A DNA stretch of 64,000 nt from Chitinophagaceae bacterium (GTDB taxonomy: Bacteria > Bacteroidota > Bacteroidia > Chitinophagales > Chitinophagaceae). The notes below the pieces were generated by a model. The model made no database searches. It was given only the letters and a program-made list of their open reading frames with translations, and was not told where the DNA came from. The stretch lies in assembly GCA_004028795.1 (NCBI GenBank), contig SAIW01000009.1:1-64000 (forward strand), given 5' to 3'. The translations under genes and the position numbers were made by a program. Positions 1-64,000 of the stretch are shown piece by piece; the stretch's first letter is position 1; every line of letters starts with the position of its first letter.

Positions 1-1487
1 CAGGTTGGGGGCCAACAAGGGTACAATTGAGTAAAGATGAAAAAGAATTATACGTAATTACCTGTAGAGGTTTAGGTGCAGGACCTAATGGCGGTGCAGG
101 TTTTAAAGCACCGATACAAGGTACTTATATTGGCGACATACAGTTGGGCAGCTTTCAAAAAATAGCAAATCCAACGAATGAAGTATTGGCTAAATACACC
201 GAACAGGTTTTACGCAACACTTTTGAAGCAACCACTATGGTAGATGATGGTACTAATCCTTTACCGTTATTGCCCGGTTCCAGCAAAAGCCCTATTAAAT
301 ACATTGTTTATATTACCAAAGAAAACAGAACTTATGATGAAGTGTTTGGTCAGTTACCAAATGCTAATGGGGATAGTACCTTAGCCAAATTAGGCGTTAA
401 TTGTGAATATACTTTAGCAGATTCTGTAAGAACCAAATTCAAAAATTTACGGGTATCGCCCAATCATCATAAACTGGCGAAAACATTTTCTTTCAGTGAT
501 AATTTTTATTGTGATAGCGATGCCTCCATTCATGGTCACCATTGGATGATGGGAGTGGTACCAAACGAATGGGTGGAAGCTAATTCAGATGTAAGTAAAA
601 CCACAAAGCTTTTTTCAAATGCACCCGGCCGTCGTTTTCCCGGTTCTACCGGTAGTATGGACCCTGAAGATTATGCAGAAAAAGGTGGTCTTTGGGAGGC
701 TTTAGAAAGAAAGCATATTAACTTCTACAATTTTGGCGAAGCCAACGAAACCGCTCATGTACGTGAAGCATGGATGGATACTGCAACAGGTGCAGCACAT
801 GGTGTTATGGTACCTATGCAGAAAGCATTGTTTACACGTACCAGCCATAACTATGCTGGTTTTAATACAAATATTCCTGACCAGTTTAGAATGAAACAAT
901 TTGAGGAAGAGTTTACCAAAAAATGGTTAACCGGTAAGCAACTAATGCCATCATTAATTACCATGCAAGTACCCAACGATCATGGTGCGGGTATAAGACC
1001 GCAAGATGGTTACCCTTATCGTTCATCGTTTATGGCAGATAACGATTTAGCAGTAGGCAGAATTTTACATTTCCTCTCACGTACCAAATACTGGAAGAAT
1101 ATGCTGGTAATTATTACTGAAGATGATCCGCAGGGTGGGGTAGACCATATAGATGCACACCGCAGTATTTTAATGATGGCTGGGCCTTATGTAAAGCGGG
1201 GATATGTAAGCCACACACATGCTAACTTTGGTTCTATACTTAAAACCATTTACAATATTTTGGGTGTACCTTATGTGAACCAATACGATGTAACAGCATC
1301 ATTATTACAGGACTTTTTTACCAATAAGCCGGATTTTACACCTTATACATTAGAACAACACGACCCAAGAATTTTTGATGTGGATCAGGCTATGAAAAAA
1401 TACCATCAGCCGATAGACTGGCGTAAAATAATGCAAGGGCCTGCAATGGATAAGGTGGACGATATTAAAAAAGAGTTCAACAAATAA
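1..1487 (+). CDS. Phosphoesterase family protein, 5'-truncated (YncE/alkaline phosphatase-like)
   Basis: The reading frame is open from base 3 with no start, so the N-terminus lies outside the window. The first ~70 residues look like the end of a beta-propeller (YncE-like) domain. The rest is a phosphoesterase domain of the PF04185 type, recognised by the TKENRTYDEVFGQ motif, the IHGHHW motif and EDDPQGGVDHIDAHR near the end, which carry the likely metal-binding and catalytic acidic and His residues. The family hydrolyses phosphate esters, usually outside the cytoplasm; the substrate here cannot be told. A strong hairpin follows the stop. Confident in the family, not in the substrate. Confidence 0.8.
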   Translation, partial: GWGPTRVQLSKDEKELYVITCRGLGAGPNGGAGFKAPIQGTYIGDIQLGSFQKIANPTNEVLAKYTEQVLRNTFEATTMVDDGTNPLPLLPGSSKSPIKYIVYITKENRTYDEVFGQLPNANGDSTLAKLGVNCEYTLADSVRTKFKNLRVSPNHHKLAKTFSFSDNFYCDSDASIHGHHWMMGVVPNEWVEANSDVSKTTKLFSNAPGRRFPGSTGSMDPEDYAEKGGLWEALERKHINFYNFGEANETAHVREAWMDTATGAAHGVMVPMQKALFTRTSHNYAGFNTNIPDQFRMKQFEEEFTKKWLTGKQLMPSLITMQVPNDHGAGIRPQDGYPYRSSFMADNDLAVGRILHFLSRTKYWKNMLVIITEDDPQGGVDHIDAHRSILMMAGPYVKRGYVSHTHANFGSILKTIYNILGVPYVNQYDVTASLLQDFFTNKPDFTPYTLEQHDPRIFDVDQAMKKYHQPIDWRKIMQGPAMDKVDDIKKEFNK

Positions 1488-1576
1488 TTCTGTTGCAGAA
1501 ACGATAAAATCTGTTTTCAGCAAATGAATTCCATCGTCCCGTTAATAATAGTTACAGCCGAATTACTGAAGCAAAA

Positions 1577-1606
1577 AAGGTCATTTCATTAAATGACCTT
1601 CTTTAT
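1577..1606 (+). terminator. Rho-independent terminator after the phosphoesterase gene
   Basis: A perfect 10-bp stem AAGGTCATTT/AAATGACCTT with a 4-base loop is followed by CTTTATTCTT. It sits 90 bases after the stop codon. Confidence 0.65.
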
Positions 1607-1781
1607 TCTTGCTTATAGCCGTAATAGACATGTGTTCGACTGTTTTAATACTACACGTTAATAATTTCACGACTATTGTTTAATAACTATAAACCTGAAA
1701 GTTGAAAAGGGAATAATAGTTTCTTTCTTATTAAACAACTTGTATTTTTAAAAAGTAAAAAAATCATTCAAACTGCATACA

Positions 1782-2876
1782 ATGAAATTGAAACACAATA
1801 AGCCTTATCAAAGAATCTCATGTTTCATATTATTTTCTTTGCTGATTAATTTTGCTAAAGCACAAAAAGTTGTTCCTTATCAGGATGATTATTATGTGAT
1901 TCGAAATTTTAAGTTCTCAGATGGTTCAGTCTTAGACTCTCTGAAATTACACTATTATTATGTGGGTACACCGCATTTGAATAAAGACGGGAATATTGAT
2001 AATGCTGTTTTAATTATGCATGGAACCGGTGGAAGCGGTGAGAGCTTATTAACAGAAAATTTTGCCGGATATTTATTTAAAGCAGGGCAACTATTAGATG
2101 CGAATAAATATTTCATCATTTTGCCTGATGCCATAGGGCATGGTAAATCCAGCAAACCAAGTGATGGCTTGCGGATGCGTTTTCCTGCTTACACATATGA
2201 TGATATGGTAGATGCTGATTATTTGTTGTTAACCAAAAAACTGAATGTACAGCATGCAAGGCTAATTATGGGAACATCCATGGGAGCCATGCATACCTGG
2301 GTTTTCGGTTATCGCTACCCGGATTTTATGAATGCCTTAATGCCTTTGGCAAGTTTACCCGTTGAAATAGCCGGTAGAAACAGAATACTGCGTAAAATGA
2401 TTATCGATGCTATAAAAGATGATCCTGCCTGGAACAATGGCAATTATGTTCAGCAGCCTGCATTAGGGTTAAAGCATGCATTAGATATTTTAATGATTAT
2501 GTCCAGTGCACCATTGCAATGGCAGAAAGAAGCTCCAACAAAAAAATCTGCAGAAGACTATTTAAACAGGTACTTAACCAATGCGGTAAAAGGAAAAGAT
2601 GCAAATGATATGATTTATCAATTTGATGCATCCCGTGAATACAACCCTGCACCCTATCTTTCAAAAATAAAAGCACCCTTGTTAGCAATCAATTCGGCTG
2701 ATGACCAAATCAATCCACCCGAATTAAAAATATTAGATACGGCAATAGTAAAAGTGCAGCATGGTAAATATATTTTATTACCCATCACTTCAGAAACCCG
2801 GGGACATGGAACACATTCATTACCTAAAATATGGGGTAACTATTTAAAAGAGTTGTTGGAAGAAACGCAAAAGTAA
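1782..2876 (+). CDS. Secreted alpha/beta hydrolase (MetX/homoserine acetyltransferase-like fold)
   Basis: 364 residues. The N-terminus has a hydrophobic signal peptide ending near FAKAQ, so the protein is probably periplasmic. An oxyanion-type HGTGG motif is near residue 80, the nucleophile elbow GTSMG places Ser156, and the acid and His are likely in SADDQ and GHGTHS. The order and the Tyr-Asp-Asp-Met segment resemble the homoserine O-acetyltransferase branch of alpha/beta hydrolases, but a signal peptide argues against a biosynthetic acyltransferase. A role as a periplasmic esterase is inferred. It stands alone between two terminators. Confidence 0.75.
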   Translation: MKLKHNKPYQRISCFILFSLLINFAKAQKVVPYQDDYYVIRNFKFSDGSVLDSLKLHYYYVGTPHLNKDGNIDNAVLIMHGTGGSGESLLTENFAGYLFKAGQLLDANKYFIILPDAIGHGKSSKPSDGLRMRFPAYTYDDMVDADYLLLTKKLNVQHARLIMGTSMGAMHTWVFGYRYPDFMNALMPLASLPVEIAGRNRILRKMIIDAIKDDPAWNNGNYVQQPALGLKHALDILMIMSSAPLQWQKEAPTKKSAEDYLNRYLTNAVKGKDANDMIYQFDASREYNPAPYLSKIKAPLLAINSADDQINPPELKILDTAIVKVQHGKYILLPITSETRGHGTHSLPKIWGNYLKELLEETQK

Positions 2877-3006
2877 TTTGAATTAGTAATAACCTTATCT
2901 TAATTAATTTGATAAAGAAAATAAGCGAGTTTTAAACGCCTGAAATTAATAGTATATTTTCTTTAATTGCAGATGCTTCAAGCAAGGTTTTTAAAGGAAA
3001 ATAGAA

Positions 3007-3036
3007 AAGGCCACTTTGAAAAAGTGACCTTAATTT
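3007..3036 (+). terminator. Terminator downstream of the alpha/beta hydrolase
   Basis: AAGGCCACTTT-GAA-AAAGTGACCTT hairpin with one mismatch, followed by a T-rich tail. Confidence 0.55.
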
Positions 3037-3163
3037 TCGTTTGTAGACTGTCAGTTACAGTTATCTAATCAATATATTAAGGATTTTACCTCGTTTTAGT
3101 ATTTAATTAAAACTTTGGAAAATTGGTTTTGATGGTTATATTTGATTTTATAATAATAATTCA

Positions 3164-3367
3164 ATGATGTCTTTCTATTTAATTTCAATAATTTTATGGA
3201 ATTTAGTTTTTATGCTATTATCTATAAATCAGGTGAAACTTCTTTACAAACATCTGAAAATTGATAAATCTTCAAAAAACAGTCTGATTTTACTTTCTAT
3301 TGTTTGTCCTTTATGGGGTTTTTTGACATCTTATTTTCGATTAAAAAGATTTCAAAAAATTGTATAA
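3164..3367 (+). CDS. Small putative membrane protein
   Basis: 67 residues with two hydrophobic stretches (about residues 3-20 and 42-57) separated by a basic segment, ending in a Lys/Arg-rich tail. I recognise no family. It starts at a double ATG, with no visible Shine-Dalgarno sequence, which is normal here. It could be a genuine small inner-membrane protein or a chance AT-rich reading frame. Confidence 0.35.
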   Translation: MMSFYLISIILWNLVFMLLSINQVKLLYKHLKIDKSSKNSLILLSIVCPLWGFLTSYFRLKRFQKIV

Positions 3368-3376
3368 TTCATAATT

Positions 3377-3750
3377 ATGAAACAGAGTATAAAACCTAAT
3401 CTACTTTTTGTCGTCATTTATTTATTACCAATAATTGTATTACCATTCATTTAAATAATCTTATACCTTTTCCAAACACAAAGATTTCCGGTAGTAATGG
3501 AATGGTTTTGAATAAAGTTGAATTTGTTATTGCGATATTTCTTATTTCTTTGGTGGGATATTTAACTTCTGTTTTAGTATCAACAAAACTTACCTTTCTT
3601 ACTTCATTATTCAATCCTGTCTTAGTTCGGGTGTTAGTTAATTGTCTTTTTACAGTATTAACAATAGTCTTACTTTTTCAAATACACATTGATGGGAGTA
3701 ATATTTTGAAAATAGAACTATTAAAAACTTATCACAATCATTTAGCATAA
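3377..3750 (+). pseudogene. Putative small membrane protein split by a frameshift
   Basis: An ATG at 3377 opens a hydrophobic 25-residue frame (MKQSIKPNLLFVVIYLLPII...) that stops at 3454. Another frame is open across that stop and runs to 3750, with an internal ATG at 3502 giving 82 residues containing two or three membrane segments. Joined near 3442-3450 the two would make a ~120-residue membrane protein. Either this is a broken gene, a sequencing indel, or only the 82-residue part is real. No family recognised. Confidence 0.3.
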
Positions 3751-3925
3751 TAACATCAATCTGATTACTTTATAATCTTATTACTCTACTTGATTGTAAT
3801 CATAATAACATGACTATTTAACACCTGAAATAAACTCTTTCGCTCCTCTAAGTATTTGCATGTCGGTGAATCTTGATAAAAATGAAAAAGAGGAAAATTC
3901 ATTATACATGAAAATTCCTCTTTCG

Positions 3926-3997
3926 TAGCCGGTACGGGAATCGAACCCGTCTTTGCCCCGTGAAAGGGGGCTGTCCTAGCCGATAGACGAACCGGCC
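3926..3997 (-). tRNA. tRNA-Glu (anticodon TTC)
   Basis: On the minus strand a full cloverleaf of 72 bases folds: acceptor GGCCGGT paired with ACCGGCT, 4-bp D stem, anticodon stem GCCCC/GGGGC with loop CTTTCAC (anticodon TTC), 4-base variable loop and T arm ACGGG-TTCGATT-CCCGT, discriminator A. CCA is not encoded, so it must be added by the CCA enzyme encoded at about 50 kb. Confidence 0.97.
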
Positions 3998-4072
3998 GTT
4001 TGTTTATCGGGCTGCAAAAATAGGGGGCTAATATCTTTCAGCCAAAATAATTATCAGCCTTTTTAAAAAGAA

Positions 4073-4105
4073 ACACCTGCTGTACGAAACAACAGGTGTA
4101 AAACT
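4073..4105 (-). terminator. Terminator for the PKD protein gene
   Basis: Read on the minus strand, ACACCTG...CAGGTGT forms a 7-bp stem followed by TTTCTTTTT, 27 bases after the stop codon of the PKD protein. Confidence 0.55.
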
Positions 4106-4125
4106 AAAACTACCCTCAACCAAAT

Positions 4126-5595
4126 TTAAAGCTTATAAAAACCGCGACTTAATGAGCCATATTTAGAACCTACTTTCAAAAAGTAAGCTCCGCCGGTTAA
4201 AAAGCTAACAGCTATTTCAATGGTATTGTTTCCTTGTGTCAGTGTTTTTTTCATACTCCATCTTTTAAAACCGTAAATATCCGTAATTCCCAATTCAACA
4301 TCAGTATTATTGTTAGCACACCAAATTGTCAGCAGCATTCTGGTAGTTACAGGATTTGGGTTAATGCTGATAATTTTTATAGCGGCATTATTAACAGGTG
4401 TAGTTCCTGCAGCACTATCAACTAAAGTAAACTTTTCACAAAATTCACTCTTGCAACCTTTGGCAGAAACAGTATTTAAAAAAACTGTATAAACACAGTT
4501 AGTTGTATATTCCTTTGCAGGTGAAATTTCATTACCTGTTAAAGTAGTACTATCACCAAAACGCCAGAATCTTGATACAATACTATCTCCTGCTGCAACA
4601 ATAGATTTACTGCTGTTGAATCTTAATTTTTTAGGGCCAAGTTTTTCGATTGAGAAATTAGCAGTACAAGTAACCGGAGGAGGTGGCGGAGGAATACTGT
4701 CAGTAATTTCAACAGAACTACAATAAGTATTGGTACATCCTGATTTTGATTGAATAGTTAAACAAACATTGTAATTACCTTTAGAAGCATATGTTTTAAG
4801 TGGAGATATTTCATTGCTGGTTAAAGTTGCACTATCACCAAAACGCCAGAACCTTGATACAATACTATCTCCTGAAGTAACAGATTTACTGCTGTTAAAT
4901 CTTATTTGCTTAGAACTTATCTTTTCAAATGAAAACATTGCTGAACACTTGGCAGGCGGCGGAGGTGGTGAAGGAATACTGTCAGTAATTATAACAGAAC
5001 TACAATAAGTATTAGTACATCCTGACTTTGATTGAATAGTTAAACAAACATTGTAATTACCTTTTGAAGCATATGTTTTAAGCGGAGATATTTCATTGCC
5101 TGATAAAGTTGTACTATCACCAAAACGCCAGAATCTTGATACAATACTATCTCCTGAAGTAACAGATTTACTGCTGTTAAATCTTATTTGTTTAGAACTT
5201 ATTTTTTCAAATGAAAATATTGCTGAACACTTGGCAGGCGGCGGAGGTGTAACAACAGGAATACAAACAGTAAAATTACTTTCGGCAATTGTTGTAGTAA
5301 AATCAGGTGTGTTAATCAATTTACTGCCGTCGCAATTTTCAACAATAATCCTTAATTTTTTAATATCACCATTACAGGTAATGGTATCAATATAGCGTCC
5401 GGTACTATCTGTATATTTTATATGTGTTACCGAGCAGGTGGCTGCATTACCCACAGAATCTGTTGAAATTTTTACTGCCTTTTTAAAAATGCCCACACCG
5501 GCTGTGTTTTTCACAAAGCCTTTAATGATAACTGTATTGGCTAAAGATGCTATGCTGAGTAGAACAAAAAGAAAAAAAGTAAAAATTTTTCTCAT
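4126..5595 (-). CDS. Secreted PKD-repeat protein with T9SS C-terminal sorting domain
   Basis: 489 residues. A signal peptide covers about residues 1-20. A ~95-residue N-terminal region with Cys pairs leads to a proline-rich linker, then three PKD-type Ig-like repeats (residues ~117-210, 211-302, 303-395), each carrying SRFWRFGDS and ending in a proline linker. Residues ~405-489 look like a type IX secretion sorting domain: an NPNPV start, beta-rich body and a short basic tail. The protein is therefore probably exported through the outer membrane and either released or surface-anchored. The first two repeats are nearly identical in protein and DNA, showing recent duplication or conversion. No enzymatic domain is seen; an adhesin or structural role is an inference. 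Confidence 0.8.
   Translation of the reverse strand: MRKIFTFFLFVLLSIASLANTVIIKGFVKNTAGVGIFKKAVKISTDSVGNAATCSVTHIKYTDSTGRYIDTITCNGDIKKLRIIVENCDGSKLINTPDFTTTIAESNFTVCIPVVTPPPPAKCSAIFSFEKISSKQIRFNSSKSVTSGDSIVSRFWRFGDSTTLSGNEISPLKTYASKGNYNVCLTIQSKSGCTNTYCSSVIITDSIPSPPPPPAKCSAMFSFEKISSKQIRFNSSKSVTSGDSIVSRFWRFGDSATLTSNEISPLKTYASKGNYNVCLTIQSKSGCTNTYCSSVEITDSIPPPPPPVTCTANFSIEKLGPKKLRFNSSKSIVAAGDSIVSRFWRFGDSTTLTGNEISPAKEYTTNCVYTVFLNTVSAKGCKSEFCEKFTLVDSAAGTTPVNNAAIKIISINPNPVTTRMLLTIWCANNNTDVELGITDIYGFKRWSMKKTLTQGNNTIEIAVSFLTGGAYFLKVGSKYGSLSRGFYKL
4411..5247 (-). repeat. Three in-frame ~280-bp PKD repeat units
   Basis: Three tandem units within the PKD gene. The two upstream units are spaced 282 bp apart (for example GGAATACTGTCAGTAATT recurs at 4691 and 4973 on the plus strand) and differ at few positions; the third, C-terminal unit is diverged. 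Confidence 0.85.
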
Positions 5596-5699
5596 GATGG
5601 CGGGTTTGAAATGGAAGATACAGGCTTTTAAAAAAATGTTGCTTCTTTCTAAAAAATCAGAATGCTGAAAATGAATAAAGAAATTTCAAACTGCTTCCC

Positions 5700-5707
5700 T
5701 ACTTTTG
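5700..5707 (+). promoter_or_regulatory. Bacteroidota -7 element upstream of efp
   Basis: TACTTTTG matches the TAnnTTTG consensus of the Bacteroidota primary sigma factor and lies 18 bases before the efp ATG. A clear -33 TTTG is not visible. Confidence 0.45.
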
Positions 5708-5725
5708 CCGCCTTAAACAAAATTT

Positions 5726-6292
5726 ATGGCAACAACATCAGACATTAGCCGTGGAATGATTTTAAAATTGGACGGAAGCCTTTATAGTGTGGTTGAATTT
5801 GGTGAAAACAAAACTGCCAGAGCCGCAGCTAAAGTTTGGGCTAAATTAAAAGGTGTAGATAATAACCGTACCATTGAAAAAACATGGAATAGTGGTGAAA
5901 CCATTTTTCCTGTTAGAGTTGAAAAAAAAGCTTTTCAGTATTTATATAAAGATGATAGCGGTTATAATTTGATGAATAATGAAACATTTGAGCAAATTGC
6001 TTTGGGTGAACAAATGATTGATGCACCGCAATTTTTAAAAGATGGAAGCGAAGTATTTGTTTACATTAATACAGAAACAGAGCAGCCGATTGGTGCAGAA
6101 CTTCCTGAGAAAATTATTGTAACTATTACTTATTGCGAACCGGGTGTTAAAGGCGATACTGCTACACGTGCTTTAAAAAATGCGACTATAGAAACAGGTG
6201 CAATTGTACAAGTTCCTTTGTTTGTAAATGAAGGCGAAACAATTCGCATTAATACTAAAACAGGCGAATACGTAGAAAGAGTGAAAGAATAA
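5726..6292 (+). CDS. efp: Elongation factor P, with Arg32 at the loop tip
   Basis: 188 residues, full length for EF-P, three beta-barrel domains. EF-P binds between the P and E sites and relieves ribosome stalling at polyproline. Family hallmarks are clear: NNETFEQIALG in the middle, GVKGDTATRALK and the C-terminal VPLFVNEGETIRINT and TGEYVERVKE. The domain I loop is unusual. Where lysine-type EF-P has PGKG, this protein reads NKTARAAA, with Arg at residue 32. That is similar to the NKSGRNAA loop of EF-P modified by rhamnosylation at Arg32 in Pseudomonas. No earP, epmA or epmB gene lies in the window. It precedes accB and accC, a common Bacteroidota arrangement, but has its own terminator. 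Confidence 0.97.
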   Translation: MATTSDISRGMILKLDGSLYSVVEFGENKTARAAAKVWAKLKGVDNNRTIEKTWNSGETIFPVRVEKKAFQYLYKDDSGYNLMNNETFEQIALGEQMIDAPQFLKDGSEVFVYINTETEQPIGAELPEKIIVTITYCEPGVKGDTATRALKNATIETGAIVQVPLFVNEGETIRINTKTGEYVERVKE

Positions 6293-6310
6293 TGCTGAAT
6301 AAATAATATT

Positions 6311-6345
6311 ATACCCTGCCAAAATGGTAGGGTATTCTTTTTTTA
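6311..6345 (+). terminator. Terminator after efp
   Basis: ATACCCTGCCA/TGGTAGGGTAT imperfect 11-bp stem followed by TCTTTTTTT, about 20 bases after the efp stop codon. The 200 bases from here to accB contain no gene I can support. Confidence 0.7.
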
Positions 6346-6545
6346 GTAAACCGTTACGCAGTAAGGGTATTAGTAAAAAAAAGATGCTCGGGACAAAGTC
6401 ATGATTTTTAAAAATCCTTCAATTTTCAGGATATTTTGCCCGAAAAACTTGCAGAATCAACCTTTTTTCGCCTATTTTGCCTCACTTTTACAAAAAGTAA
6501 CTTCTTTGATTTTTAAACAAATTGCCATCATTTAAAAAACGCATT

Positions 6546-7028
6546 ATGGATTTAAAACAAATTCACGAGTTAATTAAGATTGTAAATAAAAGTAATATCG
6601 GAGAAATTAGTATTGAAGACAAAGATGGTAAAGTTACCATTAAACAAAAAGAAGCACCGGTAGTTACAGTTACGCAGCCGGTAGCAGCCCCTCAAGTATA
6701 TAATGTAGCCCCTCAGGCTCCTGCTGCACCTGCACCGCAGGCAGCCCCTCAACAAACCGAAGCAGCTTCAGCACCAAAAGCAGATAATTTCATAACTATT
6801 AAAAGCCCGATGATTGGTACCTTTTACCGTAAATCATCTCCCGATAAACCATCATTTGTAGAAATAGGTACCGAAGTATCTCCGGGTAAAGTTGTTTGCA
6901 TTATTGAAGCTATGAAGTTGTTCAATGAAATTGAAAGCGAGGTATCAGGAAAAGTAGTAAAAATTTTGGTTGAAGATGCAAGCCCGGTAGAATACGATCA
7001 ACCTTTATTTTTGGTACAGCCTAATTAA
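6546..7028 (+). CDS. accB: Acetyl-CoA carboxylase biotin carboxyl carrier protein
   Basis: 160 residues. The protein carries biotin that is carboxylated by AccC and then donates carboxylate to acetyl-CoA, the first step of fatty acid synthesis. A short N-terminal helical segment is followed by an Ala/Pro/Gln-rich flexible linker (residues ~37-78) and the biotinyl domain; the biotinylated lysine is Lys124 in EAMKLFNEI. I prefer the ATG at 6546 over an upstream TTG, because MDLKQIHELI is the usual family N-terminus. accC follows after 88 bases, with a repeat-rich gap. Confidence 0.96.
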   Translation: MDLKQIHELIKIVNKSNIGEISIEDKDGKVTIKQKEAPVVTVTQPVAAPQVYNVAPQAPAAPAPQAAPQQTEAASAPKADNFITIKSPMIGTFYRKSSPDKPSFVEIGTEVSPGKVVCIIEAMKLFNEIESEVSGKVVKILVEDASPVEYDQPLFLVQPN

Positions 7029-7111
7029 TTCGACAATTTGACAATTTTTATAATTAACCAATTATAGAGATATAATTGTCGAATTGCCATATTGTTTAAT
7101 CGTCAAATTTT
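7027..7111. repeat. AT-rich inverted/word repeat between accB and accC
   Basis: AATTCGACAATT at 7027-7038 and its perfect reverse complement AATTGTCGAATT at 7074-7085 flank 35 bases; the word GACAATTT recurs inside and CGTCAAATTTT follows. It overlaps the accB stop codon and ends at the accC start. It is one of several word-like repeats in front of genes in this window. Confidence 0.6.
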
Positions 7112-7116
7112 ATTCA

Positions 7117-8457
7117 GTGTTTAAAAAAGTATTAATAGCTAATCGTGGCGAAATTGCCTTGCGTGTTATTCGCACATGCAGAGAAATGGGAATAAAAACA
7201 GTGGCAGTTTATTCTACTGCAGATAAAGATTCTTTACATGTTCGCTTTGCAGATGAAGCAGTTTGTATTGGCAAACCTGCCGGTGTAGATTCATATTTAA
7301 ATATCCCGCATATTATGGCAGCAGCAGAAATTACCAATGCTGATGCTGTGCACCCTGGTTATGGTTTTTTGGCAGAAAATGCAAAGTTTTCTCAAATCTG
7401 TGCCGACCATGGTATTAAATTTATCGGCCCTACGCCTGATATGATTAATAATATGGGCGATAAGATTACTGCAAAAGAAACAATGATTAAAGCAGGGGTT
7501 CCGGTTGTACCAGGTAGCGGCGGTTTATTAGAAAGTTTAGAACAAGCAAAAGATTTGGCAAAAAATCATGTTGGTTATCCTGTAATATTAAAAGCAACTG
7601 CCGGTGGTGGTGGAAAGGGAATGAGAGTTGTTTGGGAAGAAAGCGAATTAGAAAGAGCCTACAATACAGCTAAAGCAGAAGCAGCTGCATCGTTTAAGAA
7701 TGATGGTATTTATATGGAAAAATTTGTGGAAGAGCCACGTCATATAGAAATACAGGTTGCAGGTGATCAGTATGGTAATGTTTGCCATTTAAGTGAAAGA
7801 GATTGCTCTATCCAACGCCGTCACCAAAAATTGGTGGAAGAATCTCCCTCTCCGTTTATGACAGATGAGTTGCGTGAAAAAATGGGTGCGGCTGCCATTA
7901 AAGCTGCCAGTGCTATTAACTACGAAAGTGTTGGTACCATTGAGTTTCTGGTTGATAAGCATCGTAATTTTTACTTCATGGAAATGAATACCCGTATTCA
8001 GGTTGAACATTGTGTTACTGAAGAAGTAGTAAATTTTGATTTAATCAAAGAGCAGATAAAAATAGCATTGGGAGAAAAAATTTCAGGTAAGAATTATTTC
8101 CCTCAAATGCATGCTATTGAATGCCGTATTAATGCAGAAGATCCTTATAACGATTTTCGCCCTTCTCCCGGAAAAATTACCACCTTACATACGCCGGGTG
8201 GTCACGGTGTAAGGGTTGATAGCCATGTATATACCGGTTATGTAATTCCGCCTTATTATGATAGTATGATTGGTAAGTTAATTACTGTTGCCCAAACACG
8301 TGAAGAAGCAATTGATACGATGTACAGAGCATTAAGTGAATATGTGATTGAAGGTGTAAAAACAACTATTCCTTTTCATTTACAGTTAATGAAGAATGAA
8401 GATTTTAGAAGCGGAAACTTTACTACTAAGTTTTTAGAAACTTTTAAAATGCAGTAA
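7117..8457 (+). CDS. accC: Acetyl-CoA carboxylase, biotin carboxylase subunit
   Basis: 446 residues from the GTG at 7117; the expected N-terminus [17 protein letters not shown] begins there, so an in-frame TTG 33 bases upstream is not favoured. It is an ATP-grasp enzyme that carboxylates the biotin on AccB. Seen motifs: [18 protein letters not shown], the glycine-rich loop [11 protein letters not shown], the [12 protein letters not shown] segment and [11 protein letters not shown] with catalytic Glu and Arg. Length matches the family. The carboxyltransferase genes accA and accD are not in the window. Confidence 0.97.
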
Positions 8458-8477
8458 TTTCTGATTATTGAATAAAT

Positions 8478-8508
8478 AAAAAACCCGAAACATTGTTTCG
8501 GGTTTTTT
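8478..8508. terminator. Bidirectional terminator between accC and the small secreted protein
   Basis: AAAAAACCCGAAA-CATTG-TTTCGGGTTTTTT hairpin with A and T runs on both sides, serving convergent genes. Confidence 0.85.
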
Positions 8509-8530
8509 ATTAAGGGGGCTTTGGGTAGTT

Positions 8531-8917
8531 TTATTTTTTATTGCCATTGCCTTGAGGACGTTGACCGCCACCAGGTCCACGCATTTGTAATGCCTCTGCT
8601 ACTTTTTTAGCAGTTTCTTCAGGAATACCTGCTTTAACCAATCTTTTCAATCTTGCTTCACCCACAGCTTTCATCGCAGCCTGTCTTTCTTCCTGACTCA
8701 TTTCCATGAAATTACCCATATTAGTAGGTCTTTCACTATAAATTGCAATAGCAGAATCTGTTTGTACTTGAGTTAAACCTAATGGTTTTAATCTTTCTTT
8801 CCACAGAGCAATTCTTTCTTCAGGAGACATTCTTTGTCCGCCACCCGGAGGTTGTGCATGTAGTGCAGTAAATGAGCAAGCTGTTGCTACTACTAATAAT
8901 ACAATTAACTTTTTCAT
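8531..8917 (-). CDS. Small secreted Spy/CpxP-like protein
   Basis: 128 residues starting at MKKLIVLLVV (8917), which places the signal peptide at the N-terminus with cleavage near LHAQ; an upstream in-frame ATG at 9025 would add 36 unlikely residues. The mature part is helical and charged (MSPEERIALWKERL, MSQEERQAAMKAVG) with a Gly/Pro/Gln/Asn-rich tail. Helical repeats of this kind occur in periplasmic Spy/CpxP-type chaperones and related metal-stress proteins, but the LTxxQ motif is only partly matched (LGLTQVQ). Function is unknown. Confidence 0.65.
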   Translation of the reverse strand: MKKLIVLLVVATACSFTALHAQPPGGGQRMSPEERIALWKERLKPLGLTQVQTDSAIAIYSERPTNMGNFMEMSQEERQAAMKAVGEARLKRLVKAGIPEETAKKVAEALQMRGPGGGQRPQGNGNKK

Positions 8918-9002
8918 ACAAATTTTTTTAGTTTGAATTTGAAAGTAGTCTTTCTGAATAAGTTTATAAACCTTTTTCGGTGGATGCAGCATAAAATCGG
9001 CA

Positions 9003-9038
9003 GTAAATAAAAAGCCCTCTGCCATAGCAAAGGGCTTT
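9003..9038 (-). terminator. Terminator after the type III glutamine synthetase
   Basis: AAAGCCCT/AGGGCTTT stem with a 12-base loop; on the minus strand it is followed by TTTTATTTA. It begins 18 bases after the glnN stop. Confidence 0.7.
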
Positions 9039-9056
9039 AAAATTTAATAGAGCTCC

Positions 9057-11249
9057 TTAACGTAAAAACAACATTTCTCTGTATTTAGGTAAACTCCAAT
9101 GGTCATCATCAATCAAAGCTTCTAACTTATCTACATGGTAGCGTAAGTCATCAAAGAAAGCTTCTTTAACCTGACTGCAATATGCAATGGCTTTAGTTCG
9201 TGTATTATCAATAGCGTTGGCAATTTTTCTTGCTTCAACCAAAGCATGAGATTTGGTATATACTTCCTGTAAATGCTCACTCACCTTAGTTAAAATTTCT
9301 AATTGGCTTGCGTATGCACTTGGTTTAAGCCCTGCAGCTTTTAAGCCATTTATATTCGCCAATAAATCATTTTGATATTTTACAGCAGAAGGTATAATAT
9401 GATTCAAAGCCAGGTCACACATTATTCTTGCTTCAATCTGTACTTTTTTAATATATTTTTCTAATTCAATTTCGTGCCTTGCCTCTAATTCCGCATGATT
9501 GTAAACACCGTTGCTTTCAAATAATGCCTTAGCTTTTTTACTAACCATTGCATCTAAAGCTAAAGGTGTTGTTGGCACATTAGGTAAGCCTCTTTTTTCT
9601 GCTTCTTTATGCCAGCCTTCGCTATAGCCATCACCTTCAAATAAAATTTCTTTACTGTCAACAATATACTTTTGAATGGTTTGCATTATCGCAATTTCTT
9701 TCTTCTCACCCTTGGCAATTAATTTATCTACATCAGCTTTAAATGTTTTTAAAGTTTCAGCCATAATAACATTTAAAACAGTCATAGGGCTTGCACAGTT
9801 AGCAGAAGAACCAACAGCTCTGAATTCAAATTTATTTCCTGTGAATGCAAAAGGAGAAGTTCTGTTTCTGTCTGTATTATCTAATAATAATTCAGGGATA
9901 GAACGATGAATATCTAATTTTAAAATGGCTTCATCCTGCTCATCAAATTTGGCACTTACACGGCTTTCTACTTCTTCTAAAACATTAGATAAATACTGCC
10001 CTACAAATACAGAAATAATGGCCGGCGGAGCTTCGTTGGCACCTAAGCGATAATCGTTTCCTGCCGATGCAATGGATGCTCTTAATAAATCTGCATAATC
10101 ATGAACAGCTTTAATGGTATTCACAAAAAATGTTAAGAACATCAAATTGGTTTTGGGTGTTTTACCCGGACTTAACAGGTTTACACCTGTATCTGTAGAC
10201 ATGCTCCAGTTATTATGTTTGCCATTACCATTAATGCCTGCAAAAGGTTTTTCATGAAGCAATACCCGAAGTTTATGGCGACGGGAAACTCTTTCCATAA
10301 TATCCATTAGTAAAGAGTTGTGGTCAACGGCAACACTAACTTCTTCAAAGATGGGAGCCAACTCAAATTGAGAAGGTGCTACCTCATTATGACGGGTTTT
10401 AAGCGGAATGCCTAATTTATAACATTCTGTTTCTAAGTCTCTCATAAAAGCATACACTCGCTCAGGTATAGAGCCAAAGTAATGATCTTCTAATTGCTGG
10501 CCTTTTGCGGGAGATGCACCATAAACTGTTCTTCCTGCTAAAACCAAGTCTGGTCTTGCGTTTGCCAAGCCTTCATCAATAACAAAATATTCCTGTTCCC
10601 AACCTAAAGTAGCCGTAACTTTTGTTACATTTTTATCAAAGTAATTACATACATCTACCGCAGCTTTATTCAATGCTTCCAATGCTTTTAATAAAGGTGC
10701 TTTATAATCCAAACTTTCACCGGTATAAGAAACAAATATGGTAGGAATACATAATGTTTTTCCTTCACCTATTTCCATAATAAATATGGGTGAAGATGGG
10801 TCCCATGCTGTGTAACCTCTTGCTTCAAAAGTAGCACGTAAACCACCGCTCGGAAATGAAGAAGCATCAGGCTCTTGCTGAATTAATGCACCACCCTCAA
10901 ACTCCTGAATGGCAGTGCCATCACTTTTAATGGTAAAAAAACTATCATGTTTTTCTGCCGTAGTGCCGGTTAACGGTTGAAACCAATGCGTAAAATGTGT
11001 TACGTTTTTTGATTCAGCCCATGCACGTATGCCATTGGCAATCTGGTTGGCAACTGTTCTGTCAATTTTTTTAGAACCTTTAATACTTGCCTGTAAACTT
11101 TTAAAAGCTTCATCACTTAAATATTCTCTGGCAGTATTTAGTGTAAAAACATTTTCGCTGAATATGGATGATATTTTAATGGAAGATGCATCAGCTACTT
11201 CTTTTCTGTTGCCTGCTATTTCTTTTATGGCTGTAAATCGGAGAGACAT
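9057..11249 (-). CDS. glnN: Glutamine synthetase type III
   Basis: 730 residues, the length of GSIII (GlnN), much longer than GSI or GSII. It makes glutamine from glutamate, ammonia and ATP in the cytoplasm. The N-terminal GSIII-specific region contains THWFQPLTG; catalytic segments include GWEQEYFVIDEG, HNEVAPSQFELAPI, INGNGKHNNWS and RNRTSPFAFTGNKFEFRA. The C-terminal ~200 residues are the GSIII helical extension. It lies downstream of a second glutamine synthetase on the same strand, separated by a terminator, so independent control is likely. Confidence 0.96.
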   Translation of the reverse strand: MSLRFTAIKEIAGNRKEVADASSIKISSIFSENVFTLNTAREYLSDEAFKSLQASIKGSKKIDRTVANQIANGIRAWAESKNVTHFTHWFQPLTGTTAEKHDSFFTIKSDGTAIQEFEGGALIQQEPDASSFPSGGLRATFEARGYTAWDPSSPIFIMEIGEGKTLCIPTIFVSYTGESLDYKAPLLKALEALNKAAVDVCNYFDKNVTKVTATLGWEQEYFVIDEGLANARPDLVLAGRTVYGASPAKGQQLEDHYFGSIPERVYAFMRDLETECYKLGIPLKTRHNEVAPSQFELAPIFEEVSVAVDHNSLLMDIMERVSRRHKLRVLLHEKPFAGINGNGKHNNWSMSTDTGVNLLSPGKTPKTNLMFLTFFVNTIKAVHDYADLLRASIASAGNDYRLGANEAPPAIISVFVGQYLSNVLEEVESRVSAKFDEQDEAILKLDIHRSIPELLLDNTDRNRTSPFAFTGNKFEFRAVGSSANCASPMTVLNVIMAETLKTFKADVDKLIAKGEKKEIAIMQTIQKYIVDSKEILFEGDGYSEGWHKEAEKRGLPNVPTTPLALDAMVSKKAKALFESNGVYNHAELEARHEIELEKYIKKVQIEARIMCDLALNHIIPSAVKYQNDLLANINGLKAAGLKPSAYASQLEILTKVSEHLQEVYTKSHALVEARKIANAIDNTRTKAIAYCSQVKEAFFDDLRYHVDKLEALIDDDHWSLPKYREMLFLR

Positions 11250-11307
11250 ATAGAATTATTTTGTGTAAAGTAAAGAGAAAAATGCTTTTCAAAATAAATT
11301 ATAAACA

Positions 11308-11336
11308 ATAAAAAACCCCTCATTGATTGAGGGGTT
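11308..11336 (-). terminator. Terminator between the two glutamine synthetase genes
   Basis: AACCCCTCA/TGAGGGGTT hairpin; on the minus strand it is followed by TTTTATTG. It lies 27 bases after the stop of the upstream glutamine synthetase. Confidence 0.75.
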
Positions 11337-11362
11337 GGTTGTATTTTCTCGGTTGCTTGCTC

Positions 11363-12382
11363 TTATGCTTGAACAGATTTAACTGTTTTAATAATACGTG
11401 CAGCTACTTTGTATGGGTCTGCAGCAGAATTAGGGCGACGGTCTTCTAAATAACCTTTCCAGCCTTTAGCAGGAACCATAACAGGAATACGGATAGAAGC
11501 ACCTCTGTCAGATACTCCATAAGAGAAATCATGAATAGAAGCTGTTTCATGTTTACCTGTTAAACGTAAATGATTATCGGCACCATATACTTCAATATGT
11601 TCTTTAACAACAGGGCGGAAGGCTTCACAAACTTTATCAAAAATTTCTTTGCTTCCGGCATTTCTTAACAATGAGTTAGAGAAGTTAGCATGCATACCGC
11701 TACCATTCCAATCTAATGCACCCAATGGTTTACAATGCCAGTTTACTGCAACACCGTATTTTTCACCAATTCTTTCTAATAAATAACGGGCAACCCATAT
11801 TTGATCTCCTGCTTCTTTGGCACCTTTAGCAAAAATCTGAAACTCCCACTGGCCGGCAGCCACTTCAGAGTTAATACCTTCTACATTTAAGCCTGCTTCA
11901 ATAATAGCATCTAAATGTTCTTCAACTATTTCTCTGCCGAATGCATTGTTGGCACCTACTGAGCAATAATAAGGGCCTTGAGGGCCGGGGTAACCGCCTT
12001 CAGGGAAACCAAGTGGTTTGTTGGTTGCAGGATTCCATAAGAAATATTCCTGCTCAAAGCCAAACCAGAAATCATTATCATCATCTTCAATGGTAGCACG
12101 GCCGTTTGATGGATGTGGAGTGCCATCTGCACTTAACACTTCGGTCATTACTAAATAAGCATTTTTTCTTTGAGGATCTTTTACAAAGAAAACAGGCTTT
12201 AATAAACAGTCTGATGAACCGCCGGGTGCCTGTTCTGTAGACGAACCATCGAAAGACCACATGGGCAATGATGCTAATGTGCCATCAAATTCATCTGCTT
12301 TTACAATTTTGGTTTTGCTTCTAAGGCTTTGCGTTGGTTTGTAACCATCCAACCATATGTACTCTAATTTTACTAACGACAT
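11363..12382 (-). CDS. Glutamine synthetase type II (eukaryote-like)
   Basis: 339 residues, the short length of GSII. Family features: the beta-grasp start YIWLDGY, PMWSFDGSSTEQA, the catalytic FGFEQEYFLW, GPYYCSVGANNAFGRE, the HCKPLGALDWNGSGMH ATP/ammonia site, and RLTGKHETASIHDFSYGVSDRGASIRIP near the end. This type is typical of eukaryotes and found in some bacteria including Bacteroidota. It presumably complements the neighbouring GSIII under a different nitrogen condition; that is inferred from adjacency. No obvious -7 element is seen upstream. Confidence 0.95.
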   Translation of the reverse strand: MSLVKLEYIWLDGYKPTQSLRSKTKIVKADEFDGTLASLPMWSFDGSSTEQAPGGSSDCLLKPVFFVKDPQRKNAYLVMTEVLSADGTPHPSNGRATIEDDDNDFWFGFEQEYFLWNPATNKPLGFPEGGYPGPQGPYYCSVGANNAFGREIVEEHLDAIIEAGLNVEGINSEVAAGQWEFQIFAKGAKEAGDQIWVARYLLERIGEKYGVAVNWHCKPLGALDWNGSGMHANFSNSLLRNAGSKEIFDKVCEAFRPVVKEHIEVYGADNHLRLTGKHETASIHDFSYGVSDRGASIRIPVMVPAKGWKGYLEDRRPNSAADPYKVAARIIKTVKSVQA

Positions 12383-13050
12383 TTTGCTCAGGTTTATATT
12401 AAAAAATAAAAAATTAATGCTTTTTAAACCTTCTCAATTGTTTTTGCTTGGCGAATTTATGGTTTTTTCAAAAAAAACAAAGTTTTTGTCGAAAGGGTGA
12501 AATATTTAAATTATTTACCTTAATAAAATGTTGCAAATGAGTTGTTTGTTTTAATATTTTATTTTTTATAAAGTATTATTTGTAAGCAGGGGAAAATACG
12601 GTACTGAAAAGGGGTTTTTCCCGTTGCAGTTTGAAAATAATGCTGTTAAGTTTACGCATGAAAATAACTGCTATGCAACTGCACAGTAAAACTTCAAAAA
12701 TGGGTTGGCAACAAGATTTATTATAAGAAACAGTTAGGGCGAAGCATGGGGAAAGAAAGGATATTTTACCATGCCCTACGATTATTTATTAGACGAGAAT
12801 TTAAGTGATGATTTCCGGACGATAAAATTAGTAGAAGTATTGGTTTGAAGTATTTTGAAAATAAAATAAAAAAATAATAACAGATACTTGCAAATTTTAA
12901 GAATTATACATATTTTGTTATTAACCTTATATTGTACTGTAAAATACCCAATACCTGCTGAAAATTTAGTGCAGTAAGACTTCTGAGTTTTTAATTGTAT
13001 AGCTTTTAAACGCCTGAAAAAGCGTAATGATAAACCTATGTATTTACCCA
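12383..13050. other. Gene-poor gap of ~670 bases
   Basis: Very AT-rich. I see no convincing coding region; an 89-residue minus-strand frame is dominated by Lys/Phe/Ile and looks like chance. The segment holds the divergent upstream regions of the type II glutamine synthetase and the DNase II gene, ending at the conserved leader element of the latter. Confidence 0.6.
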
Positions 13051-13051
13051 A

Positions 13052-13088
13052 CCTCGGTAGCCGAAAAGAGGATTATAGAGTAGGCAAA
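13052..13088 (+). promoter_or_regulatory. Conserved leader element, copy 1 (before DNase II)
   Basis: CCTCGGTAGCCGAAAAGAGG followed by ATTATAGAGTAGGCAA, ending 11 bases before the DNase II ATG. The same element precedes the haem lipoprotein gene at 15082. It can form a hairpin (CCT/AGG outer, CGG/CCG inner with an A-rich bulge). Close placement before the start codon suggests a 5'-UTR or operator function; the mechanism is unknown. Confidence 0.6.
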
Positions 13089-13099
13089 AATGAAATAAT

Positions 13100-14281
13100 A
13101 TGAAAATATCCGCTTTAAATGAACAAGGCAAACCGGTTGACTGGTGGTTTATGTATAAAGTACCACAATTAAACGGTGGAGGTGTTGGAATAGATAACGC
13201 TACAGGTTATGAGTATATTTATTATGATTCTGAAATTGATAAAAGCACCGATATCAAGAAAAAAACACAACTAAAATCTCCCTTTGTAATAGATAAAGGA
13301 GAAGGTGCATTGAACTTAACATTAGATTCTGTATTTAAACAAGCAAAACCTGCTTCTAAAACTACAGGCTGGATACTCTACAATGATGAGATGCCTGCAA
13401 GCACCAAATTAAAAGACAATGCACACTTAGGGCACACTAAAGGAGTAATAGCTTTTGATACAAAAACCGAAACAGCTTACTGGTTACTACATTCCTGGCC
13501 AAAGTTTGCAGAACCAAATGCAGAACATGACCCTACACCAAAATATGGTCAAACTTATATGTGTATTTCTTTAGACATTGATACAGCAAGAAAGATTGCC
13601 AATCAAATGGTAAATCATCAAGAACCACAAGTTTATTTTCCCAATACTGCCGACTTAACAAAAGATGATGATTTGTTTAAACTAACTCAACCCATTGACT
13701 TTAATGCTACTGCCGATTCAGATGTTTTAGAATTAAGTACAATTGGAGGCATGCCTTTTAAAGTAATTGCAAAAAACCAACTATGGAACAAAGATTTCTG
13801 GAACGATTTAGTTGGCCCTACATTAAAAGATGATATGGATGTTGAAACATGGATTAGAGGCCCAATTGCACCGATAGCTGATAGCGATGGTATTCATAAA
13901 ACATTCGATATAAAATACATTAATCTTGGCCCGCTGGGAACACATTGGGCATGGCCGGAAACGCATGACCATGCAAAATGGGGTATTACACTTAATAATC
14001 CCTGGGTATGTGTGGGAGATATTAATAGAATGATATCTCAACGTAAAAGAGGTGGATGCACCATAGCTTTTCAGAATAAAAACTTATGGCAAGGGCTATC
14101 TAAATCCGGTTTATTACTTGCCCCTCCGGGACATACCAGAACCCAAGCTCATCAAATAATAGCAAATACACATAACCATGAGGCAGAGGCACCTGTAAAA
14201 ACTAAGGTAAAGAACTCTGTATCTAAAAAAACTATTGCAAAAAAAGCAGCAACTAAAACTGCTAAAAAATCAAGTAAATAA
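13100..14281 (+). CDS. Bacterial DNase II family protein with lysine-rich tail
   Basis: 393 residues. Clear similarity to acid DNase II: VDWWFMYKVPQ at the N-terminus, GWILYNDEMP at ~90, GHTKGVIAFD with the first catalytic HxK (His112, Lys114), YWLLHSWPKF, YGQTYMCISL, then the second HxK in DHAKWGI (His291, Lys293) and PWVCVGDINR plus RKRGG. In animals the enzyme cleaves DNA without metal in lysosomes. Here there is no signal peptide, and residues ~365-393 form a Lys/Ala/Thr tail like bacterial histone H1, which may bind DNA. A DUF2278 gene follows after 24 bases, probably in the same transcript. The biological target is unknown. Confidence 0.85.
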   Translation: MKISALNEQGKPVDWWFMYKVPQLNGGGVGIDNATGYEYIYYDSEIDKSTDIKKKTQLKSPFVIDKGEGALNLTLDSVFKQAKPASKTTGWILYNDEMPASTKLKDNAHLGHTKGVIAFDTKTETAYWLLHSWPKFAEPNAEHDPTPKYGQTYMCISLDIDTARKIANQMVNHQEPQVYFPNTADLTKDDDLFKLTQPIDFNATADSDVLELSTIGGMPFKVIAKNQLWNKDFWNDLVGPTLKDDMDVETWIRGPIAPIADSDGIHKTFDIKYINLGPLGTHWAWPETHDHAKWGITLNNPWVCVGDINRMISQRKRGGCTIAFQNKNLWQGLSKSGLLLAPPGHTRTQAHQIIANTHNHEAEAPVKTKVKNSVSKKTIAKKAATKTAKKSSK

Positions 14282-14305
14282 TTCTTTAGGAATAAATAAG
14301 TAAAA

Positions 14306-15034
14306 ATGTCGAATCATCATCAAAACAAAAGAAAATTTGGAACAAATAAAAACAATTCCAACAGAGGAAATTTTCCTATACCCAATCGTGCAGGTAACGA
14401 TATAAATTACCATGTATTAAGATGCCGACCTGTTATTACCAAAAGCAGCCCGCAAAACCAACATGACCATTTACAGGTATTAGTAGAAATTGAATCCGGA
14501 ACAAGATTCTGGATGACCATTAATTCAAGAAGTGGTAACCAAAGCGATAAAGTTTTATTTAATGTAAATACTAATTACGAAAATCCTATTGTACAAAAAT
14601 TAGCAAGTGCTCAATTGCCCGATGGATTTACTGCTTTAGAAAAAAAGCCGGATGGATTAGCATTAGATTATCAGAAAATGAACTTAGTTGATATGAATAG
14701 CTTTCAATTGGTAACAGAAGGGGTAGATTCCGAAACCTCAGACATTGAACAAATGTTGACCACTGAAATCATTAATGCTTCAAGACACCCAGATGCTAAA
14801 ATGTATGTGTTTGGCTCAATGTTTACAGACGGAGAAAGATTCAGTTCTTACCATTTAGCAACCGGCATTCATGATATTCACATGAACCAAGGCAGCCAAC
14901 CTCCGCATACCCAGAGCAATGGAACTTATCAGGATGGGGCCTTATTCATTCATTACAGAGCCGAGAACATTTGGACTGCCATCTTTATGAAGTTTGAAAG
15001 CCAGAATAATAACACCGATGCAAACGGCAACTAA
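14306..15034 (+). CDS. DUF2278 family protein
   Basis: 242 residues. The order YHVLRCRPV, TRFWMTINSRSG, ENPIVQKLASAQLPDGFTAL, GLALDYQ, DAKMYVFGSMF, GIHDIHMNQGS, QDGALFIHYRAENIWTAIFMKF matches the uncharacterised DUF2278 (YukJ-like) family along its length. The first 28 residues are Asn/His/Lys-rich and probably disordered. No signal peptide. It sits 24 bases behind DNase II, so the two are probably co-expressed. The biochemical role of this family is not known to me; the conserved HDIHMNQG could be a metal or substrate site (inference). Confidence 0.85.
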   Translation: MSNHHQNKRKFGTNKNNSNRGNFPIPNRAGNDINYHVLRCRPVITKSSPQNQHDHLQVLVEIESGTRFWMTINSRSGNQSDKVLFNVNTNYENPIVQKLASAQLPDGFTALEKKPDGLALDYQKMNLVDMNSFQLVTEGVDSETSDIEQMLTTEIINASRHPDAKMYVFGSMFTDGERFSSYHLATGIHDIHMNQGSQPPHTQSNGTYQDGALFIHYRAENIWTAIFMKFESQNNNTDANGN

Positions 15035-15081
15035 TTGAAAAACCACTTAACCACACCCTTTTATTAATTGAAAAATATTAA

Positions 15082-15117
15082 CCTCGGTAGCCGAAAAGAG
15101 GAACTAGAGTAGGCAAG
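15082..15117 (+). promoter_or_regulatory. Conserved leader element, copy 2 (before haem lipoprotein)
   Basis: CCTCGGTAGCCGAAAAGAGG followed by AACTAGAGTAGGCAA, ending 13 bases before the ATG at 15131. Apart from a 2-3 base difference in the centre it is identical to copy 1 at 13052, although the surrounding sequence is unrelated, so the element itself is conserved. Confidence 0.6.
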
Positions 15118-15130
15118 AAAATTTATCAAT

Positions 15131-16477
15131 ATGAGAAAAAAGTTTTTAACACTAGGGATGATTGTAATTGCTGTATTCATTGCTGTTGCCTTTATTACGC
15201 AAGGGTGTTCATTAAACAAGGTTGAAGCAAGAATAAGCAATAAAGACGCAATACTGCCATCGGATATCATAGGAAATGCACAGCCAGTAGCCGATACATT
15301 TTCTTGGAAAACTTTTATCGCAATGAATTGGCCGGCCAATAATAATCAATGTGGCCCTGATACCACTAATGGAACTACTATTCTTACCGGAAAAGGCCCC
15401 GTGGTTTGGGAAACTTATCTTTCCAGCGATCAAGTTTTTGTTGCACCCCCTGCAAGCCCTGACAAGTGGCCATGTAATGCAGATAAAATCGGTACGTACT
15501 TTAGCCGCCTCCCTAAAGATATTCAGGAGCTTGCTAAAAAAACAGGTGTTTATCGCTTCATTCATAGCACTTCAAAATCTCCTACTAATCTAGATCAAGC
15601 ATCAGGAGGGCCTTTGGTAGATCAGAACGGCCGTTTTGTGAGATATGAGGTTCGCATGAATCAAGATGAATATAATTATATTATAAAAGATACTTTATGG
15701 AATACACAAGGCCAAATAGCATTTACCAAAAGCGGGCAAACAATAGCTTTTCCGGCAGGGCAAACAGCCTATGGAGCTAATGGTGCTATGGAGTTTAAGG
15801 CTGCTTGGAAAGTGCTTGGGAAAAATGATGATTCTACTAAGTTCTATACTATCAGAGCTATTGTTTTTAATGACGACTCGTTGCAGGTAAGTCCCGGGCC
15901 AAATCCTGTAACACTCGGCCTTGTTGGATTACACATTGCACATAAAACAGCTAATCAAAAGAACTGGGTTTGGTCAACGTTTGAACAGGTAGATAATCTT
16001 ACAAAATCATTTTATGATTCTTCTTGCAAAAATTGTCCGGTTAACCAGCCTTTAAAAGGAAAAAATTTTAAAGAACTGAATGCCGATGGCTCCCCAATTC
16101 ATAAACCCACACAGGTAACACGGGTAAACCCCATAGAAAATTCGAACGACAGCTTAAACTTGTATTTTCAATCTCTTTTAAAAGGATCGGTTTGGGCAAA
16201 CTATAAATTAGTAAGTACACAATGGCTATTATTTGCTGATATGACACCCAAATTTCTTGCGAATACTGTTCAAGAAACTTACCTGCAAGGTCCTCATCCT
16301 GCCTCCATTGGTTTTAAGTTCCCCGGCGGTGATGGTAGGCAATATTTTCAAGATACAGCTTATCACCCTTTTTCAAATGTTGTTAGTTCAAGTTGCATGG
16401 GATGTCATTATCAAGCAACACTTTCAAAATCAAATGCAAAATCCGACTTTAGTTTCCTTTTAGGTGATGCACATTAA
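15131..16477 (+). CDS. Monohaem c-type cytochrome-like lipoprotein
   Basis: 448 residues. The N-terminal hydrophobic segment ends in ITQGCS, a lipoprotein box, so the protein is probably lipid-anchored outside the cytoplasm. Near the C-terminus a CMGCH motif marks a single covalent haem c site. FSWKTFIAMNWPANN and GPVVWETYLSS are typical of an uncharacterised cytochrome-like family also seen in Proteobacteria; LVSTQWL and HPASIGFKFPGGDG are further conserved-looking parts. Two extra Cys occur in CKNCP near 300. The gene has its own copy of the leader element found before DNase II, which suggests shared control. Electron-transfer partner unknown. Confidence 0.75.
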   Translation: MRKKFLTLGMIVIAVFIAVAFITQGCSLNKVEARISNKDAILPSDIIGNAQPVADTFSWKTFIAMNWPANNNQCGPDTTNGTTILTGKGPVVWETYLSSDQVFVAPPASPDKWPCNADKIGTYFSRLPKDIQELAKKTGVYRFIHSTSKSPTNLDQASGGPLVDQNGRFVRYEVRMNQDEYNYIIKDTLWNTQGQIAFTKSGQTIAFPAGQTAYGANGAMEFKAAWKVLGKNDDSTKFYTIRAIVFNDDSLQVSPGPNPVTLGLVGLHIAHKTANQKNWVWSTFEQVDNLTKSFYDSSCKNCPVNQPLKGKNFKELNADGSPIHKPTQVTRVNPIENSNDSLNLYFQSLLKGSVWANYKLVSTQWLLFADMTPKFLANTVQETYLQGPHPASIGFKFPGGDGRQYFQDTAYHPFSNVVSSSCMGCHYQATLSKSNAKSDFSFLLGDAH

Positions 16478-16538
16478 TTAAAAAGGGCCAAATAAAACGC
16501 AGGCAGGAAGAAGTATTGTTTTTCTTTATTATTCCCCC

Positions 16539-16579
16539 AACCTCCTTTGCTTTTTAATGAAAGTAAAGGAGGTTTTTTA
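16539..16579 (+). terminator. Terminator after the haem lipoprotein
   Basis: AACCTCCTTTGCTTT/AAAGTAAAGGAGGTT stem with one mismatch and a 6-base loop, followed by TTTT. Confidence 0.8.
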
Positions 16580-16585
16580 TAATCA

Positions 16586-16625
16586 TAAGCCTATAAGGTT
16601 TTAAAAAACCTCATAGGCTTAATTA
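16586..16625. repeat. Inverted repeat left of the methyltransferase gene
   Basis: TAAGCCTAT-AAGGTTTT and AAAACCT-C-ATAGGCTTA form a long hairpin. Its right arm (TTTAAAAAACCTCATAGG and on) resembles the sequence immediately after the methyltransferase stop codon at 18345. Confidence 0.55.
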
Positions 16626-16726
16626 TTTTGTTAATTACTTACACTTACTTTTATTTTTCTATACATAGCTATAGCACTGTACATTTATTATTATTTTACA
16701 GGTTTTAATTGCTTAACCAAATACCC

Positions 16727-18343
16727 ATGAACCATTTGTATTTTGGCGACTGCTTAGATGTGTTGAAAGAACTGAAAACACAGTATCCGCAGCCTTTTAT
16801 AGATTTAATTTATATAGACCCTCCGTTTAACAGCAAACGCAATTACAATGTATTGTTTGAAAGTATGGATATGAAAGATGCCAATGCACAAAAGCAGGCA
16901 TTTGCCGATACATGGAGTAATTATAACTATGTAGATACGCTGAACGAAATTGCCGATATAGATAAAGAACTCTACACCATATTAAACACATTTCATAATT
17001 TAAAAAGCATTAGCGATAGTGCTGTTGCTTACCTAACCACCATGGCCATACGCATTTGGTACATGCATAAATTATTAAAAGATACAGGCAGTTTTTATTT
17101 GCATTGCGATAGCACCATGAGCCATTATTTGAAATTGATTTGTGATATGATTTTTGGAGAGAAGAATCATCAAAATGAAATTAGCTGGAAAAGAACTAGT
17201 GCACACAGCGATGCAAAAAAATATTCAAGAGTTACTGATAAAATTTTGTTTTACTCAAAGTCAAATAAATATACTTGGAACGAAATGAAAGTCGGTTATG
17301 ATGAAAGCTATATTAAATCTCATTATAGACACAAAGATGAAAACGGAAGAATATTTAGAACTGACAATTTAACCGCAACAGGATTGTCTGGGGGAGGTTA
17401 TCAATATGAATGGAATGGAGTCAGTAAAATTTGGAGATGCCCAATTGAGAAAATGCAACAACTTCATAATGAGAATAGAATTCATTATACAAAAAATAAC
17501 ACAGCAGAATTAAAAAGATTTCTTGACGAAATGGAAGGAACAATCATTACAGATAATTGGAATGATATTTCACCATTAAACTCTCAAGCTAAAGAACGCC
17601 TTGGTTACCCCACACAAAAACCTGAAGCCTTATTAGAACGCATTATAAAAGCCAGCAGTAACGAGGGAGATGTAGTGGCAGATTTCTTTTGCGGTTGTGG
17701 TACTACCATTGCGGCTGCACAAAAACTCAACCGTAAATGGTTGGGTGCAGATATTAGTCATTTGGCTATTCGTTTAATTAAAAAACGTTTGGTAGAAACT
17801 TATGGTAAGGGCATAGAGCATAATTTAAAATTACATGGTATGCCTAAAGATATTGCCAGTGCTAAAGAGTTGGCACAAAATGTAGAAGGTGGCAGAATTG
17901 GCTTTCAGGATTGGGCAATAGAAGTAATGTTGAACGGTGTGGTAAATGAAAAGAAAGTAGCAGATGGAGGTTACGATGGTTACTTAACTTTTAAAGGTGC
18001 AGATGGCACAAAACAATTTGCATTAATAGAAACAAAAAGCGGTAAGCTTACAGTAAAGAATATGAGAGAGTTTGCAAGAGTAATTGATAATGAAAAAGCA
18101 GCCGTAGGCATATTTGTTTGCTTTAAAGAAAATGTAACCAGTGAAATGATTAAAGAAGCCAAGAATGCTGGGCATATAAAAATTGCAGGTATTGAGTTTC
18201 CGCAGGATAAAATACAGATTATAACCGCAGAAGATTTGTTTGAAGGCAAGCAACCGCAACTACCCGGTGCTGCTGCTAATGATACGTTTAAAAAAGCTCA
18301 ACGAAACGAAAGCAAAAGTGTAAGTAAAGGCTTGTTTGATTAG
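16727..18343 (+). CDS. DNA methyltransferase fused to a PD-(D/E)xK nuclease-like domain
   Basis: 538 residues from ATG 16727 (MNHLYFGDCLDVLKEL), preferred over a TTG six codons upstream. The N-terminal part is an amino-methyltransferase of the N6-adenine/N4-cytosine group: DPPF at residues 31-34 precedes the AdoMet motif DFFCGCGTT at 319-327, the beta-class order. A middle insert (about 130-290) is likely the target recognition region. Residues ~390-510 resemble the Mrr-like domain found at the end of similar proteins: GYDGYL with Asp417 and LIETKSGK with Glu435/Lys437 fit a D...ExK nuclease site. No separate restriction or specificity gene adjoins, so it may be a self-contained type IIG-like system or a methylase with a regulatory domain. 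Confidence 0.88.
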   Translation: MNHLYFGDCLDVLKELKTQYPQPFIDLIYIDPPFNSKRNYNVLFESMDMKDANAQKQAFADTWSNYNYVDTLNEIADIDKELYTILNTFHNLKSISDSAVAYLTTMAIRIWYMHKLLKDTGSFYLHCDSTMSHYLKLICDMIFGEKNHQNEISWKRTSAHSDAKKYSRVTDKILFYSKSNKYTWNEMKVGYDESYIKSHYRHKDENGRIFRTDNLTATGLSGGGYQYEWNGVSKIWRCPIEKMQQLHNENRIHYTKNNTAELKRFLDEMEGTIITDNWNDISPLNSQAKERLGYPTQKPEALLERIIKASSNEGDVVADFFCGCGTTIAAAQKLNRKWLGADISHLAIRLIKKRLVETYGKGIEHNLKLHGMPKDIASAKELAQNVEGGRIGFQDWAIEVMLNGVVNEKKVADGGYDGYLTFKGADGTKQFALIETKSGKLTVKNMREFARVIDNEKAAVGIFVCFKENVTSEMIKEAKNAGHIKIAGIEFPQDKIQIITAEDLFEGKQPQLPGAAANDTFKKAQRNESKSVSKGLFD

Positions 18344-18344
18344 T

Positions 18345-18373
18345 GTTTAAAAACCACATAGGTTTAATCATTA
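18345..18373. repeat. Direct repeat right of the methyltransferase gene
   Basis: GTTTAAAAACCACATAGGTT and following bases TAATCATT match TTTAAAAAACCTCATAGG... at 16601-16628 with about 23 of 27 positions identical, so the methyltransferase gene lies between two similar short repeats. Confidence 0.45.
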
Positions 18374-18471
18374 TTACTTCCATTCATCACTACTTCATAC
18401 AAACATAACTTTCTGTTGTTTAGGTTATGCTTTTTAGTTGATAGCTTACACCTTCAACAAAATAACTTTTT

Positions 18472-18828
18472 ATGACAACACATGAAATCGCCGAACAATT
18501 GGTTTCGCTTTGTCGCCAAGGTAAAATAGACGAAGCACAGGCTACCCTGTTTGCAGAAAATGTTGTAAGCATTGAAGCAGGTGAAGATATGGGACCCAAA
18601 GTGGTAGAAGGTTTAGAGGCTCTGCAACACAAGTCTAAACATTTTCAGGAAGGAGTAGAAGAATTTCACGGAGCAACTATTTCAGAGCCGGTAATAGGGG
18701 GCAATCATTTTGCCATCAGTTGGGCAATGGATGCTACTTTTAAAGGAAGAGGAAGAACGACGATTGAAGAAGTTTGTGTATATAAAGTAGCAGACGGGAA
18801 AATTATTTCTGAAGAATTTTTCTATTAA
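18472..18828 (+). CDS. SnoaL-like / NTF2-fold protein
   Basis: 118 residues. Begins with a helical segment (HEIAEQLVSLCRQGKIDEAQ) followed by LFAENVVSIEAG and an FAISWAMDATFKG strand and a C-terminal VCVYKVADGKIISEEFFY, the usual layout of the SnoaL-like branch of the NTF2 fold. Such proteins bind or isomerise small molecules; the ligand is unknown. Stand-alone gene ending in a strong terminator. Confidence 0.75.
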   Translation: MTTHEIAEQLVSLCRQGKIDEAQATLFAENVVSIEAGEDMGPKVVEGLEALQHKSKHFQEGVEEFHGATISEPVIGGNHFAISWAMDATFKGRGRTTIEEVCVYKVADGKIISEEFFY

Positions 18829-18851
18829 GCTTGCCTGAGTATTACTTAATT

Positions 18852-18890
18852 AACATTGCCACTGATACAATCAGTGGCAATGTTGTTTTA
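18852..18890 (+). terminator. Terminator after the SnoaL-like gene
   Basis: A perfect 15-bp stem AACATTGCCACTGAT/ATCAGTGGCAATGTT with a 3-base loop, followed by GTTTTA. The remaining ~250 bases to the GroES-like gene hold no supported gene. Confidence 0.85.
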
Positions 18891-19078
18891 TTGATGCAGA
18901 CTTTATTGCTTTATGTAAAACTTAGTATACTCCATATAATACCGGATTATTTTCAGTACAAATTTTTGTTACAGCATAAGCCAACAACATATATTCAGGT
19001 ACATTGTACACATAATTAATTAAGCCTGTCAGGTTCTGAAAATAGTGTTCGTTCTGCAATAAAATACAATTGCTTGGC

Positions 19079-19107
19079 TTGCTACTTTTAACCGTTTCCT
19101 ATTTTTG
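19079..19107 (+). promoter_or_regulatory. Promoter of the GroES-like gene
   Basis: TTG at 19079-19081 and TATTTTTG at 19100-19107 with 18 bases between fit the Bacteroidota -33/-7 promoter; the ATG is at 19141. Confidence 0.5.
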
Positions 19108-19140
19108 CTGTTATCTTCAAACTAAAAATCAGTTACTGAT

Positions 19141-19512
19141 ATGCGTTTAACAAGTGATAACAGATTAAAAAAACTGATTGTTATTGGTGATAGGTTGTTG
19201 ATTCAACCTTCACGCCCTAATGAAAAAACAACCAGCGGTTTGTATTTACCGCCGGGTGTGCAGGAAAAAGAAAAAGTACAACAGGGTTATGTAATTAAAA
19301 CAGGTCCCGGTTATGCTATTCCTTTACCCGTAGAGGAAGAGCCTTGGAAAAATGATGAGGATAAAGTGAAGTATATTCCTTTACAGGCTAAAGAAGGAGA
19401 CCTTGCTATTTTCCTGTTAAGCGGTGCTACAGAAGTAATGTATGAAGGTGATAAGTATTTTATTGTACCGCAAAGTGCCATTTTAATGCTGGAGAGGGAA
19501 GAAGATTTATAA
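19141..19512 (+). CDS. GroES-family co-chaperonin-like protein
   Basis: 123 residues. The beta-barrel start LIVIGDRLLIQP, the mobile-loop equivalent PNEKTTSGLYLPPGV and the GYVIKTGPG strand match the GroES fold. It is longer than true GroES (~95) by an insert around EEEPWKNDEDKVKYIP and ends with acidic residues. No groEL follows, so it is probably the second, divergent GroES-like protein seen in many Bacteroidota rather than the main co-chaperonin. Partner unknown. Confidence 0.8.
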   Translation: MRLTSDNRLKKLIVIGDRLLIQPSRPNEKTTSGLYLPPGVQEKEKVQQGYVIKTGPGYAIPLPVEEEPWKNDEDKVKYIPLQAKEGDLAIFLLSGATEVMYEGDKYFIVPQSAILMLEREEDL

Positions 19513-19525
19513 CTTGTTTTTTATA

Positions 19526-19565
19526 ATGCATTGCGGATACTGTTCTTTTTCGCAATGCATTTTTA
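19526..19565 (+). terminator. Terminator after the GroES-like gene
   Basis: ATGCATTGCG/CGCAATGCAT perfect 10-bp stem, 15-base loop, followed by TTTTATT. Confidence 0.75.
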
Positions 19566-19591
19566 TTAACGTTGCCCTGCAAAACTTCATC

Positions 19592-19621
19592 TTGCTACCT
19601 TGCCCTGCTTCCTTACTTTTG
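19592..19621 (+). promoter_or_regulatory. Promoter of purL
   Basis: TTG at 19592-19594, 19-base spacer and TACTTTTG at 19614-19621 match the Bacteroidota promoter. The -7 element ends only 7 bases before the purL ATG at 19629, so the transcript has almost no 5' leader. Confidence 0.55.
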
Positions 19622-19628
19622 CGACGTT

Positions 19629-21842
19629 ATGGAAATAACCGTTAAAACCGCCGAAGAACTTCGCCTTACTGCCGAAGAATTTGAACTCATCAAACAAAAA
19701 TTAGGTCGCACTCCCAACTTTACAGAGCTATGCACCTTCAGTGCTATGTGGAGTGAACACTGCAGCTATAAAAACAGTATTAAATGGTTGAAAACATTGC
19801 CCCGCAGTGGTGGCAGAATGTTGGTAGCAGCCGGGGAAGAAAATGCAGGGTTAATGGATATGGGTAATGGTTGGGGGGTGGTATTTAAAATTGAAAGTCA
19901 TAACCACCCCAGTGCTATCGAACCTTTTCAGGGTGCAGCAACGGGTGTGGGTGGTATTCAGAGAGATATTTTTACGATGGGTGCAAGACCTATCGCATCT
20001 TTAAACAGTCTTCGTTTCGGTAATTTAAAAGATAAAAAAACACAACGCTTATTAAGCGGTGTGGTGAAGGGTATCGGTCATTACGGCAATTGCTTTGGTG
20101 TGCCTACAGTTGGCGGTGAAGTTTATTTTGAAGATTGCTATCATACCAATCCGTTGGTTAATGCCATGAGTGTGGGCATTATGAAAGCAGATAAAATGAT
20201 TAGTGCTACCGCTAAAGGAACTGGCAATCCTGTTATTTATGTGGGCAGTGCTACCGGAAAAGATGGAATTGGCGGGGCAAGTTTTGCATCAGCCAATATT
20301 ACAGAAGAAAGTACAGAAGAATTGCCGGCAGTGCAGGTGGGCGACCCGTTTCAGGAGAAAAAATTATTGGAAGCCTGTTTAGAAGTTATTGAAACCGGTG
20401 CTGTAGTAGGTATGCAGGATATGGGTGCTGCGGGTATTATTTGTTCTACCGCAGAAATGAGTGCCAAAGGTGAAGTGGGCATGCGTATTGATTTAGATAA
20501 GGTTCCGATGCGACAAAAAAATATGAAAGCATGGGAATTATTATTGAGTGAGAGCCAGGAAAGAATGTTGATGGTGGTTGAAAAAGGAAGAGAGCAGGAA
20601 GTGATTGATGTATTTGAAAAATGGGATTTAAGTTGCAGCAATATCGGAGAAGTTACCGACGATGGTTTATTGAAATTTTATATGCATGGTGAATTGGAAG
20701 CAACCATACCTGCACATGAATTAGTGTTGGGTGGTGGTGCTCCGCAATACACAAGAGAGTATGCTGAACCATCTTATTTTAGTAAAATTGCTGAGTTTAA
20801 GCTATCTGATATTGAAGACATATCAGATGTAAAAGCTGTTGCAGAACAATTAATTCAAATTCCAAACATTGCCAGCAAACGTTGGGTTTATACCCAATAT
20901 GATAGTATGGTGGGTGCTGCCAATGCAAGCACCAATGCACCAAGTGATGCTGCTATAGTATTGGCAAAAGGTACAGGTAAGGCTTTAGCAGTAACAACAG
21001 ATTGTAACAGTAAATATGTTTTTGCCAATCCTTATGTAGGTGGAATGATTGCTGTAGCAGAAGCTGCGAGAAATATTGTTTGCAGTGGCGGCGAGCCTTT
21101 AGGTGTTACCAACTGTTTAAATTTCGGTAATCCTTATAACCCTGAAGTATACTATCAATTTGTAAAAGCAGTAACAGGAATGGGCGATGCCTGTAAAAAA
21201 TTCAATACACCTGTAACTGGTGGTAATGTTAGTTTTTATAATCAAGGTCCAGAAGGTGCTGTATATCCTACACCAACAATCGGCATGGTGGGTGTGTTAG
21301 ATAATTTTGAAAACAGGATGACACTCGATTATAAAGAAGAAGGCGATGTGATTGTGTTATTAGGAAAGCAACAAAACGATATTGCTTCAAGTGAATATTT
21401 ACATAAGCTAAAAGGAATTGAATATTCTCCTGCTCCGCATTTTGATTTGGAAAAAGAGTTTCAATTACAACAGTTTGTTTCAACCATCATCAAAGAAAAA
21501 TTAATCGCAAGTGCTCACGACATCAGTGAAGGTGGATTAGCAATTACATTGATTGAAAAAGGATTTAATAAGAATCTTGGTTTTGATATAAGTATTGATA
21601 CAGCTGCTTTTCGTAAAGATGCATTCTGGTTTGGTGAGGCACAAAGCAGGGTAGTGGTTACTTGCTCAAAGCAACAGGCTGAAAGCTTAAAGCAAAAAGC
21701 TGAAAGCAGTAATATAGCATTTACAATATTAGGCACTGTTACTTCAGGTGGTATAAAAGTGAATGGAGAAAACTGGGGTGATATAAAAGATTGGAAAGAA
21801 AAATACGATACCGCCATTGAGCTAATTATTAATAAGCTCTAG
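19629..21842 (+). CDS. purL: Phosphoribosylformylglycinamidine synthase II
   Basis: 737 residues from the ATG at 19629 (MEITVKTAEELRLTAEEF); an in-frame upstream start at 19572 would cross the promoter and is rejected. This is the small type of PurL, which converts FGAR to FGAM with ATP and needs PurS and PurQ encoded elsewhere. Family segments: SAMWSEHCSYKNS, FKIESHNHPSAIEPFQGAATGVGG, FGVPTVGGEVYF, the MQDMGAAGI loop, GNPYNPEVY and SAHDISEGGLA. Full length. It is followed after 31 bases by rfaD on the same strand. Confidence 0.97.
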   Translation: MEITVKTAEELRLTAEEFELIKQKLGRTPNFTELCTFSAMWSEHCSYKNSIKWLKTLPRSGGRMLVAAGEENAGLMDMGNGWGVVFKIESHNHPSAIEPFQGAATGVGGIQRDIFTMGARPIASLNSLRFGNLKDKKTQRLLSGVVKGIGHYGNCFGVPTVGGEVYFEDCYHTNPLVNAMSVGIMKADKMISATAKGTGNPVIYVGSATGKDGIGGASFASANITEESTEELPAVQVGDPFQEKKLLEACLEVIETGAVVGMQDMGAAGIICSTAEMSAKGEVGMRIDLDKVPMRQKNMKAWELLLSESQERMLMVVEKGREQEVIDVFEKWDLSCSNIGEVTDDGLLKFYMHGELEATIPAHELVLGGGAPQYTREYAEPSYFSKIAEFKLSDIEDISDVKAVAEQLIQIPNIASKRWVYTQYDSMVGAANASTNAPSDAAIVLAKGTGKALAVTTDCNSKYVFANPYVGGMIAVAEAARNIVCSGGEPLGVTNCLNFGNPYNPEVYYQFVKAVTGMGDACKKFNTPVTGGNVSFYNQGPEGAVYPTPTIGMVGVLDNFENRMTLDYKEEGDVIVLLGKQQNDIASSEYLHKLKGIEYSPAPHFDLEKEFQLQQFVSTIIKEKLIASAHDISEGGLAITLIEKGFNKNLGFDISIDTAAFRKDAFWFGEAQSRVVVTCSKQQAESLKQKAESSNIAFTILGTVTSGGIKVNGENWGDIKDWKEKYDTAIELIINKL

Positions 21843-21873
21843 ATCTCTAAAGGGATTTATATAAAAAATTTTT

Positions 21874-22917
21874 ATGAACGAAGCAATTCAAACAAGCAAT
21901 AGATACTCCCCTTCAGGGGTTGGGGGCAAAATCATTCTTACCGGTGCTGCGGGTTTTATCGGCAGCTGTATGCTTCAGTTTTTAAATGATAATGGTTTTG
22001 AAAATATTATTATAGTTGATGATTTTGGTGTTGAAGAGAAAAGAAAAAATTGGGAAGGAAAAAAGTTTACAGATGTTATTGAAAGGCAAAGTTTATTCGA
22101 ATGGTTAGCCAAAGAAAACCCATCTGTCAACTGCTTTATTCATATCGGTGCAAGAACAGATACTACTGAGTTTAATTATGCAGTACATGAAGCATTAAAT
22201 GTTCAATATTCAAAAGATGCATGGCATTATTGTGTTGAAAATAATGTGCCTTTTATTTATGCATCATCGGCTGCAACCTATGGCGGAGGCGAGTTTGGTT
22301 ATGATGATAATCACGAACTTCCTTTTAAACTGCATCCTTTAAATCCATACGGAATAAGTAAAAATGAATTTGATAAATGGGCTTTGCAACAAGAACAACA
22401 TCCAACATATTGGACGGGGTTAAAGTTCTTTAATGTGTACGGCCCGAATGAATATCATAAAGCCAGAATGGCAAGTGTTATCTGGCATTCATTCAATCAA
22501 ATAAAAAAAGATGGGGTAGTTAAACTGTTTAAGTCTCATCGTCCGGATTATAAAGACGGGCAACAGTTGAGAGATTTTGTGTATGTGAAAGATTTGATTG
22601 CTGTAATTTTTTGGATGTTTAATGAAATGGAAAACGGAAAATGGAAAATAGAAAATAACGGCTTGTATAATTTAGGAACGGGTACAGCCAGAAGTTTTGA
22701 CGATTTAGTAAAATCAACTTTTGCAGGTTTAGATAAAGAACCCAATATTGTGTACATAGATATGCCCGAAGATATCAGAGATAAATATCAATACTTCACT
22801 GAAGCCACTATGAGTAAATTAAGAGCAGCGGGTTATACCAATCAATTTTATTCTTTAGAACAAGGTGTTGATGATTATGTAAGAAATTATTTAAATGTAG
22901 GGTTGAAAATTTATTAA
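21874..22917 (+). CDS. rfaD: ADP-L-glycero-D-manno-heptose 6-epimerase
   Basis: 347 residues. Short-chain dehydrogenase fold: NAD site TGAAGFIGS, active-site Ser/Tyr region ASSAATYGGGEFGY and NPYGISKNEFDKWAL, and KFFNVYGPNEYHK, all typical of RfaD/HldD, which makes the L-heptose precursor for the lipopolysaccharide core. The enzyme normally begins directly with the KIILTG strand. Here 18 residues precede it, and residues 11-18 (YSPSGVGG) are encoded by a GC-rich palindromic repeat with no alternative start codon after it, so the repeat seems to have been inserted into the start region and tolerated. Confidence 0.95.
   Translation: MNEAIQTSNRYSPSGVGGKIILTGAAGFIGSCMLQFLNDNGFENIIIVDDFGVEEKRKNWEGKKFTDVIERQSLFEWLAKENPSVNCFIHIGARTDTTEFNYAVHEALNVQYSKDAWHYCVENNVPFIYASSAATYGGGEFGYDDNHELPFKLHPLNPYGISKNEFDKWALQQEQHPTYWTGLKFFNVYGPNEYHKARMASVIWHSFNQIKKDGVVKLFKSHRPDYKDGQQLRDFVYVKDLIAVIFWMFNEMENGKWKIENNGLYNLGTGTARSFDDLVKSTFAGLDKEPNIVYIDMPEDIRDKYQYFTEATMSKLRAAGYTNQFYSLEQGVDDYVRNYLNVGLKIY
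21906..21927. repeat. GC-rich palindromic element inside rfaD
   Basis: CTCCCCTTCAGGGGTTGGGG, containing the stem CCCC-TTCA-GGGG, is embedded in frame at the N-terminus. A reverse-orientation relative, TTTTCCCTTCAGGGTTAGGG on the minus strand, lies at 51299-51318 after cca. Confidence 0.6.
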
Positions 22918-22923
22918 ATACAT

Positions 22924-22950
22924 GGCTCACATTGTGAGCCTTTCTTTTTT
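22924..22950 (+). terminator. Terminator after rfaD
   Basis: GGCTCAC-ATT-GTGAGCC stem followed by TTTCTTTTTT. Confidence 0.85.
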
Positions 22951-22974
22951 ACTTTGATTGATTAAATAGTCGAA

Positions 22975-23772
22975 ATGAGCAAGCAAATAACAATAATCGG
23001 CGGTGGAAATTTAGGAACAGCTATCGCTGAAGGCCTTATCAGCAGCGGGTTTTCGCAACCTTCATCAATTACTATTACAAGAAGAAATACAAGTTTACTG
23101 CAAGGGTTTAGTGATAAAGGAGTAACTGTCACAAGTGATAATATTCAATCAATAACCAATGCTGAATATGTTATGCTGGCTGTGAAACCTTTTCAGTTAA
23201 AAGAAGTATTACAACAAATTCAACCTGCTTTAAAAACTAATCAGGTTATTATAAGTGTGGCAACGGGGATCTGGATAAAAGACATTGTAGAAATTGTTGG
23301 AAATCATTTCACAGTTTTTCGTGCAATGCCAAACACTGCTATTGCAATTGCAGAAAGTATGACATGTATCAGTCAGGAAAATGCAAGCAATGAACAAATC
23401 GGTTATGTAGGAAATTTATTCAATCAATTAGGTAAATCAGTTTTCATTGAAGAAAAATTAATGGATGCTGCAACAGTATTAGGTGCATGCGGTACTGCTT
23501 ACGCTATGCGTTATATAAGAGCCAATATTCAGGGTGGAATTGAAATTGGTTTTAGTGCAGCAATTGCCAGTTTAATAGCTGCTCAAACAGTTAAAGGGGC
23601 GGCAGAACTATTGTTGCAAAAAAATACACACCCCGAACAGGAGATTGATAAAGTAACAACTCCAAAAGGTTGCACTATTGCAGGATTAAACGAAATGGAA
23701 CATCAGGGCTTCAGTTCCTCTTTAATAAAAGGGGTTATAACCAGCTATAAAAAAATTGTGAATGATATGTAA
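22975..23772 (+). CDS. proC: Pyrroline-5-carboxylate reductase
   Basis: 265 residues, normal length. Last step of proline synthesis, reducing pyrroline-5-carboxylate with NAD(P)H. Rossmann motif IIGGGNLGTAIAEGL at the N-terminus, VMLAVKPFQ, the FRAMPNTAIAIAESM motif and the C-terminal TTPKGCTIAGLNEME substrate-binding loop. It has its own upstream terminator from rfaD. Confidence 0.96.
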   Translation: MSKQITIIGGGNLGTAIAEGLISSGFSQPSSITITRRNTSLLQGFSDKGVTVTSDNIQSITNAEYVMLAVKPFQLKEVLQQIQPALKTNQVIISVATGIWIKDIVEIVGNHFTVFRAMPNTAIAIAESMTCISQENASNEQIGYVGNLFNQLGKSVFIEEKLMDAATVLGACGTAYAMRYIRANIQGGIEIGFSAAIASLIAAQTVKGAAELLLQKNTHPEQEIDKVTTPKGCTIAGLNEMEHQGFSSSLIKGVITSYKKIVNDM

Positions 23773-23833
23773 AATCATTTCATCTTAATCCGGTTTTCTT
23801 TGAAAGCAATATTTTATCATTCAACTTTAAGTA

Positions 23834-24343
23834 ATGAAAAAAATATTGCTTTTATTTTTATCACTTTCACTAGTAACAAACATCTTTTCTCAAAAAATAA
23901 TAACAGATGTGAATGATTCTGTTTTTATTAATGCAGTGCTTGGTGAACATAATTTTTATCGTAAACAGGTTAAAGTGCCGCCATTACAATGGAGTGCTGC
24001 ATTAGCCAAAGAGGCAGCGGCTTATGCAATAATTTTGGCCAAAACAAATTCATTTAAACATAGCAGTAACAGAGCTAATGTAGGAGAGAATTTATGGATG
24101 GGAACGAAGGATGCTTATTCACTGAAAGAAATGCTGAGTTCATGGACGGAAGAGCAACAGGATTTTATTTATGCACCCTTTCCTGATTGTTCAAAAAATG
24201 GAAATGTAGTTGGGCATTATACACAGGTAATCTGGAAGACCACAACTCATGTTGGTTGTGCTATTGTAACAAATGATACTAACGATTATTTAGTTTGCAG
24301 ATACGCACCGGCAGGCAATTGGATAGGGCAGAAACCTTATTAG
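23834..24343 (+). CDS. Secreted CAP-domain (SCP/PR-1) protein
   Basis: 169 residues. Signal peptide ending near IFSQ; then one CAP domain: HNFYRKQVKVPPLQWS, HSSNRANVGENLW, SWTEEQQDF and the signature VVGHYTQVIWKTTTHVGCA followed by YLVCRYAPAGNWIG. The His/Glu residues of the CAP tetrad are present. CAP proteins are extracellular with varied roles (lipid binding, protease-like); the role here is unknown. Its stop codon overlaps by four bases the end of the convergent DUF4198 gene. Confidence 0.88.
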   Translation: MKKILLLFLSLSLVTNIFSQKIITDVNDSVFINAVLGEHNFYRKQVKVPPLQWSAALAKEAAAYAIILAKTNSFKHSSNRANVGENLWMGTKDAYSLKEMLSSWTEEQQDFIYAPFPDCSKNGNVVGHYTQVIWKTTTHVGCAIVTNDTNDYLVCRYAPAGNWIGQKPY

Positions 24344-25173
24344 TTTTTCTTCAGCAAGAAATTACCGTAGCCAAAAGTTAGGCTACCCCAATAGCTTTGC
24401 CAGTCTGCTTTATTATCAATTGTATTTCTTTCCATATAAACAGTACTTATCATCCACATACCCGAACCTGCTTTGCTTATTTTAAATTTGAATTTTCCGT
24501 TGGCATCTGTAAAAACATTTATTTCATTAACAGCTTCATGTTGTTTACTGTTCCATACTTTCATTTGTTGATGGGCTAATGGCTTCCCTTTAAATAAAAC
24601 AGTAAATTCTATTTTTTCAGGTATCTGTAAGTATGCATATGGATTTGTTGATGGAATAATATCTAATGGCAGTGCTGTAGGTTGGGTAATTTGATTAGTT
24701 GTTTTATTTATACCAACATTAAAAAGTGTTTTAACACTGCGTTGGTAATATTCAGTGCCTTTTTTATTTTCTTCGTCATGTTCTTTTCTATATGTAAGTG
24801 TATTCATTATGCCATCTTCTTTTAAATAAGCATTAAACTTATCTGCTTCCAATTCAATAAAAGAGTTGTTGCTGTTAAATATTACCATATGTGTACCTTC
24901 TTCTCTCAAAACTATTTTTATTGAATCTCCTTCATTACCGGATAATAAATTGCCGATACTGTTGGTTGAAGAAGGACTGTAATAAAGCAACTGATTAACT
25001 TTTGATTTATTGCCTTTCCAGTTATCGCCTAAAAAATGTTCACCAACTTTAAAATTAAGCGTAGCAGTATCATTAACCTGAAACCAGAATTTTTTAGGTG
25101 CCAACCAAAATTCATGGGCTGTAACAGAAACAATCAATATAAGAAGTACAGATAAGGATAATATCTTTTTCAT
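24340..25173 (-). CDS. Secreted DUF4198 family protein
   Basis: 277 residues. Signal peptide, then the mature N-terminus HEFWLAPKKFWFQVND typical of DUF4198 (a family whose members start with His right after cleavage and are often tied to nickel/cobalt or carbohydrate-related transport loci). The C-terminal half contains a beta-sandwich-like PYAYLQIPEKIEFTVLFKGKP and FTDANGKFKFKISKAG. No transporter genes adjoin, so the metal link is only family knowledge. It follows the dienelactone hydrolase gene but a terminator lies between. Confidence 0.75.
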   Translation of the reverse strand: MKKILSLSVLLILIVSVTAHEFWLAPKKFWFQVNDTATLNFKVGEHFLGDNWKGNKSKVNQLLYYSPSSTNSIGNLLSGNEGDSIKIVLREEGTHMVIFNSNNSFIELEADKFNAYLKEDGIMNTLTYRKEHDEENKKGTEYYQRSVKTLFNVGINKTTNQITQPTALPLDIIPSTNPYAYLQIPEKIEFTVLFKGKPLAHQQMKVWNSKQHEAVNEINVFTDANGKFKFKISKAGSGMWMISTVYMERNTIDNKADWQSYWGSLTFGYGNFLLKKN

Positions 25174-25175
25174 AA

Positions 25176-25210
25176 AATAAAAATACCCAACAATTGATTT
25201 TGTTGGGTAT
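25176..25210 (-). terminator. Terminator after the dienelactone hydrolase gene
   Basis: ATACCCAACA/TGTTGGGTAT perfect 10-bp stem; on the minus strand followed by TTTTTATTTT. Confidence 0.75.
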
Positions 25211-25233
25211 GTATTTGTAACAAACTGTCAGCA

Positions 25234-26115
25234 CTATTTTATTCTTTCTTTCAAAAACGCAATAGTTTTTGCATGTGAATCTTCTGTTGCTTCTTTATTA
25301 TAAACAGGATTACTCGGGTTAGCAAAACCATGCCCTGCCTCATATTTATAAACGCTTATGTTTTTACCAGCTGCTTTCATATTTTGTTCAAAAGCATCTA
25401 CAGCTTCTATTTTTATACCTTGGTCTTTGGTGCCGAAAAAGCCAATCACATCGCAGTTAATAGTTTTCAATTTTTCAGTATTTGTTTCCGGTCTGCCGTA
25501 ATACATAACACATCCCGCAGCCTGTTTACCTGCTAAAATAGTTGCCTGCAAACTCCACCCACCGCCGAAGCACCAACCAACTGTATAAATTTTTGCATCA
25601 GTTCCGGCAAAGGCTAACCCCGCTTTTACTATTGCTTCCAATCTGTCTGCCTTTGCGTTACGCATATAAACCATGGCACTATCAGGAGTGGCAGCTACTT
25701 TACCATCATACATATCTAAAGCCAATACATTTACATCGCCTAATTCAGTAGAAAATTTATCAGCTTCATTTTTAATATTATCATTCAATCCCCACCATTC
25801 CTGAATTACAAATAACCATTTATTGGTTTTCTTTTTGGCTTTAATTAAATAGCCTTGTGCATTGCTGCCATCGGCTGCTTTAAACTGCACCATTGTACCT
25901 AAAGCATTTATAAAATTTATTTTTTTAGGATAAGGGTGCAATGCTGCAAAGCCGGGTTTAGCTGCATCTGCCTGAATTAAATCTCTTGTTTCTGCTGTGT
26001 AACAACTGATGTAACATTCGGGTGTTAGGGGTTGTGGTTCGGGTGTTTTAAAAGTGTAGCTTAACAGACCTGCCGTTATGAAAGCTGCGGCGGATAGTAA
26101 GAGAATTTTTTTCAT
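25234..26115 (-). CDS. Secreted dienelactone hydrolase family protein
   Basis: 293 residues from MKKILLLSAAAFITAGL (26115); an ATG 15 codons earlier would sit before the signal peptide. The alpha/beta hydrolase core shows VIQEWWGLNDNIKNEADKF, the nucleophile motif VGWCFGGGWS (Cys as in dienelactone hydrolase), FFGTKDQGI with the acid, and YEAGHGFANP with the His. The family hydrolyses cyclic esters and related substrates; here exported to the periplasm. Substrate unknown. Confidence 0.88.
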   Translation of the reverse strand: MKKILLLSAAAFITAGLLSYTFKTPEPQPLTPECYISCYTAETRDLIQADAAKPGFAALHPYPKKINFINALGTMVQFKAADGSNAQGYLIKAKKKTNKWLFVIQEWWGLNDNIKNEADKFSTELGDVNVLALDMYDGKVAATPDSAMVYMRNAKADRLEAIVKAGLAFAGTDAKIYTVGWCFGGGWSLQATILAGKQAAGCVMYYGRPETNTEKLKTINCDVIGFFGTKDQGIKIEAVDAFEQNMKAAGKNISVYKYEAGHGFANPSNPVYNKEATEDSHAKTIAFLKERIK

Positions 26116-26308
26116 TGCATTAGTATTTAGTTGTAAAAATTGTACACGGTAAATTAACACTTATACGTCGGGATTGTTTATTTAGTAGCCTTAATTTTTA
26201 TGATTGCTTTTTTTGTTTTAGGTTTGTATGACCTCCAAGAGTTATCTCATCAATTTCATTTCTCTTTTTGGTCTTGCTTGTATGGTTTTGTTGCATAGCG
26301 ATTAAAAC

Positions 26309-26334
26309 GTACAAGAGTGCGACGCAACGAAAGC
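26309..26334 (+). repeat. Dispersed GTACAAGAGTGCGACGCAAC repeat, copy upstream of pyrG
   Basis: GTACAAGAGTGCGACGCAAC followed by GAAAGC, about 70 bases before the pyrG start. Identical in its 20-base core to the copy at 41025. Confidence 0.7.
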
Positions 26335-26392
26335 ATAATAGTAGCACAAAAGCTTAGTACATTAATTATTTTATTAACGAACATAAAACTAA

Positions 26393-28051
<1,659 letters not shown>

Positions 28052-28112
28052 TTTTTATCTTTTACCGAAGGGTTTTATAAGAATAAGCATCTAATATTTA
28101 AATGCTTAACTT

Positions 28113-28946
28113 ATGAAACCCTTTTTTCTGCCCTTAATAACCCTTTGTTTTATTGCCTGCTCATGCAGTAAAGATTCTGGTACATCAAGTACAAACACTT
28201 ATAGTAGTACTGATGGAACAACTACTAATAATTTTTCAAGGCTGTATGCCAAACTGTATAATGTTGTTTCAGTTGATTCAAGCGGTTCAACCAATATCAT
28301 TATCAAAACAACCGATGTTCCTGATCATAAAAGCCCCTTCTTTGGTGTAGGTAATGCTAAGTACGAAGCGTATAATGGCGATAACCCAAGCTTTGATACG
28401 AAGATTAATTTAATGGGTACTATTTCAGACCCGACCTTATTATCGCAATCAGTTACGTTTACTATTCCACGTTATCCAACAGTTGCATCAACACATAGTT
28501 CTACAACAGGCGGTGCTATTGGTATTGGAAGAAACGGTGTTGTATTTTTCAATCAATATAACGGAACAGGTGCTGCATTAGATGACTTGGAAATTAATAA
28601 TGCCGACCAATACTTGGGTCATCCAACGCCATCCGTTGCAGGTGCTCAATACCATTATCATTACGAACCTAAATGGCTGACTTCTAAATTCAGCAATACT
28701 GCTTTTATGGGCTTTTTATTAGATGGCTTTCCTGTTTATGGTCCGTATGAAAATGGCGTAAAAATTACTACTTCCATGCTGGATAGCTATAACGGTCATG
28801 TTAGTGCAACGGAAGATTATCCTAACGATAAAATTTATCATTATCATGTTATCTCAGCTTCATCAAGTGTTCCGTTTGTTTTAAAATTGGCAGCACCATA
28901 CATTAATGGTGGTAAATATTACGGCACAAAAGGAACAGTAAATTAA
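28113..28946 (+). CDS. YHYH-domain lipoprotein
   Basis: 277 residues. Lipoprotein signal with FIACSCSKD. Two YHYH motifs: AQYHYHYEPKW at ~183 and IYHYHVISASSS near the end, with FLLDGFPVYGPYE between, the arrangement of the YHYH family found often in marine and soil Bacteroidota next to SCO-like proteins. His-rich motifs suggest metal (copper) binding, but this is inference. It heads a run of four same-strand genes (YHYH, MORN-type, SCO, GMC). Confidence 0.82.
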   Translation: MKPFFLPLITLCFIACSCSKDSGTSSTNTYSSTDGTTTNNFSRLYAKLYNVVSVDSSGSTNIIIKTTDVPDHKSPFFGVGNAKYEAYNGDNPSFDTKINLMGTISDPTLLSQSVTFTIPRYPTVASTHSSTTGGAIGIGRNGVVFFNQYNGTGAALDDLEINNADQYLGHPTPSVAGAQYHYHYEPKWLTSKFSNTAFMGFLLDGFPVYGPYENGVKITTSMLDSYNGHVSATEDYPNDKIYHYHVISASSSVPFVLKLAAPYINGGKYYGTKGTVN

Positions 28947-28963
28947 TTTTTAATCTTATTAAG

Positions 28964-29512
28964 ATGAATAGAAAAATCATCATTGTTTTAACACTTAGCT
29001 GTTTACTTATTTCCTGTTTTAATAATACACCCCCAGATGTTTTAGTGATGAGTAATGATGCTACGTTGAAGAATGTAAACACTTACTGGATGTATAATGA
29101 TAAAAAGTTTAACGGATATATTATTGAAAAAGATAAAGACAAAATTGTTTCTAAACTTCCTGTAATAAACGGTAAGGAAAACGGTATTGCATTGGGTTGG
29201 TATGCTTCAGGCAAAAAAAAGTTTCAACTGGTTTATACAGACGGCAACAGGCAAGGCTTACATATAGGTTGGTATGAAAATGATTCTGTATCATTTATTT
29301 ATCATTTTAAAGACGATAAATTAGACGGAGAGCAAACTACTTATTACAATAATGGTCAGTTGTGGCAGCAATTACATTATGTAAATGGTTATGAAGAGGG
29401 CAAGCAGAAAGCCTGGAGTAAAGATGGAAGAGTAGTAAATAATTTTACGGTAAAAAACGGAAAACTATATGGCGTTATCGGAAGGTTTGATTGTATGCAG
29501 GTTGCCAATTAG
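28964..29512 (+). CDS. YwqK/MORN-type repeat lipoprotein
   Basis: 182 residues. Lipoprotein-like start (LISCFNN), then repeats of the MORN variant type: GIALGWYASGKKKFQLVY, GLHIGWYENDSVSFIYHF, GEQTTYYNNGQLWQQLHY, GKQKAWSKDGRVVNNF. Families of this kind are often labelled YwqK antitoxin, but no toxin partner is next to it. It starts 17 bases after the YHYH gene and its end overlaps the start of the SCO gene by ~44 bases, suggesting one operon. Confidence 0.78.
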   Translation: MNRKIIIVLTLSCLLISCFNNTPPDVLVMSNDATLKNVNTYWMYNDKKFNGYIIEKDKDKIVSKLPVINGKENGIALGWYASGKKKFQLVYTDGNRQGLHIGWYENDSVSFIYHFKDDKLDGEQTTYYNNGQLWQQLHYVNGYEEGKQKAWSKDGRVVNNFTVKNGKLYGVIGRFDCMQVAN

Positions 29513-30155
29513 CAAGTGGCTTACCGGCATTCTGTTATTCATTGCAGTTGCCTGTAAGCAAACAAAAAATAAAACCGTAAATGAAACACTTCCTTTTTAT
29601 AATACTGCCGCTTTTGATGCAGAATGGATCGAGAAGAACGACAAAGCATACCATTATATTCACACCATAGATACTTTTTCTTTCCTCAATCAAAACAATA
29701 CCCTTACACATAGTAAAGATTTAAAGGGTAAAATTTATACTGCTAATTTCTTTTTTACCACATGCTCTTCCATCTGCCCTAAAATGATGAATAATTTAAA
29801 AAAACTGCAACAGCAGGTATTACAGGATACAGCTATACAAATGGTTTCGTTTACAGTAATGCCTTGGGTAGATACAGTTAAAAGACTGAAATTATATGCT
29901 GATAATATGGGTATTCAAACCAATAAATGGCTGTTGCTTACAGGCAATCAAGGTAAAATTTATCAACTCGCAAGGCAATCTTTTTTTGCAGAAAAAACCT
30001 TAGGGCTACAGAAAGATACGTCTCAGTTTTTGCATACAGAATCTGTTTTGTTAATTGATAAGCATGCACGTATAAGAGGCATTTACAACTCCACTTCGTC
30101 AACAGATATTGAAAGAATTATGGACGATATAGCTGTTCTTAAAAAAGAAGAATAA
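29469..30155 (+). CDS. SCO family protein (copper chaperone/thioredoxin-like)
   Basis: 228 residues from the ATG at 29469; a TTG at 29487 is an alternative start. An N-terminal membrane anchor (WLTGILLFIAVAC, possibly lipidated) precedes a thioredoxin fold with the CSSICP CxxxC motif and a later His in FLHTES, the three copper ligands of SCO1/SenC. These proteins deliver copper to cytochrome oxidase or act as thiol oxidoreductases. The start overlaps the previous gene in another frame. Confidence 0.9.
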   Translation: MALSEGLIVCRLPISKWLTGILLFIAVACKQTKNKTVNETLPFYNTAAFDAEWIEKNDKAYHYIHTIDTFSFLNQNNTLTHSKDLKGKIYTANFFFTTCSSICPKMMNNLKKLQQQVLQDTAIQMVSFTVMPWVDTVKRLKLYADNMGIQTNKWLLLTGNQGKIYQLARQSFFAEKTLGLQKDTSQFLHTESVLLIDKHARIRGIYNSTSSTDIERIMDDIAVLKKEE

Positions 30156-30210
30156 TGTATTGCAAGAAGTTTTATTTTCAATGCTCATTTTGAGAGAATA
30201 AAACTTTTTT

Positions 30211-31896
30211 ATGCCTGTTGAAAATTTTGATGCTATTGTTATCGGTTCAGGAATAAGCGGTGGTTGGGCTGCCAAAGAACTTACTGAAAAAGGATTGAAT
30301 GTTTTAATGTTGGAAAGAGGCAGAAATGTTGAGCATATAAAAGATTATATGAACGCAACAAAAGACCCCTGGGAACTGGAACATAGAGGACGAGGTACAT
30401 TGCAGATGAAAGAAACGCATCCAATACTCAGCAGAGATTACCCCTTCAACGAAACCAATATTGATTTTTGGGTGAATGAAAAAGAAGCACCTTATACAGA
30501 AATAAAACCATACAATTGGTTCAGAGGTTATCAGATTGGCGGAAGATCATTAACATGGGGCAGACAAACCTATCGTTGGAGCGATGCAGATTTTGAAGCC
30601 AATGCTAAAGAAGGCATTGCTATAGATTGGCCTGTTCGTTATAAAGAAATAGAACCCTGGTACGGTTATGTAGAAAAATTTATTGGTGTTACAGGTTCAA
30701 CAGAACATATACCGCATTTGCCGGATGGCTTTTTTCAACCGGCAATGGAGATGACCTGCGTTGAAAAAGAAATATCAAAAAAAATTCATTCGTTTTATCA
30801 GGGTAAAAGAAGAATGATTGTTGGCCGTTCAGCTAATCTTACACAACCTAAAGATAACAGGCAGCAATGCCAATACAGAAATAAATGTTGGCTGGGATGC
30901 CCTTTCGGTGCATACTTCAGCACACAATCCTCCACTTTACCTGCTGCATTAGCCACAAAAAAATTAACTGTAAAACCCAATGCTATTGTAACAAAAATTC
31001 TGTACGATAAAGATTTAAAAAAAGCAACTGGTGTAGAAGTGTTAGATGCTTTAACCAATAGAACATACGAGTATAAAGCAAAGATTATTTTCTTAAATGC
31101 ATCAACATTAAACTCTGCATGGGTATTAATGAACTCAGCAACAGATATTTGGCCTGATGGTTTGGGAAGCAGCAGCGGTGAGTTGGGACATAATTTAATG
31201 GACCATCATTCAGGTGTGCATGCAAGTGGTACTATAGAAGGTTTTGAAGACAAGTATTATTACGGCAGAAGACCCAACGGTATTTATATTCCACGCTTCA
31301 GAAATATTAATGATGATAAAAGAAATTATTTGCGTGGCTTTGGCTATCAGGGAAGCAGCAGCAGAGAAGATTGGAGCCGTAACATTGCAGAAATGAGTGT
31401 AGGTGCAGCATTGAAAGAAATATTAAGTGAACCCGGGCAATGGAAAATGGGTTTGGCAGGCTATGGTGAAGTATTGCCTTATCATGAAAACAGAATTTCA
31501 TTAGACAAAAACAGAAAAGATAAATGGGGCTTACCTGTTTTAGCAGTTGACTATGAATTGAAAGATAATGAAATGAAAATGCGTGATGATATGTTGAATG
31601 ATGCCATTGAAATGCTGAGTAATGCAGGTGTAAAAAATATCAGCAGCTCTGCATTATTAAATGGCCAGCCACGTTCAACAAGTATCCATGAAATGGGTAC
31701 TGCACGTATGGGAAGCAGTGCAAAAAATTCAGTAGTTAATAAACATAATCAGGTTTGGGATGCTTTGAATGTTTTTGTTACCGACGGTGCTTTTATGACG
31801 TCAGCATCATGCGTTAATCCTTCCCTTACTTATATGGCATTTACAGCCCGTGCAGCAGACTTTGCTGTAAGTGAATTAAAGAAAGGAAACCTTTAA
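30211..31896 (+). CDS. GMC family oxidoreductase
   Basis: 561 residues. FAD-binding Rossmann motif VIGSGISGGWAAKEL at the N-terminus, IGGRSLTWGRQTYRWS, and a C-terminal GMC domain with SIHEMGTARMG and FVTDGAFMTSASCVNPSL. No signal peptide, but members of the gluconate/sugar dehydrogenase subgroup are often exported with a Tat-bearing partner. The cluster CQYRNKCWLGCPFG (three Cys) resembles the Fe-S-binding segment of FAD sugar dehydrogenases. The substrate is likely a sugar or alcohol; no small subunit is adjacent. Confidence 0.9.
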   Translation: MPVENFDAIVIGSGISGGWAAKELTEKGLNVLMLERGRNVEHIKDYMNATKDPWELEHRGRGTLQMKETHPILSRDYPFNETNIDFWVNEKEAPYTEIKPYNWFRGYQIGGRSLTWGRQTYRWSDADFEANAKEGIAIDWPVRYKEIEPWYGYVEKFIGVTGSTEHIPHLPDGFFQPAMEMTCVEKEISKKIHSFYQGKRRMIVGRSANLTQPKDNRQQCQYRNKCWLGCPFGAYFSTQSSTLPAALATKKLTVKPNAIVTKILYDKDLKKATGVEVLDALTNRTYEYKAKIIFLNASTLNSAWVLMNSATDIWPDGLGSSSGELGHNLMDHHSGVHASGTIEGFEDKYYYGRRPNGIYIPRFRNINDDKRNYLRGFGYQGSSSREDWSRNIAEMSVGAALKEILSEPGQWKMGLAGYGEVLPYHENRISLDKNRKDKWGLPVLAVDYELKDNEMKMRDDMLNDAIEMLSNAGVKNISSSALLNGQPRSTSIHEMGTARMGSSAKNSVVNKHNQVWDALNVFVTDGAFMTSASCVNPSLTYMAFTARAADFAVSELKKGNL

Positions 31897-32047
31897 AATA
31901 AATGCTGCTCTTTCGTTATTCAATTATCAATTTTTTATTATAAATTCAAAATATACACTGATGAAAAATAATACTATCGTCAACCGTCCTTTCGAAGGTT
32001 CTTGCCCGAGAAATCTTTTCATACAAAGCATTAGTATTCTCCAAAAA

Positions 32048-34213
32048 ATGTTATTTGTTTTATTATTGTTTATAACAACTCAGTTACATGCTCAGGTAAT
32101 TAAAAGTTCTTACTGGACAAAAGATGGCAAGGGTTTTTATTCTTTATCTAATAATGAAATTGTTTTAAATCAATTGCCTTCATTCGATAAAAAAACAATC
32201 GTTACAAAATCTCAACTAACACCATCGGGTAAAACTCCTTTAGCTGTTAAGAGTTTTGTGTTTGATGATGATGGTAAAAAAGTTTTAATATATACCAACA
32301 GTAAAAAAGTATGGCGTTATGAAACACGGGGAGATTATTGGCTATTAAATCTTGCTGATAACACTTTAAAACAACTCGGTAAAACTTTACCTGAATCATC
32401 TTTAATGTTTGCAAAACTTTCCCCTGATGGCAGTAAAGCAGCCTATGTTTCTAATCATAATATTTATGTTGAGGATATAGCAACCAATAAAATAACTCAA
32501 TTAACAAAAGACGGAACTGATAGATTAATCAACGGCACATTCGATTGGGTATATGAAGAAGAGTTTGGTTGCAGAGATGGTTTTCGTTGGAGCCCTGATA
32601 GCAAAAGCATTGCCTACTGGCAGGTAGATGCAACTAAAATTAGAAACTATTATATGCTGAATACAACAGATTCCATTTACTCTCGTGTGGTTCCTGTTGA
32701 ATACCCGAAAGTGGGCGAAAGCCCTTCTCCTGTTAAGATTGGCGTTGTGAACATTACAACTGCACAAACAAAATGGATAACCATTCCCGGCGATGCACAA
32801 CAGCATTATATACCCAGAATGGAATGGGCGAATAACAGTACACAACTGATTCTTGAGCAGCTCAATCGTAAACAAAATGAAAGCAAAATTTATGTGGTGG
32901 ATATTGCTGCCAACACCAACAAAGTCATTCATTCAGAAACTACAAAAGATTGGATTGAAGTAAAAAGTTATTGGAATCATGATGACCCAAGCGGTTGGGA
33001 TTGGATTAATAATGGCAAAGAATTTTTATGGGTAAGTGAAAAAGATGGATGGAGAAAAATATATGCTATATCAAAAGATGGCAGCACTGAAAGAAAAATA
33101 ATTAAAGGCAACCATGATATGATAAGTTTTGTTTCAGTTGATGAAACACATGGTTATGTTTATTATTATGCTTCGCCAGATAATGCTACGCAACAATATT
33201 TATACAGGGCTAAATTGGATGGAAGTACAGATGGGGAAAGAGTTACACCATTAAACCAAAACGGTATGAATGATTATAAAGTTTCTCCTACAGGCTTGTA
33301 TGCATCGCATAATTTTTCTAATCATATAGTGCCGCAAACAAGAGAATGGATTGCATTACCAAGCCATGATGCTATTGATGGACATAAAGTGTACAATGCT
33401 TTGGAGAAAATGAAAGATGTAAAATCTAACATCGAGTTTTTTCAATTAACAACAGAAGATAATGTAACAATGGATGGCTGGATAATTAAGCCGGATAAGT
33501 TCGATTCAACTAAAAAATATCCTGTAGTATTTTATGTTTATACAGAACCCGCAGCACAAACTGTTGAAGATAGTTATGGTAGTCAAGGTAGTTTTTTATA
33601 TCAAGGTGATATGGCTGCAGATGGCTACATACAAGTAAGTTTAGACGGAAGAGGAACACCCGCACCAAAAGGGGCAGCATGGCGTAAAGCTATTTACAAA
33701 CAATTAGGCAGAATGAATGTGAGAGATCAGGCAATGGCTGCCAAACAAATTATTGCAAGGCCATATATTGATGCAAACCGTGTAGCAGTTTGGGGTTGGA
33801 GTGGTGGCGGTTCTACAACACTACATTTACTATTTCAATATCCTGATATTTATAAAACGGGTATTGCCATTGCACCGGTTGCAAACCAGTTATGTTATGA
33901 TAATATTTATCAGGAAAGATACATGGGTTTGCCACAGGAAAATAAAGATGATTTTGTAAAAGGTTCGCCGGTTACGTATGCAAAAAATTTAAAAGGTAAT
34001 TTATTGGTTGTTCATGGAACCGGTGATGATAATGTGCATTATCAAAATACAGAAATGCTGATTAATGAATTGGTGAAAAATAATAAACAATTTCAGTTAA
34101 TGAGTTACCCCAACAGAACACACAGTATTAGTGAAGGAGCAGGCACTTTTCAACATTTGGCTACTTTGTATACTAATTATTTAAGAGCTAATTGTCCGCC
34201 GGGAGCGAAGTAA
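32048..34213 (+). CDS. Dipeptidyl peptidase IV (S9B) family protein
   Basis: 721 residues from the ATG at 32048, which starts a signal peptide (MLFVLLLFITTQLHAQ); an ATG at 31961 would add 29 residues in front of it. Beta-propeller N-terminal domain with the Glu-Glu motif in DWVYEEEFG that binds the free amino terminus; C-terminal hydrolase with WGWSGGGST (Ser), GTGDDNVHYQN (Asp) and PNRTHSI (His). It removes X-Pro dipeptides in the periplasm. Complete triad, so active. Confidence 0.95.
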   Translation: MLFVLLLFITTQLHAQVIKSSYWTKDGKGFYSLSNNEIVLNQLPSFDKKTIVTKSQLTPSGKTPLAVKSFVFDDDGKKVLIYTNSKKVWRYETRGDYWLLNLADNTLKQLGKTLPESSLMFAKLSPDGSKAAYVSNHNIYVEDIATNKITQLTKDGTDRLINGTFDWVYEEEFGCRDGFRWSPDSKSIAYWQVDATKIRNYYMLNTTDSIYSRVVPVEYPKVGESPSPVKIGVVNITTAQTKWITIPGDAQQHYIPRMEWANNSTQLILEQLNRKQNESKIYVVDIAANTNKVIHSETTKDWIEVKSYWNHDDPSGWDWINNGKEFLWVSEKDGWRKIYAISKDGSTERKIIKGNHDMISFVSVDETHGYVYYYASPDNATQQYLYRAKLDGSTDGERVTPLNQNGMNDYKVSPTGLYASHNFSNHIVPQTREWIALPSHDAIDGHKVYNALEKMKDVKSNIEFFQLTTEDNVTMDGWIIKPDKFDSTKKYPVVFYVYTEPAAQTVEDSYGSQGSFLYQGDMAADGYIQVSLDGRGTPAPKGAAWRKAIYKQLGRMNVRDQAMAAKQIIARPYIDANRVAVWGWSGGGSTTLHLLFQYPDIYKTGIAIAPVANQLCYDNIYQERYMGLPQENKDDFVKGSPVTYAKNLKGNLLVVHGTGDDNVHYQNTEMLINELVKNNKQFQLMSYPNRTHSISEGAGTFQHLATLYTNYLRANCPPGAK

Positions 34214-34277
34214 TCGTTTAAGTAATATTTTCTTAACCGCTGTCAAGAAGTTGAGCCGTTAACTGGATTTGTTTAAA

Positions 34278-34313
34278 CCCCGACGATGGTTATTAACCTC
34301 GTCGGCGGTTTTA
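34278..34313. terminator. Terminator between convergent DPP IV and DUF4407 genes
   Basis: CCGACGA...TCGTCGG stem flanked by AAACC and GGTTTT, with a 12-base loop. Confidence 0.6.
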
Positions 34314-34317
34314 TCAA

Positions 34318-35379
34318 TTAAGCAAACTTTACTTCTAAATTTTCTCTTTCCTTTTTTGTTGATAATGAATTTTCTAATTGCCCTTCAGCTAATTCATTTT
34401 CATATACCTGCTTTTGTAAAATCAGTTCATTGTTTTCATGTAACTGTATCTTTTCTTCGTAAGGAACTTTAGGTAAAAATGTTTTAGCTAATACCGGCAT
34501 TAATTCAATCAATACTAAAATAAAAATGATTAAATAGTACCTGAACTGCAATGCAGTATTGGTTTTGATGAGATTGTTTAATGCTGCTATTCTTGTTAAG
34601 AAACCATTGTTTAATAAAACTTCAAACTGTTGCTGCTCTTTTTGAATATTGGTTTGAATAACAGCTAATGCACTATCTGCTGCATGAATTTGAGGTTGTA
34701 ATTGTTGGCTTAAAATACCATACTCACTTTGTAAATGTTCATAGTTTTTTTGTTTGGCTTGGGCAATATCTTTTAGTCCTATTTTTTTACTGCCGCCAGT
34801 GCCATCTGTTTCTGCAATAAAATTATTTCTGGCAACAGCAACTTCTGCATACTTATCAATCAGTGTTTTTTCTAATGCTTGTTTTTGTTGTAATAACTGA
34901 TTTTTCGTGGTGCTGTAAGTTGCTTCCTGTTGAGATAATTTATCTTTTTTTCTTTGTTCATTATCAATTGAAACCTGCACCCTCACTTCTTTATCAAATA
35001 AATATAATAAAGCAGGCTGTGCCATAAAGGTGCCGATACTTATAGCCAATATTATTCTGAAAATAAGCGGTAATACTTTTCTATTGTTAGTAGGAGAGAT
35101 ACTTTTAATCAAAGCTCTGTCAATAGTTAAAATAATAAAGCCCATAAACAATCCTAAAGCAATAGCTGCAATAAAAGATGATGTTACAGTGCTGAAGAAA
35201 TAACTCCAAGCTAATGTTGCAAATAACCAGGTACTAAGTACACACATACCTATAACATTGTACTTGCTTCTGCCGGTTATGCTTTGTTCCAGTAGTTCTT
35301 TCTCTGCTGTAGCTAACCACCATAAAAACTGTTCCGTTTTGGTTGAAACATAACTTTCCCGTTTGATGCTTTGTTGCAT
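34318..35379 (-). CDS. DUF4407 membrane protein
   Basis: 353 residues. Starts with a cytoplasmic segment (FLWWLATAEKELLEQS), then two close transmembrane helices (~42-85) with the motif IILTIDRALI, a third near 105-127, a long coiled-coil (about 140-250, rich in Gln/Lys/Glu) and a fourth helix (FRYYLIIFILVLIELMPVLAK) before a charged tail. This layout is that of DUF4407. Function unknown. Confidence 0.88.
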   Translation of the reverse strand: MQQSIKRESYVSTKTEQFLWWLATAEKELLEQSITGRSKYNVIGMCVLSTWLFATLAWSYFFSTVTSSFIAAIALGLFMGFIILTIDRALIKSISPTNNRKVLPLIFRIILAISIGTFMAQPALLYLFDKEVRVQVSIDNEQRKKDKLSQQEATYSTTKNQLLQQKQALEKTLIDKYAEVAVARNNFIAETDGTGGSKKIGLKDIAQAKQKNYEHLQSEYGILSQQLQPQIHAADSALAVIQTNIQKEQQQFEVLLNNGFLTRIAALNNLIKTNTALQFRYYLIIFILVLIELMPVLAKTFLPKVPYEEKIQLHENNELILQKQVYENELAEGQLENSLSTKKERENLEVKFA

Positions 35380-35501
35380 ACAATTAAACTTTTACAATTA
35401 AAAATTTTGTTGAAGCGGGAAAACTGTTGTAGTTGGGAATTGCTGTAAAGAAACAATAAAAGATTGAAATAAAGGTGTTAATATGCTGAATAGCGAACAG
35501 A

Positions 35502-35535
35502 ACGTAGAAGTGAGTGACACAACGAAAGCTCAATC
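35502..35535 (+). repeat. Diverged copy of the dispersed repeat upstream of yidC
   Basis: AACGTAGAAGTGAGTGACAC followed by AACGAAAGCTCAAT matches the pyrG copy at about 27 of 34 positions. It lies ~85 bases before the yidC ATG and directly upstream of its -7 element. Confidence 0.5.
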
Positions 35536-35588
35536 TGTGTTTCAGCAGTTGCCAATCAAAAATACGGGCTGTGTAAGCCTCAGTTCCC

Positions 35589-35596
35589 TACCTTTG
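35589..35596 (+). promoter_or_regulatory. Bacteroidota -7 element of yidC
   Basis: TACCTTTG matches TAnnTTTG, 21 bases before the yidC ATG at 35618. It lies inside an open but non-genic upstream extension, which supports the later start. Confidence 0.45.
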
Positions 35597-35617
35597 CCGC
35601 TCTTTATTGCAAAAAAT

Positions 35618-37480
35618 ATGAACAGTAAGTTAGATAAGAATACGGTGGTTGGAATGATTTTATTAGCCGTTTTATTTTTCGTTTTTTTCTGGTATACGAG
35701 TAAGCAGAGTCAAGCTGCAATGGAAGTTCAAAAACATAAAGAAGATTCTATTGCCAAATTGAATGCTGCGAAAATTAAACCGACAGATATAGCTGCTGCG
35801 AGATTAGATTCTTTAAAAAGAGATTCCGCCAACAAATTATCTGCTGCGGGCAATTTAGGAGCCACTGCCGTTATTGGTACAGAAAAAACAGATACTGTTG
35901 AAACGGATATTTTGAAAATTTTATTTACTAATAAAGGCGGTAAAATAAAATCTGTTTGGTTAAAAAAATATCGTTCTTACGATAGCTCTTTAGTAAAGTT
36001 GGGTAATGAAAGTGATGTATTGAGTTATGCAATTAACACAAGCAATACAACTACAGCTAAAAGCGACGAATTATTTTTTGCTTTTAAAGGAGTTACCAAA
36101 AATGCTGACGGTAGCCAAACAGTTACTTATGATTTAAAAGATGCTGCAGGTGAAGGCATTGAACATGTGTACACCATTAAACCGGATAATTATTTAATTG
36201 ATTGGACGGTGAACATGAACGGTGCTGATAAATTACTTTCTAATAACACATTGAATGTTCAGTATAAAGTAACACCGGTTCAACATGAAAAATCTGCTTC
36301 TTATGAAAAACAAATGAGTAATGTTGGTTTTAGTGAAGATGGTAAGTTTGATTATATATCATCTAAAAAAGAACACACATTCGAGAAACCAACACAATGG
36401 GTAGCGGCAGTTCAACAGTTTTTTAATGTGGCATTAGTAGCGAAAAATAATTTCAATTCAGGAAAAGTAGAGTGGGCAAGAAATACAGAAGATTCATCAA
36501 AAGAGTTAGGTGTTGTTGATGCAATATTGCATGCTACAATACCTGTACAAAAACAAACAAGTATTCCTTTTCAATTATACTTCGGCCCTAATGATTATCA
36601 TATTCTGAAAAATACCGGTCTTAAAATGGATGGTATTGTAAACTTAGGAAGAGACATGTATTCATTCGTAAGACCAATTAACGAATACATTATTATGCCT
36701 GTGTTTACATTCTTTTCAAAGCTCGTAAGCAATTACGGCTGGGTAATTTTATTGTTAACGGTTTTTATTCGTTTAGTAACCTCACCATTAACTTATGGCA
36801 GTTATTTAAGCGGTGCTAAGATGAAAGTGTTGAAGCCTGAGTTAGATGAATTAAAAAAGAAATACGGCGATGACCAGCAAGGTTACGCAATGGCTCAAAT
36901 GAAATTAACCAACGAAGCAGGAGCAAATCCTTTAAAAGGTTGTATTCCCGCATTGGTACAATTGCCCATATTCGTTGCATTGTATAATTTCTTTAATTCC
37001 AATATTGCAGTACGCGGTCAATCATTTTTATGGAGTCACGATTTATCTGTGTATGATAGTATTGCTCATTTACCATTTAATATTCCCGCTTTAGGCGATC
37101 ATATCAGTTTATTTACGTTAACAGCAGTTGCAGGTCAGTTTTTAATTTCTATTTATAATTTATCATCAACACCAACACAGGATAACCCGGCAATGAAATA
37201 CATGCCGTACATTTTTCCTTTTATGATGTTGTTTGTGTTTAACAGATTGCCATCGGCATTAACATGGTATTATACGGTAAGTAATATTCTTACTTTGTTA
37301 ATTCAATTTGTAATGCAGAAATATTTTATAGATCATGAAAAAGTATTAGCTGCTATTCAGGAGAAAAGAAAAAATCCAAAAACCAAACAAAAAAGCAAGT
37401 TTCAGGAACGTTATGAGCAAATGGTAGAAAGCCAGAAAAAGCTGCAGGAAATGAAAAACAAAAATCAAAACAAAAAATAA
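35618..37480 (+). CDS. yidC: Membrane protein insertase YidC
   Basis: 620 residues. The start at 35618 gives the usual MNSKLDKNTVVGMILL with the first transmembrane helix at once; the frame is open 45 codons further up but that stretch contains the promoter and a repeat. A large periplasmic beta-domain (about 80-360) follows, then the conserved insertase core with SNYGWVILLLTVFIRL, TYGSYLSGAKMKVLKPEL, GCIPALVQLPIFVALYNFF and the last helices. A Lys-rich tail suits ribosome contact. It inserts proteins in the inner membrane with or without SecYEG. Confidence 0.97.
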   Translation: MNSKLDKNTVVGMILLAVLFFVFFWYTSKQSQAAMEVQKHKEDSIAKLNAAKIKPTDIAAARLDSLKRDSANKLSAAGNLGATAVIGTEKTDTVETDILKILFTNKGGKIKSVWLKKYRSYDSSLVKLGNESDVLSYAINTSNTTTAKSDELFFAFKGVTKNADGSQTVTYDLKDAAGEGIEHVYTIKPDNYLIDWTVNMNGADKLLSNNTLNVQYKVTPVQHEKSASYEKQMSNVGFSEDGKFDYISSKKEHTFEKPTQWVAAVQQFFNVALVAKNNFNSGKVEWARNTEDSSKELGVVDAILHATIPVQKQTSIPFQLYFGPNDYHILKNTGLKMDGIVNLGRDMYSFVRPINEYIIMPVFTFFSKLVSNYGWVILLLTVFIRLVTSPLTYGSYLSGAKMKVLKPELDELKKKYGDDQQGYAMAQMKLTNEAGANPLKGCIPALVQLPIFVALYNFFNSNIAVRGQSFLWSHDLSVYDSIAHLPFNIPALGDHISLFTLTAVAGQFLISIYNLSSTPTQDNPAMKYMPYIFPFMMLFVFNRLPSALTWYYTVSNILTLLIQFVMQKYFIDHEKVLAAIQEKRKNPKTKQKSKFQERYEQMVESQKKLQEMKNKNQNKK

Positions 37481-37490
37481 ATGAATCAAA

Positions 37491-37516
37491 AGCCCCGTAA
37501 ATGCGGGGCTTTTTTA
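37491..37516 (+). terminator. Terminator after yidC
   Basis: AGCCCCG-TAAATG-CGGGGCT followed by TTTTT. Confidence 0.9.
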
Positions 37517-37550
37517 TTAATGTTGTAACAAGCAGTTGTACTACTTTGGA

Positions 37551-37587
37551 ACAATTGTTGCGTCGCATCCCAAAATTTCGGGATGCG
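37551..37587 (-). repeat. Inverted copy of the dispersed repeat plus hairpin
   Basis: The minus strand reads ATGCGACGCAACAATTGTT, matching TGCGACGCAACAATTGTT of the copy at 41025. It is joined to the hairpin CGCATCCC/GGGATGCG at 37564-37587. It lies upstream of the gene at 37610 but in opposite orientation. Confidence 0.55.
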
Positions 37588-37609
37588 TTCAAATCTCTAT
37601 TCAGCAATA

Positions 37610-38239
37610 ATGAAAACAGTTTTATTTGTTATTATAAGCTTTATAACTATTTCTGTAAAAGCACAGCAACGAACAGTTGCAGAATGTACTGTAACTTTTG
37701 AATTAAGTACCGACAGTACAAAAAATAAGCAGCTTTATAATGCATTAAAAAATACTACTAAAGTACTGTACATAAAAGGCAATCTATCAAGAACAGACTT
37801 AATTGCACGCAACTATTTACAAACGATATTTATTAATAAAGACACATCAGATATTGTTGTGCTGAGACATATCGGAGAAAATAAATTAATTACCAATCTT
37901 AGCAGAAAAAAATGGCTTGCTTTAAATAACCTATACGATAGTGTTGTGTTTACTCCATCAAACGAAACAAAAAAAATTACGGGCTACGATTGTAAAAAAT
38001 TAACCTGCACTTTAAAAAATGGCGACAGTTATAGTTTATTCTATGCCACTGCTATAACACCTTCTATAAAAGATTATGAGTACTTGTTCAGAAAAGTTCC
38101 TGGTCTTGTTTTAGAGTATGAAATAAAACAGCCGAATGGAAATACAGTAAAATATACTGCCTCAAAAATTAATCTGAGCCCTGTACCATCATCAAAAATG
38201 GAAATACCCGCAATTGGCTACAGATTAGTAGAAGAATAA
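37610..38239 (+). CDS. Secreted protein, GLPGLI/DUF4412-like
   Basis: 209 residues from the ATG at 37610, which directly starts a signal peptide (MKTVLFVIISFITISVKAQQ); an ATG at 37583 lies in the upstream repeat. The mature part has KKITGYDCKKLTCTLKNGDSYSLFYATAI and KVPGLVLEYEI, a beta-rich layout like GLPGLI or DUF4412 proteins of Bacteroidota. Role unknown. Confidence 0.65.
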   Translation: MKTVLFVIISFITISVKAQQRTVAECTVTFELSTDSTKNKQLYNALKNTTKVLYIKGNLSRTDLIARNYLQTIFINKDTSDIVVLRHIGENKLITNLSRKKWLALNNLYDSVVFTPSNETKKITGYDCKKLTCTLKNGDSYSLFYATAITPSIKDYEYLFRKVPGLVLEYEIKQPNGNTVKYTASKINLSPVPSSKMEIPAIGYRLVEE

Positions 38240-38265
38240 AAATAATGTAATACTTCAGAAAGAAT

Positions 38266-38619
38266 TTATCTGTTATCCGGAGTTGGCGTTTTAAACTTAG
38301 GAACCTTTACTTTCAACTTGTAAGGCAATACATAGGTTGTATTCCCTTTATCATACTGTAATGCAGAGTTTAATTCAATGCCTGCAGTATTTGTTTTTTG
38401 ATTTAATACTATAGAACCGCGATATTGTAAGGTAGCCCTTAAATGAGAAAGCGAGAAGGCTTTATTAGAATAGTTACCTAAATTTTTAAGAGAATATTTA
38501 TTGTTCTTGGTATTCTCATCTGTAATTCCAGAAAATGAAAGTGATGCAAAAGCCACTTGTGCCACCATGATTAAAAGCATGGCTGCAGCAAATTTTTTAG
38601 TATAACTTTTACGTTTCAT
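38266..38619 (-). CDS. Small secreted hypothetical protein
   Basis: 117 residues from MKRKSYTKKFAAAMLLIMVAQ (38619), giving a basic N-region and signal peptide; an upstream ATG adds nine residues before it. The mature part has no recognised domain. It lies convergent to the previous gene and divergent from the TPR gene. Confidence 0.5.
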   Translation of the reverse strand: MKRKSYTKKFAAAMLLIMVAQVAFASLSFSGITDENTKNNKYSLKNLGNYSNKAFSLSHLRATLQYRGSIVLNQKTNTAGIELNSALQYDKGNTTYVLPYKLKVKVPKFKTPTPDNR

Positions 38620-38755
38620 TAGCACAAAAATAGCAGAATACTTCAATAAATCTAAAATTTTTGTTAGAATTCAGGAGAATATCCTTTAAAAAAAGATAAA
38701 ATAAGTTTGGAACAGAAGTTTTTTTCTATTACTTTAGGTAAACCGTATCCATTAA

Positions 38756-40177
38756 ATGAGTAAAAATTCATACCGCGAAGACAGGGAATACCTGAAAGAA
38801 TTGCTTCAACAGTACCAGAATCTCAAACAGGGTCGTAGCCACAGCTTTATTGAAGAAGATGCCTTTGAACGGATTATTGATTATTATGATGAAAAAGATG
38901 ATTTAACTGAGGCATTAACTGCAGCAGAAACAGGCTTGGAATTATTTCCTTATTCATCTGCTTTAATGATTAGAAAAGCAGATATTTTATTAGCTACCAG
39001 AAAATACCAACAGGCATTGGAATTGTTAGATAATGCTGCATTGTACGATGCAACTGATATTGATTTGTACATTCTTAAAACAGATGCTTACCTGGCTTTA
39101 GATATGCAGGATAAAGCAGTAACGCTTTTAGAAGATGCCTTACAACTATTTAACGGTGAAGAGCGATTGGATTTATTATTTGAACTGGCAGATGTATATG
39201 ATGATTACGAACAGTTTGAAAAAGTGTTTGATTGCCTGAAAATGATTTTAGAGGAAGACCCCAATAATGATGAAGCCCTCTATAAAATTTGTTTTTGGGC
39301 AGATTTTACCGGCAGATATGAAGAAAGTATAAAACTGCATCAAAAAATTATTGATGAATATCCTTACAATGAAATTGCCTGGTTTAATCTGGGTGCTGCT
39401 TTTCAGGGATTGAAGTTGTATGAAAAAGCTTTAGATGCGTATGAGTATGCCATTGTAATTGATGAAAAATTTGATTATGCTTACCGCAATATGGGCGATG
39501 CATACTTGCGTTTAAGAAAATATAAAGATGCTATTGAAGTATTAGAAAAAGTTATTGAATTATCCCGCCCTGAAGATGTTATTTACGAAGCTATCGGCCA
39601 CTGCTATCACCGCATGAATAACTATGCACAGGCAAGATTTAATTATAAAAAGGCAGTGCATTTAAATCCTGATGAAAGCAAATTGCATTTTAAAATTGCC
39701 AACACTTATATGTTGGAGAAACAATGGAACAGTGCTGTAAAACATTTGGAAAATGCAATTCGTATTCACAGAAACGTACCTGAATATAATCTGGCTTTAG
39801 GTGAGTGTAAAATGCAATTGGGCGATACCAAAGAAGCCATAGTTTACTTTAGTAATGTGGTAAGAAATAAGCCACGCAATGCAGCAGGTTGGGAAGCTTT
39901 AATTCGTTGTCTAATCAGTGCTGCTTATTTTGATGAAGCTGTAACGCAATGTATGGCTGCCATAAAAGCTACAGATGGTAAAGCTATTTTTATATTTTAT
40001 TACAGTGCTATTTTATTTGCAACAGGCAAAACAAAAGAAGCATTGCTGCAATTGGAAAACGCTATGACAAGCAATGCCAAACTGCTTAAGAAATTCGTTG
40101 CTTTAAATCCTTCTATTTTACAAAACAATCAGGTGGTTGATATTATTGCACGTTATAAGAAAGGAAAGAAATTATAA
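38756..40177 (+). CDS. Tetratricopeptide repeat protein
   Basis: 473 residues, almost entirely helical TPR units from ~40 on; typical positions visible in ALDAYEYAIVIDEKFDYAYR, AYLRLRKYKDAIEVLEKVIEL and ARFNYKKAVHLNPDESKLHF. No signal peptide or membrane helix, so a cytoplasmic scaffold. Conserved in Bacteroidota; partner not identifiable. Confidence 0.88.
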   Translation: MSKNSYREDREYLKELLQQYQNLKQGRSHSFIEEDAFERIIDYYDEKDDLTEALTAAETGLELFPYSSALMIRKADILLATRKYQQALELLDNAALYDATDIDLYILKTDAYLALDMQDKAVTLLEDALQLFNGEERLDLLFELADVYDDYEQFEKVFDCLKMILEEDPNNDEALYKICFWADFTGRYEESIKLHQKIIDEYPYNEIAWFNLGAAFQGLKLYEKALDAYEYAIVIDEKFDYAYRNMGDAYLRLRKYKDAIEVLEKVIELSRPEDVIYEAIGHCYHRMNNYAQARFNYKKAVHLNPDESKLHFKIANTYMLEKQWNSAVKHLENAIRIHRNVPEYNLALGECKMQLGDTKEAIVYFSNVVRNKPRNAAGWEALIRCLISAAYFDEAVTQCMAAIKATDGKAIFIFYYSAILFATGKTKEALLQLENAMTSNAKLLKKFVALNPSILQNNQVVDIIARYKKGKKL

Positions 40178-40179
40178 TC

Positions 40180-40887
40180 TTATTTTAGTTTGATTATGAT
40201 GCTATTTAATTGAATTTGATAACCGATGCCGAATTGCACTTCTTCTAAAGCACCATTTCTGTTTCCATTATCATCTGTTACAACTTGAGTAGTTATATAA
40301 GCACATTGTCTTCTTTTAAAATAATATTTAATATTTAGTCCAGTATCAAAACAACGCAAATCTGTATTCTGTATTTCTGATATAAAAGTTCCACCTGTAA
40401 TTATATCGTTTAAGAAATAAGCATTAAAACGCAAACCGAACGACTTTTTTTGTGCAAAACCAAAACCAAACTTTGGCTCAAGTGCAAAATGGCTGCCTGA
40501 TTTTCTGAATTCATAAGCAATTTGCAGTGTTATTATGTTTGTATTAATAAATTTCATTTCATTATTAATAGTATAATCAGATCTTTTTCTTCCGATGTAT
40601 AATGCCAATAAATCATTTTGTAAGGCACTTGGGTCTGAATTGTAAGTGAAATTTTTAGGAAAATCACTTCTCCTTGAAACAGCATAGTTAACATTAAGTG
40701 ACCAACGCTGAAGAGGTTGGTATTTAAAACCTAACCTAAAATATCCCAAGCCAAATCTTGATAAATTTTCTCTGTTGTCACTAATACCTGCGTTAATAAA
40801 AGCATAGGTATTAGGTTTCTTAAAGGTCTGAGATTTACTAGTAATAACAATTAAAATAGTGCATAAAAATGCCAATAAATTTTTCAT
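40180..40887 (-). CDS. Putative outer-membrane beta-barrel protein
   Basis: 235 residues. Signal peptide ending near SKSQ, then alternating aromatic strands (RFGLGYFRLGFKYQPL, NTNIITLQIAYEF, FALEPKFGFGFAQKK, FDTGLNIKYYFK, VQFGIGYQIQLN) typical of an 8-stranded barrel. It ends two bases after the convergent TPR stop codon. No specific family. Confidence 0.6.
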   Translation of the reverse strand: MKNLLAFLCTILIVITSKSQTFKKPNTYAFINAGISDNRENLSRFGLGYFRLGFKYQPLQRWSLNVNYAVSRRSDFPKNFTYNSDPSALQNDLLALYIGRKRSDYTINNEMKFINTNIITLQIAYEFRKSGSHFALEPKFGFGFAQKKSFGLRFNAYFLNDIITGGTFISEIQNTDLRCFDTGLNIKYYFKRRQCAYITTQVVTDDNGNRNGALEEVQFGIGYQIQLNSIIIKLK

Positions 40888-41024
40888 AGTAGTAAAATAA
40901 AAATATTAACTACAATGATAACTACTCTTTCAATTAATATTGATAAAGTAATAATTTTAAACAAAGTAGTAGTTTAGAATAACTCTATAAATTACAATAA
41001 ATTAAGCTCAATAAGGTGCAGAAA

Positions 41025-41080
41025 GTACAAGAGTGCGACGCAACAATTGTTGCTATGAAATACTGATGTTGGTAACACAG
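41025..41080 (+). repeat. Dispersed GTACAAGAGTGCGACGCAAC repeat, copy upstream of comA
   Basis: Core at 41025-41044, then AATTGTTGCTATG and ACTGATGTTGGTAACACAG. The tail is similar to that of the proS copy (ACCGGCGTTGATAACA). It lies ~115 bases before the gene at 41194. The other ~190 bases of this gap, outside the -7 element, show nothing. Confidence 0.7.
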
Positions 41081-41158
41081 TTATTTTTTTAAAAAAATCT
41101 ATTAGCATTTTATTAGCATTGGTTGATGTAACTCATAAACCTGTTAAGCGTTTTACCT

Positions 41159-41166
41159 TATTTTTG
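41159..41166 (+). promoter_or_regulatory. Bacteroidota -7 element of the comA-like gene
   Basis: TATTTTTG matches TAnnTTTG, 28 bases before the ATG at 41194; no well-spaced TTG is evident. Confidence 0.4.
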
Positions 41167-41193
41167 TCGCATTCATAAAACGCTCTTTAACCA

Positions 41194-41955
41194 ATGAATT
41201 TTAATTTAACACAAATACCCCAACGCACTGCTAAACCCCGAACATCTGGCTTAACAATGGTTATGGATAAAGGGTTGAGTATTCAGGAAGTACATAATTT
41301 TTTAGACGTCAGCGGTCCTCATGTAGATATAGTAAAATTAGGTTTCGGAACTTCTTTTGTTACACCGAATTTGAGAGAGAAGATTGAAGTGTATCGTTCT
41401 TACGGTATGCCTATTTATTTTGGTGGTACTTTATTTGAAGCTTTTTTGGTGCGTAATCAATTTGATGATTATATAGCGGTTTGTAAAGATTACAGTATTG
41501 ATTATATGGAAGTGAGTGATGGTTCTGTTACAATTCCTCATGCAGAAAAATGCGGATACATTGAAAAATTAACGCAACACGGAACTGTTTTAAGTGAAGT
41601 GGGTAGTAAAGATGCAGCACATATTATTCCACCTTACAAATGGATTGAATTAATGCGGGCTGAATTAGAAGCCGGCAGCAGCTATGTAATTGCTGAAGCA
41701 CGTGAAGCAGGTAATGTAGGTATTTATCGTGGCAGCGGTGAAGTAAGAGAAGGATTGGTGCAGGAAATTTTAACACAAATACCTGAAGAAAAAATTATTT
41801 GGGAAGCACCGCAAAAAGCACAGCAATTATACTTTTTAGAATTAATTGGTTGCAATGTTAATTTGGGAAATATTGCACCATCTGAAGTAATTGCTATGGA
41901 AGCCATGCGTATTGGTTTACGTGGTGATACCTTTGAATTGTATCTTAATAAATAG
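41194..41955 (+). CDS. comA: Phosphosulfolactate synthase
   Basis: 253 residues, normal size. TIM-barrel enzyme that adds sulfite to phosphoenolpyruvate. Conserved-looking parts: GLTMVMDKG, VDIVKLGFGTS, YFGGTLFEAF, YMEVSDGS, LSEVGSKD and IAEAREAGNVGIYR. First known from methanogen coenzyme M synthesis; in Bacteroidota a plausible use is sulfolactate or cysteate for sulfonolipids, which is inference. The neighbour aroE is 60 bases downstream; no comB or comC is here. Confidence 0.9.
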   Translation: MNFNLTQIPQRTAKPRTSGLTMVMDKGLSIQEVHNFLDVSGPHVDIVKLGFGTSFVTPNLREKIEVYRSYGMPIYFGGTLFEAFLVRNQFDDYIAVCKDYSIDYMEVSDGSVTIPHAEKCGYIEKLTQHGTVLSEVGSKDAAHIIPPYKWIELMRAELEAGSSYVIAEAREAGNVGIYRGSGEVREGLVQEILTQIPEEKIIWEAPQKAQQLYFLELIGCNVNLGNIAPSEVIAMEAMRIGLRGDTFELYLNK

Positions 41956-41960
41956 AATAG

Positions 41961-42010
41961 AGAAGTTAGAAGATAGAATTTAAATATTCTGACTTCTGAC
42001 TTCTGACTCC
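41961..42010. repeat. Imperfect inverted repeat of TTCTGAC words before aroE
   Basis: AGAAGTTAGAAGATAGAAT and ATTCTGACTTCTGACTTCT are reverse complements at 16 of 19 positions around TTAAAT; TTCTGAC occurs three times in a row. It fills the gap just before the aroE ATG. Confidence 0.6.
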
Positions 42011-42014
42011 TGTT

Positions 42015-42746
42015 ATGAAACTCTACGGCTTAATCGGTTATCCTTTGTCACACTCATTTTCAAAAAAATATTTTGATGAAAAGTTCGTGCATGAAAATAT
42101 TACCGATGCGGTGTTTGAAAATTTTTCTATTGCCAATATTGATTTACTGAAAGCTATTTTATTAAGAGAAGAATTACAAGGCTTTGCTATAACCATTCCT
42201 TATAAAAAAGAAGTAATTGCTTTTTTGCATGAAAGCAATGATGTGGTACAACAAATTAATGCCTGTAATTGTGTTAAGATAACAGATGGAAAACTGCATG
42301 GCTACAATACTGATGTAATTGGATTTGAAAAATCTTTTGTTCAACAGCTACAACCACATCATAACAAAGCATTGATATTGGGAACAGGCGGTGCAGCAGC
42401 GGCAGTGGAATATGTTTTGCGAAAATTAAATATTGACTACACATTCGTTTCAAGAACAAAACAGAGTGATAAGCTTTCTTATGCTGAATTGAATGAAACA
42501 GTAATGCATGAATACCCAATTATCATCAATACATCTCCTTTAGGTACTTATCCGAATATTGATGAATGTCCTGATTTACCTTATGAGTTATTGACAGCAA
42601 AGCATTATTTATACGACTTAGTTTACAACCCGCACGAAACAAAATTTTTGCGTTTAGGTAAAGAAAAAAATTGTACCACTAAAAACGGATATGATATGTT
42701 AGTATTGCAGGCAGAAGAGAATTGGAAAATTTGGAATGAGGAATAA
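42015..42746 (+). CDS. aroE: Shikimate dehydrogenase
   Basis: 243 residues, slightly short but complete. Reduces 3-dehydroshikimate in aromatic amino acid synthesis. GLIGYPLSHSFS, ITIPYKKEVIAFL with the catalytic Lys, INACNCVKI, NTDVIGFEKSF, the NADP site LILGTGGAAAAVEY, and INTSPLGTYPN are all present. It lies behind the comA-like gene and may share its transcript. Confidence 0.96.
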   Translation: MKLYGLIGYPLSHSFSKKYFDEKFVHENITDAVFENFSIANIDLLKAILLREELQGFAITIPYKKEVIAFLHESNDVVQQINACNCVKITDGKLHGYNTDVIGFEKSFVQQLQPHHNKALILGTGGAAAAVEYVLRKLNIDYTFVSRTKQSDKLSYAELNETVMHEYPIIINTSPLGTYPNIDECPDLPYELLTAKHYLYDLVYNPHETKFLRLGKEKNCTTKNGYDMLVLQAEENWKIWNEE

Positions 42747-42767
42747 TATAGACCTCATTCCAAACTA

Positions 42768-42881
42768 TCACTTATTAATTTTTTGTATCTGTTTGACTAC
42801 TGCAATAATTAATATTATTAGTGATACTAAAGCCACCAGCGAGTAAATCAACAAGCTATAATTAATTGCTTTAAGTTCCAT
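42768..42881 (-). CDS. Small single-span membrane protein (37 residues)
   Basis: ATG at 42881 opens a short frame: MELKAINYSLLIYSLVALVS then about 10 more hydrophobic residues and a basic end (KQIQKINK). The amphipathic start, one helix and Lys tail resemble genuine micro-membrane proteins. It lies between aroE and another minus-strand gene. Size makes it uncertain. Confidence 0.4.
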   Translation of the reverse strand: MELKAINYSLLIYSLVALVSLIILIIAVVKQIQKINK

Positions 42882-42954
42882 GTCTAAAATGTTTTATAAA
42901 ATTTTACCTTCCTGATTTTCTTACTGAAAATATAACTGCTTTTACAAGAAATAA

Positions 42955-43425
42955 TTACTCTTTTTTGTATAAAAAATTAATACTACTTCCCATAGTAAAA
43001 GTAGCCGTCATAGAGAATGTACTTTCAGTCTGATTTTGATGAAAGCCATTGATACGGAATGAAGAATAAGAATTATCTTGATTTTGCACTCTAATTAAAT
43101 ATTCTCCTGAAGTAGCCGTCGTATCTATGCCTGTAAGTGTTGAAAAATCTTCTCCTTCTCCGGTAACTGTATCTGAAAAATAAATACGGTAAGAATCGTC
43201 TGGTTGAATACTGTTTGCCCCTTGGTCATAATACATTAATAAATTTCTTCCCGAAATTCGAAATTTTGATAAATTGTCATCATATAAAGCCCAATTTCCT
43301 TGCAAAGAATCTAAGAGAGAGACAGATAACTGGTTACAATTACTTAATCTTTTTGTAATAAAGTTTGCCAATGCAAATACTGCTATTACTAAAAGGATAG
43401 AAAATGATATTAGCTTTTTTATCAT
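42955..43425 (-). CDS. Hypothetical membrane-anchored or secreted protein
   Basis: 156 residues. N-terminal hydrophobic helix (FSILLVIAVFALANF) followed by LDSLQGNWALYDDN, a start often seen in lipocalin-like or META-like beta-barrels, and beta-rich segments FRINGFHQNQ and STFSMTATFTMG. No firm family. Confidence 0.55.
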   Translation of the reverse strand: MIKKLISFSILLVIAVFALANFITKRLSNCNQLSVSLLDSLQGNWALYDDNLSKFRISGRNLLMYYDQGANSIQPDDSYRIYFSDTVTGEGEDFSTLTGIDTTATSGEYLIRVQNQDNSYSSFRINGFHQNQTESTFSMTATFTMGSSINFLYKKE

Positions 43426-43535
43426 GATTTATTTAATTGCAAATTATGACCATTAAATAATACCACAATTTATACAACATATAAATAAAAATACAGGCAC
43501 CCCCCTATTTTTCAAATGCTATTACCCTTATATTT

Positions 43536-45170
43536 TTACACCTGAAAAACCCCCGTCTTAAATTCTTCTATCACGGCATTATTGTTAGCTGCTTTAATAC
43601 CTTCTGAAATAACTGTTCTGGTTTGTTGCGGATGAATAATATCATCCACCCATAACCTTGCAGCAGCATAATAAGGCGTGGTTTGTTTCTCGTAAGTTGA
43701 TTTTATTTCGCTTAATAATTTATCCTGTTCTTCTTTACTTGTTTCTTTACCTGATAATTGAATTTGTAATAAAGTTTTAGCTGCCTGTTCACCACCCATT
43801 ACAGCAATTTTTGCACTTGGCCATGCATAAATAAAACGCGGGTCATAGGCTTTGCCACACATAGCGTAATTACCTGCTCCGTAAGAGTTTCCTGTAATGA
43901 TGGTTATTTTAGGTACAACTGAATTAGCAACTGCATTAACCAATTTAGCTCCATCTTTTATTATGCCGTTATGTTCACTTCTGCTGCCTACCATAAAACC
44001 TGTAACATCCTGCAAGAACACTAATGGTATTTTCTTTTGATTGCAGTTCATAATAAAACGGGCAGCTTTATCGGCACTGTCATTATAAATAACACCGCCC
44101 ATTTGCATTTCGCCCTTTTTATTTTTTACAATTAACCGTTGATTGGCAACAATACCCACCGCCCAACCATCAATTCTTGCGTAACCGCAAACAATGGTTT
44201 TGCCATAATCTTTTTTAAATTCATCGAATGATGATGTTGTGTTATCAGTTTCATTCCTATCAACAATGCATTCAATTACATCAACCACATTGTAAGGTTT
44301 GGTATTATGCAAACCGATAATTGTATTAATTGCTGAAGCATTTTTTATGGGTGGCAAAGATGCTGTTCTGTTGAAGCCTGCATCAGGCTTAGCTCCCAGC
44401 TTGCTGATAATTTTTTTAATTTGTTCTAAACATTCCTGTTCAGTTTTAAATTTATAATCAGCAATGCCACTTATTTCGGTATGTGTGGCAGCACCGCCTA
44501 AAGTTTCATTATCAATATTTTCACCAATAGCAGCTTTAACCAAATAACTACCTGCTAAAAAAATAGAGCCGTTACCTTCTACCATTAATGTTTCATCGCT
44601 CATAATAGGTAAGTAAGCACCGCCTGCTACACAGGCACCCATTACTGCTGCAATTTGTGTTATGCCCATTGCACTCATTTTAGCATTGTTTCTGAATATT
44701 CTTCCGAAATGTTCTTTATCAGGGAAAATTTCATCCTGCATGGGTAAATAAACACCGGCACTATCAACCAAATAAATAATGGGTAAATTATTTTCAATAG
44801 CAATTTCCTGCATACGCAGGTTTTTCTTGCCTGTTATGGGAAACCAGGCACCTGCTTTTACCGTTTGATCGTTAGCAACAATTACGCATTGTTTACCACT
44901 AACATAACCAATACCGGCAACGGTTCCACCGGCAGGGCAACCGCCTTGGGCTTCATACATTTCATAGCCTGCAAAAGCACCTATTTCAATAAATGATGAA
45001 TTTTTGTCAATTAAAAAATCAATCCTTTCTCTTGCGGTTAATTTGTTTCTTTCATGTTGTTTATCAATCGATTTTTTGCCGCCGCCTAATTTTATTTTCT
45101 CCAATTTTTGCTGTACTTCAGTCCACAAAACTTCCATCCAATCTTGTGATGTATGTATCTCAGTATTCAT
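43536..45170 (-). CDS. Acyl-CoA carboxylase carboxyltransferase (beta) subunit
   Basis: 544 residues. Carboxyltransferase pair of domains: HERNKLTARERIDFLID, AGYEMYEAQGGCPAGGTVAGIGY, VDSAGVYLPMQ, the first CoA/biotin glycine-rich region (MGACVAGGAYLPIMSD), LGGAATHTEISG, and the second (TGNSYGAGNYAMCGKAYDPRF, AVMGGEQAAKTLL). This matches 3-methylcrotonyl- or propionyl-CoA carboxylase beta subunits; the AAKTLLQIQ end favours methylcrotonyl-CoA (leucine breakdown). The biotin subunit is not adjacent. Substrate not certain. Confidence 0.92.
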   Translation of the reverse strand: MNTEIHTSQDWMEVLWTEVQQKLEKIKLGGGKKSIDKQHERNKLTARERIDFLIDKNSSFIEIGAFAGYEMYEAQGGCPAGGTVAGIGYVSGKQCVIVANDQTVKAGAWFPITGKKNLRMQEIAIENNLPIIYLVDSAGVYLPMQDEIFPDKEHFGRIFRNNAKMSAMGITQIAAVMGACVAGGAYLPIMSDETLMVEGNGSIFLAGSYLVKAAIGENIDNETLGGAATHTEISGIADYKFKTEQECLEQIKKIISKLGAKPDAGFNRTASLPPIKNASAINTIIGLHNTKPYNVVDVIECIVDRNETDNTTSSFDEFKKDYGKTIVCGYARIDGWAVGIVANQRLIVKNKKGEMQMGGVIYNDSADKAARFIMNCNQKKIPLVFLQDVTGFMVGSRSEHNGIIKDGAKLVNAVANSVVPKITIITGNSYGAGNYAMCGKAYDPRFIYAWPSAKIAVMGGEQAAKTLLQIQLSGKETSKEEQDKLLSEIKSTYEKQTTPYYAAARLWVDDIIHPQQTRTVISEGIKAANNNAVIEEFKTGVFQV

Positions 45171-45183
45171 ACGAACAGTTGTT

Positions 45184-45240
45184 AGTTTTGTAAAGATAAG
45201 TATCGTGAGTTGTCAGTCGTGAATCGTGAGTTATGTTTTA
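45184..45240. repeat. Word-like degenerate repeat (CGTGAGT/CGTGAAT) before the carboxyltransferase gene
   Basis: ATCGTGAGTTGTCAGTCGTG then AATCGTGAGTTATG: the words TCGTGA and GAGTT/GTCAG repeat with variation. It lies directly upstream of the minus-strand start at 45170. Confidence 0.5.
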
Positions 45241-45263
45241 TACTTTTTACATCTTCCATTAAA

Positions 45264-45701
45264 TTAATCTACCCAAACAAAATCACTGGCTTTGGGAATT
45301 TTATTAAAACCTTCAGCAAAAAAATCAGGTGGAATCGCCAACTTTCTTTTCTGTGTATCAATCCATGCACCATCTATGGTAATAACGGCACATAAAATAT
45401 TTCCATTCTTCCAAACTTCATGTTGCATCGTCCATCGGCTTCCATCTTTTTTACTTTTCATCAATTGCAAGTTCACAGTTATCTTATCTTCTAAATGAAT
45501 TTCTTTTTTAAAAACACATTCCTCACGAAAGATAATCGGACCGATATGATGCTGCATCATTGCAACAGGTGTAATACCATGTTCATTTAAAAAACTGATT
45601 CTTACAAATGCACCCCAATCGTAATACACACTATGGCGTAAATGAAAATTGGGGTCTAAATCACTCCATCTTATTTCTACTTGTTTATTATACATTTCCA
45701 T
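45264..45701 (-). CDS. Acyl-CoA thioesterase (4HBT, hotdog fold)
   Basis: 145 residues. The start KQVEIRWSDLDPNFHLRHSVYYDW has the Asp of the 4-hydroxybenzoyl-CoA thioesterase group, and a following long beta-hairpin region (DKITVNLQLMKSKKDGSRWT) fits a hotdog fold. It likely hydrolyses an acyl-CoA and lies upstream of an acyl-CoA carboxylase subunit on the same strand. Substrate unknown. Confidence 0.85.
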   Translation of the reverse strand: MEMYNKQVEIRWSDLDPNFHLRHSVYYDWGAFVRISFLNEHGITPVAMMQHHIGPIIFREECVFKKEIHLEDKITVNLQLMKSKKDGSRWTMQHEVWKNGNILCAVITIDGAWIDTQKRKLAIPPDFFAEGFNKIPKASDFVWVD

Positions 45702-45762
45702 TGTAAAAAATTATTATTGCAATTTAACAAGCATTCTTATTGGTTATAAGAAGATATTTTGA

Positions 45763-46332
45763 ATGATGATTGATTTTACAAATGATATTGAAAGTTGCCT
45801 GCAAACATTAAAGAGTGGTGGCATTATTTTATACCCTACAGATACTATTTGGGGTATCGGCTGCGATGCAACCAATGAAGCAGCAATAGAAAAAATCATT
45901 GCTTTAAAAAAGAGGCCTTCGGAAAAAAGCTTTGTTGTTTTAGTAGCAGATGAAAGAACAGTTTTGCAACATGCAACAAATATTGATTTAGCAGTATTTG
46001 ATTTTCTTGAAACAACTGAAAAGCCTACTACTGTTATTTATGAAAATGCCATTGGCTTTGCCGATACTATTTTAGCAAGTGATGGTTCAGTTGCTATTCG
46101 TATTTGCAATGATGAATTTTGCAGGCATTTAATTAAGCGGTTTCAAAAGCCTCTTGTAAGTACCTCTGCTAATATCAGCGGAATGGCATATCCCGAAATT
46201 TTTAATGATATTGATGCGAATATTAAACAAGGTGTGGATTATATTGTACAATACAGACAGAATGAAACAAGGGCTGCACAAGCTTCTTCCATTATTAAGT
46301 GGGTAGATGGAAAGCCTGTTTTTATACGTTAA
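45763..46332 (+). CDS. tsaC: Threonylcarbamoyl-AMP synthase
   Basis: 189 residues (Sua5/YciO/YrdC type). Makes threonylcarbamoyl-AMP for the t6A modification of tRNAs reading ANN codons. GGIILYPTDTIWGIGCDATNE, KIIALKKRPSEKSF, KPTTVIYEN, VAIRI and LVSTSANISG are standard. A second ATG follows the first by one codon. Short form without the Sua5 C-terminal domain. Confidence 0.95.
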   Translation: MMIDFTNDIESCLQTLKSGGIILYPTDTIWGIGCDATNEAAIEKIIALKKRPSEKSFVVLVADERTVLQHATNIDLAVFDFLETTEKPTTVIYENAIGFADTILASDGSVAIRICNDEFCRHLIKRFQKPLVSTSANISGMAYPEIFNDIDANIKQGVDYIVQYRQNETRAAQASSIIKWVDGKPVFIR

Positions 46333-46471
46333 TGTTAATAACCTTTACTAAAACCTGAACCGACTGTTGATAAGCCCTTACTTATTAAGGCGATGGTTAA
46401 ATAATTTTTATCTGGCAACTTCTTTGTTACTTTTTTTAAACATTTATTGTAGTTTGTATTAAACAGAAATT

Positions 46472-46681
46472 ATGGTAAAAGTTGTTTTAGAGGTCCCAAC
46501 CGAAAAAATGAAAGCCTTTCTGCAGTTGATTATGAATCTTGGTTTAGATAAACATGCTATTGCATCTAAACAAAACGATGATAATCAATTAACTGTAAAA
46601 AAAAACTTTTTTAAAAGGCTTTCATCAAAGTTTCTGCTGTTCGATTGGGAATATTTTAATAATGAATTGGAGTTTGAATAA
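46472..46681 (+). CDS. Conserved small hypothetical protein
   Basis: 69 residues: VKVVLEVPTEKMKAFLQLIMNLG then a Lys-rich linker and FFKRLSSKFLLFDWEYFNNELEFE. The beta-alpha start followed by acidic end looks like a real gene and lies in the same direction just before the GT9 gene. No family recognised. Confidence 0.55.
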   Translation: MVKVVLEVPTEKMKAFLQLIMNLGLDKHAIASKQNDDNQLTVKKNFFKRLSSKFLLFDWEYFNNELEFE

Positions 46682-46700
46682 TTACTGCACCGTGCCTGAG

Positions 46701-46708
46701 TATATTTG
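46701..46708 (+). promoter_or_regulatory. -7 element of the GT9 gene
   Basis: TATATTTG, five bases before the GTG start at 46714; TTTG at 46673-46676 is a possible -33 at a somewhat long spacing. Predicts an almost leaderless mRNA. Confidence 0.4.
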
Positions 46709-46713
46709 CAGCC

Positions 46714-47715
46714 GTGCAAAAAATATTGATTATTCAAACCGCATTTATTGGTGATGCTGTTCTTGCAACAGGATTATCGGAAAAATTGCATGCTTTCTTC
46801 CCCAATGCACAAATTGATTTTTTAGTTAGAAAAGGAAATGAATCTTTATTCAGCAACCATCCTTTTTTGCACAAAGTTTTAATATGGAATAAAAAGCAAA
46901 GCAAGTACAAGAATTTGCTTCAGCTACTTATACAAATCCGCAGTAATAAATACGACACCATTATTAATGTACAACGCTTTGCTGCAACCGGTTTTTTAAC
47001 TGCATTTTCTAATGCCAAAGAAAAAATAGGGTTCAATAAAAATCCTTTCAGCTTTCTTTTCACAAAAAAAATAAAGCATATTGTAAGCAATGGTTCGCAT
47101 GCTTTGCATGAAATTGAACGTAATCATCAACTCATTCAATCATTTACAGATGATAATGCAGCTAAACCAAAATTATATCCTTCACAAAATGATATTGATG
47201 CTGTCGCAGCTTATAAAAGTCAACCATACATCTGTATTGCACCTGCATCGGTTTGGTTTACAAAACAATTCCCTAAAGAAAGATGGGTTGAATTCATTAA
47301 TCAGCTTCCGTCATCGCCAACCATTTATTTGTTAGGAGCACCGGGCGATAAAGATTTATGTGATGATATTCTTACTGCATCAAAAAATTCAAGCATTATT
47401 AATTTAAGCGGAAAGCTTAATTATTTACAATCTGCGGCTTTAATGAAAGATGCTGTTATGAATTATGTAAACGATTCTGCACCTATGCATTTTGCTTCTG
47501 CTGCTAATGCTAATGTTACTGCTGTTTATTGCTCAACTGTTCCAGCTTTTGGTTTTGGCCCGTTAAGTGATAATAGTTATGTTGTTGAAATAGCAGAAAA
47601 ATTGGATTGCCGTCCTTGCGGGTTACATGGGTATAAAGCTTGTCCGTTAGGGCATTTTAATTGTGCTTTTCATATTAAAACCGATCAATTACTTGTTGTA
47701 TTAAAGAGCTTGTAA
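46714..47715 (+). CDS. Glycosyltransferase family 9 (heptosyltransferase-like)
   Basis: 333 residues from a GTG start; the usual family N-terminus KILIIQTAFIGDAVLATGL begins there. Further features: YDTIINVQRFAATGFLTAF, PYICIAPASVWFTKQFPKERW, IYLLGAPGDKDL and VNDSAPMHFASAANANVTAVYCST, the donor-binding region. Family enzymes add heptose to the lipopolysaccharide core, consistent with rfaD elsewhere in the window. Four Cys near the C-terminus (CRPCG, ACPLGHFNC) are typical of the Bacteroidota subgroup. Confidence 0.92.
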   Translation: MQKILIIQTAFIGDAVLATGLSEKLHAFFPNAQIDFLVRKGNESLFSNHPFLHKVLIWNKKQSKYKNLLQLLIQIRSNKYDTIINVQRFAATGFLTAFSNAKEKIGFNKNPFSFLFTKKIKHIVSNGSHALHEIERNHQLIQSFTDDNAAKPKLYPSQNDIDAVAAYKSQPYICIAPASVWFTKQFPKERWVEFINQLPSSPTIYLLGAPGDKDLCDDILTASKNSSIINLSGKLNYLQSAALMKDAVMNYVNDSAPMHFASAANANVTAVYCSTVPAFGFGPLSDNSYVVEIAEKLDCRPCGLHGYKACPLGHFNCAFHIKTDQLLVVLKSL

Positions 47716-47719
47716 GCTT

Positions 47720-47793
47720 TTTTCCACAATTAAATCTCCCTGAAATACCTATTAATTGTGAATTTTTGAAAAATTAATGTAAAGTTATCCACA
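47720..47793. promoter_or_regulatory. DnaA-box-like sites and a palindrome upstream of parA
   Basis: TTATCCACA at 47785-47793 is a perfect match to the classic DnaA box; TTTTCCACA at 47720-47728 differs by one base. CACAATTAA at 47725-47733 and TTAATTGTG at 47752-47760 are reverse complements, an operator-like dyad. Could be replication or autoregulation sites; chance is not excluded in such AT-rich sequence. Confidence 0.3.
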
Positions 47794-47814
47794 TTTCTTT
47801 TTAGGTTTGATGTC

Positions 47815-48657
47815 TTGAAAATTACTGCTATATATAACATTAAGGGTGGCGTTGGCAAAACTACAACAGCTGTAAACCTTGCTTGTTTATTGGCAAAAAG
47901 GAATTTAAGTGTATTGATTTGGGATTTAGACCCGCAGGGTGGTACCAGCTATTTTTTTAATAAGGCTAATAAAAACGATAACAACTTTCTAAAGCTATTC
48001 GGCGATTATATTACTGTTTATGATGTTATTGAGCCTGCAGATACTTACCATATTGATATTATAAGTAACGATTCAAAGTTCTCTGAACAATTTATTAATA
48101 ATGCTTCTCATTTAACTCGGGTTAATTTTTTAAATAATGAGGCAATTAGTTACGTATTGAATAAAGTGAGGGATGATTATGATATTTGTATTATTGATTG
48201 TCCGCCGGGAAAATTTGCCATACACGATAATGTTTTTAATTGTGCAGATGCAGTTTTAGTGCCTAATATTCCCGCACCCTTATCTGTTTATTGCAGTGAT
48301 GTTTTGAACAATACTTTTCAAAAATTTACAGCTACTAATGTGTTAAGTTTTTTTAATATGGTTCAGGCAAGAAAAAACCTGCATAAAATGTACCTGGCTG
48401 TTACTGTTACACCACATGCTAAACAATTAAACAGTTATATTCCTTTTTATACAGAAATAGAAACCATTACACATAATAAAGAATCTATTTTTCATAAACT
48501 TAAAAACTCAAAATCAATTGCTTTTTATGAAGATTTATGGGAAGAAGTTTGTGATAAAATGAACTGGATTGAATTTAAACAACACAAAGGCAGAGTATTG
48601 GAACTAAAACCATACACGTTTATACCTGAACCTGTATTAATGGAACAGGCTTTGTAA
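47815..48657 (+). CDS. ParA-family ATPase (orphan)
   Basis: 280 residues from a TTG start; no in-frame ATG or GTG fits upstream. The deviant Walker A motif is NIKGGVGKTTTAVNLA and the LIWDLDPQGGTSYFF and DICIIDCPPG segments are Walker A' and B. These ATPases position chromosomes, plasmids or other cargo. No parB or parS is visible, so a cargo cannot be named. Stand-alone gene. Confidence 0.9.
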   Translation: MKITAIYNIKGGVGKTTTAVNLACLLAKRNLSVLIWDLDPQGGTSYFFNKANKNDNNFLKLFGDYITVYDVIEPADTYHIDIISNDSKFSEQFINNASHLTRVNFLNNEAISYVLNKVRDDYDICIIDCPPGKFAIHDNVFNCADAVLVPNIPAPLSVYCSDVLNNTFQKFTATNVLSFFNMVQARKNLHKMYLAVTVTPHAKQLNSYIPFYTEIETITHNKESIFHKLKNSKSIAFYEDLWEEVCDKMNWIEFKQHKGRVLELKPYTFIPEPVLMEQAL

Positions 48658-48758
48658 TTTTCACTGCTATTATCATTTTAATATTTCGTTTTTCAGAAAG
48701 AAACAAGATTTCTTTATCAGGATATTTGTTGTAATCAATTCTCAAAAAAATTACACTT

Positions 48759-49784
48759 ATGAAATACAATTTTTTAGGTAACACCGGTTTAAAAGTTTCT
48801 GAACTATGCTTAGGAACAATGACCTTCGGTGATAATGGTGCTGCTGCAGGCATGTGGGCAGCTATCGGGCAATTAGAACAAAATGCTGTTGATGAAATTA
48901 TTAAAACATCTGTTGATGCCGGCATTAATTTTATTGATACAGCCAATGTTTATTCATTCGGTGCTTCAGAAACATTAACCGGAAAAGCTATACGTAACTT
49001 AGGTTTGAAAAGAGAAGATTTGGTTATTGCAACCAAAGTGAGAGGTAAAATGAGCGATAAGCCTAACGATATAGGTTTATCGCGTAAACATATTATTCAG
49101 CAATGCAATGAAAGCCTGCAACGTTTAAATATGGATTATATTGACCTCTATCAAATTCACGGCTTTGATGCTTTAACACCTTTTGAAGAAATTTTAGCAG
49201 CCTTAGATAATTTGGTACAAAGCGGTAAAGTAAGATATATCGGTTGCAGTAATCTGGCTGCATGGCAGTTGATGAAAGCATTAGGAATTGCTGCTATTAA
49301 TCACTTATCAAAATTTGTTTCATTACAAGCTTATTATACAATTGCAGGTAGAGATTTAGAAAGAGAAATTATTCCTTTACTGTTAGATCAGAAAATCGGT
49401 TTAATGGTGTGGAGCCCTTTAGCAGGGGGGTTTTTAAGCGGTAAGTATGGAAGAAATATCAAACCGGAAGATTCAAGAAGAGTAAACTTTGATTTTCCTC
49501 CCATTAATAAAGAAAAAGCTTTTGACATTTTAGATGTAATGCACGAAATGGCAAAAGAAAAAAACATAAGTGTGGCACAGTTAGCATTGGCTTGGTTACT
49601 TCATAAACCTGCTGTTACCACAGTTATCATTGGTGCAAAAAAGCAGGAACAATTAAAAGATAATTTAGGTGCAACAGAAATTGTTTTATCGAAAGAAGAA
49701 ATGGAGAAGTTAGATCACATTAGTAAACTAACACCTGAATATCCGGCCTGGATGATTGAAAGACAAGGTTTTGACAGAAAGTAA
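48759..49784 (+). CDS. Aldo/keto reductase
   Basis: 341 residues. GNTGLKVSELCLGTMTFGD, FIDTANVYSFGASE with the catalytic Asp and Tyr, the Lys in ATKVRGKM, YIDLYQIHGFD with the His, and the nicotinamide-binding end TVIIGAKKQEQLKDNL. NADPH-dependent reduction of a carbonyl; substrate unknown. Similar to the YajO/Tas group. Confidence 0.93.
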   Translation: MKYNFLGNTGLKVSELCLGTMTFGDNGAAAGMWAAIGQLEQNAVDEIIKTSVDAGINFIDTANVYSFGASETLTGKAIRNLGLKREDLVIATKVRGKMSDKPNDIGLSRKHIIQQCNESLQRLNMDYIDLYQIHGFDALTPFEEILAALDNLVQSGKVRYIGCSNLAAWQLMKALGIAAINHLSKFVSLQAYYTIAGRDLEREIIPLLLDQKIGLMVWSPLAGGFLSGKYGRNIKPEDSRRVNFDFPPINKEKAFDILDVMHEMAKEKNISVAQLALAWLLHKPAVTTVIIGAKKQEQLKDNLGATEIVLSKEEMEKLDHISKLTPEYPAWMIERQGFDRK

Positions 49785-49816
49785 TTGTACAACTGATTAT
49801 TACTGATACGCAACCT

Positions 49817-49824
49817 TACATTTG
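49817..49824 (+). promoter_or_regulatory. -7 element of cca
   Basis: TACATTTG matches TAnnTTTG; its end is four bases before the cca ATG, predicting a leaderless or near-leaderless transcript. Confidence 0.4.
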
Positions 49825-49828
49825 CTGC

Positions 49829-51304
49829 ATGCAGATTTCTCTTTCTGAAAAAGAAGAAAATATTTTTAAGATTATCGGCGAAGTAGCAGATGCATTACAT
49901 GTTGAAGCTTACTTGGTTGGCGGTTTTGTGCGTGATAAAATTATTAATCGTTCAACCAAAGATGCTGATATTGTTTGCATGGGTGATGGTATTGCATTGG
50001 CTAATGCAGTTGCGGAAAGGTTTACTCCAAAACCTTATGTTGCTTTTTTTAAAAACTTTGGTACTGCACAAATAAAAATAAACTTTTCAAACAATTTTAG
50101 TGAAGCTCCTTCTCCCTTGGAGAAGGCGGGGGATGAGACTTTTGAAATTGAGTTTGTAGGTGCAAGAAAAGAAAGTTATAACAGAAACAGTCGCAAGCCT
50201 GTTGTAGAGCCCGGTACTTTAGAAGATGATCAAAACAGAAGAGATTTTACCATTAATGCTTTAGCAGTTGCATTAAATAAAAATACTTTCGGAAAACTGA
50301 TTGACCCCTTTAACGGTTTGAAGGATATTGAACAGCAAATTATTCAAACACCCTTAGAGCCGGCACAAACTTTTAGCGATGACCCTTTAAGAATGATGCG
50401 AGCCATTCGTTTTGCAACACAATTATGCTTTACAATTACAGATAAAACTTTTAATGCCATTATTGAAAATGCAGAGCGTATAAAAATTGTTTCGCAGGAA
50501 AGAATAACTGATGAACTGAATAAAATAATGTTGGCACAAAAACCATCGGTTGGTTGGGATTTGTTAAGCAAAAGCGGTTTGCTGCAAATTATCTTTCCGC
50601 AAATGATGGCTTTACATGGTGCAGAATATGTAGACGGCAAAGGACATAAGGATAATTTTTATCATACATTGCAAGTATTAGATAACATTAGTATCAATAC
50701 AGAAGACTTATGGTTGCGTTGGGCTGCTTTATTACACGATATAGGAAAGCCTGCCACTAAAAGGTTTGAAGAAGGACACGGCTTTACTTTTCACGGGCAT
50801 GAAGTGGTTGGGGCAAGAATGGTTCCTAAAATATTTACTAAGCTGAAGCTGCCCTTGAATGAAAAAATGAAGTTTGTACAGAAGTTGGTGCTACTACATT
50901 TAAGACCAATAAGCTTAACAAAAGAAAATATTACAGACAGTGCCATACGCAGATTAATTTTTGATGCCGGTAAAGCTATTGATGCATTAATGCTATTATG
51001 CAAAGCAGATATAACAAGTAAAAATCAAACAAAAGTTAAACGTTATCTGCAGAATTTTGAATTGGTGCAGGAACGAATGAAAGAAGTAGAAGAAAAAGAC
51101 CATATCCGTAACTGGCAGCCTCCTATAACAGGAGAATTAATTATGCAAACCTTTGGCTTAAACCCTGAAAAAAGAGTAGGTATAATTAAAGATGCAATAC
51201 GAGAAGCCATATTAGATGGCATTGTTGCCAACGAATACAATGCTGCTTATAATTTTATGTTAGCAAAAGCAAAAGAACTGAACTTGCAGCCTGTTAAGCC
51301 CTAA
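49829..51304 (+). CDS. cca: CCA-adding tRNA nucleotidyltransferase with HD domain
   Basis: 491 residues. Nucleotidyltransferase head LVGGFVRDKI and DADIVCMGDG, the RRDFTINALAVAL motif, RMMRAIRFATQL, and a C-terminal HD phosphohydrolase domain with LLHDIGKPATKRFEEGHGFTF. It builds the CCA end, needed because tRNA-Glu here lacks encoded CCA. A segment around residues 91-106 (EAPSPLEKAGDETFE), just before IEFVGARKESY, has no counterpart I know in the family and is encoded by a GC-rich palindrome, so it looks like an in-frame insertion. Confidence 0.95.
   Translation: MQISLSEKEENIFKIIGEVADALHVEAYLVGGFVRDKIINRSTKDADIVCMGDGIALANAVAERFTPKPYVAFFKNFGTAQIKINFSNNFSEAPSPLEKAGDETFEIEFVGARKESYNRNSRKPVVEPGTLEDDQNRRDFTINALAVALNKNTFGKLIDPFNGLKDIEQQIIQTPLEPAQTFSDDPLRMMRAIRFATQLCFTITDKTFNAIIENAERIKIVSQERITDELNKIMLAQKPSVGWDLLSKSGLLQIIFPQMMALHGAEYVDGKGHKDNFYHTLQVLDNISINTEDLWLRWAALLHDIGKPATKRFEEGHGFTFHGHEVVGARMVPKIFTKLKLPLNEKMKFVQKLVLLHLRPISLTKENITDSAIRRLIFDAGKAIDALMLLCKADITSKNQTKVKRYLQNFELVQERMKEVEEKDHIRNWQPPITGELIMQTFGLNPEKRVGIIKDAIREAILDGIVANEYNAAYNFMLAKAKELNLQPVKP
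50106..50137. repeat. Palindromic element inserted in cca
   Basis: CCTTCTCC-CTT-GGAGAAGG (50108-50126) is a perfect 8-bp dyad followed by CGGGGGATGAG. Composition is far more GC-rich than the gene around it, and the codons keep the frame. Confidence 0.6.
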
Positions 51305-51319
51305 CCCTGAAGGGAAAAG
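51299..51319. repeat. Truncated palindromic element after cca
   Basis: Minus strand TTTTCCCTTCAGGGTTAGGG resembles the rfaD element CTCCCCTTCAGGGGTTGGGG. It begins at the end of cca and extends past its stop codon. Confidence 0.45.
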
Positions 51320-51342
51320 AAAATGTAGTAAACTTGCAAGTA

Positions 51343-51377
51343 TAATCGTACACCTAACATCGTAAATCGTACATAGA
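51343..51377. repeat. Word-like repeat before the pRiA4b-like gene
   Basis: AATCGTACACCTAACATCGT then AAATCGTACATAG: the words ATCGTA and TACA recur with variation, immediately before the ATG at 51378. Confidence 0.45.
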
Positions 51378-51944
51378 ATGGCAATACTCAAATTCAGAAT
51401 TTATTTAGAGGAAGATGAAGTAATTTATCGTGATGTGGTCATTAAGCATACACAAACATTTGCAGATTTGCATGCTGTTATTTTAAAGTCTTATGAGTTT
51501 GATAATAAGCATCAGGCAACATTTTACCGCAGTAACGATTTTTGGCAACGTGGCAGAGAAATAAGTTTGGCAGTGTACGATAAAAAATATGTTGCTCCTC
51601 CTTTGTTAATGGCTGAAACTACTATTGGCAGTGAGATTCGTGATACTAACCAAAAATTTATTTACGTGTACGACTTTGCTAAGAACTGGACTTTTTTAGT
51701 TGAATTGATTAATGTGAGCAAAGAAGAAAATGCAAAAATTACTTACCCTGCTGTTGCAAGAGTAGAAGGAATAGGCCCGCAACAATACGGCACTAAAAGC
51801 TTATTGGGGAACAAGTTTGCAGACATTGAAGAAAAATATGATTTGAAAGAAGCAGCTGAAGGTTTTGGCGAAGAAGGCGAGTCAAGTGGTGAAGCAGAAG
51901 AAAGCTTTGGCGAAGAAGGTGGTGGCGATGAAGACAATTTTTAA
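51378..51944 (+). CDS. Plasmid pRiA4b ORF-3-like domain protein
   Basis: 188 residues. KFRIYLEEDEVIYRDVVIKHTQTFADLHAVILKSYEFDN is the typical start of the pRiA4b ORF-3-like family (also labelled IS1096 passenger TnpR), which is chromosomal and common in Bacteroidota. A strongly acidic, Gly/Glu/Ser-rich tail (about 155-188) is probably disordered. No mobile element surrounds it. Function unknown; it lies between cca and miaA, both tRNA genes. Confidence 0.82.
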   Translation: MAILKFRIYLEEDEVIYRDVVIKHTQTFADLHAVILKSYEFDNKHQATFYRSNDFWQRGREISLAVYDKKYVAPPLLMAETTIGSEIRDTNQKFIYVYDFAKNWTFLVELINVSKEENAKITYPAVARVEGIGPQQYGTKSLLGNKFADIEEKYDLKEAAEGFGEEGESSGEAEESFGEEGGGDEDNF

Positions 51945-51945
51945 T

Positions 51946-51996
51946 TATTAATCTTTAATTATTAATTTTTAATTTCTAATTTTTAATTCAAAATTA
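51946..51996. repeat. AT-rich word repeat (TTTTTAATT) before miaA
   Basis: Variations of TAATTTTTAATT/TCTAATTTTTAATT are repeated between the previous stop codon and miaA, reaching into the expected miaA start region. Confidence 0.55.
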
Positions 51997-52890
51997 AATA
52001 CAGTTGTAATTATTGTTGGCCCAACGGCAGTTGGTAAAACAGCTTTTGCTGTTAAGTTAGCTCAGTTATTAAATACAAAAATTATTTCGGCAGATTCCCG
52101 GCAGTGTTATAAAGAATTAAATATTGGTGTTGCCAAACCCAATAAAGATGAATTAAAAGCTGTACCTCATTATTTTATCAACTCACATTCTGTGTATGAA
52201 GAAGTTAATGCAGTTGTGTTTGAAAAATACGCATTAGAATGTGCTGAAGCAATTTTTCAGCAAAACAATATCGCTGTAATGGTTGGCGGTACAGGTTTAT
52301 ACATAAAAGCCTTTAGTGAAGGTATGGATGAAATGCCCGCCATTCCTGCATCTGTAAGAGATGCTATTATTCAGCAATACAATGAAAAAGGATTGAATTG
52401 GTTGCAGCGGGAAGTACAAACAAAAGACAATACTTTTTGGCAAACAGCAGAACAGCAAAATCCGCAACGCTTAATGCGTGCATTAGAAGTAGTTACTGCA
52501 ACAGGAAAATCAATCACATCCTTCAAGCAAAATAAAAAAGTTGAACGTCCTTTTAAGATTGTCAAAATAGGTTTGGAATTACCAAGAGAGCAATTGCATC
52601 ATAACATCAACAAACGTGTTGATAGTATGATGCAGCAAGGGCTATTAAAAGAAGTGGAAACATTAATTCCTTTACAACAATTAAATGCATTGCAAACTGT
52701 CGGCTATGCAGAGTTGTTTGATTATTTTAATCATAAATTAATTTTAGATAAGTCTGTTGAACAAATTAAGGTGAATACCCGCCATTACGCTAAACGCCAG
52801 ATGACCTGGTTTAGAAAAGATACTGCTGTTGAATGGCATAATGCAGCAACAGTTGATGCTTCTGCAATTGCCACAAACCTTTCAAAATAA
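51979..52890 (+). CDS. miaA: tRNA dimethylallyltransferase, no canonical start codon
   Basis: About 303 residues, normal MiaA length. The enzyme adds an isoprenyl group to A37 of tRNAs reading UNN codons. VVIIVGPTAVGKTAFAVKLA is the P-loop start, then ISADSRQCYKELNIG, MVGGTGLYIKAF, QNPQRLMRALEV and the C-terminal TRHYAKRQMTWFRKD. The frame is open back to a TAA at 51970 but contains no ATG, GTG or TTG before the P-loop; the first GTG is at 52192, after the essential P-loop. An ATT at 51979 is the best non-standard start. The coordinates of the start are therefore a guess. Confidence 0.85.
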   Translation: MFNSKLNTVVIIVGPTAVGKTAFAVKLAQLLNTKIISADSRQCYKELNIGVAKPNKDELKAVPHYFINSHSVYEEVNAVVFEKYALECAEAIFQQNNIAVMVGGTGLYIKAFSEGMDEMPAIPASVRDAIIQQYNEKGLNWLQREVQTKDNTFWQTAEQQNPQRLMRALEVVTATGKSITSFKQNKKVERPFKIVKIGLELPREQLHHNINKRVDSMMQQGLLKEVETLIPLQQLNALQTVGYAELFDYFNHKLILDKSVEQIKVNTRHYAKRQMTWFRKDTAVEWHNAATVDASAIATNLSK

Positions 52891-52951
52891 TTTCATTTTA
52901 TACAGTAGTAATTTTATTTATATTGCTGCAATATCAAATTAAATAACTCAC

Positions 52952-54283
52952 ATGAATAAATTTCTGAAACCCTCGTTGCCGTTGGCTTTGCTGTTTGGTG
53001 TAAGCAGCCTTTCTGCACAAACACCTAAAATTAAATTTGAGAAGTACACATTACCTAATGGTTTAAAAGTTATCCTTCATCAGGATAATTCTGCACCTGT
53101 TGTTGCGGTATCTGCATTGTATCATGTTGGCTCTAAAAATGAAGACACTGCTCATACAGGTTTTGCTCATTTTTTTGAACACTTAATGTTTGAAGGAAGT
53201 GATAATGTAAAACGTGGAGAATTTGATAAATACACTTCTAATGCTGGTGGCTATAACAATGCCAATACAACACAAGACCGCACTTACTATTTTGAATTAT
53301 TGCCAAGCAATCAATTCAAATTAGGGTTATGGTTAGAAAGTGAAAGAATGCTGCATGCAAAAATTGAAGATGTTGGTGTGAACACCCAAAAAGAAGTAGT
53401 GAAAGAGGAGAGAAGACAGCGTTTGGATAACCAGCCCTACGGAACCATCATCAGTGAAATTTTTAAAAGGGCATTTACTGTTACGCCCTATCATTGGGAT
53501 GTAATCGGCAGCATGCAACACTTAAGCAGTGCGAAGTTGAGCGACTTTACAGATTTTTATCATACGTTTTATGTGCCTAATAATTGTGTGTTAACTATTG
53601 CCGGAGATATTGATATTGCTGAAACAAAAAAACAAATTGAAGCATACTTTGCTTCTATTCCAACGGGTACTAAAACTATTCCGAGACCAACAGCTGTTGA
53701 ACCGCCTTTAGGGCACGAGGTAAGAGATGTTATTGAAGATAATATTCAATTGCCGGCAGTTATTCAGGCTTACCGTGCACCCAAACAAGGTAGCGAAGAA
53801 TATTATGCTTTTAATATTTTAAGCACCATTTTATCAGGTGGAAATTCTTCCCGCCTGAATAAAAAAATTGTTGATGAAAAACAATTAGCAATTCAATCAG
53901 GTGCTTTTAATTATGCCTTGGAAGATGCGGGTTTGTTTATTACTTACGGTATTGCCAATATGAATGTAAAACCGGAAATTTTAGAGTTGAATATTGATTC
54001 TGTTGTGAATGAAATAAAAACCAATTCGGTAAGTGAGAAAGAATTTCAAAAAGTTAAGAACCAAACAACAACAGCTTTTGTAACACGAAACTCAACAATG
54101 GAGGGTATTGCAGAAACCTTAGCTAATTACGAAGTTTACTTTGGCGATGCAGATTTAATTAATACAGAAATTAAAAAGTTTGATAAAGTAACCAGAGAAG
54201 ATGTATTAAATGTGGCCAGGAAATATTTGAATAAAGATAACCGTGTGGTATTGTATTATGTACCAAAAGGAACTAAAAAGTAA
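52952..54283 (+). CDS. M16 family zinc peptidase (catalytic partner)
   Basis: 443 residues. Signal peptide (SLSAQ), then the inverted zinc motif HFFEH in GFAHFFEHLMFEGSDN with a downstream Glu in KEVVKEERRQR. The second half is the inactive M16 domain typical of the family. Periplasmic peptidase; it precedes a second M16 protein by 70 bases on the same strand, probably forming a heterodimer as in bacterial two-gene M16 systems. Confidence 0.93.
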   Translation: MNKFLKPSLPLALLFGVSSLSAQTPKIKFEKYTLPNGLKVILHQDNSAPVVAVSALYHVGSKNEDTAHTGFAHFFEHLMFEGSDNVKRGEFDKYTSNAGGYNNANTTQDRTYYFELLPSNQFKLGLWLESERMLHAKIEDVGVNTQKEVVKEERRQRLDNQPYGTIISEIFKRAFTVTPYHWDVIGSMQHLSSAKLSDFTDFYHTFYVPNNCVLTIAGDIDIAETKKQIEAYFASIPTGTKTIPRPTAVEPPLGHEVRDVIEDNIQLPAVIQAYRAPKQGSEEYYAFNILSTILSGGNSSRLNKKIVDEKQLAIQSGAFNYALEDAGLFITYGIANMNVKPEILELNIDSVVNEIKTNSVSEKEFQKVKNQTTTAFVTRNSTMEGIAETLANYEVYFGDADLINTEIKKFDKVTREDVLNVARKYLNKDNRVVLYYVPKGTKK

Positions 54284-54296
54284 ATAGCGTTTATAA

Positions 54297-54350
54297 AGTA
54301 TAAATTAAAAATCAGTGTAATTCGATATAATTCGTGTAATCAAAAAAATA
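54297..54350. repeat. Word-like repeat between the M16 genes
   Basis: GTGTAATTCGATATAATTCG then TGTAATC: words TAATTCG and GTGTAAT are repeated directly before the next ATG. Confidence 0.45.
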
Positions 54351-54353
54351 ATC

Positions 54354-56411
54354 ATGAAAAAAATATTCCTCTATACATTATTCATAGTGCCTGTCGCTTT
54401 GTTTGCACAGGTTGACAGAACGAAAGCACCGAAACCGGGCCCTGCACCCGATATTAAAATTGGCAAGCCGGATACTTTCCGTTTAGCAAATGGGTTAAAA
54501 GTATTTGTTGTTCGAAATACCAAACTGCCAAGGGTTTCAGCTACTTTAACTATTGATAGAGAAGCTATTATTGAAGGAAATAAAGCAGGATTAACAGGAA
54601 TGGCCGGGCAATTATTACGCAGAGGTACAACCAAAATGAAAAAAGCAGAATTAGATGAAGCTATAGATTTTTTAGGAGCCAATATTTCAACATCAGCAAC
54701 AAGTGTCAGTGGTTCGTCGCTTACCAATAACTTCAGTAAAGTGGTTGCGTTAATGGCTGATATTGCTTTACGCCCTGCATTAGATAGTAACGAATTGGCA
54801 AAAATTCGCACACAAACTTTATCAGGCTTAGCACAGGCAAAAGATGATCCTAATACCATTGCAGAAAATGTATCTAATAAATTAATGTATGGCATCAATC
54901 ACCCTTATGGCGAAATTGAAACAGAAGCTACAGTAAAAAATGTTACGGTTGCAGACATTAAAAAATATTTTACTACTTACTGGAAACCCAATATTGCCTA
55001 TTTAATTTTTGTTGGAGATATTACTACTGAAGAAGCTAAAAAATTAGCAACAAATAATTTCGGTGCATGGCAAAAAGGTATTGTTTCAAAACCTGTTTAT
55101 AAAACACCTGTTCAGCCTGCAAAAACATTTATTGCTTTAGTTGACAGACCTGCATCAGTGCAAAGCGTTATTAGTATAGTTGCTCCTATTCAGTTAAAGC
55201 CCGGTGCTCCTGATGAAATACCATCAAGAGTTACAGCGAATTTATTGGGTGGCGGATCTTCTGCACGTTTGTATAAAAGCCTGCGTGAAAAATACGGCTT
55301 TACCTATGGAGCTTATGCATCTATTTCCAGTGATAAATTAGTTGGCAACTTTACTGCTAATGCTGCTGTTAGAAATGAAAAAACAGATAGTGCTATCGGG
55401 CAATTCCTTTATGAATTCAAGCAGATAAGAGACGAAGTTGCAGCTAAAGATGAAGTTGAATTAATTAAAAATGAAGTAAACGGAAGCTTTGCAAGAAGCT
55501 TAGAAAACCCGGGCACCATTGCAAGTTTTGCATTAAATGTTGCCCGCTACAATTTGCCTTCAGATTACTATCAAAATTATTTGAAAAATTTAGCAACTGT
55601 TGATGCAGCTAAAGTAAAAGCAATAGCTGATAAATATATTCCCGCAAATAACCTTACCATAGTTATTGTTGGCAACGCAAAAGAAATTGCAAAAGGCTTA
55701 GGAAAGTATGGCGAGATAAAATATTATGATGTAGAAGGCAACCCTGTTAAAGCACCAACAGAAAAGAAAGTAGATGCTTCTGTAACTGCTGAAAGTATTA
55801 TCAGCAAAGCCATTGCAGCGAGGGGTGGAGATAAATTGAAAGACATAAAAGATGTTGATATAACCGGTTCTTTAACCGTACAGGGAACAACCTTAGCGGT
55901 ATCGCAGAAATATGTGTTGCCAAATAATTTTGTACAAACTGTAAGCCTGCAGGGCATGGTCTTTCAAAAGCAAATGGCTAAAGCCGGCGTATACAGTGCA
56001 TCTCAACAAGGACAGGCTTTACCTGTTAGTGAAGATGATAAAGAAGAGTTAGACGAGGAAGCTGCTTTAATTGAAGAAGTTTATTACACAGCACATAATT
56101 ATACTTTTACATTAAAGGGTATAGAAGCAGTTGATGGTAAAGATGCTTATGCTGTGGAGGTTAAATCTTCAAAAGGCAGAGCTATTACTAACTATTATGA
56201 TGTTGCCACTGCATTAAAAGTAAAAACTGCTCAACAAAAAGAAATGCAGGGACAGAAATTTGTCATTCAAACTTCTTATCCTGAATATAAAACTTATAAT
56301 AGTGTACAAATACCAACACAGATTGTATTAGATCAAGGCGGACAAAAATTTTCTATAACTATTACAGAAGTAAAAGTAAATCAAGGGTTAAAAGCTGATG
56401 ATTGGAAGTAA
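54354..56411 (+). CDS. M16 family protein lacking the zinc motif (non-catalytic partner)
   Basis: 685 residues. Signal peptide ending in FAQ. Where the active partner has HxxEH this protein reads LTGMAGQLLRRGT, so it cannot bind zinc in the usual way. Later R/Y region VTANLLGGGSSARLYKSLREKYGFTYGAYA is characteristic of the non-catalytic chain, which shapes the closed chamber. A C-terminal addition of ~200 residues (from about 480) is beta-rich and unknown. Ends at a bidirectional terminator. Confidence 0.9.
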   Translation: MKKIFLYTLFIVPVALFAQVDRTKAPKPGPAPDIKIGKPDTFRLANGLKVFVVRNTKLPRVSATLTIDREAIIEGNKAGLTGMAGQLLRRGTTKMKKAELDEAIDFLGANISTSATSVSGSSLTNNFSKVVALMADIALRPALDSNELAKIRTQTLSGLAQAKDDPNTIAENVSNKLMYGINHPYGEIETEATVKNVTVADIKKYFTTYWKPNIAYLIFVGDITTEEAKKLATNNFGAWQKGIVSKPVYKTPVQPAKTFIALVDRPASVQSVISIVAPIQLKPGAPDEIPSRVTANLLGGGSSARLYKSLREKYGFTYGAYASISSDKLVGNFTANAAVRNEKTDSAIGQFLYEFKQIRDEVAAKDEVELIKNEVNGSFARSLENPGTIASFALNVARYNLPSDYYQNYLKNLATVDAAKVKAIADKYIPANNLTIVIVGNAKEIAKGLGKYGEIKYYDVEGNPVKAPTEKKVDASVTAESIISKAIAARGGDKLKDIKDVDITGSLTVQGTTLAVSQKYVLPNNFVQTVSLQGMVFQKQMAKAGVYSASQQGQALPVSEDDKEELDEEAALIEEVYYTAHNYTFTLKGIEAVDGKDAYAVEVKSSKGRAITNYYDVATALKVKTAQQKEMQGQKFVIQTSYPEYKTYNSVQIPTQIVLDQGGQKFSITITEVKVNQGLKADDWK

Positions 56412-56440
56412 AATGATAAAAATCATTTAAATAGAAAGAT

Positions 56441-56470
56441 AAAGCCCTTCAAATCGAAGGGCTTTATCTT
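56441..56470. terminator. Bidirectional terminator between the M16 and FadL-like genes
   Basis: AAAGCCCTTC-AAATC-GAAGGGCTTT perfect 10-bp stem with A/T-rich sides between convergent genes. Confidence 0.85.
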
Positions 56471-58006
56471 TTATAACTTAAATCCAAGCGTTACTGCAAA
56501 CTGTTGCCTGTTGCCTGTTTGTGTAGCAAATGTGTTAGGTTTATCATTTAATCTGTAAGGAAAGTTTACATCGTTAATTATTGTGTAAGCATAAGTAACA
56601 TCAATAAACATTCCGTGATTTCTGTAACCGATGCCTGTACTTGGTATTAATCTGTAAGCTTTTAAATAATCGTCTGCATAAGGGCTTCCGTAGTAAGCAA
56701 TGCCTAAGCGAAACATCCAGGGGTCAAACTTTAATTCACCTCCCAGGCGAAAATTAAAATTGCTTTTTAAATAATTTTTTACTCCATCGTTAGCAGCAGT
56801 ATAATAATTTTTCGCAATATCGTTTTGAGCATTTAAAGGTCTGAATCTTGCACCGCCGTAATTCACAAACTCAACATCGGCACTTATAAAGGCACGTTGT
56901 TTTTTAGTATTCATAATTTCTCTGAAAACATAGCTGGCACTGGCTATTAAACGTAACGGCGTTTGAATGGTATAACTTCTGGTACCCGGGTTACCACTGT
57001 TTAAATTATCACTACTTTCTTTTATAGTATGAGCATAGTTTTCTGTATTGGTTTCCATCCAGCTTCTTATTTCATCTTTAAAAGTGATGAGCTGCGGAGT
57101 ATGAATAGCAAAACCTAAACGCCAGAATTCTTTCGGCTTATAAATAAAGCCGAGTTTAGCTCCTACACCAACACCGTTAGATTTATTTACTTCATGATAT
57201 TTAAAATAAGCAAAATCGTTATTGGGATTATTGGTAGCATCTGTTTCACTGTAATAAAAATCCCGGCTGTAAGAAACTATAGGGACAGTGATGCTTCCAC
57301 CAATATATAATCTGTCTTGCATATTCCTTGCGAAACCAATGGCAATTTCATGATAGCCCCCTTTGGTATCTTCATTATACACTTGATTAACGCCTGTTGA
57401 AATAGGTACCAAGCTTTGATAACCTGCAACACTTCCGCCAGGTCCTCTGATCGTATCAATTAAATAAGTTCTGAAAGCTAATGAAGAACCGAAAATATAG
57501 TTGCTTAATGCTGCGTTGGTATCTGCTCTGTCTCTAACCAACTCTTCTAAGTACTGTTCTGAAAATGAACTGAAATTATTAAAGCCTTTATATTGAATGT
57601 GGTTGTTATAGCTTGCCAATTGATTTACTGATAAAGCAAAGGCATCACTTTTCCAACCTTTAGGATTGTTATGATTTGTCCACCCTAAAATAATACCGCT
57701 GGCACCATATTGAAAAGCATTTTTTTTATCAGTGGTATCTGTGCCTCTGAAATTAAACGAGTTGTTATTAAAATTAAAACCGGGCGATAAAACCAATTCT
57801 TTTGTTTTGTACAAACCAATACCTGCCGGGTTTATATGGTTAGCAGTAATATCTCCGCCTAAAGAACCCATTACACCACCAACCGCCATATTTCTGGCGG
57901 TACCGTTTTGCGTAAACCATGCGGTTCTTAATGCATCATCAGGTGTTTGAGCTGATGCAGTAAATATTATTATGATAGAAAATAATAAGAGTAAATTTTT
58001 TTGCAT
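56471..58006 (-). CDS. OmpP1/FadL-like outer membrane transporter
   Basis: 511 residues. Signal peptide (TASAQ), an N-terminal hatch-like segment with TARNMAVGGVMGSLGGDITANHINPAGIGLY typical of the FadL/TodX family, then beta-strands to a Phe/Leu end (AVTLGFKL). These 14-stranded barrels take up hydrophobic compounds. It lies just downstream of a lipoprotein gene on the same strand. Confidence 0.85.
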   Translation of the reverse strand: MQKNLLLLFSIIIIFTASAQTPDDALRTAWFTQNGTARNMAVGGVMGSLGGDITANHINPAGIGLYKTKELVLSPGFNFNNNSFNFRGTDTTDKKNAFQYGASGIILGWTNHNNPKGWKSDAFALSVNQLASYNNHIQYKGFNNFSSFSEQYLEELVRDRADTNAALSNYIFGSSLAFRTYLIDTIRGPGGSVAGYQSLVPISTGVNQVYNEDTKGGYHEIAIGFARNMQDRLYIGGSITVPIVSYSRDFYYSETDATNNPNNDFAYFKYHEVNKSNGVGVGAKLGFIYKPKEFWRLGFAIHTPQLITFKDEIRSWMETNTENYAHTIKESSDNLNSGNPGTRSYTIQTPLRLIASASYVFREIMNTKKQRAFISADVEFVNYGGARFRPLNAQNDIAKNYYTAANDGVKNYLKSNFNFRLGGELKFDPWMFRLGIAYYGSPYADDYLKAYRLIPSTGIGYRNHGMFIDVTYAYTIINDVNFPYRLNDKPNTFATQTGNRQQFAVTLGFKL

Positions 58007-58068
58007 ACATAAAGATTTAGGATGAATGCAGGTGCAATCACTATTAAATTAATTTCAACAAATAAATT

Positions 58069-58836
58069 TTATTGCCTGGTAGCTCTTGGTGTACTGCTAC
58101 TGCTTCCTGTACTTCCGTAACCACCGCTACTGCCACCCGCACTGCTGCTGGGTGCCGGTGTTGAAGAAGACGTATTAGTTGAAGGAGTGTATGTTCTTGC
58201 TGGCCTTTCCCAACTTGAATTGGAAGATGTGTTAGAACCATTGTTTGAAGATGAACTGAATACCTGTTTAACCAAAGAACCAAAACTACCTCCGTTATTA
58301 TTGCTGTTGTTGTAACCCAATTTTGAATTATAGTAGTTTGAGTTATTATAGTTACTGTTTTTATAAGCTGTTAAATAACTGCCACTGTTATTGCCAACAT
58401 TTGTTTTAGGATTTTTATAACCTATAACATAATTAACAGGACTTGGTCTGTAATAACCATACCAACCACCGCAATAAAAAATATTACCGTTGTAAAAATT
58501 ATAAGTGTAACCGTAAGTGTACCTGTTCCATAAATCAAGACGGCTTGGGGCACAGGAACTAAAATCATAACGGCTATCGTACCAGTAAGCATAATCATCA
58601 ATACTACCCCATACATTGTAGTTATGAACTTTCATTCTTAAATACCTGTCGTCGTTACTGCTAACATAGTTTTCGTAACGATCGTTTTGTTTATTTGTTT
58701 TTGCTGTTTCTTTTTCTTCAATGCCTGTGGCAGGTGAATAATAAACATCATCCGGTGTTTGAGTAGATTTATAAGCAGTAGAACAACTACTTAAAATAAG
58801 CACTGTAGAAATAATGGGTAAAATTTTGTGTTTCAT
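58069..58836 (-). CDS. Tyr/Asn/Ser-rich lipoprotein
   Basis: 255 residues. Lipobox ILSSCST at the N-terminus. Middle part is rich in Tyr, Trp and Asn (WYDSRYDFSSCAPSRL, YGYTYNFYNGNIFYCGGWYG) with several Cys; the end is a Ser/Thr/Pro/Gly low-complexity tail. Such lipoproteins of unknown function often precede OmpP1/FadL-like genes in Bacteroidota, as here. Confidence 0.68.
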   Translation of the reverse strand: MKHKILPIISTVLILSSCSTAYKSTQTPDDVYYSPATGIEEKETAKTNKQNDRYENYVSSNDDRYLRMKVHNYNVWGSIDDYAYWYDSRYDFSSCAPSRLDLWNRYTYGYTYNFYNGNIFYCGGWYGYYRPSPVNYVIGYKNPKTNVGNNSGSYLTAYKNSNYNNSNYYNSKLGYNNSNNNGGSFGSLVKQVFSSSSNNGSNTSSNSSWERPARTYTPSTNTSSSTPAPSSSAGGSSGGYGSTGSSSSTPRATRQ

Positions 58837-58998
58837 GCCACAAGGTTTAAGAAGTTAATTAATGTGAAGTTACATACATTTGTCGCAATCGTTACTATAC
58901 TTTTTTAATAGCAAAAATTTTACCGTAGTATGGGCGAACGCTTGTTAGTTTGTTAAATAAAAGTAAAAGTTTGCAAATTTGCTGCCAAAAGATAAGAA

Positions 58999-59050
58999 CG
59001 TATAAGTGTGCGACGCAATAGAAGCCGATTTAAGTACCGGCGTTGATAAC
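58999..59050 (+). repeat. Dispersed repeat, copy upstream of proS
   Basis: CGTATAAGTGTGCGACGCAA then TAGAAGCCG and ACCGGCGTTGATAACA. Core matches the pyrG and comA copies with few changes; it ends 18 bases before the proS ATG at 59068. Confidence 0.6.
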
Positions 59051-59067
59051 AAAAATATTTTTATAAA

Positions 59068-60546
59068 ATGGGCAAAGAAATTACTTCTCGTTCTCAGGAT
59101 TACTCTCAGTGGTACAATGATTTGATTTTGAAATCTCAATTGGCAGATTACAGTGCAGTTAGGGGTTGTATGGTTATTAAGCCTTACGGTTTTGCTTTAT
59201 GGGAAAATATGCGTGATGTTTTAGACAGAATGTTTAAAGAAACCGGGCATGTTAATGCATACTTTCCTTTGTTTGTACCCAAAAGTTTGTTTGAAGCTGA
59301 AGAAAAAAATGCAGAAGGCTTTGCGAAAGAATGTGCTGTAGTTACGCATTACCGTTTAAAGACAGACCCCGATAAAAAAGGTAAATTAATTGTTGACCCT
59401 GAGGCTAAGCTGGAAGAAGAATTGGTGGTTCGCCCAACCAGTGAGGCTATTATCTGGAATACTTATAAAACTTGGATACAGTCTTACAGAGATTTGCCTT
59501 TGTTAATTAATCAATGGGCAAACGTAGTTCGCTGGGAAATGCGTACCCGTTTATTTTTACGTACCGCAGAGTTTTTATGGCAGGAAGGCCATACGGCACA
59601 TGCTACCAAAGAAGAAGCAATTGAAGAAACAAAAAAGATGCTGGATGTATATGCAGACTTTGTAGAAAATTATATGGCGGTACCGGTTATAAAAGGAGTT
59701 AAAACACCGAATGAACGTTTTGCGGGTGCAGAAGATACCTATTGCATTGAAGCTTTAATGCAGGATGGTAAAGCATTGCAGGCAGGGACATCACATTTTT
59801 TAGGTCAGAATTTTGCAAAAGCTTTTGATGTTAAGTTTAGTGATAAAACCAATAAATTGGATTATGTGTGGGCAACAAGTTGGGGCGTAAGTACCAGATT
59901 AATTGGTGGTTTGGTAATGGCACACAGCGATGATGATGGATTGATATTGCCTCCGCGTATTGCCCCTTTGCAGGTGGTTATTGTGCCTATTTATAAAGGC
60001 GATGAGGAAAAGGGAATGATTAATAATAAAGTACATGAACTTTTAAAACAGTTTAAGGAATTAGGTATTCGCATAAAATATGATGATAATGATAATGCTA
60101 GACCGGGCTGGAAATTTGCTGAGTATGAAATGAAAGGTGTGCCTGTAAGAATTGCCATTGGTGCAAGAGACTTGGCTAATAATGTTGTTGAAGTTGCAAG
60201 AAGAGATACCAAACAAAAATCATCAGTAAATATTAATGGGTTAGCATTTTATATTAAAGAGTTGTTGGAAGAAATTCAACTGCATATGTTTAATACTGCA
60301 AAACAGTTTAGAGATGAACATATTACTAAAGTTGATAACTGGGATGAGTTTGTAAATGTATTAGATACCAAAGCCGGCTTTGTTGCTGCACATTGGGATG
60401 GTACTGCTGAAACAGAAGATAAGATTAAAGAATTAACCAAAGCAACCATACGTTGTATTCCTTTAAATAATGAAGAGAAGAGTGGCAGTTGTATTTTAAC
60501 CGGAAAGCCAAGTAAAGAAAGAGTTTTGTTTGCAAGAGCTTATTAA
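59068..60546 (+). CDS. proS: Prolyl-tRNA synthetase (short, archaeal/eukaryote-like type)
   Basis: 492 residues, the type without the bacterial editing insert. Class II motifs: [34 protein letters not shown], the motif 2 region [24 protein letters not shown], and [18 protein letters not shown]. Charges tRNA-Pro. The upstream 230 bases contain the dispersed repeat; no Shine-Dalgarno sequence. Confidence 0.97.
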
Positions 60547-60558
60547 AGTAATAAATGT

Positions 60559-60584
60559 AGCCTCGAAAAAAATCGGGGCTCTTC
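60559..60584 (+). terminator. Terminator after proS
   Basis: AGCCTCGA/TCGGGGCT imperfect stem with an A-rich loop, followed by CTTC; weak T-run. Confidence 0.5.
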
Positions 60585-60639
60585 ATTGCGTATAAGAAAG
60601 TAATGATTATTTTCAGGCATAAACTCTAAATATAAACTT

Positions 60640-61098
60640 ATGGAACAAGAAAATGTTTTGGCTGACTTAACTGTAGATGCAGCAGCATCGGAAGAACTTA
60701 AGAGCTTTGCTAAATGGGCAAAATTTTTAAGTATTATAGGATTTATTTTATGTGGGCTATTTGTAATTGTGGGCATGTTTGCCGGAACAATTTTTTCAAG
60801 CATTGCCACAATAAACAGAAGTATGTATAGAGATGCATCGGTAACTTCCGGATTGGGATTTGTTATGACGTTTGTTTATATATGTATAGCTGTAGTTTAT
60901 TTCTTTCCTACTTTATATTTATTTCAATCATCTGTTAAACTGAAAACTGCTCTTGAATCAGCCAGTCAGGAATTATTTGTTATGGGCTTGGCAAAACTTA
61001 AAGCATGTTTTAGGTTTTGGGGCATCATAACTATTATTATTTTAAGTATTTATGCCTTATTTTTTTTAATAGCTATTTTAACTTTTTCAAGATTATAA
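60640..61098 (+). CDS. DUF5362 membrane protein
   Basis: 152 residues. An acidic start (MEQENVLADLTVD), then helices around residues 27-50, 75-98 and 127-148. The FAKWAKFLSIIGFILCGLF stretch and the region FQSSVKLKTALESASQELF fit DUF5362. Function unknown. Convergent with the RDD gene two bases away. Confidence 0.75.
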   Translation: MEQENVLADLTVDAAASEELKSFAKWAKFLSIIGFILCGLFVIVGMFAGTIFSSIATINRSMYRDASVTSGLGFVMTFVYICIAVVYFFPTLYLFQSSVKLKTALESASQELFVMGLAKLKACFRFWGIITIIILSIYALFFLIAILTFSRL

Positions 61099-61100
61099 TT

Positions 61101-61874
61101 TTATTTAGTAGTTAAATAATTGTAGTCTGAAACGATTGTATTAAGAAAATAATAAGGATCATCCCCTGCTTCTGCATTAATCACAGGCTGAATTTTAAAA
61201 GCTATATTCCAAAGATTTTCATAACGATTATTTTTTTCTGCAACTTTTAATGCGTTCTTTATTATGCTGATATCTCTATCACTTAATTTGATAGCGTTAT
61301 CATATTTCACTTTATAGTTTTTGTCTTCTATTTCTATGAAAATAGTATCGGTAATTGCGGTTTTAGGCTTAAGCCTTATCACAACTGTATTAGCCAAAAT
61401 ATCGCCAATGCGTTGTTCTTTTTTTGAACTTACCATGTAAATAATACTAACAATATTGGCTATCAGAAAAACGCTTGAATAAACCCAGCCTAAGTAAATT
61501 CCGAAAAAAATGATGGTAATAAAACCTAAATCAATCAGCCTGAAAATCCATCTGTTTAAATATTGTATATAAGTTGGTTTATAACCTTCAAGACTTATTA
61601 CTTTAATCTTTAAAATCTTTTTTCCCGGTGTTTGCCCATTCATCAATAATTCAAATAACAAAAAATAAAATAGTAACGGAAGAAAGATGCACAATCTGTA
61701 AATTAACTGTAAAGCTTCGTTATGAAAATTAGGGTTAAATAAATTTCCGACGGTATATAAAAATGCCAGCCTTATGGCAAAGTCTATTAACCAAGCCAAC
61801 AGGCGTTTATCAACTCCCGCTAATTCAAAATTAATATCAACGTTAACAAACGTATTTACAGGTACTGTTGCCAT
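61101..61874 (-). CDS. RDD family membrane protein
   Basis: 257 residues. GVDKRLLAWLIDFAIRLAF, NGQTPGKKILKIKVISLEG and IGDILANTVVIRL are the Arg-Asp-containing signatures of the RDD family, with about four membrane helices and a ~90-residue soluble tail. It is divergent from the SpoIIM-like operon with 56 bases between starts, so likely shares a regulatory region. RDD proteins may be transporters (some are Na+/H+ antiporters). Confidence 0.88.
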   Translation of the reverse strand: MATVPVNTFVNVDINFELAGVDKRLLAWLIDFAIRLAFLYTVGNLFNPNFHNEALQLIYRLCIFLPLLFYFLLFELLMNGQTPGKKILKIKVISLEGYKPTYIQYLNRWIFRLIDLGFITIIFFGIYLGWVYSSVFLIANIVSIIYMVSSKKEQRIGDILANTVVIRLKPKTAITDTIFIEIEDKNYKVKYDNAIKLSDRDISIIKNALKVAEKNNRYENLWNIAFKIQPVINAEAGDDPYYFLNTIVSDYNYLTTK

Positions 61875-61930
61875 GAAATGAAAATAATATTTTTTGTTGA
61901 GAGCAAATAAATAATATCTTGTATTTGTTT

Positions 61931-62923
61931 ATGAGAGAAACGCTGTTTATTAAGAAAAATAAAGATAAGTGGGAAGCATTTGATGCTGAAAATTCAATTG
62001 ACCCTGATGAATTAAGCTATAAGTACACGCAGGTACTTGATGATTTAGCTTATGCCAAAACTTTTTATCCAAAGTCTAAAACAGCCCAATACCTTAATGA
62101 AAGAGCAGTAAAATTTTATAACAATATTTATTCCCGCCGTAAAGAAAGAATATCGGCCCTCTTTAATTTTTTTAAAACAGATTTACCGATAGCTATTCGC
62201 CAAAACCATAAGCAGCTTTTGTACGCATTAATTTTTTTCATGCTTTTTGTTTTAATAGGAGTAGTAAGTGCTATATATGAAAGCGGTTTTTTAAAAGTAA
62301 TAGTCGGGGATAGTTATATAGAGATGACTAAAGCCAACATCCAGAAAGGAGACCCTTTTGGGGTATATAAAGACGGAAATCATTTTGTAATGTTCCTACG
62401 GATATCATTGAACAATATTTTAATTACTATTCTGTTAGATTATGCTACCGGTGTTTTATTCGGTGTAGGTACATTGTATAGTTTAATGGTTAACGGCGTT
62501 ATGCTTGGCTCTTTTCAATATTTCTTTTTTGAATATGGCTGGGGATGGCAATCTATTTTAGTAATCTGGATACATGGTACATTAGAAATATCTGCTATTG
62601 TAATTGCAGGCGGGGCGGGGCTTACGCTGGGTAATAGTATTTTATTTCCGGGTACTTTAAAGCGAATGCAATCGCTCCAGAAAGGTGCGGAGCGTTCTGC
62701 TAAAATTTTAGTAATGACGATTATTATGCTTTTAGTTGCAGCATGGTTAGAAAGCTATGTTACACACCTTTCAAGCAATTATTTTGATAAAGAAGCCAAC
62801 CAGATAGAGCTTCCTGTTTGGGGTAGTGCGTTAATACTACTTGCTTCTTTAAGTTTTGTATTATGGTATTTTATTTTTTATCCTTTGGCTGTTGAACGTA
62901 AATTAAAAAAAGCAGCAGCATGA
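61931..62923 (+). CDS. Stage II sporulation protein M-like membrane protein
   Basis: 330 residues from the ATG at 61931 (MRETLFIKKNKDKWEAF). N-terminal helical soluble part, then 6 or so membrane helices with NNILITILLDYATGVLFGVGT, LMVNGVMLGSF and WIHGTLEISAIVIAGGAG, typical of the SpoIIM/DUF95 family found in non-sporulating Bacteroidota. Its last codon overlaps the next start (ATGA), so the genes are translationally coupled. Confidence 0.9.
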   Translation: MRETLFIKKNKDKWEAFDAENSIDPDELSYKYTQVLDDLAYAKTFYPKSKTAQYLNERAVKFYNNIYSRRKERISALFNFFKTDLPIAIRQNHKQLLYALIFFMLFVLIGVVSAIYESGFLKVIVGDSYIEMTKANIQKGDPFGVYKDGNHFVMFLRISLNNILITILLDYATGVLFGVGTLYSLMVNGVMLGSFQYFFFEYGWGWQSILVIWIHGTLEISAIVIAGGAGLTLGNSILFPGTLKRMQSLQKGAERSAKILVMTIIMLLVAAWLESYVTHLSSNYFDKEANQIELPVWGSALILLASLSFVLWYFIFYPLAVERKLKKAAA

Positions 62924-63699
62924 GTGTATTAAGAAACTGCATTATTTCTCTTGCTATTTTCTGTTGCACAAAAATCAATGCTCAGTCAACAGATACTTTA
63001 TCTAATCATTATAGTGATGTTGATACATTAATTGAAGATTCTGTAGTTCCTTCTAAAGAGCAACATAAGTACAATGCAGATACTTCTTCAGAAAAAAAAT
63101 ATATACGTATGTATATAGATGAAGAGAAATTGGAAGCTTTAAAAAAGAAGAAAGATTTTCAATATCCTGATATAGAAAATGATAGCTCATACAATAGTGA
63201 AGAGTTATTTAAAAGGCCTGCCAAACAAAAAACAAGAACAATTCCTGCAATTGATGGCTCAGTATTGTTATGGATAGTTTTAGGTGTAGCTATTGTTATA
63301 ATTGTTCTTCAGTTTTCAGGAATTAGTTTAAGGCAAATATTTTCTCCGGCATCTCTGAAACAAGCAGGTTTGAATGATGGATTAACTGAAAATATTCACG
63401 ATATTTCTTTTGATGAAGCAATAAGCAAAGCCTTGGCTGATAAGCATTTTTCATTGGCAATACGATTAATGTATTTGCAAAATTTAAAAATATTAGCTGA
63501 TACTAACAGAATAAAGTGGAACGAACATAAAACCAATTGGCAATATGTTAATGAGCTTGCGGGAACAACACTGCAAAACGGGTTAAGAAGAACTACATAC
63601 ATTTTTGAATATGTGCAGTACGGTAAGGTTATTATTGAAGAAACAAAATTCAATCAACTGCAAAATATTTTTAAGCAGTTTAAAGAATCTATAATTTGA
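62920..63699 (+). CDS. DUF4129 domain protein
   Basis: 259 residues. Signal peptide (INAQ), a disordered charged part, one membrane helix (VLLWIVLGVAIVIIVLQFSG), and a C-terminal cytoplasmic DUF4129 region (FDEAISKALADKHFSLAIRLMYL, KTNWQYVNEL, EYVQYGKVI). Overlaps its upstream and downstream neighbours by four bases each. Family members sit in MoxR/DUF58 operons; no function known. Confidence 0.88.
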   Translation: MSVLRNCIISLAIFCCTKINAQSTDTLSNHYSDVDTLIEDSVVPSKEQHKYNADTSSEKKYIRMYIDEEKLEALKKKKDFQYPDIENDSSYNSEELFKRPAKQKTRTIPAIDGSVLLWIVLGVAIVIIVLQFSGISLRQIFSPASLKQAGLNDGLTENIHDISFDEAISKALADKHFSLAIRLMYLQNLKILADTNRIKWNEHKTNWQYVNELAGTTLQNGLRRTTYIFEYVQYGKVIIEETKFNQLQNIFKQFKESII

Positions 63700-64000
63700 G
63701 AACTATTAAAAACATACTAACTATTATTCTTATTCTTTGTTGTTGTGTTTGTAAAGCTACAGCAAGAAAATATCCTTTTAAGAAAACTGATAAAGGGCCT
63801 TTTGGTACTTATGTTTTGTACGATCAGTTGCCTGTTCTATTTCCTGATGCAACTGTAAAAACAAATTATTCAAGCCCTCAGAGTTTTATGAGTAAAACAA
63901 TATACGGTACCAATGCCTATTTTGTAGTAGCTCTGTATGCAGGCTTTCCTGATAAAAGTTTAGATGCTTTAAAAGACTTTGTTGATAAAGGAAATGTACT
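63696..64000 (+). CDS. DUF4350-like protein, truncated by the window end
   Basis: TTG start at 63696 overlaps the previous TGA by four bases. The 101 residues seen have a signal peptide-like start (ILTIILILCCCVCKATA) and a mature part with GTYVLYDQLPVLFPDATV and TNAYFVVALYAGFPD, close to the beginning of DUF4350 proteins, whose genes usually follow DUF4129. The remainder lies outside. Confidence 0.72.
   Translation, partial: MRTIKNILTIILILCCCVCKATARKYPFKKTDKGPFGTYVLYDQLPVLFPDATVKTNYSSPQSFMSKTIYGTNAYFVVALYAGFPDKSLDALKDFVDKGNV

Follow-up and report, generated by a model that had tools for sequence, protein, structure and literature searches.

This analysis yields an apparently new, covariation-supported pseudoknot in the DUF805b RNA and a survey of the genes that this RNA precedes; of the whole finding, we regard its regulon as the point of greatest interest. 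Two copies of the RNA occur in the window (the whole 64,000-nt stretch of Chitinophagaceae DNA analyzed here, from a genome of 3.43 Mb in 26 contigs), each preceding a coding gene in the same orientation within a plus-strand cluster for a DNase II, a DUF2278 protein, and a monohaem lipoprotein. Our best explanation, which as a whole we favor with moderate confidence, is that these are acquired accessory genes forming two units of transcription or translation (DNase II-DUF2278 as one, the monohaem lipoprotein as the other), each under a local copy of DUF805b, and that the leaders would couple expression of the nuclease and the haem protein.

The three open reading frames (ORFs) and the two near-identical leaders agree with the preliminary description of this DNA, which is thereby confirmed. 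The DNase II gene (13100..14281, +) encodes 393 amino acids (aa) matching PF03265 (E 1.8e-73; 248 bits against a cut-off of 23), the DUF2278 gene (14306..15034, +) encodes 242 aa matching PF10042 (E 1.7e-51; 175.5 bits against a cut-off of 25), and the haem c lipoprotein gene (15131..16477, +) encodes 448 aa with a single C-terminal site, CMGCH. Given the intergenic gap of 24 nt, DNase II and DUF2278 probably share one transcript. The terminator scan of the plus strand listed no terminator-like site between the cluster's genes, and a strong intrinsic terminator (16539..16574, +; 16-pair stem plus T-run) closes the cluster. One weak terminator-like site falls within the DNase II gene (13132-13145, +). 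A gap of ∼670 nt lies 5′ of the cluster, followed by an opposite-strand gene that we take, from reading its sequence, to be glutamine-synthetase-like. The GC content of the cluster genes (0.36-0.39) is barely higher than that of the window (0.35) and is no proof of transfer.

Leader 1 (13051..13086, +; cmscan 39.8 bits, E 8.6e-08) precedes DNase II, and leader 2 (15081..15115, +; 36.8 bits, E 9e-07) precedes the haem lipoprotein; both match the DUF805b RNA family, RF02914, over its full model length (1-35) and above the gathering score of 35.6. This family (clan CL00115) is catalogued as an orphan cis-regulatory candidate. Alignment revealed the P1 hairpin, the conserved loop, and the downstream GAGUAGG in both leaders, with CCUC/GAGG as P1 and GCC/GGC as the P2 pseudoknot in leader 1, and the distance from the end of GUAGG to the AUG is 15 nt for DNase II and 17 nt for the lipoprotein. 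The whole genome contains four RF02914 matches above the gathering score, two of them at this cluster, and in simulation, four randomly placed sites include a pair within 2030 nt with a probability of 0.0075. A 23-nt block is identical between the two leaders, and their P1 arm, CCUC/GAGG, occurs in no other of 116 aligned copies. Based on the 2.03-kb spacing, the 23-nt identity, and this private P1 arm, the leader was likely copied locally in front of both units. Congeners carry leader-like stretches that are 79-85% identical elsewhere in the genome; the cassette DNA was sought in three congeners and was absent. The shared leader is thus real, and because its Rfam family is catalogued as cis-regulatory, it argues for the coordinated expression proposed earlier; judged from the two leader sequences, co-regulation of the DNase II unit and the haem lipoprotein is likely. 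A fifth genomic match, at 23.3 bits and so below the gathering score, has the same architecture.

We surveyed 147 genomes of the same family, of which 114 had RF02914 at E ≤0.001 and 76 had it above the gathering score; no match at E ≤0.001 was found in 14 control genomes. Of 114 loci read, all except L006 entered via matches above the gathering score. A first motif pattern located sites in 106 of them, and the remaining eight were variants. One alignment (A3; 106 rows) excluded a spurious site at 2566 of L253 and identical cores, and a second (A7; 116 rows) added the variants; pairing was tested in both against a named structure.

An H-type pseudoknot with a P1 of 4 bp and a P2 of 3 bp fits 116 distinct copies. 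In A7, every one of the four P1 pairs shows compensatory changes on both sides, as do two of the three in P2. Standard pairs make up 97.1% of 794 pair cells (shuffled mean, 71.2%) and 98.3% for P2 alone (shuffled mean, 90.6%), values reached by 0 of 500 shuffles in each case, with the shuffle-based significance inflated by related rows and the structure derived from the same sequences. Sliding the partner reduced pairing to ≤49.1%. The outer P2 pair was seen as GC, UA, AU, CG, and GU and the inner pair as CG, UA, and UG; in variant rows, the partner of GCU is GGC or GGU (4 rows) or AGC (5 rows), with one mismatch. The nucleotides that flank CCGAAA on its 5′ side and GUAGG on its 3′ side form a Watson-Crick pair at 93 of 108 distinct sites and a GU pair at 9 (20,000 shuffles; mean, 66.5; maximum, 79). 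Real pairing is the simplest reading, since several pair types recur across unrelated genera and within-genome paralogues. Pseudoknots cannot be represented in covariance models. The RF02914 structure line in cmscan includes P1 only, to which the present alignment and target survey add P2 and the regulon. A literature search with most subscription journals outside its scope found no paper on DUF805b, DUF2278, or DUF6520, and none of the papers mentioning “DUF805” was, by its title, about the RNA.

Elsewhere in this bacterial family, too, DUF805b precedes numerous accessory genes. An ATG-started ORF lies downstream of 102 of the 108 sites, and among 97 distinct targets of ≥50 aa, the gap from GUAGG to AUG has a median of 24 nt and measures 17-35 nt in 81. 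Targets are mostly short and lineage-specific, with 57 of 97 under 150 aa, and are drawn from high-scoring sites, so they may misrepresent all sites. According to a home-made rule, signal-peptide-like N-termini are present in 55 of 97 targets versus 73 of 188 other ORFs of ≥100 aa at the same loci (Fisher p 0.0056), and in 37 of 61 targets of ≥100 aa (p 0.0046). At least 27 Pfam families are represented among 98 targets, of which DUF6520 is the commonest (11), followed by GEVED (3), mannan-binding lectin (2), and rhodopsin (2 near-identical genes from two sister genomes). Single targets include DUF1842, DUF2589, beta/gamma crystallin, and peptidase inhibitor I36, and further targets match class I lanthipeptide leaders (2) and TIGR04149 (1).

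The preliminary description had joined the three protein families of the cluster into one candidate system. We compared the best 80 of 99 bacterial DNase II relatives plus 3 from a phylum search, or 83 loci, of which 52 had full 8-kb flanks. The three-gene set was found nowhere else among them, DUF2278 was near none of the 83, and no other haem-family region contained it. For lack of a conserved link at other loci, we rejected DUF2278 as part of a conserved three-family system, which it also fails by the refuting condition set in the preliminary description (near absence of co-occurrence in other genomes); it may be a passenger. Its structure model was too poor for use (mean pLDDT, 43.7). The earlier interpretation is therefore supported in part: the shared leader stands, DNase II next to a monohaem lipoprotein recurs in other genomes, and the three-family system and the DUF2278 link are not supported.

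Of the 83 other DNase II loci, one (L065) has the window's own haem family nearby, with a GMC oxidoreductase gene as well as DNase II among the neighbours of the haem gene; conversely, one of 15 haem-family regions (L286) has a DNase II nearby. There, a DNase II gene (PF03265 E 5.8e-20) lies 159 nt downstream of the haem gene, and its product has both HxK motifs and a Lys-rich tail. Chance proximity would be expected roughly 0.01 times in the DNase II loci and 0.001 times in the haem regions, based on ∼1.16 Mb and 0.27 Mb searched, phylum densities, and an assumed ∼4 Mb per genome; regions were chosen for the haem family, and the L286 genome also because both haem families occur in it. At 8 loci, mostly from one lineage, the gene immediately preceding DNase II encodes a member of a second haem-lipoprotein family, and L016 may duplicate a species among L073-L078, given that its haem protein is 98% identical to that of L074. 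From these sequence comparisons, we consider the pairing of DNase II with haem lipoproteins to be new and weakly to moderately supported.

Relatives of the window's haem lipoprotein occur in 13 of 395 phylum genomes and, by profile, in 15 of 227 class genomes, with the window's genome included in both counts; 16 haem regions were fetched, and the family was present in 15. All 12 aligned relatives conserve both the lipobox Cys26 and C422-x-x-C425-H426. The protein matched no Pfam family at E 0.001, and its predicted structure (mean pLDDT, 55.0; pTM, 0.66) matched nothing in the PDB by Foldseek at E ≤0.001. The family alignment matched no PDB sequence at E 1, and the single protein gave chance-level matches only. 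We considered and rejected membership in cytochrome P460 (PF16694), which none of the 12 family members matched at E ≤1. Five of the eight members of the second haem family match PF16694 weakly (best E 4.8e-07), and profile comparison of the two families gave an hhalign probability of 60% (P 8.8e-05).

At L288, the neighbours of the haem gene encode LodA (PF17990, PF18417), a LodB-like flavoprotein, and tyrosinase, and a LodA-like plus flavoprotein cluster appears again at L298 by sequence similarity (Pfam was run for L288 only). A neighbour at L141, initially considered as LodA, was dropped because it had no Pfam or PDB match. LodA/LodB gene clusters count among the nearest known systems; the window cluster itself is without an oxidase gene. 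LodA-type enzymes produce hydrogen peroxide and take part in the death of biofilm cells and in dispersal (PMC4417212); that text mentions neither cytochromes nor DNase. The haem genes at L136 and L140 have DUF1842-type neighbours that share 44-49% identity with a DUF805b target. The operon at L292 that contains a 712-aa gene and the haem gene is immediately preceded by a DUF805b-like leader (21.3 bits; cut-off, 35.6), the only DUF805b match at E ≤0.5 in 18 kb; the same search gave no match in the haem regions L286, L287, L289, and L293.

The DNase II has both HxK motifs (H112-x-K114 and H291-x-K293), as the preliminary description had stated. Two HxK motifs are the PLD signature, as named in a reference of PMC11430429, and DNase II in animals is active at acid pH without divalent ions, according to PMC11430429. 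The solved Burkholderia-type relative (5i3e/5unb) matches residues 1-359 (E 3e-135), a full-length match with both HxK regions aligned; the window protein differs in its Lys-rich C-terminal tail and its DUF805b leader. Among 84 DNase II ORFs or pieces, 11 have the tail, counting the window's own; the counts of leaders and tails cover 82 of the 83 other loci (the DNase II of L087 was missed by the ORF caller) and take the DNase II of L018, split by a TAG, as two pieces. No signal peptide is visible on the window copy, as was noted earlier; this is not special to it and is usual in the family. More than 35 residues precede the VDWWF-like motif in just 4 of the 80 bacterial DNase II ORFs in which the motif was located, counting from the first possible start, so the absence is unremarkable. 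The distribution of DNase II is patchy: the gene was found in 4 of 395 genomes at the phylum level and in 2 of 195 at the family level. A leader directly before the gene was found for none of the 83 other ORFs or pieces at 82 loci (1 kb upstream), and the upstream sequences of 34 relatives likewise had no DUF805b leader before DNase II. At L049, DUF805b lies 879 nt upstream of DNase II, ahead of a 142-aa gene, and was not counted as a DNase II leader because it precedes another gene.

These observations bear on three other explanations. One that is less probable than ours, yet deserves consideration, is that the genes are ordinary neighbours, with DUF805b a general expression element on accessory genes and the three proteins without a common function. 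The great diversity of targets and the absence of the three-gene set from the 83 other DNase II loci fit this idea, as does the lack of DUF2278 in every other DNase II and haem region; the repeated pairing of DNase II with haem lipoproteins, the DUF805b-like leader at L292, and the near-identical leaders on adjacent units speak against it. That the leader is a DNA element, either an alternative-sigma promoter or a protein-binding site, rather than an RNA is very unlikely. No housekeeping-type promoter stands out upstream, the Bacteroidota-type promoter TAnn(n)TTTG occurs ahead of 15 of 105 leaders, which is no excess over the shuffled mean of 14.0, and the two-block layout does resemble a bipartite promoter. 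However, the spacing from CCGAAA to GAGTAGG varies from 16 to 28 nt, and the P1 arms and the crossing P2 vary yet stay complementary, which neither kind of DNA site would need. Equally improbable is a defence or self-destruction unit in which a self-targeting DNase II, putatively metal-independent and with a basic tail, is restrained by a partner and modified against by the adjacent DNA methyltransferase with an Mrr-like C terminus (16709-18343; matched by PADLOC MTase models): the terminator at 16539-16574 sets that gene apart from the cluster, PADLOC matched none of the three cluster genes at E 0.1, no small immunity gene lies beside DNase II, and no defence genes were recognised around its relatives, which were outside the PADLOC scan.

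Under the two-unit explanation that we favor, the genes would have been acquired horizontally and then placed under a locally copied leader. The pseudoknot would border, on the upstream side, the stretch covered by the initiating ribosome and could set translation (or RNA stability) of both units via one trans signal, so that nuclease and haem protein would be made together. The DNase II, as a presumed metal-independent nuclease, may exit the cell by lysis or another route and act on released DNA, and the lipoprotein may be an envelope haem protein for electron transfer or peroxide handling. If the leaders answer one signal, an animal-type DNase II and an envelope haem protein would share a trigger, giving a first functional handle on both. 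For DUF805b, an orphan regulatory RNA, the pseudoknot and ∼100 targets make its sensed signal testable. Only tentatively, we suggest a broader reading in which DUF805b is a pseudoknotted switch for a dispersed regulon, in these Bacteroidota, of lineage-specific products that are released or displayed at the surface (short exported proteins, lanthipeptide-type precursors, lectin-like and crystallin-like proteins, the nuclease, and haem lipoproteins), and DNase II with the monohaem lipoprotein forms a recurrent module of that regulon that might degrade DNA during cell lysis or antagonism, tied to extracellular redox chemistry.

Relatives of the DNase II and the lipoprotein sit among genes for LodA-type amino-acid oxidase, tyrosinase, GMC oxidoreductase, and PF04185 phosphoesterase. 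From the literature on DNase II and LodA, we suggest that the cluster may be one of a guild of accessory enzymes that come into play in lysis, biofilms, or competition. Around DNase II, Algoriphagus-type loci carry what we presume, from reading them, to be a gshB-like and a gshA-like gene, Flavobacterium-type loci combine PF04185 phosphoesterase with a haem lipoprotein, and marine gammaproteobacteria have PF04185.

DUF805b leaders (Rfam RF02914) were seen in local clusters or in tandem arrangement. One fetched locus, L178, carries a pair separated by 43 nt, another (L250) has three leaders inside ~320 nt, and two are present at each of L197 and L231. The 3.5-Mb genome G411 contains 22 DUF805b matches at an E value of ≤0.001, several of which precede large exported GEVED-type proteins. 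In the window, an ORF of two codons (ATG AAA TAA; 13090-13098) lies between leader 1 and the start of the DNase II gene, and the leader at L003 has a three-codon ORF that resembles it.

Some bacterial DNase II proteins, including that of the window (14150-14281), bear a Lys-rich, histone H1-like C-terminal tail. This tail was counted in 11 of 84 DNase II ORFs or pieces, the window's own among them, with the copy at L286 additional to these; the same tail type occurs at L049, L054, L057, L058, L061, and L065, as well as at L286. In Algoriphagus-type bacteria and marine gammaproteobacteria, DNase II belongs to a conserved cluster that also encodes a giant protein kinase-AAA-GAF-guanylate cyclase, ~1,700 to 1,800 amino acids long when complete (loci L113, L114, L117-L121, L124, and L125; L096, L097, L101, L102, L105, and L107).

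Directly after the terminator, the window encodes a DNA methyltransferase (PF01555; 16709-18343) with a C-terminal Mrr-like domain. A single region, L284, holds both haem-lipoprotein families, the window's own and the one found directly before DNase II elsewhere. It also encodes a phosphorylase-like protein whose relatives adjoin DNase II at other loci.
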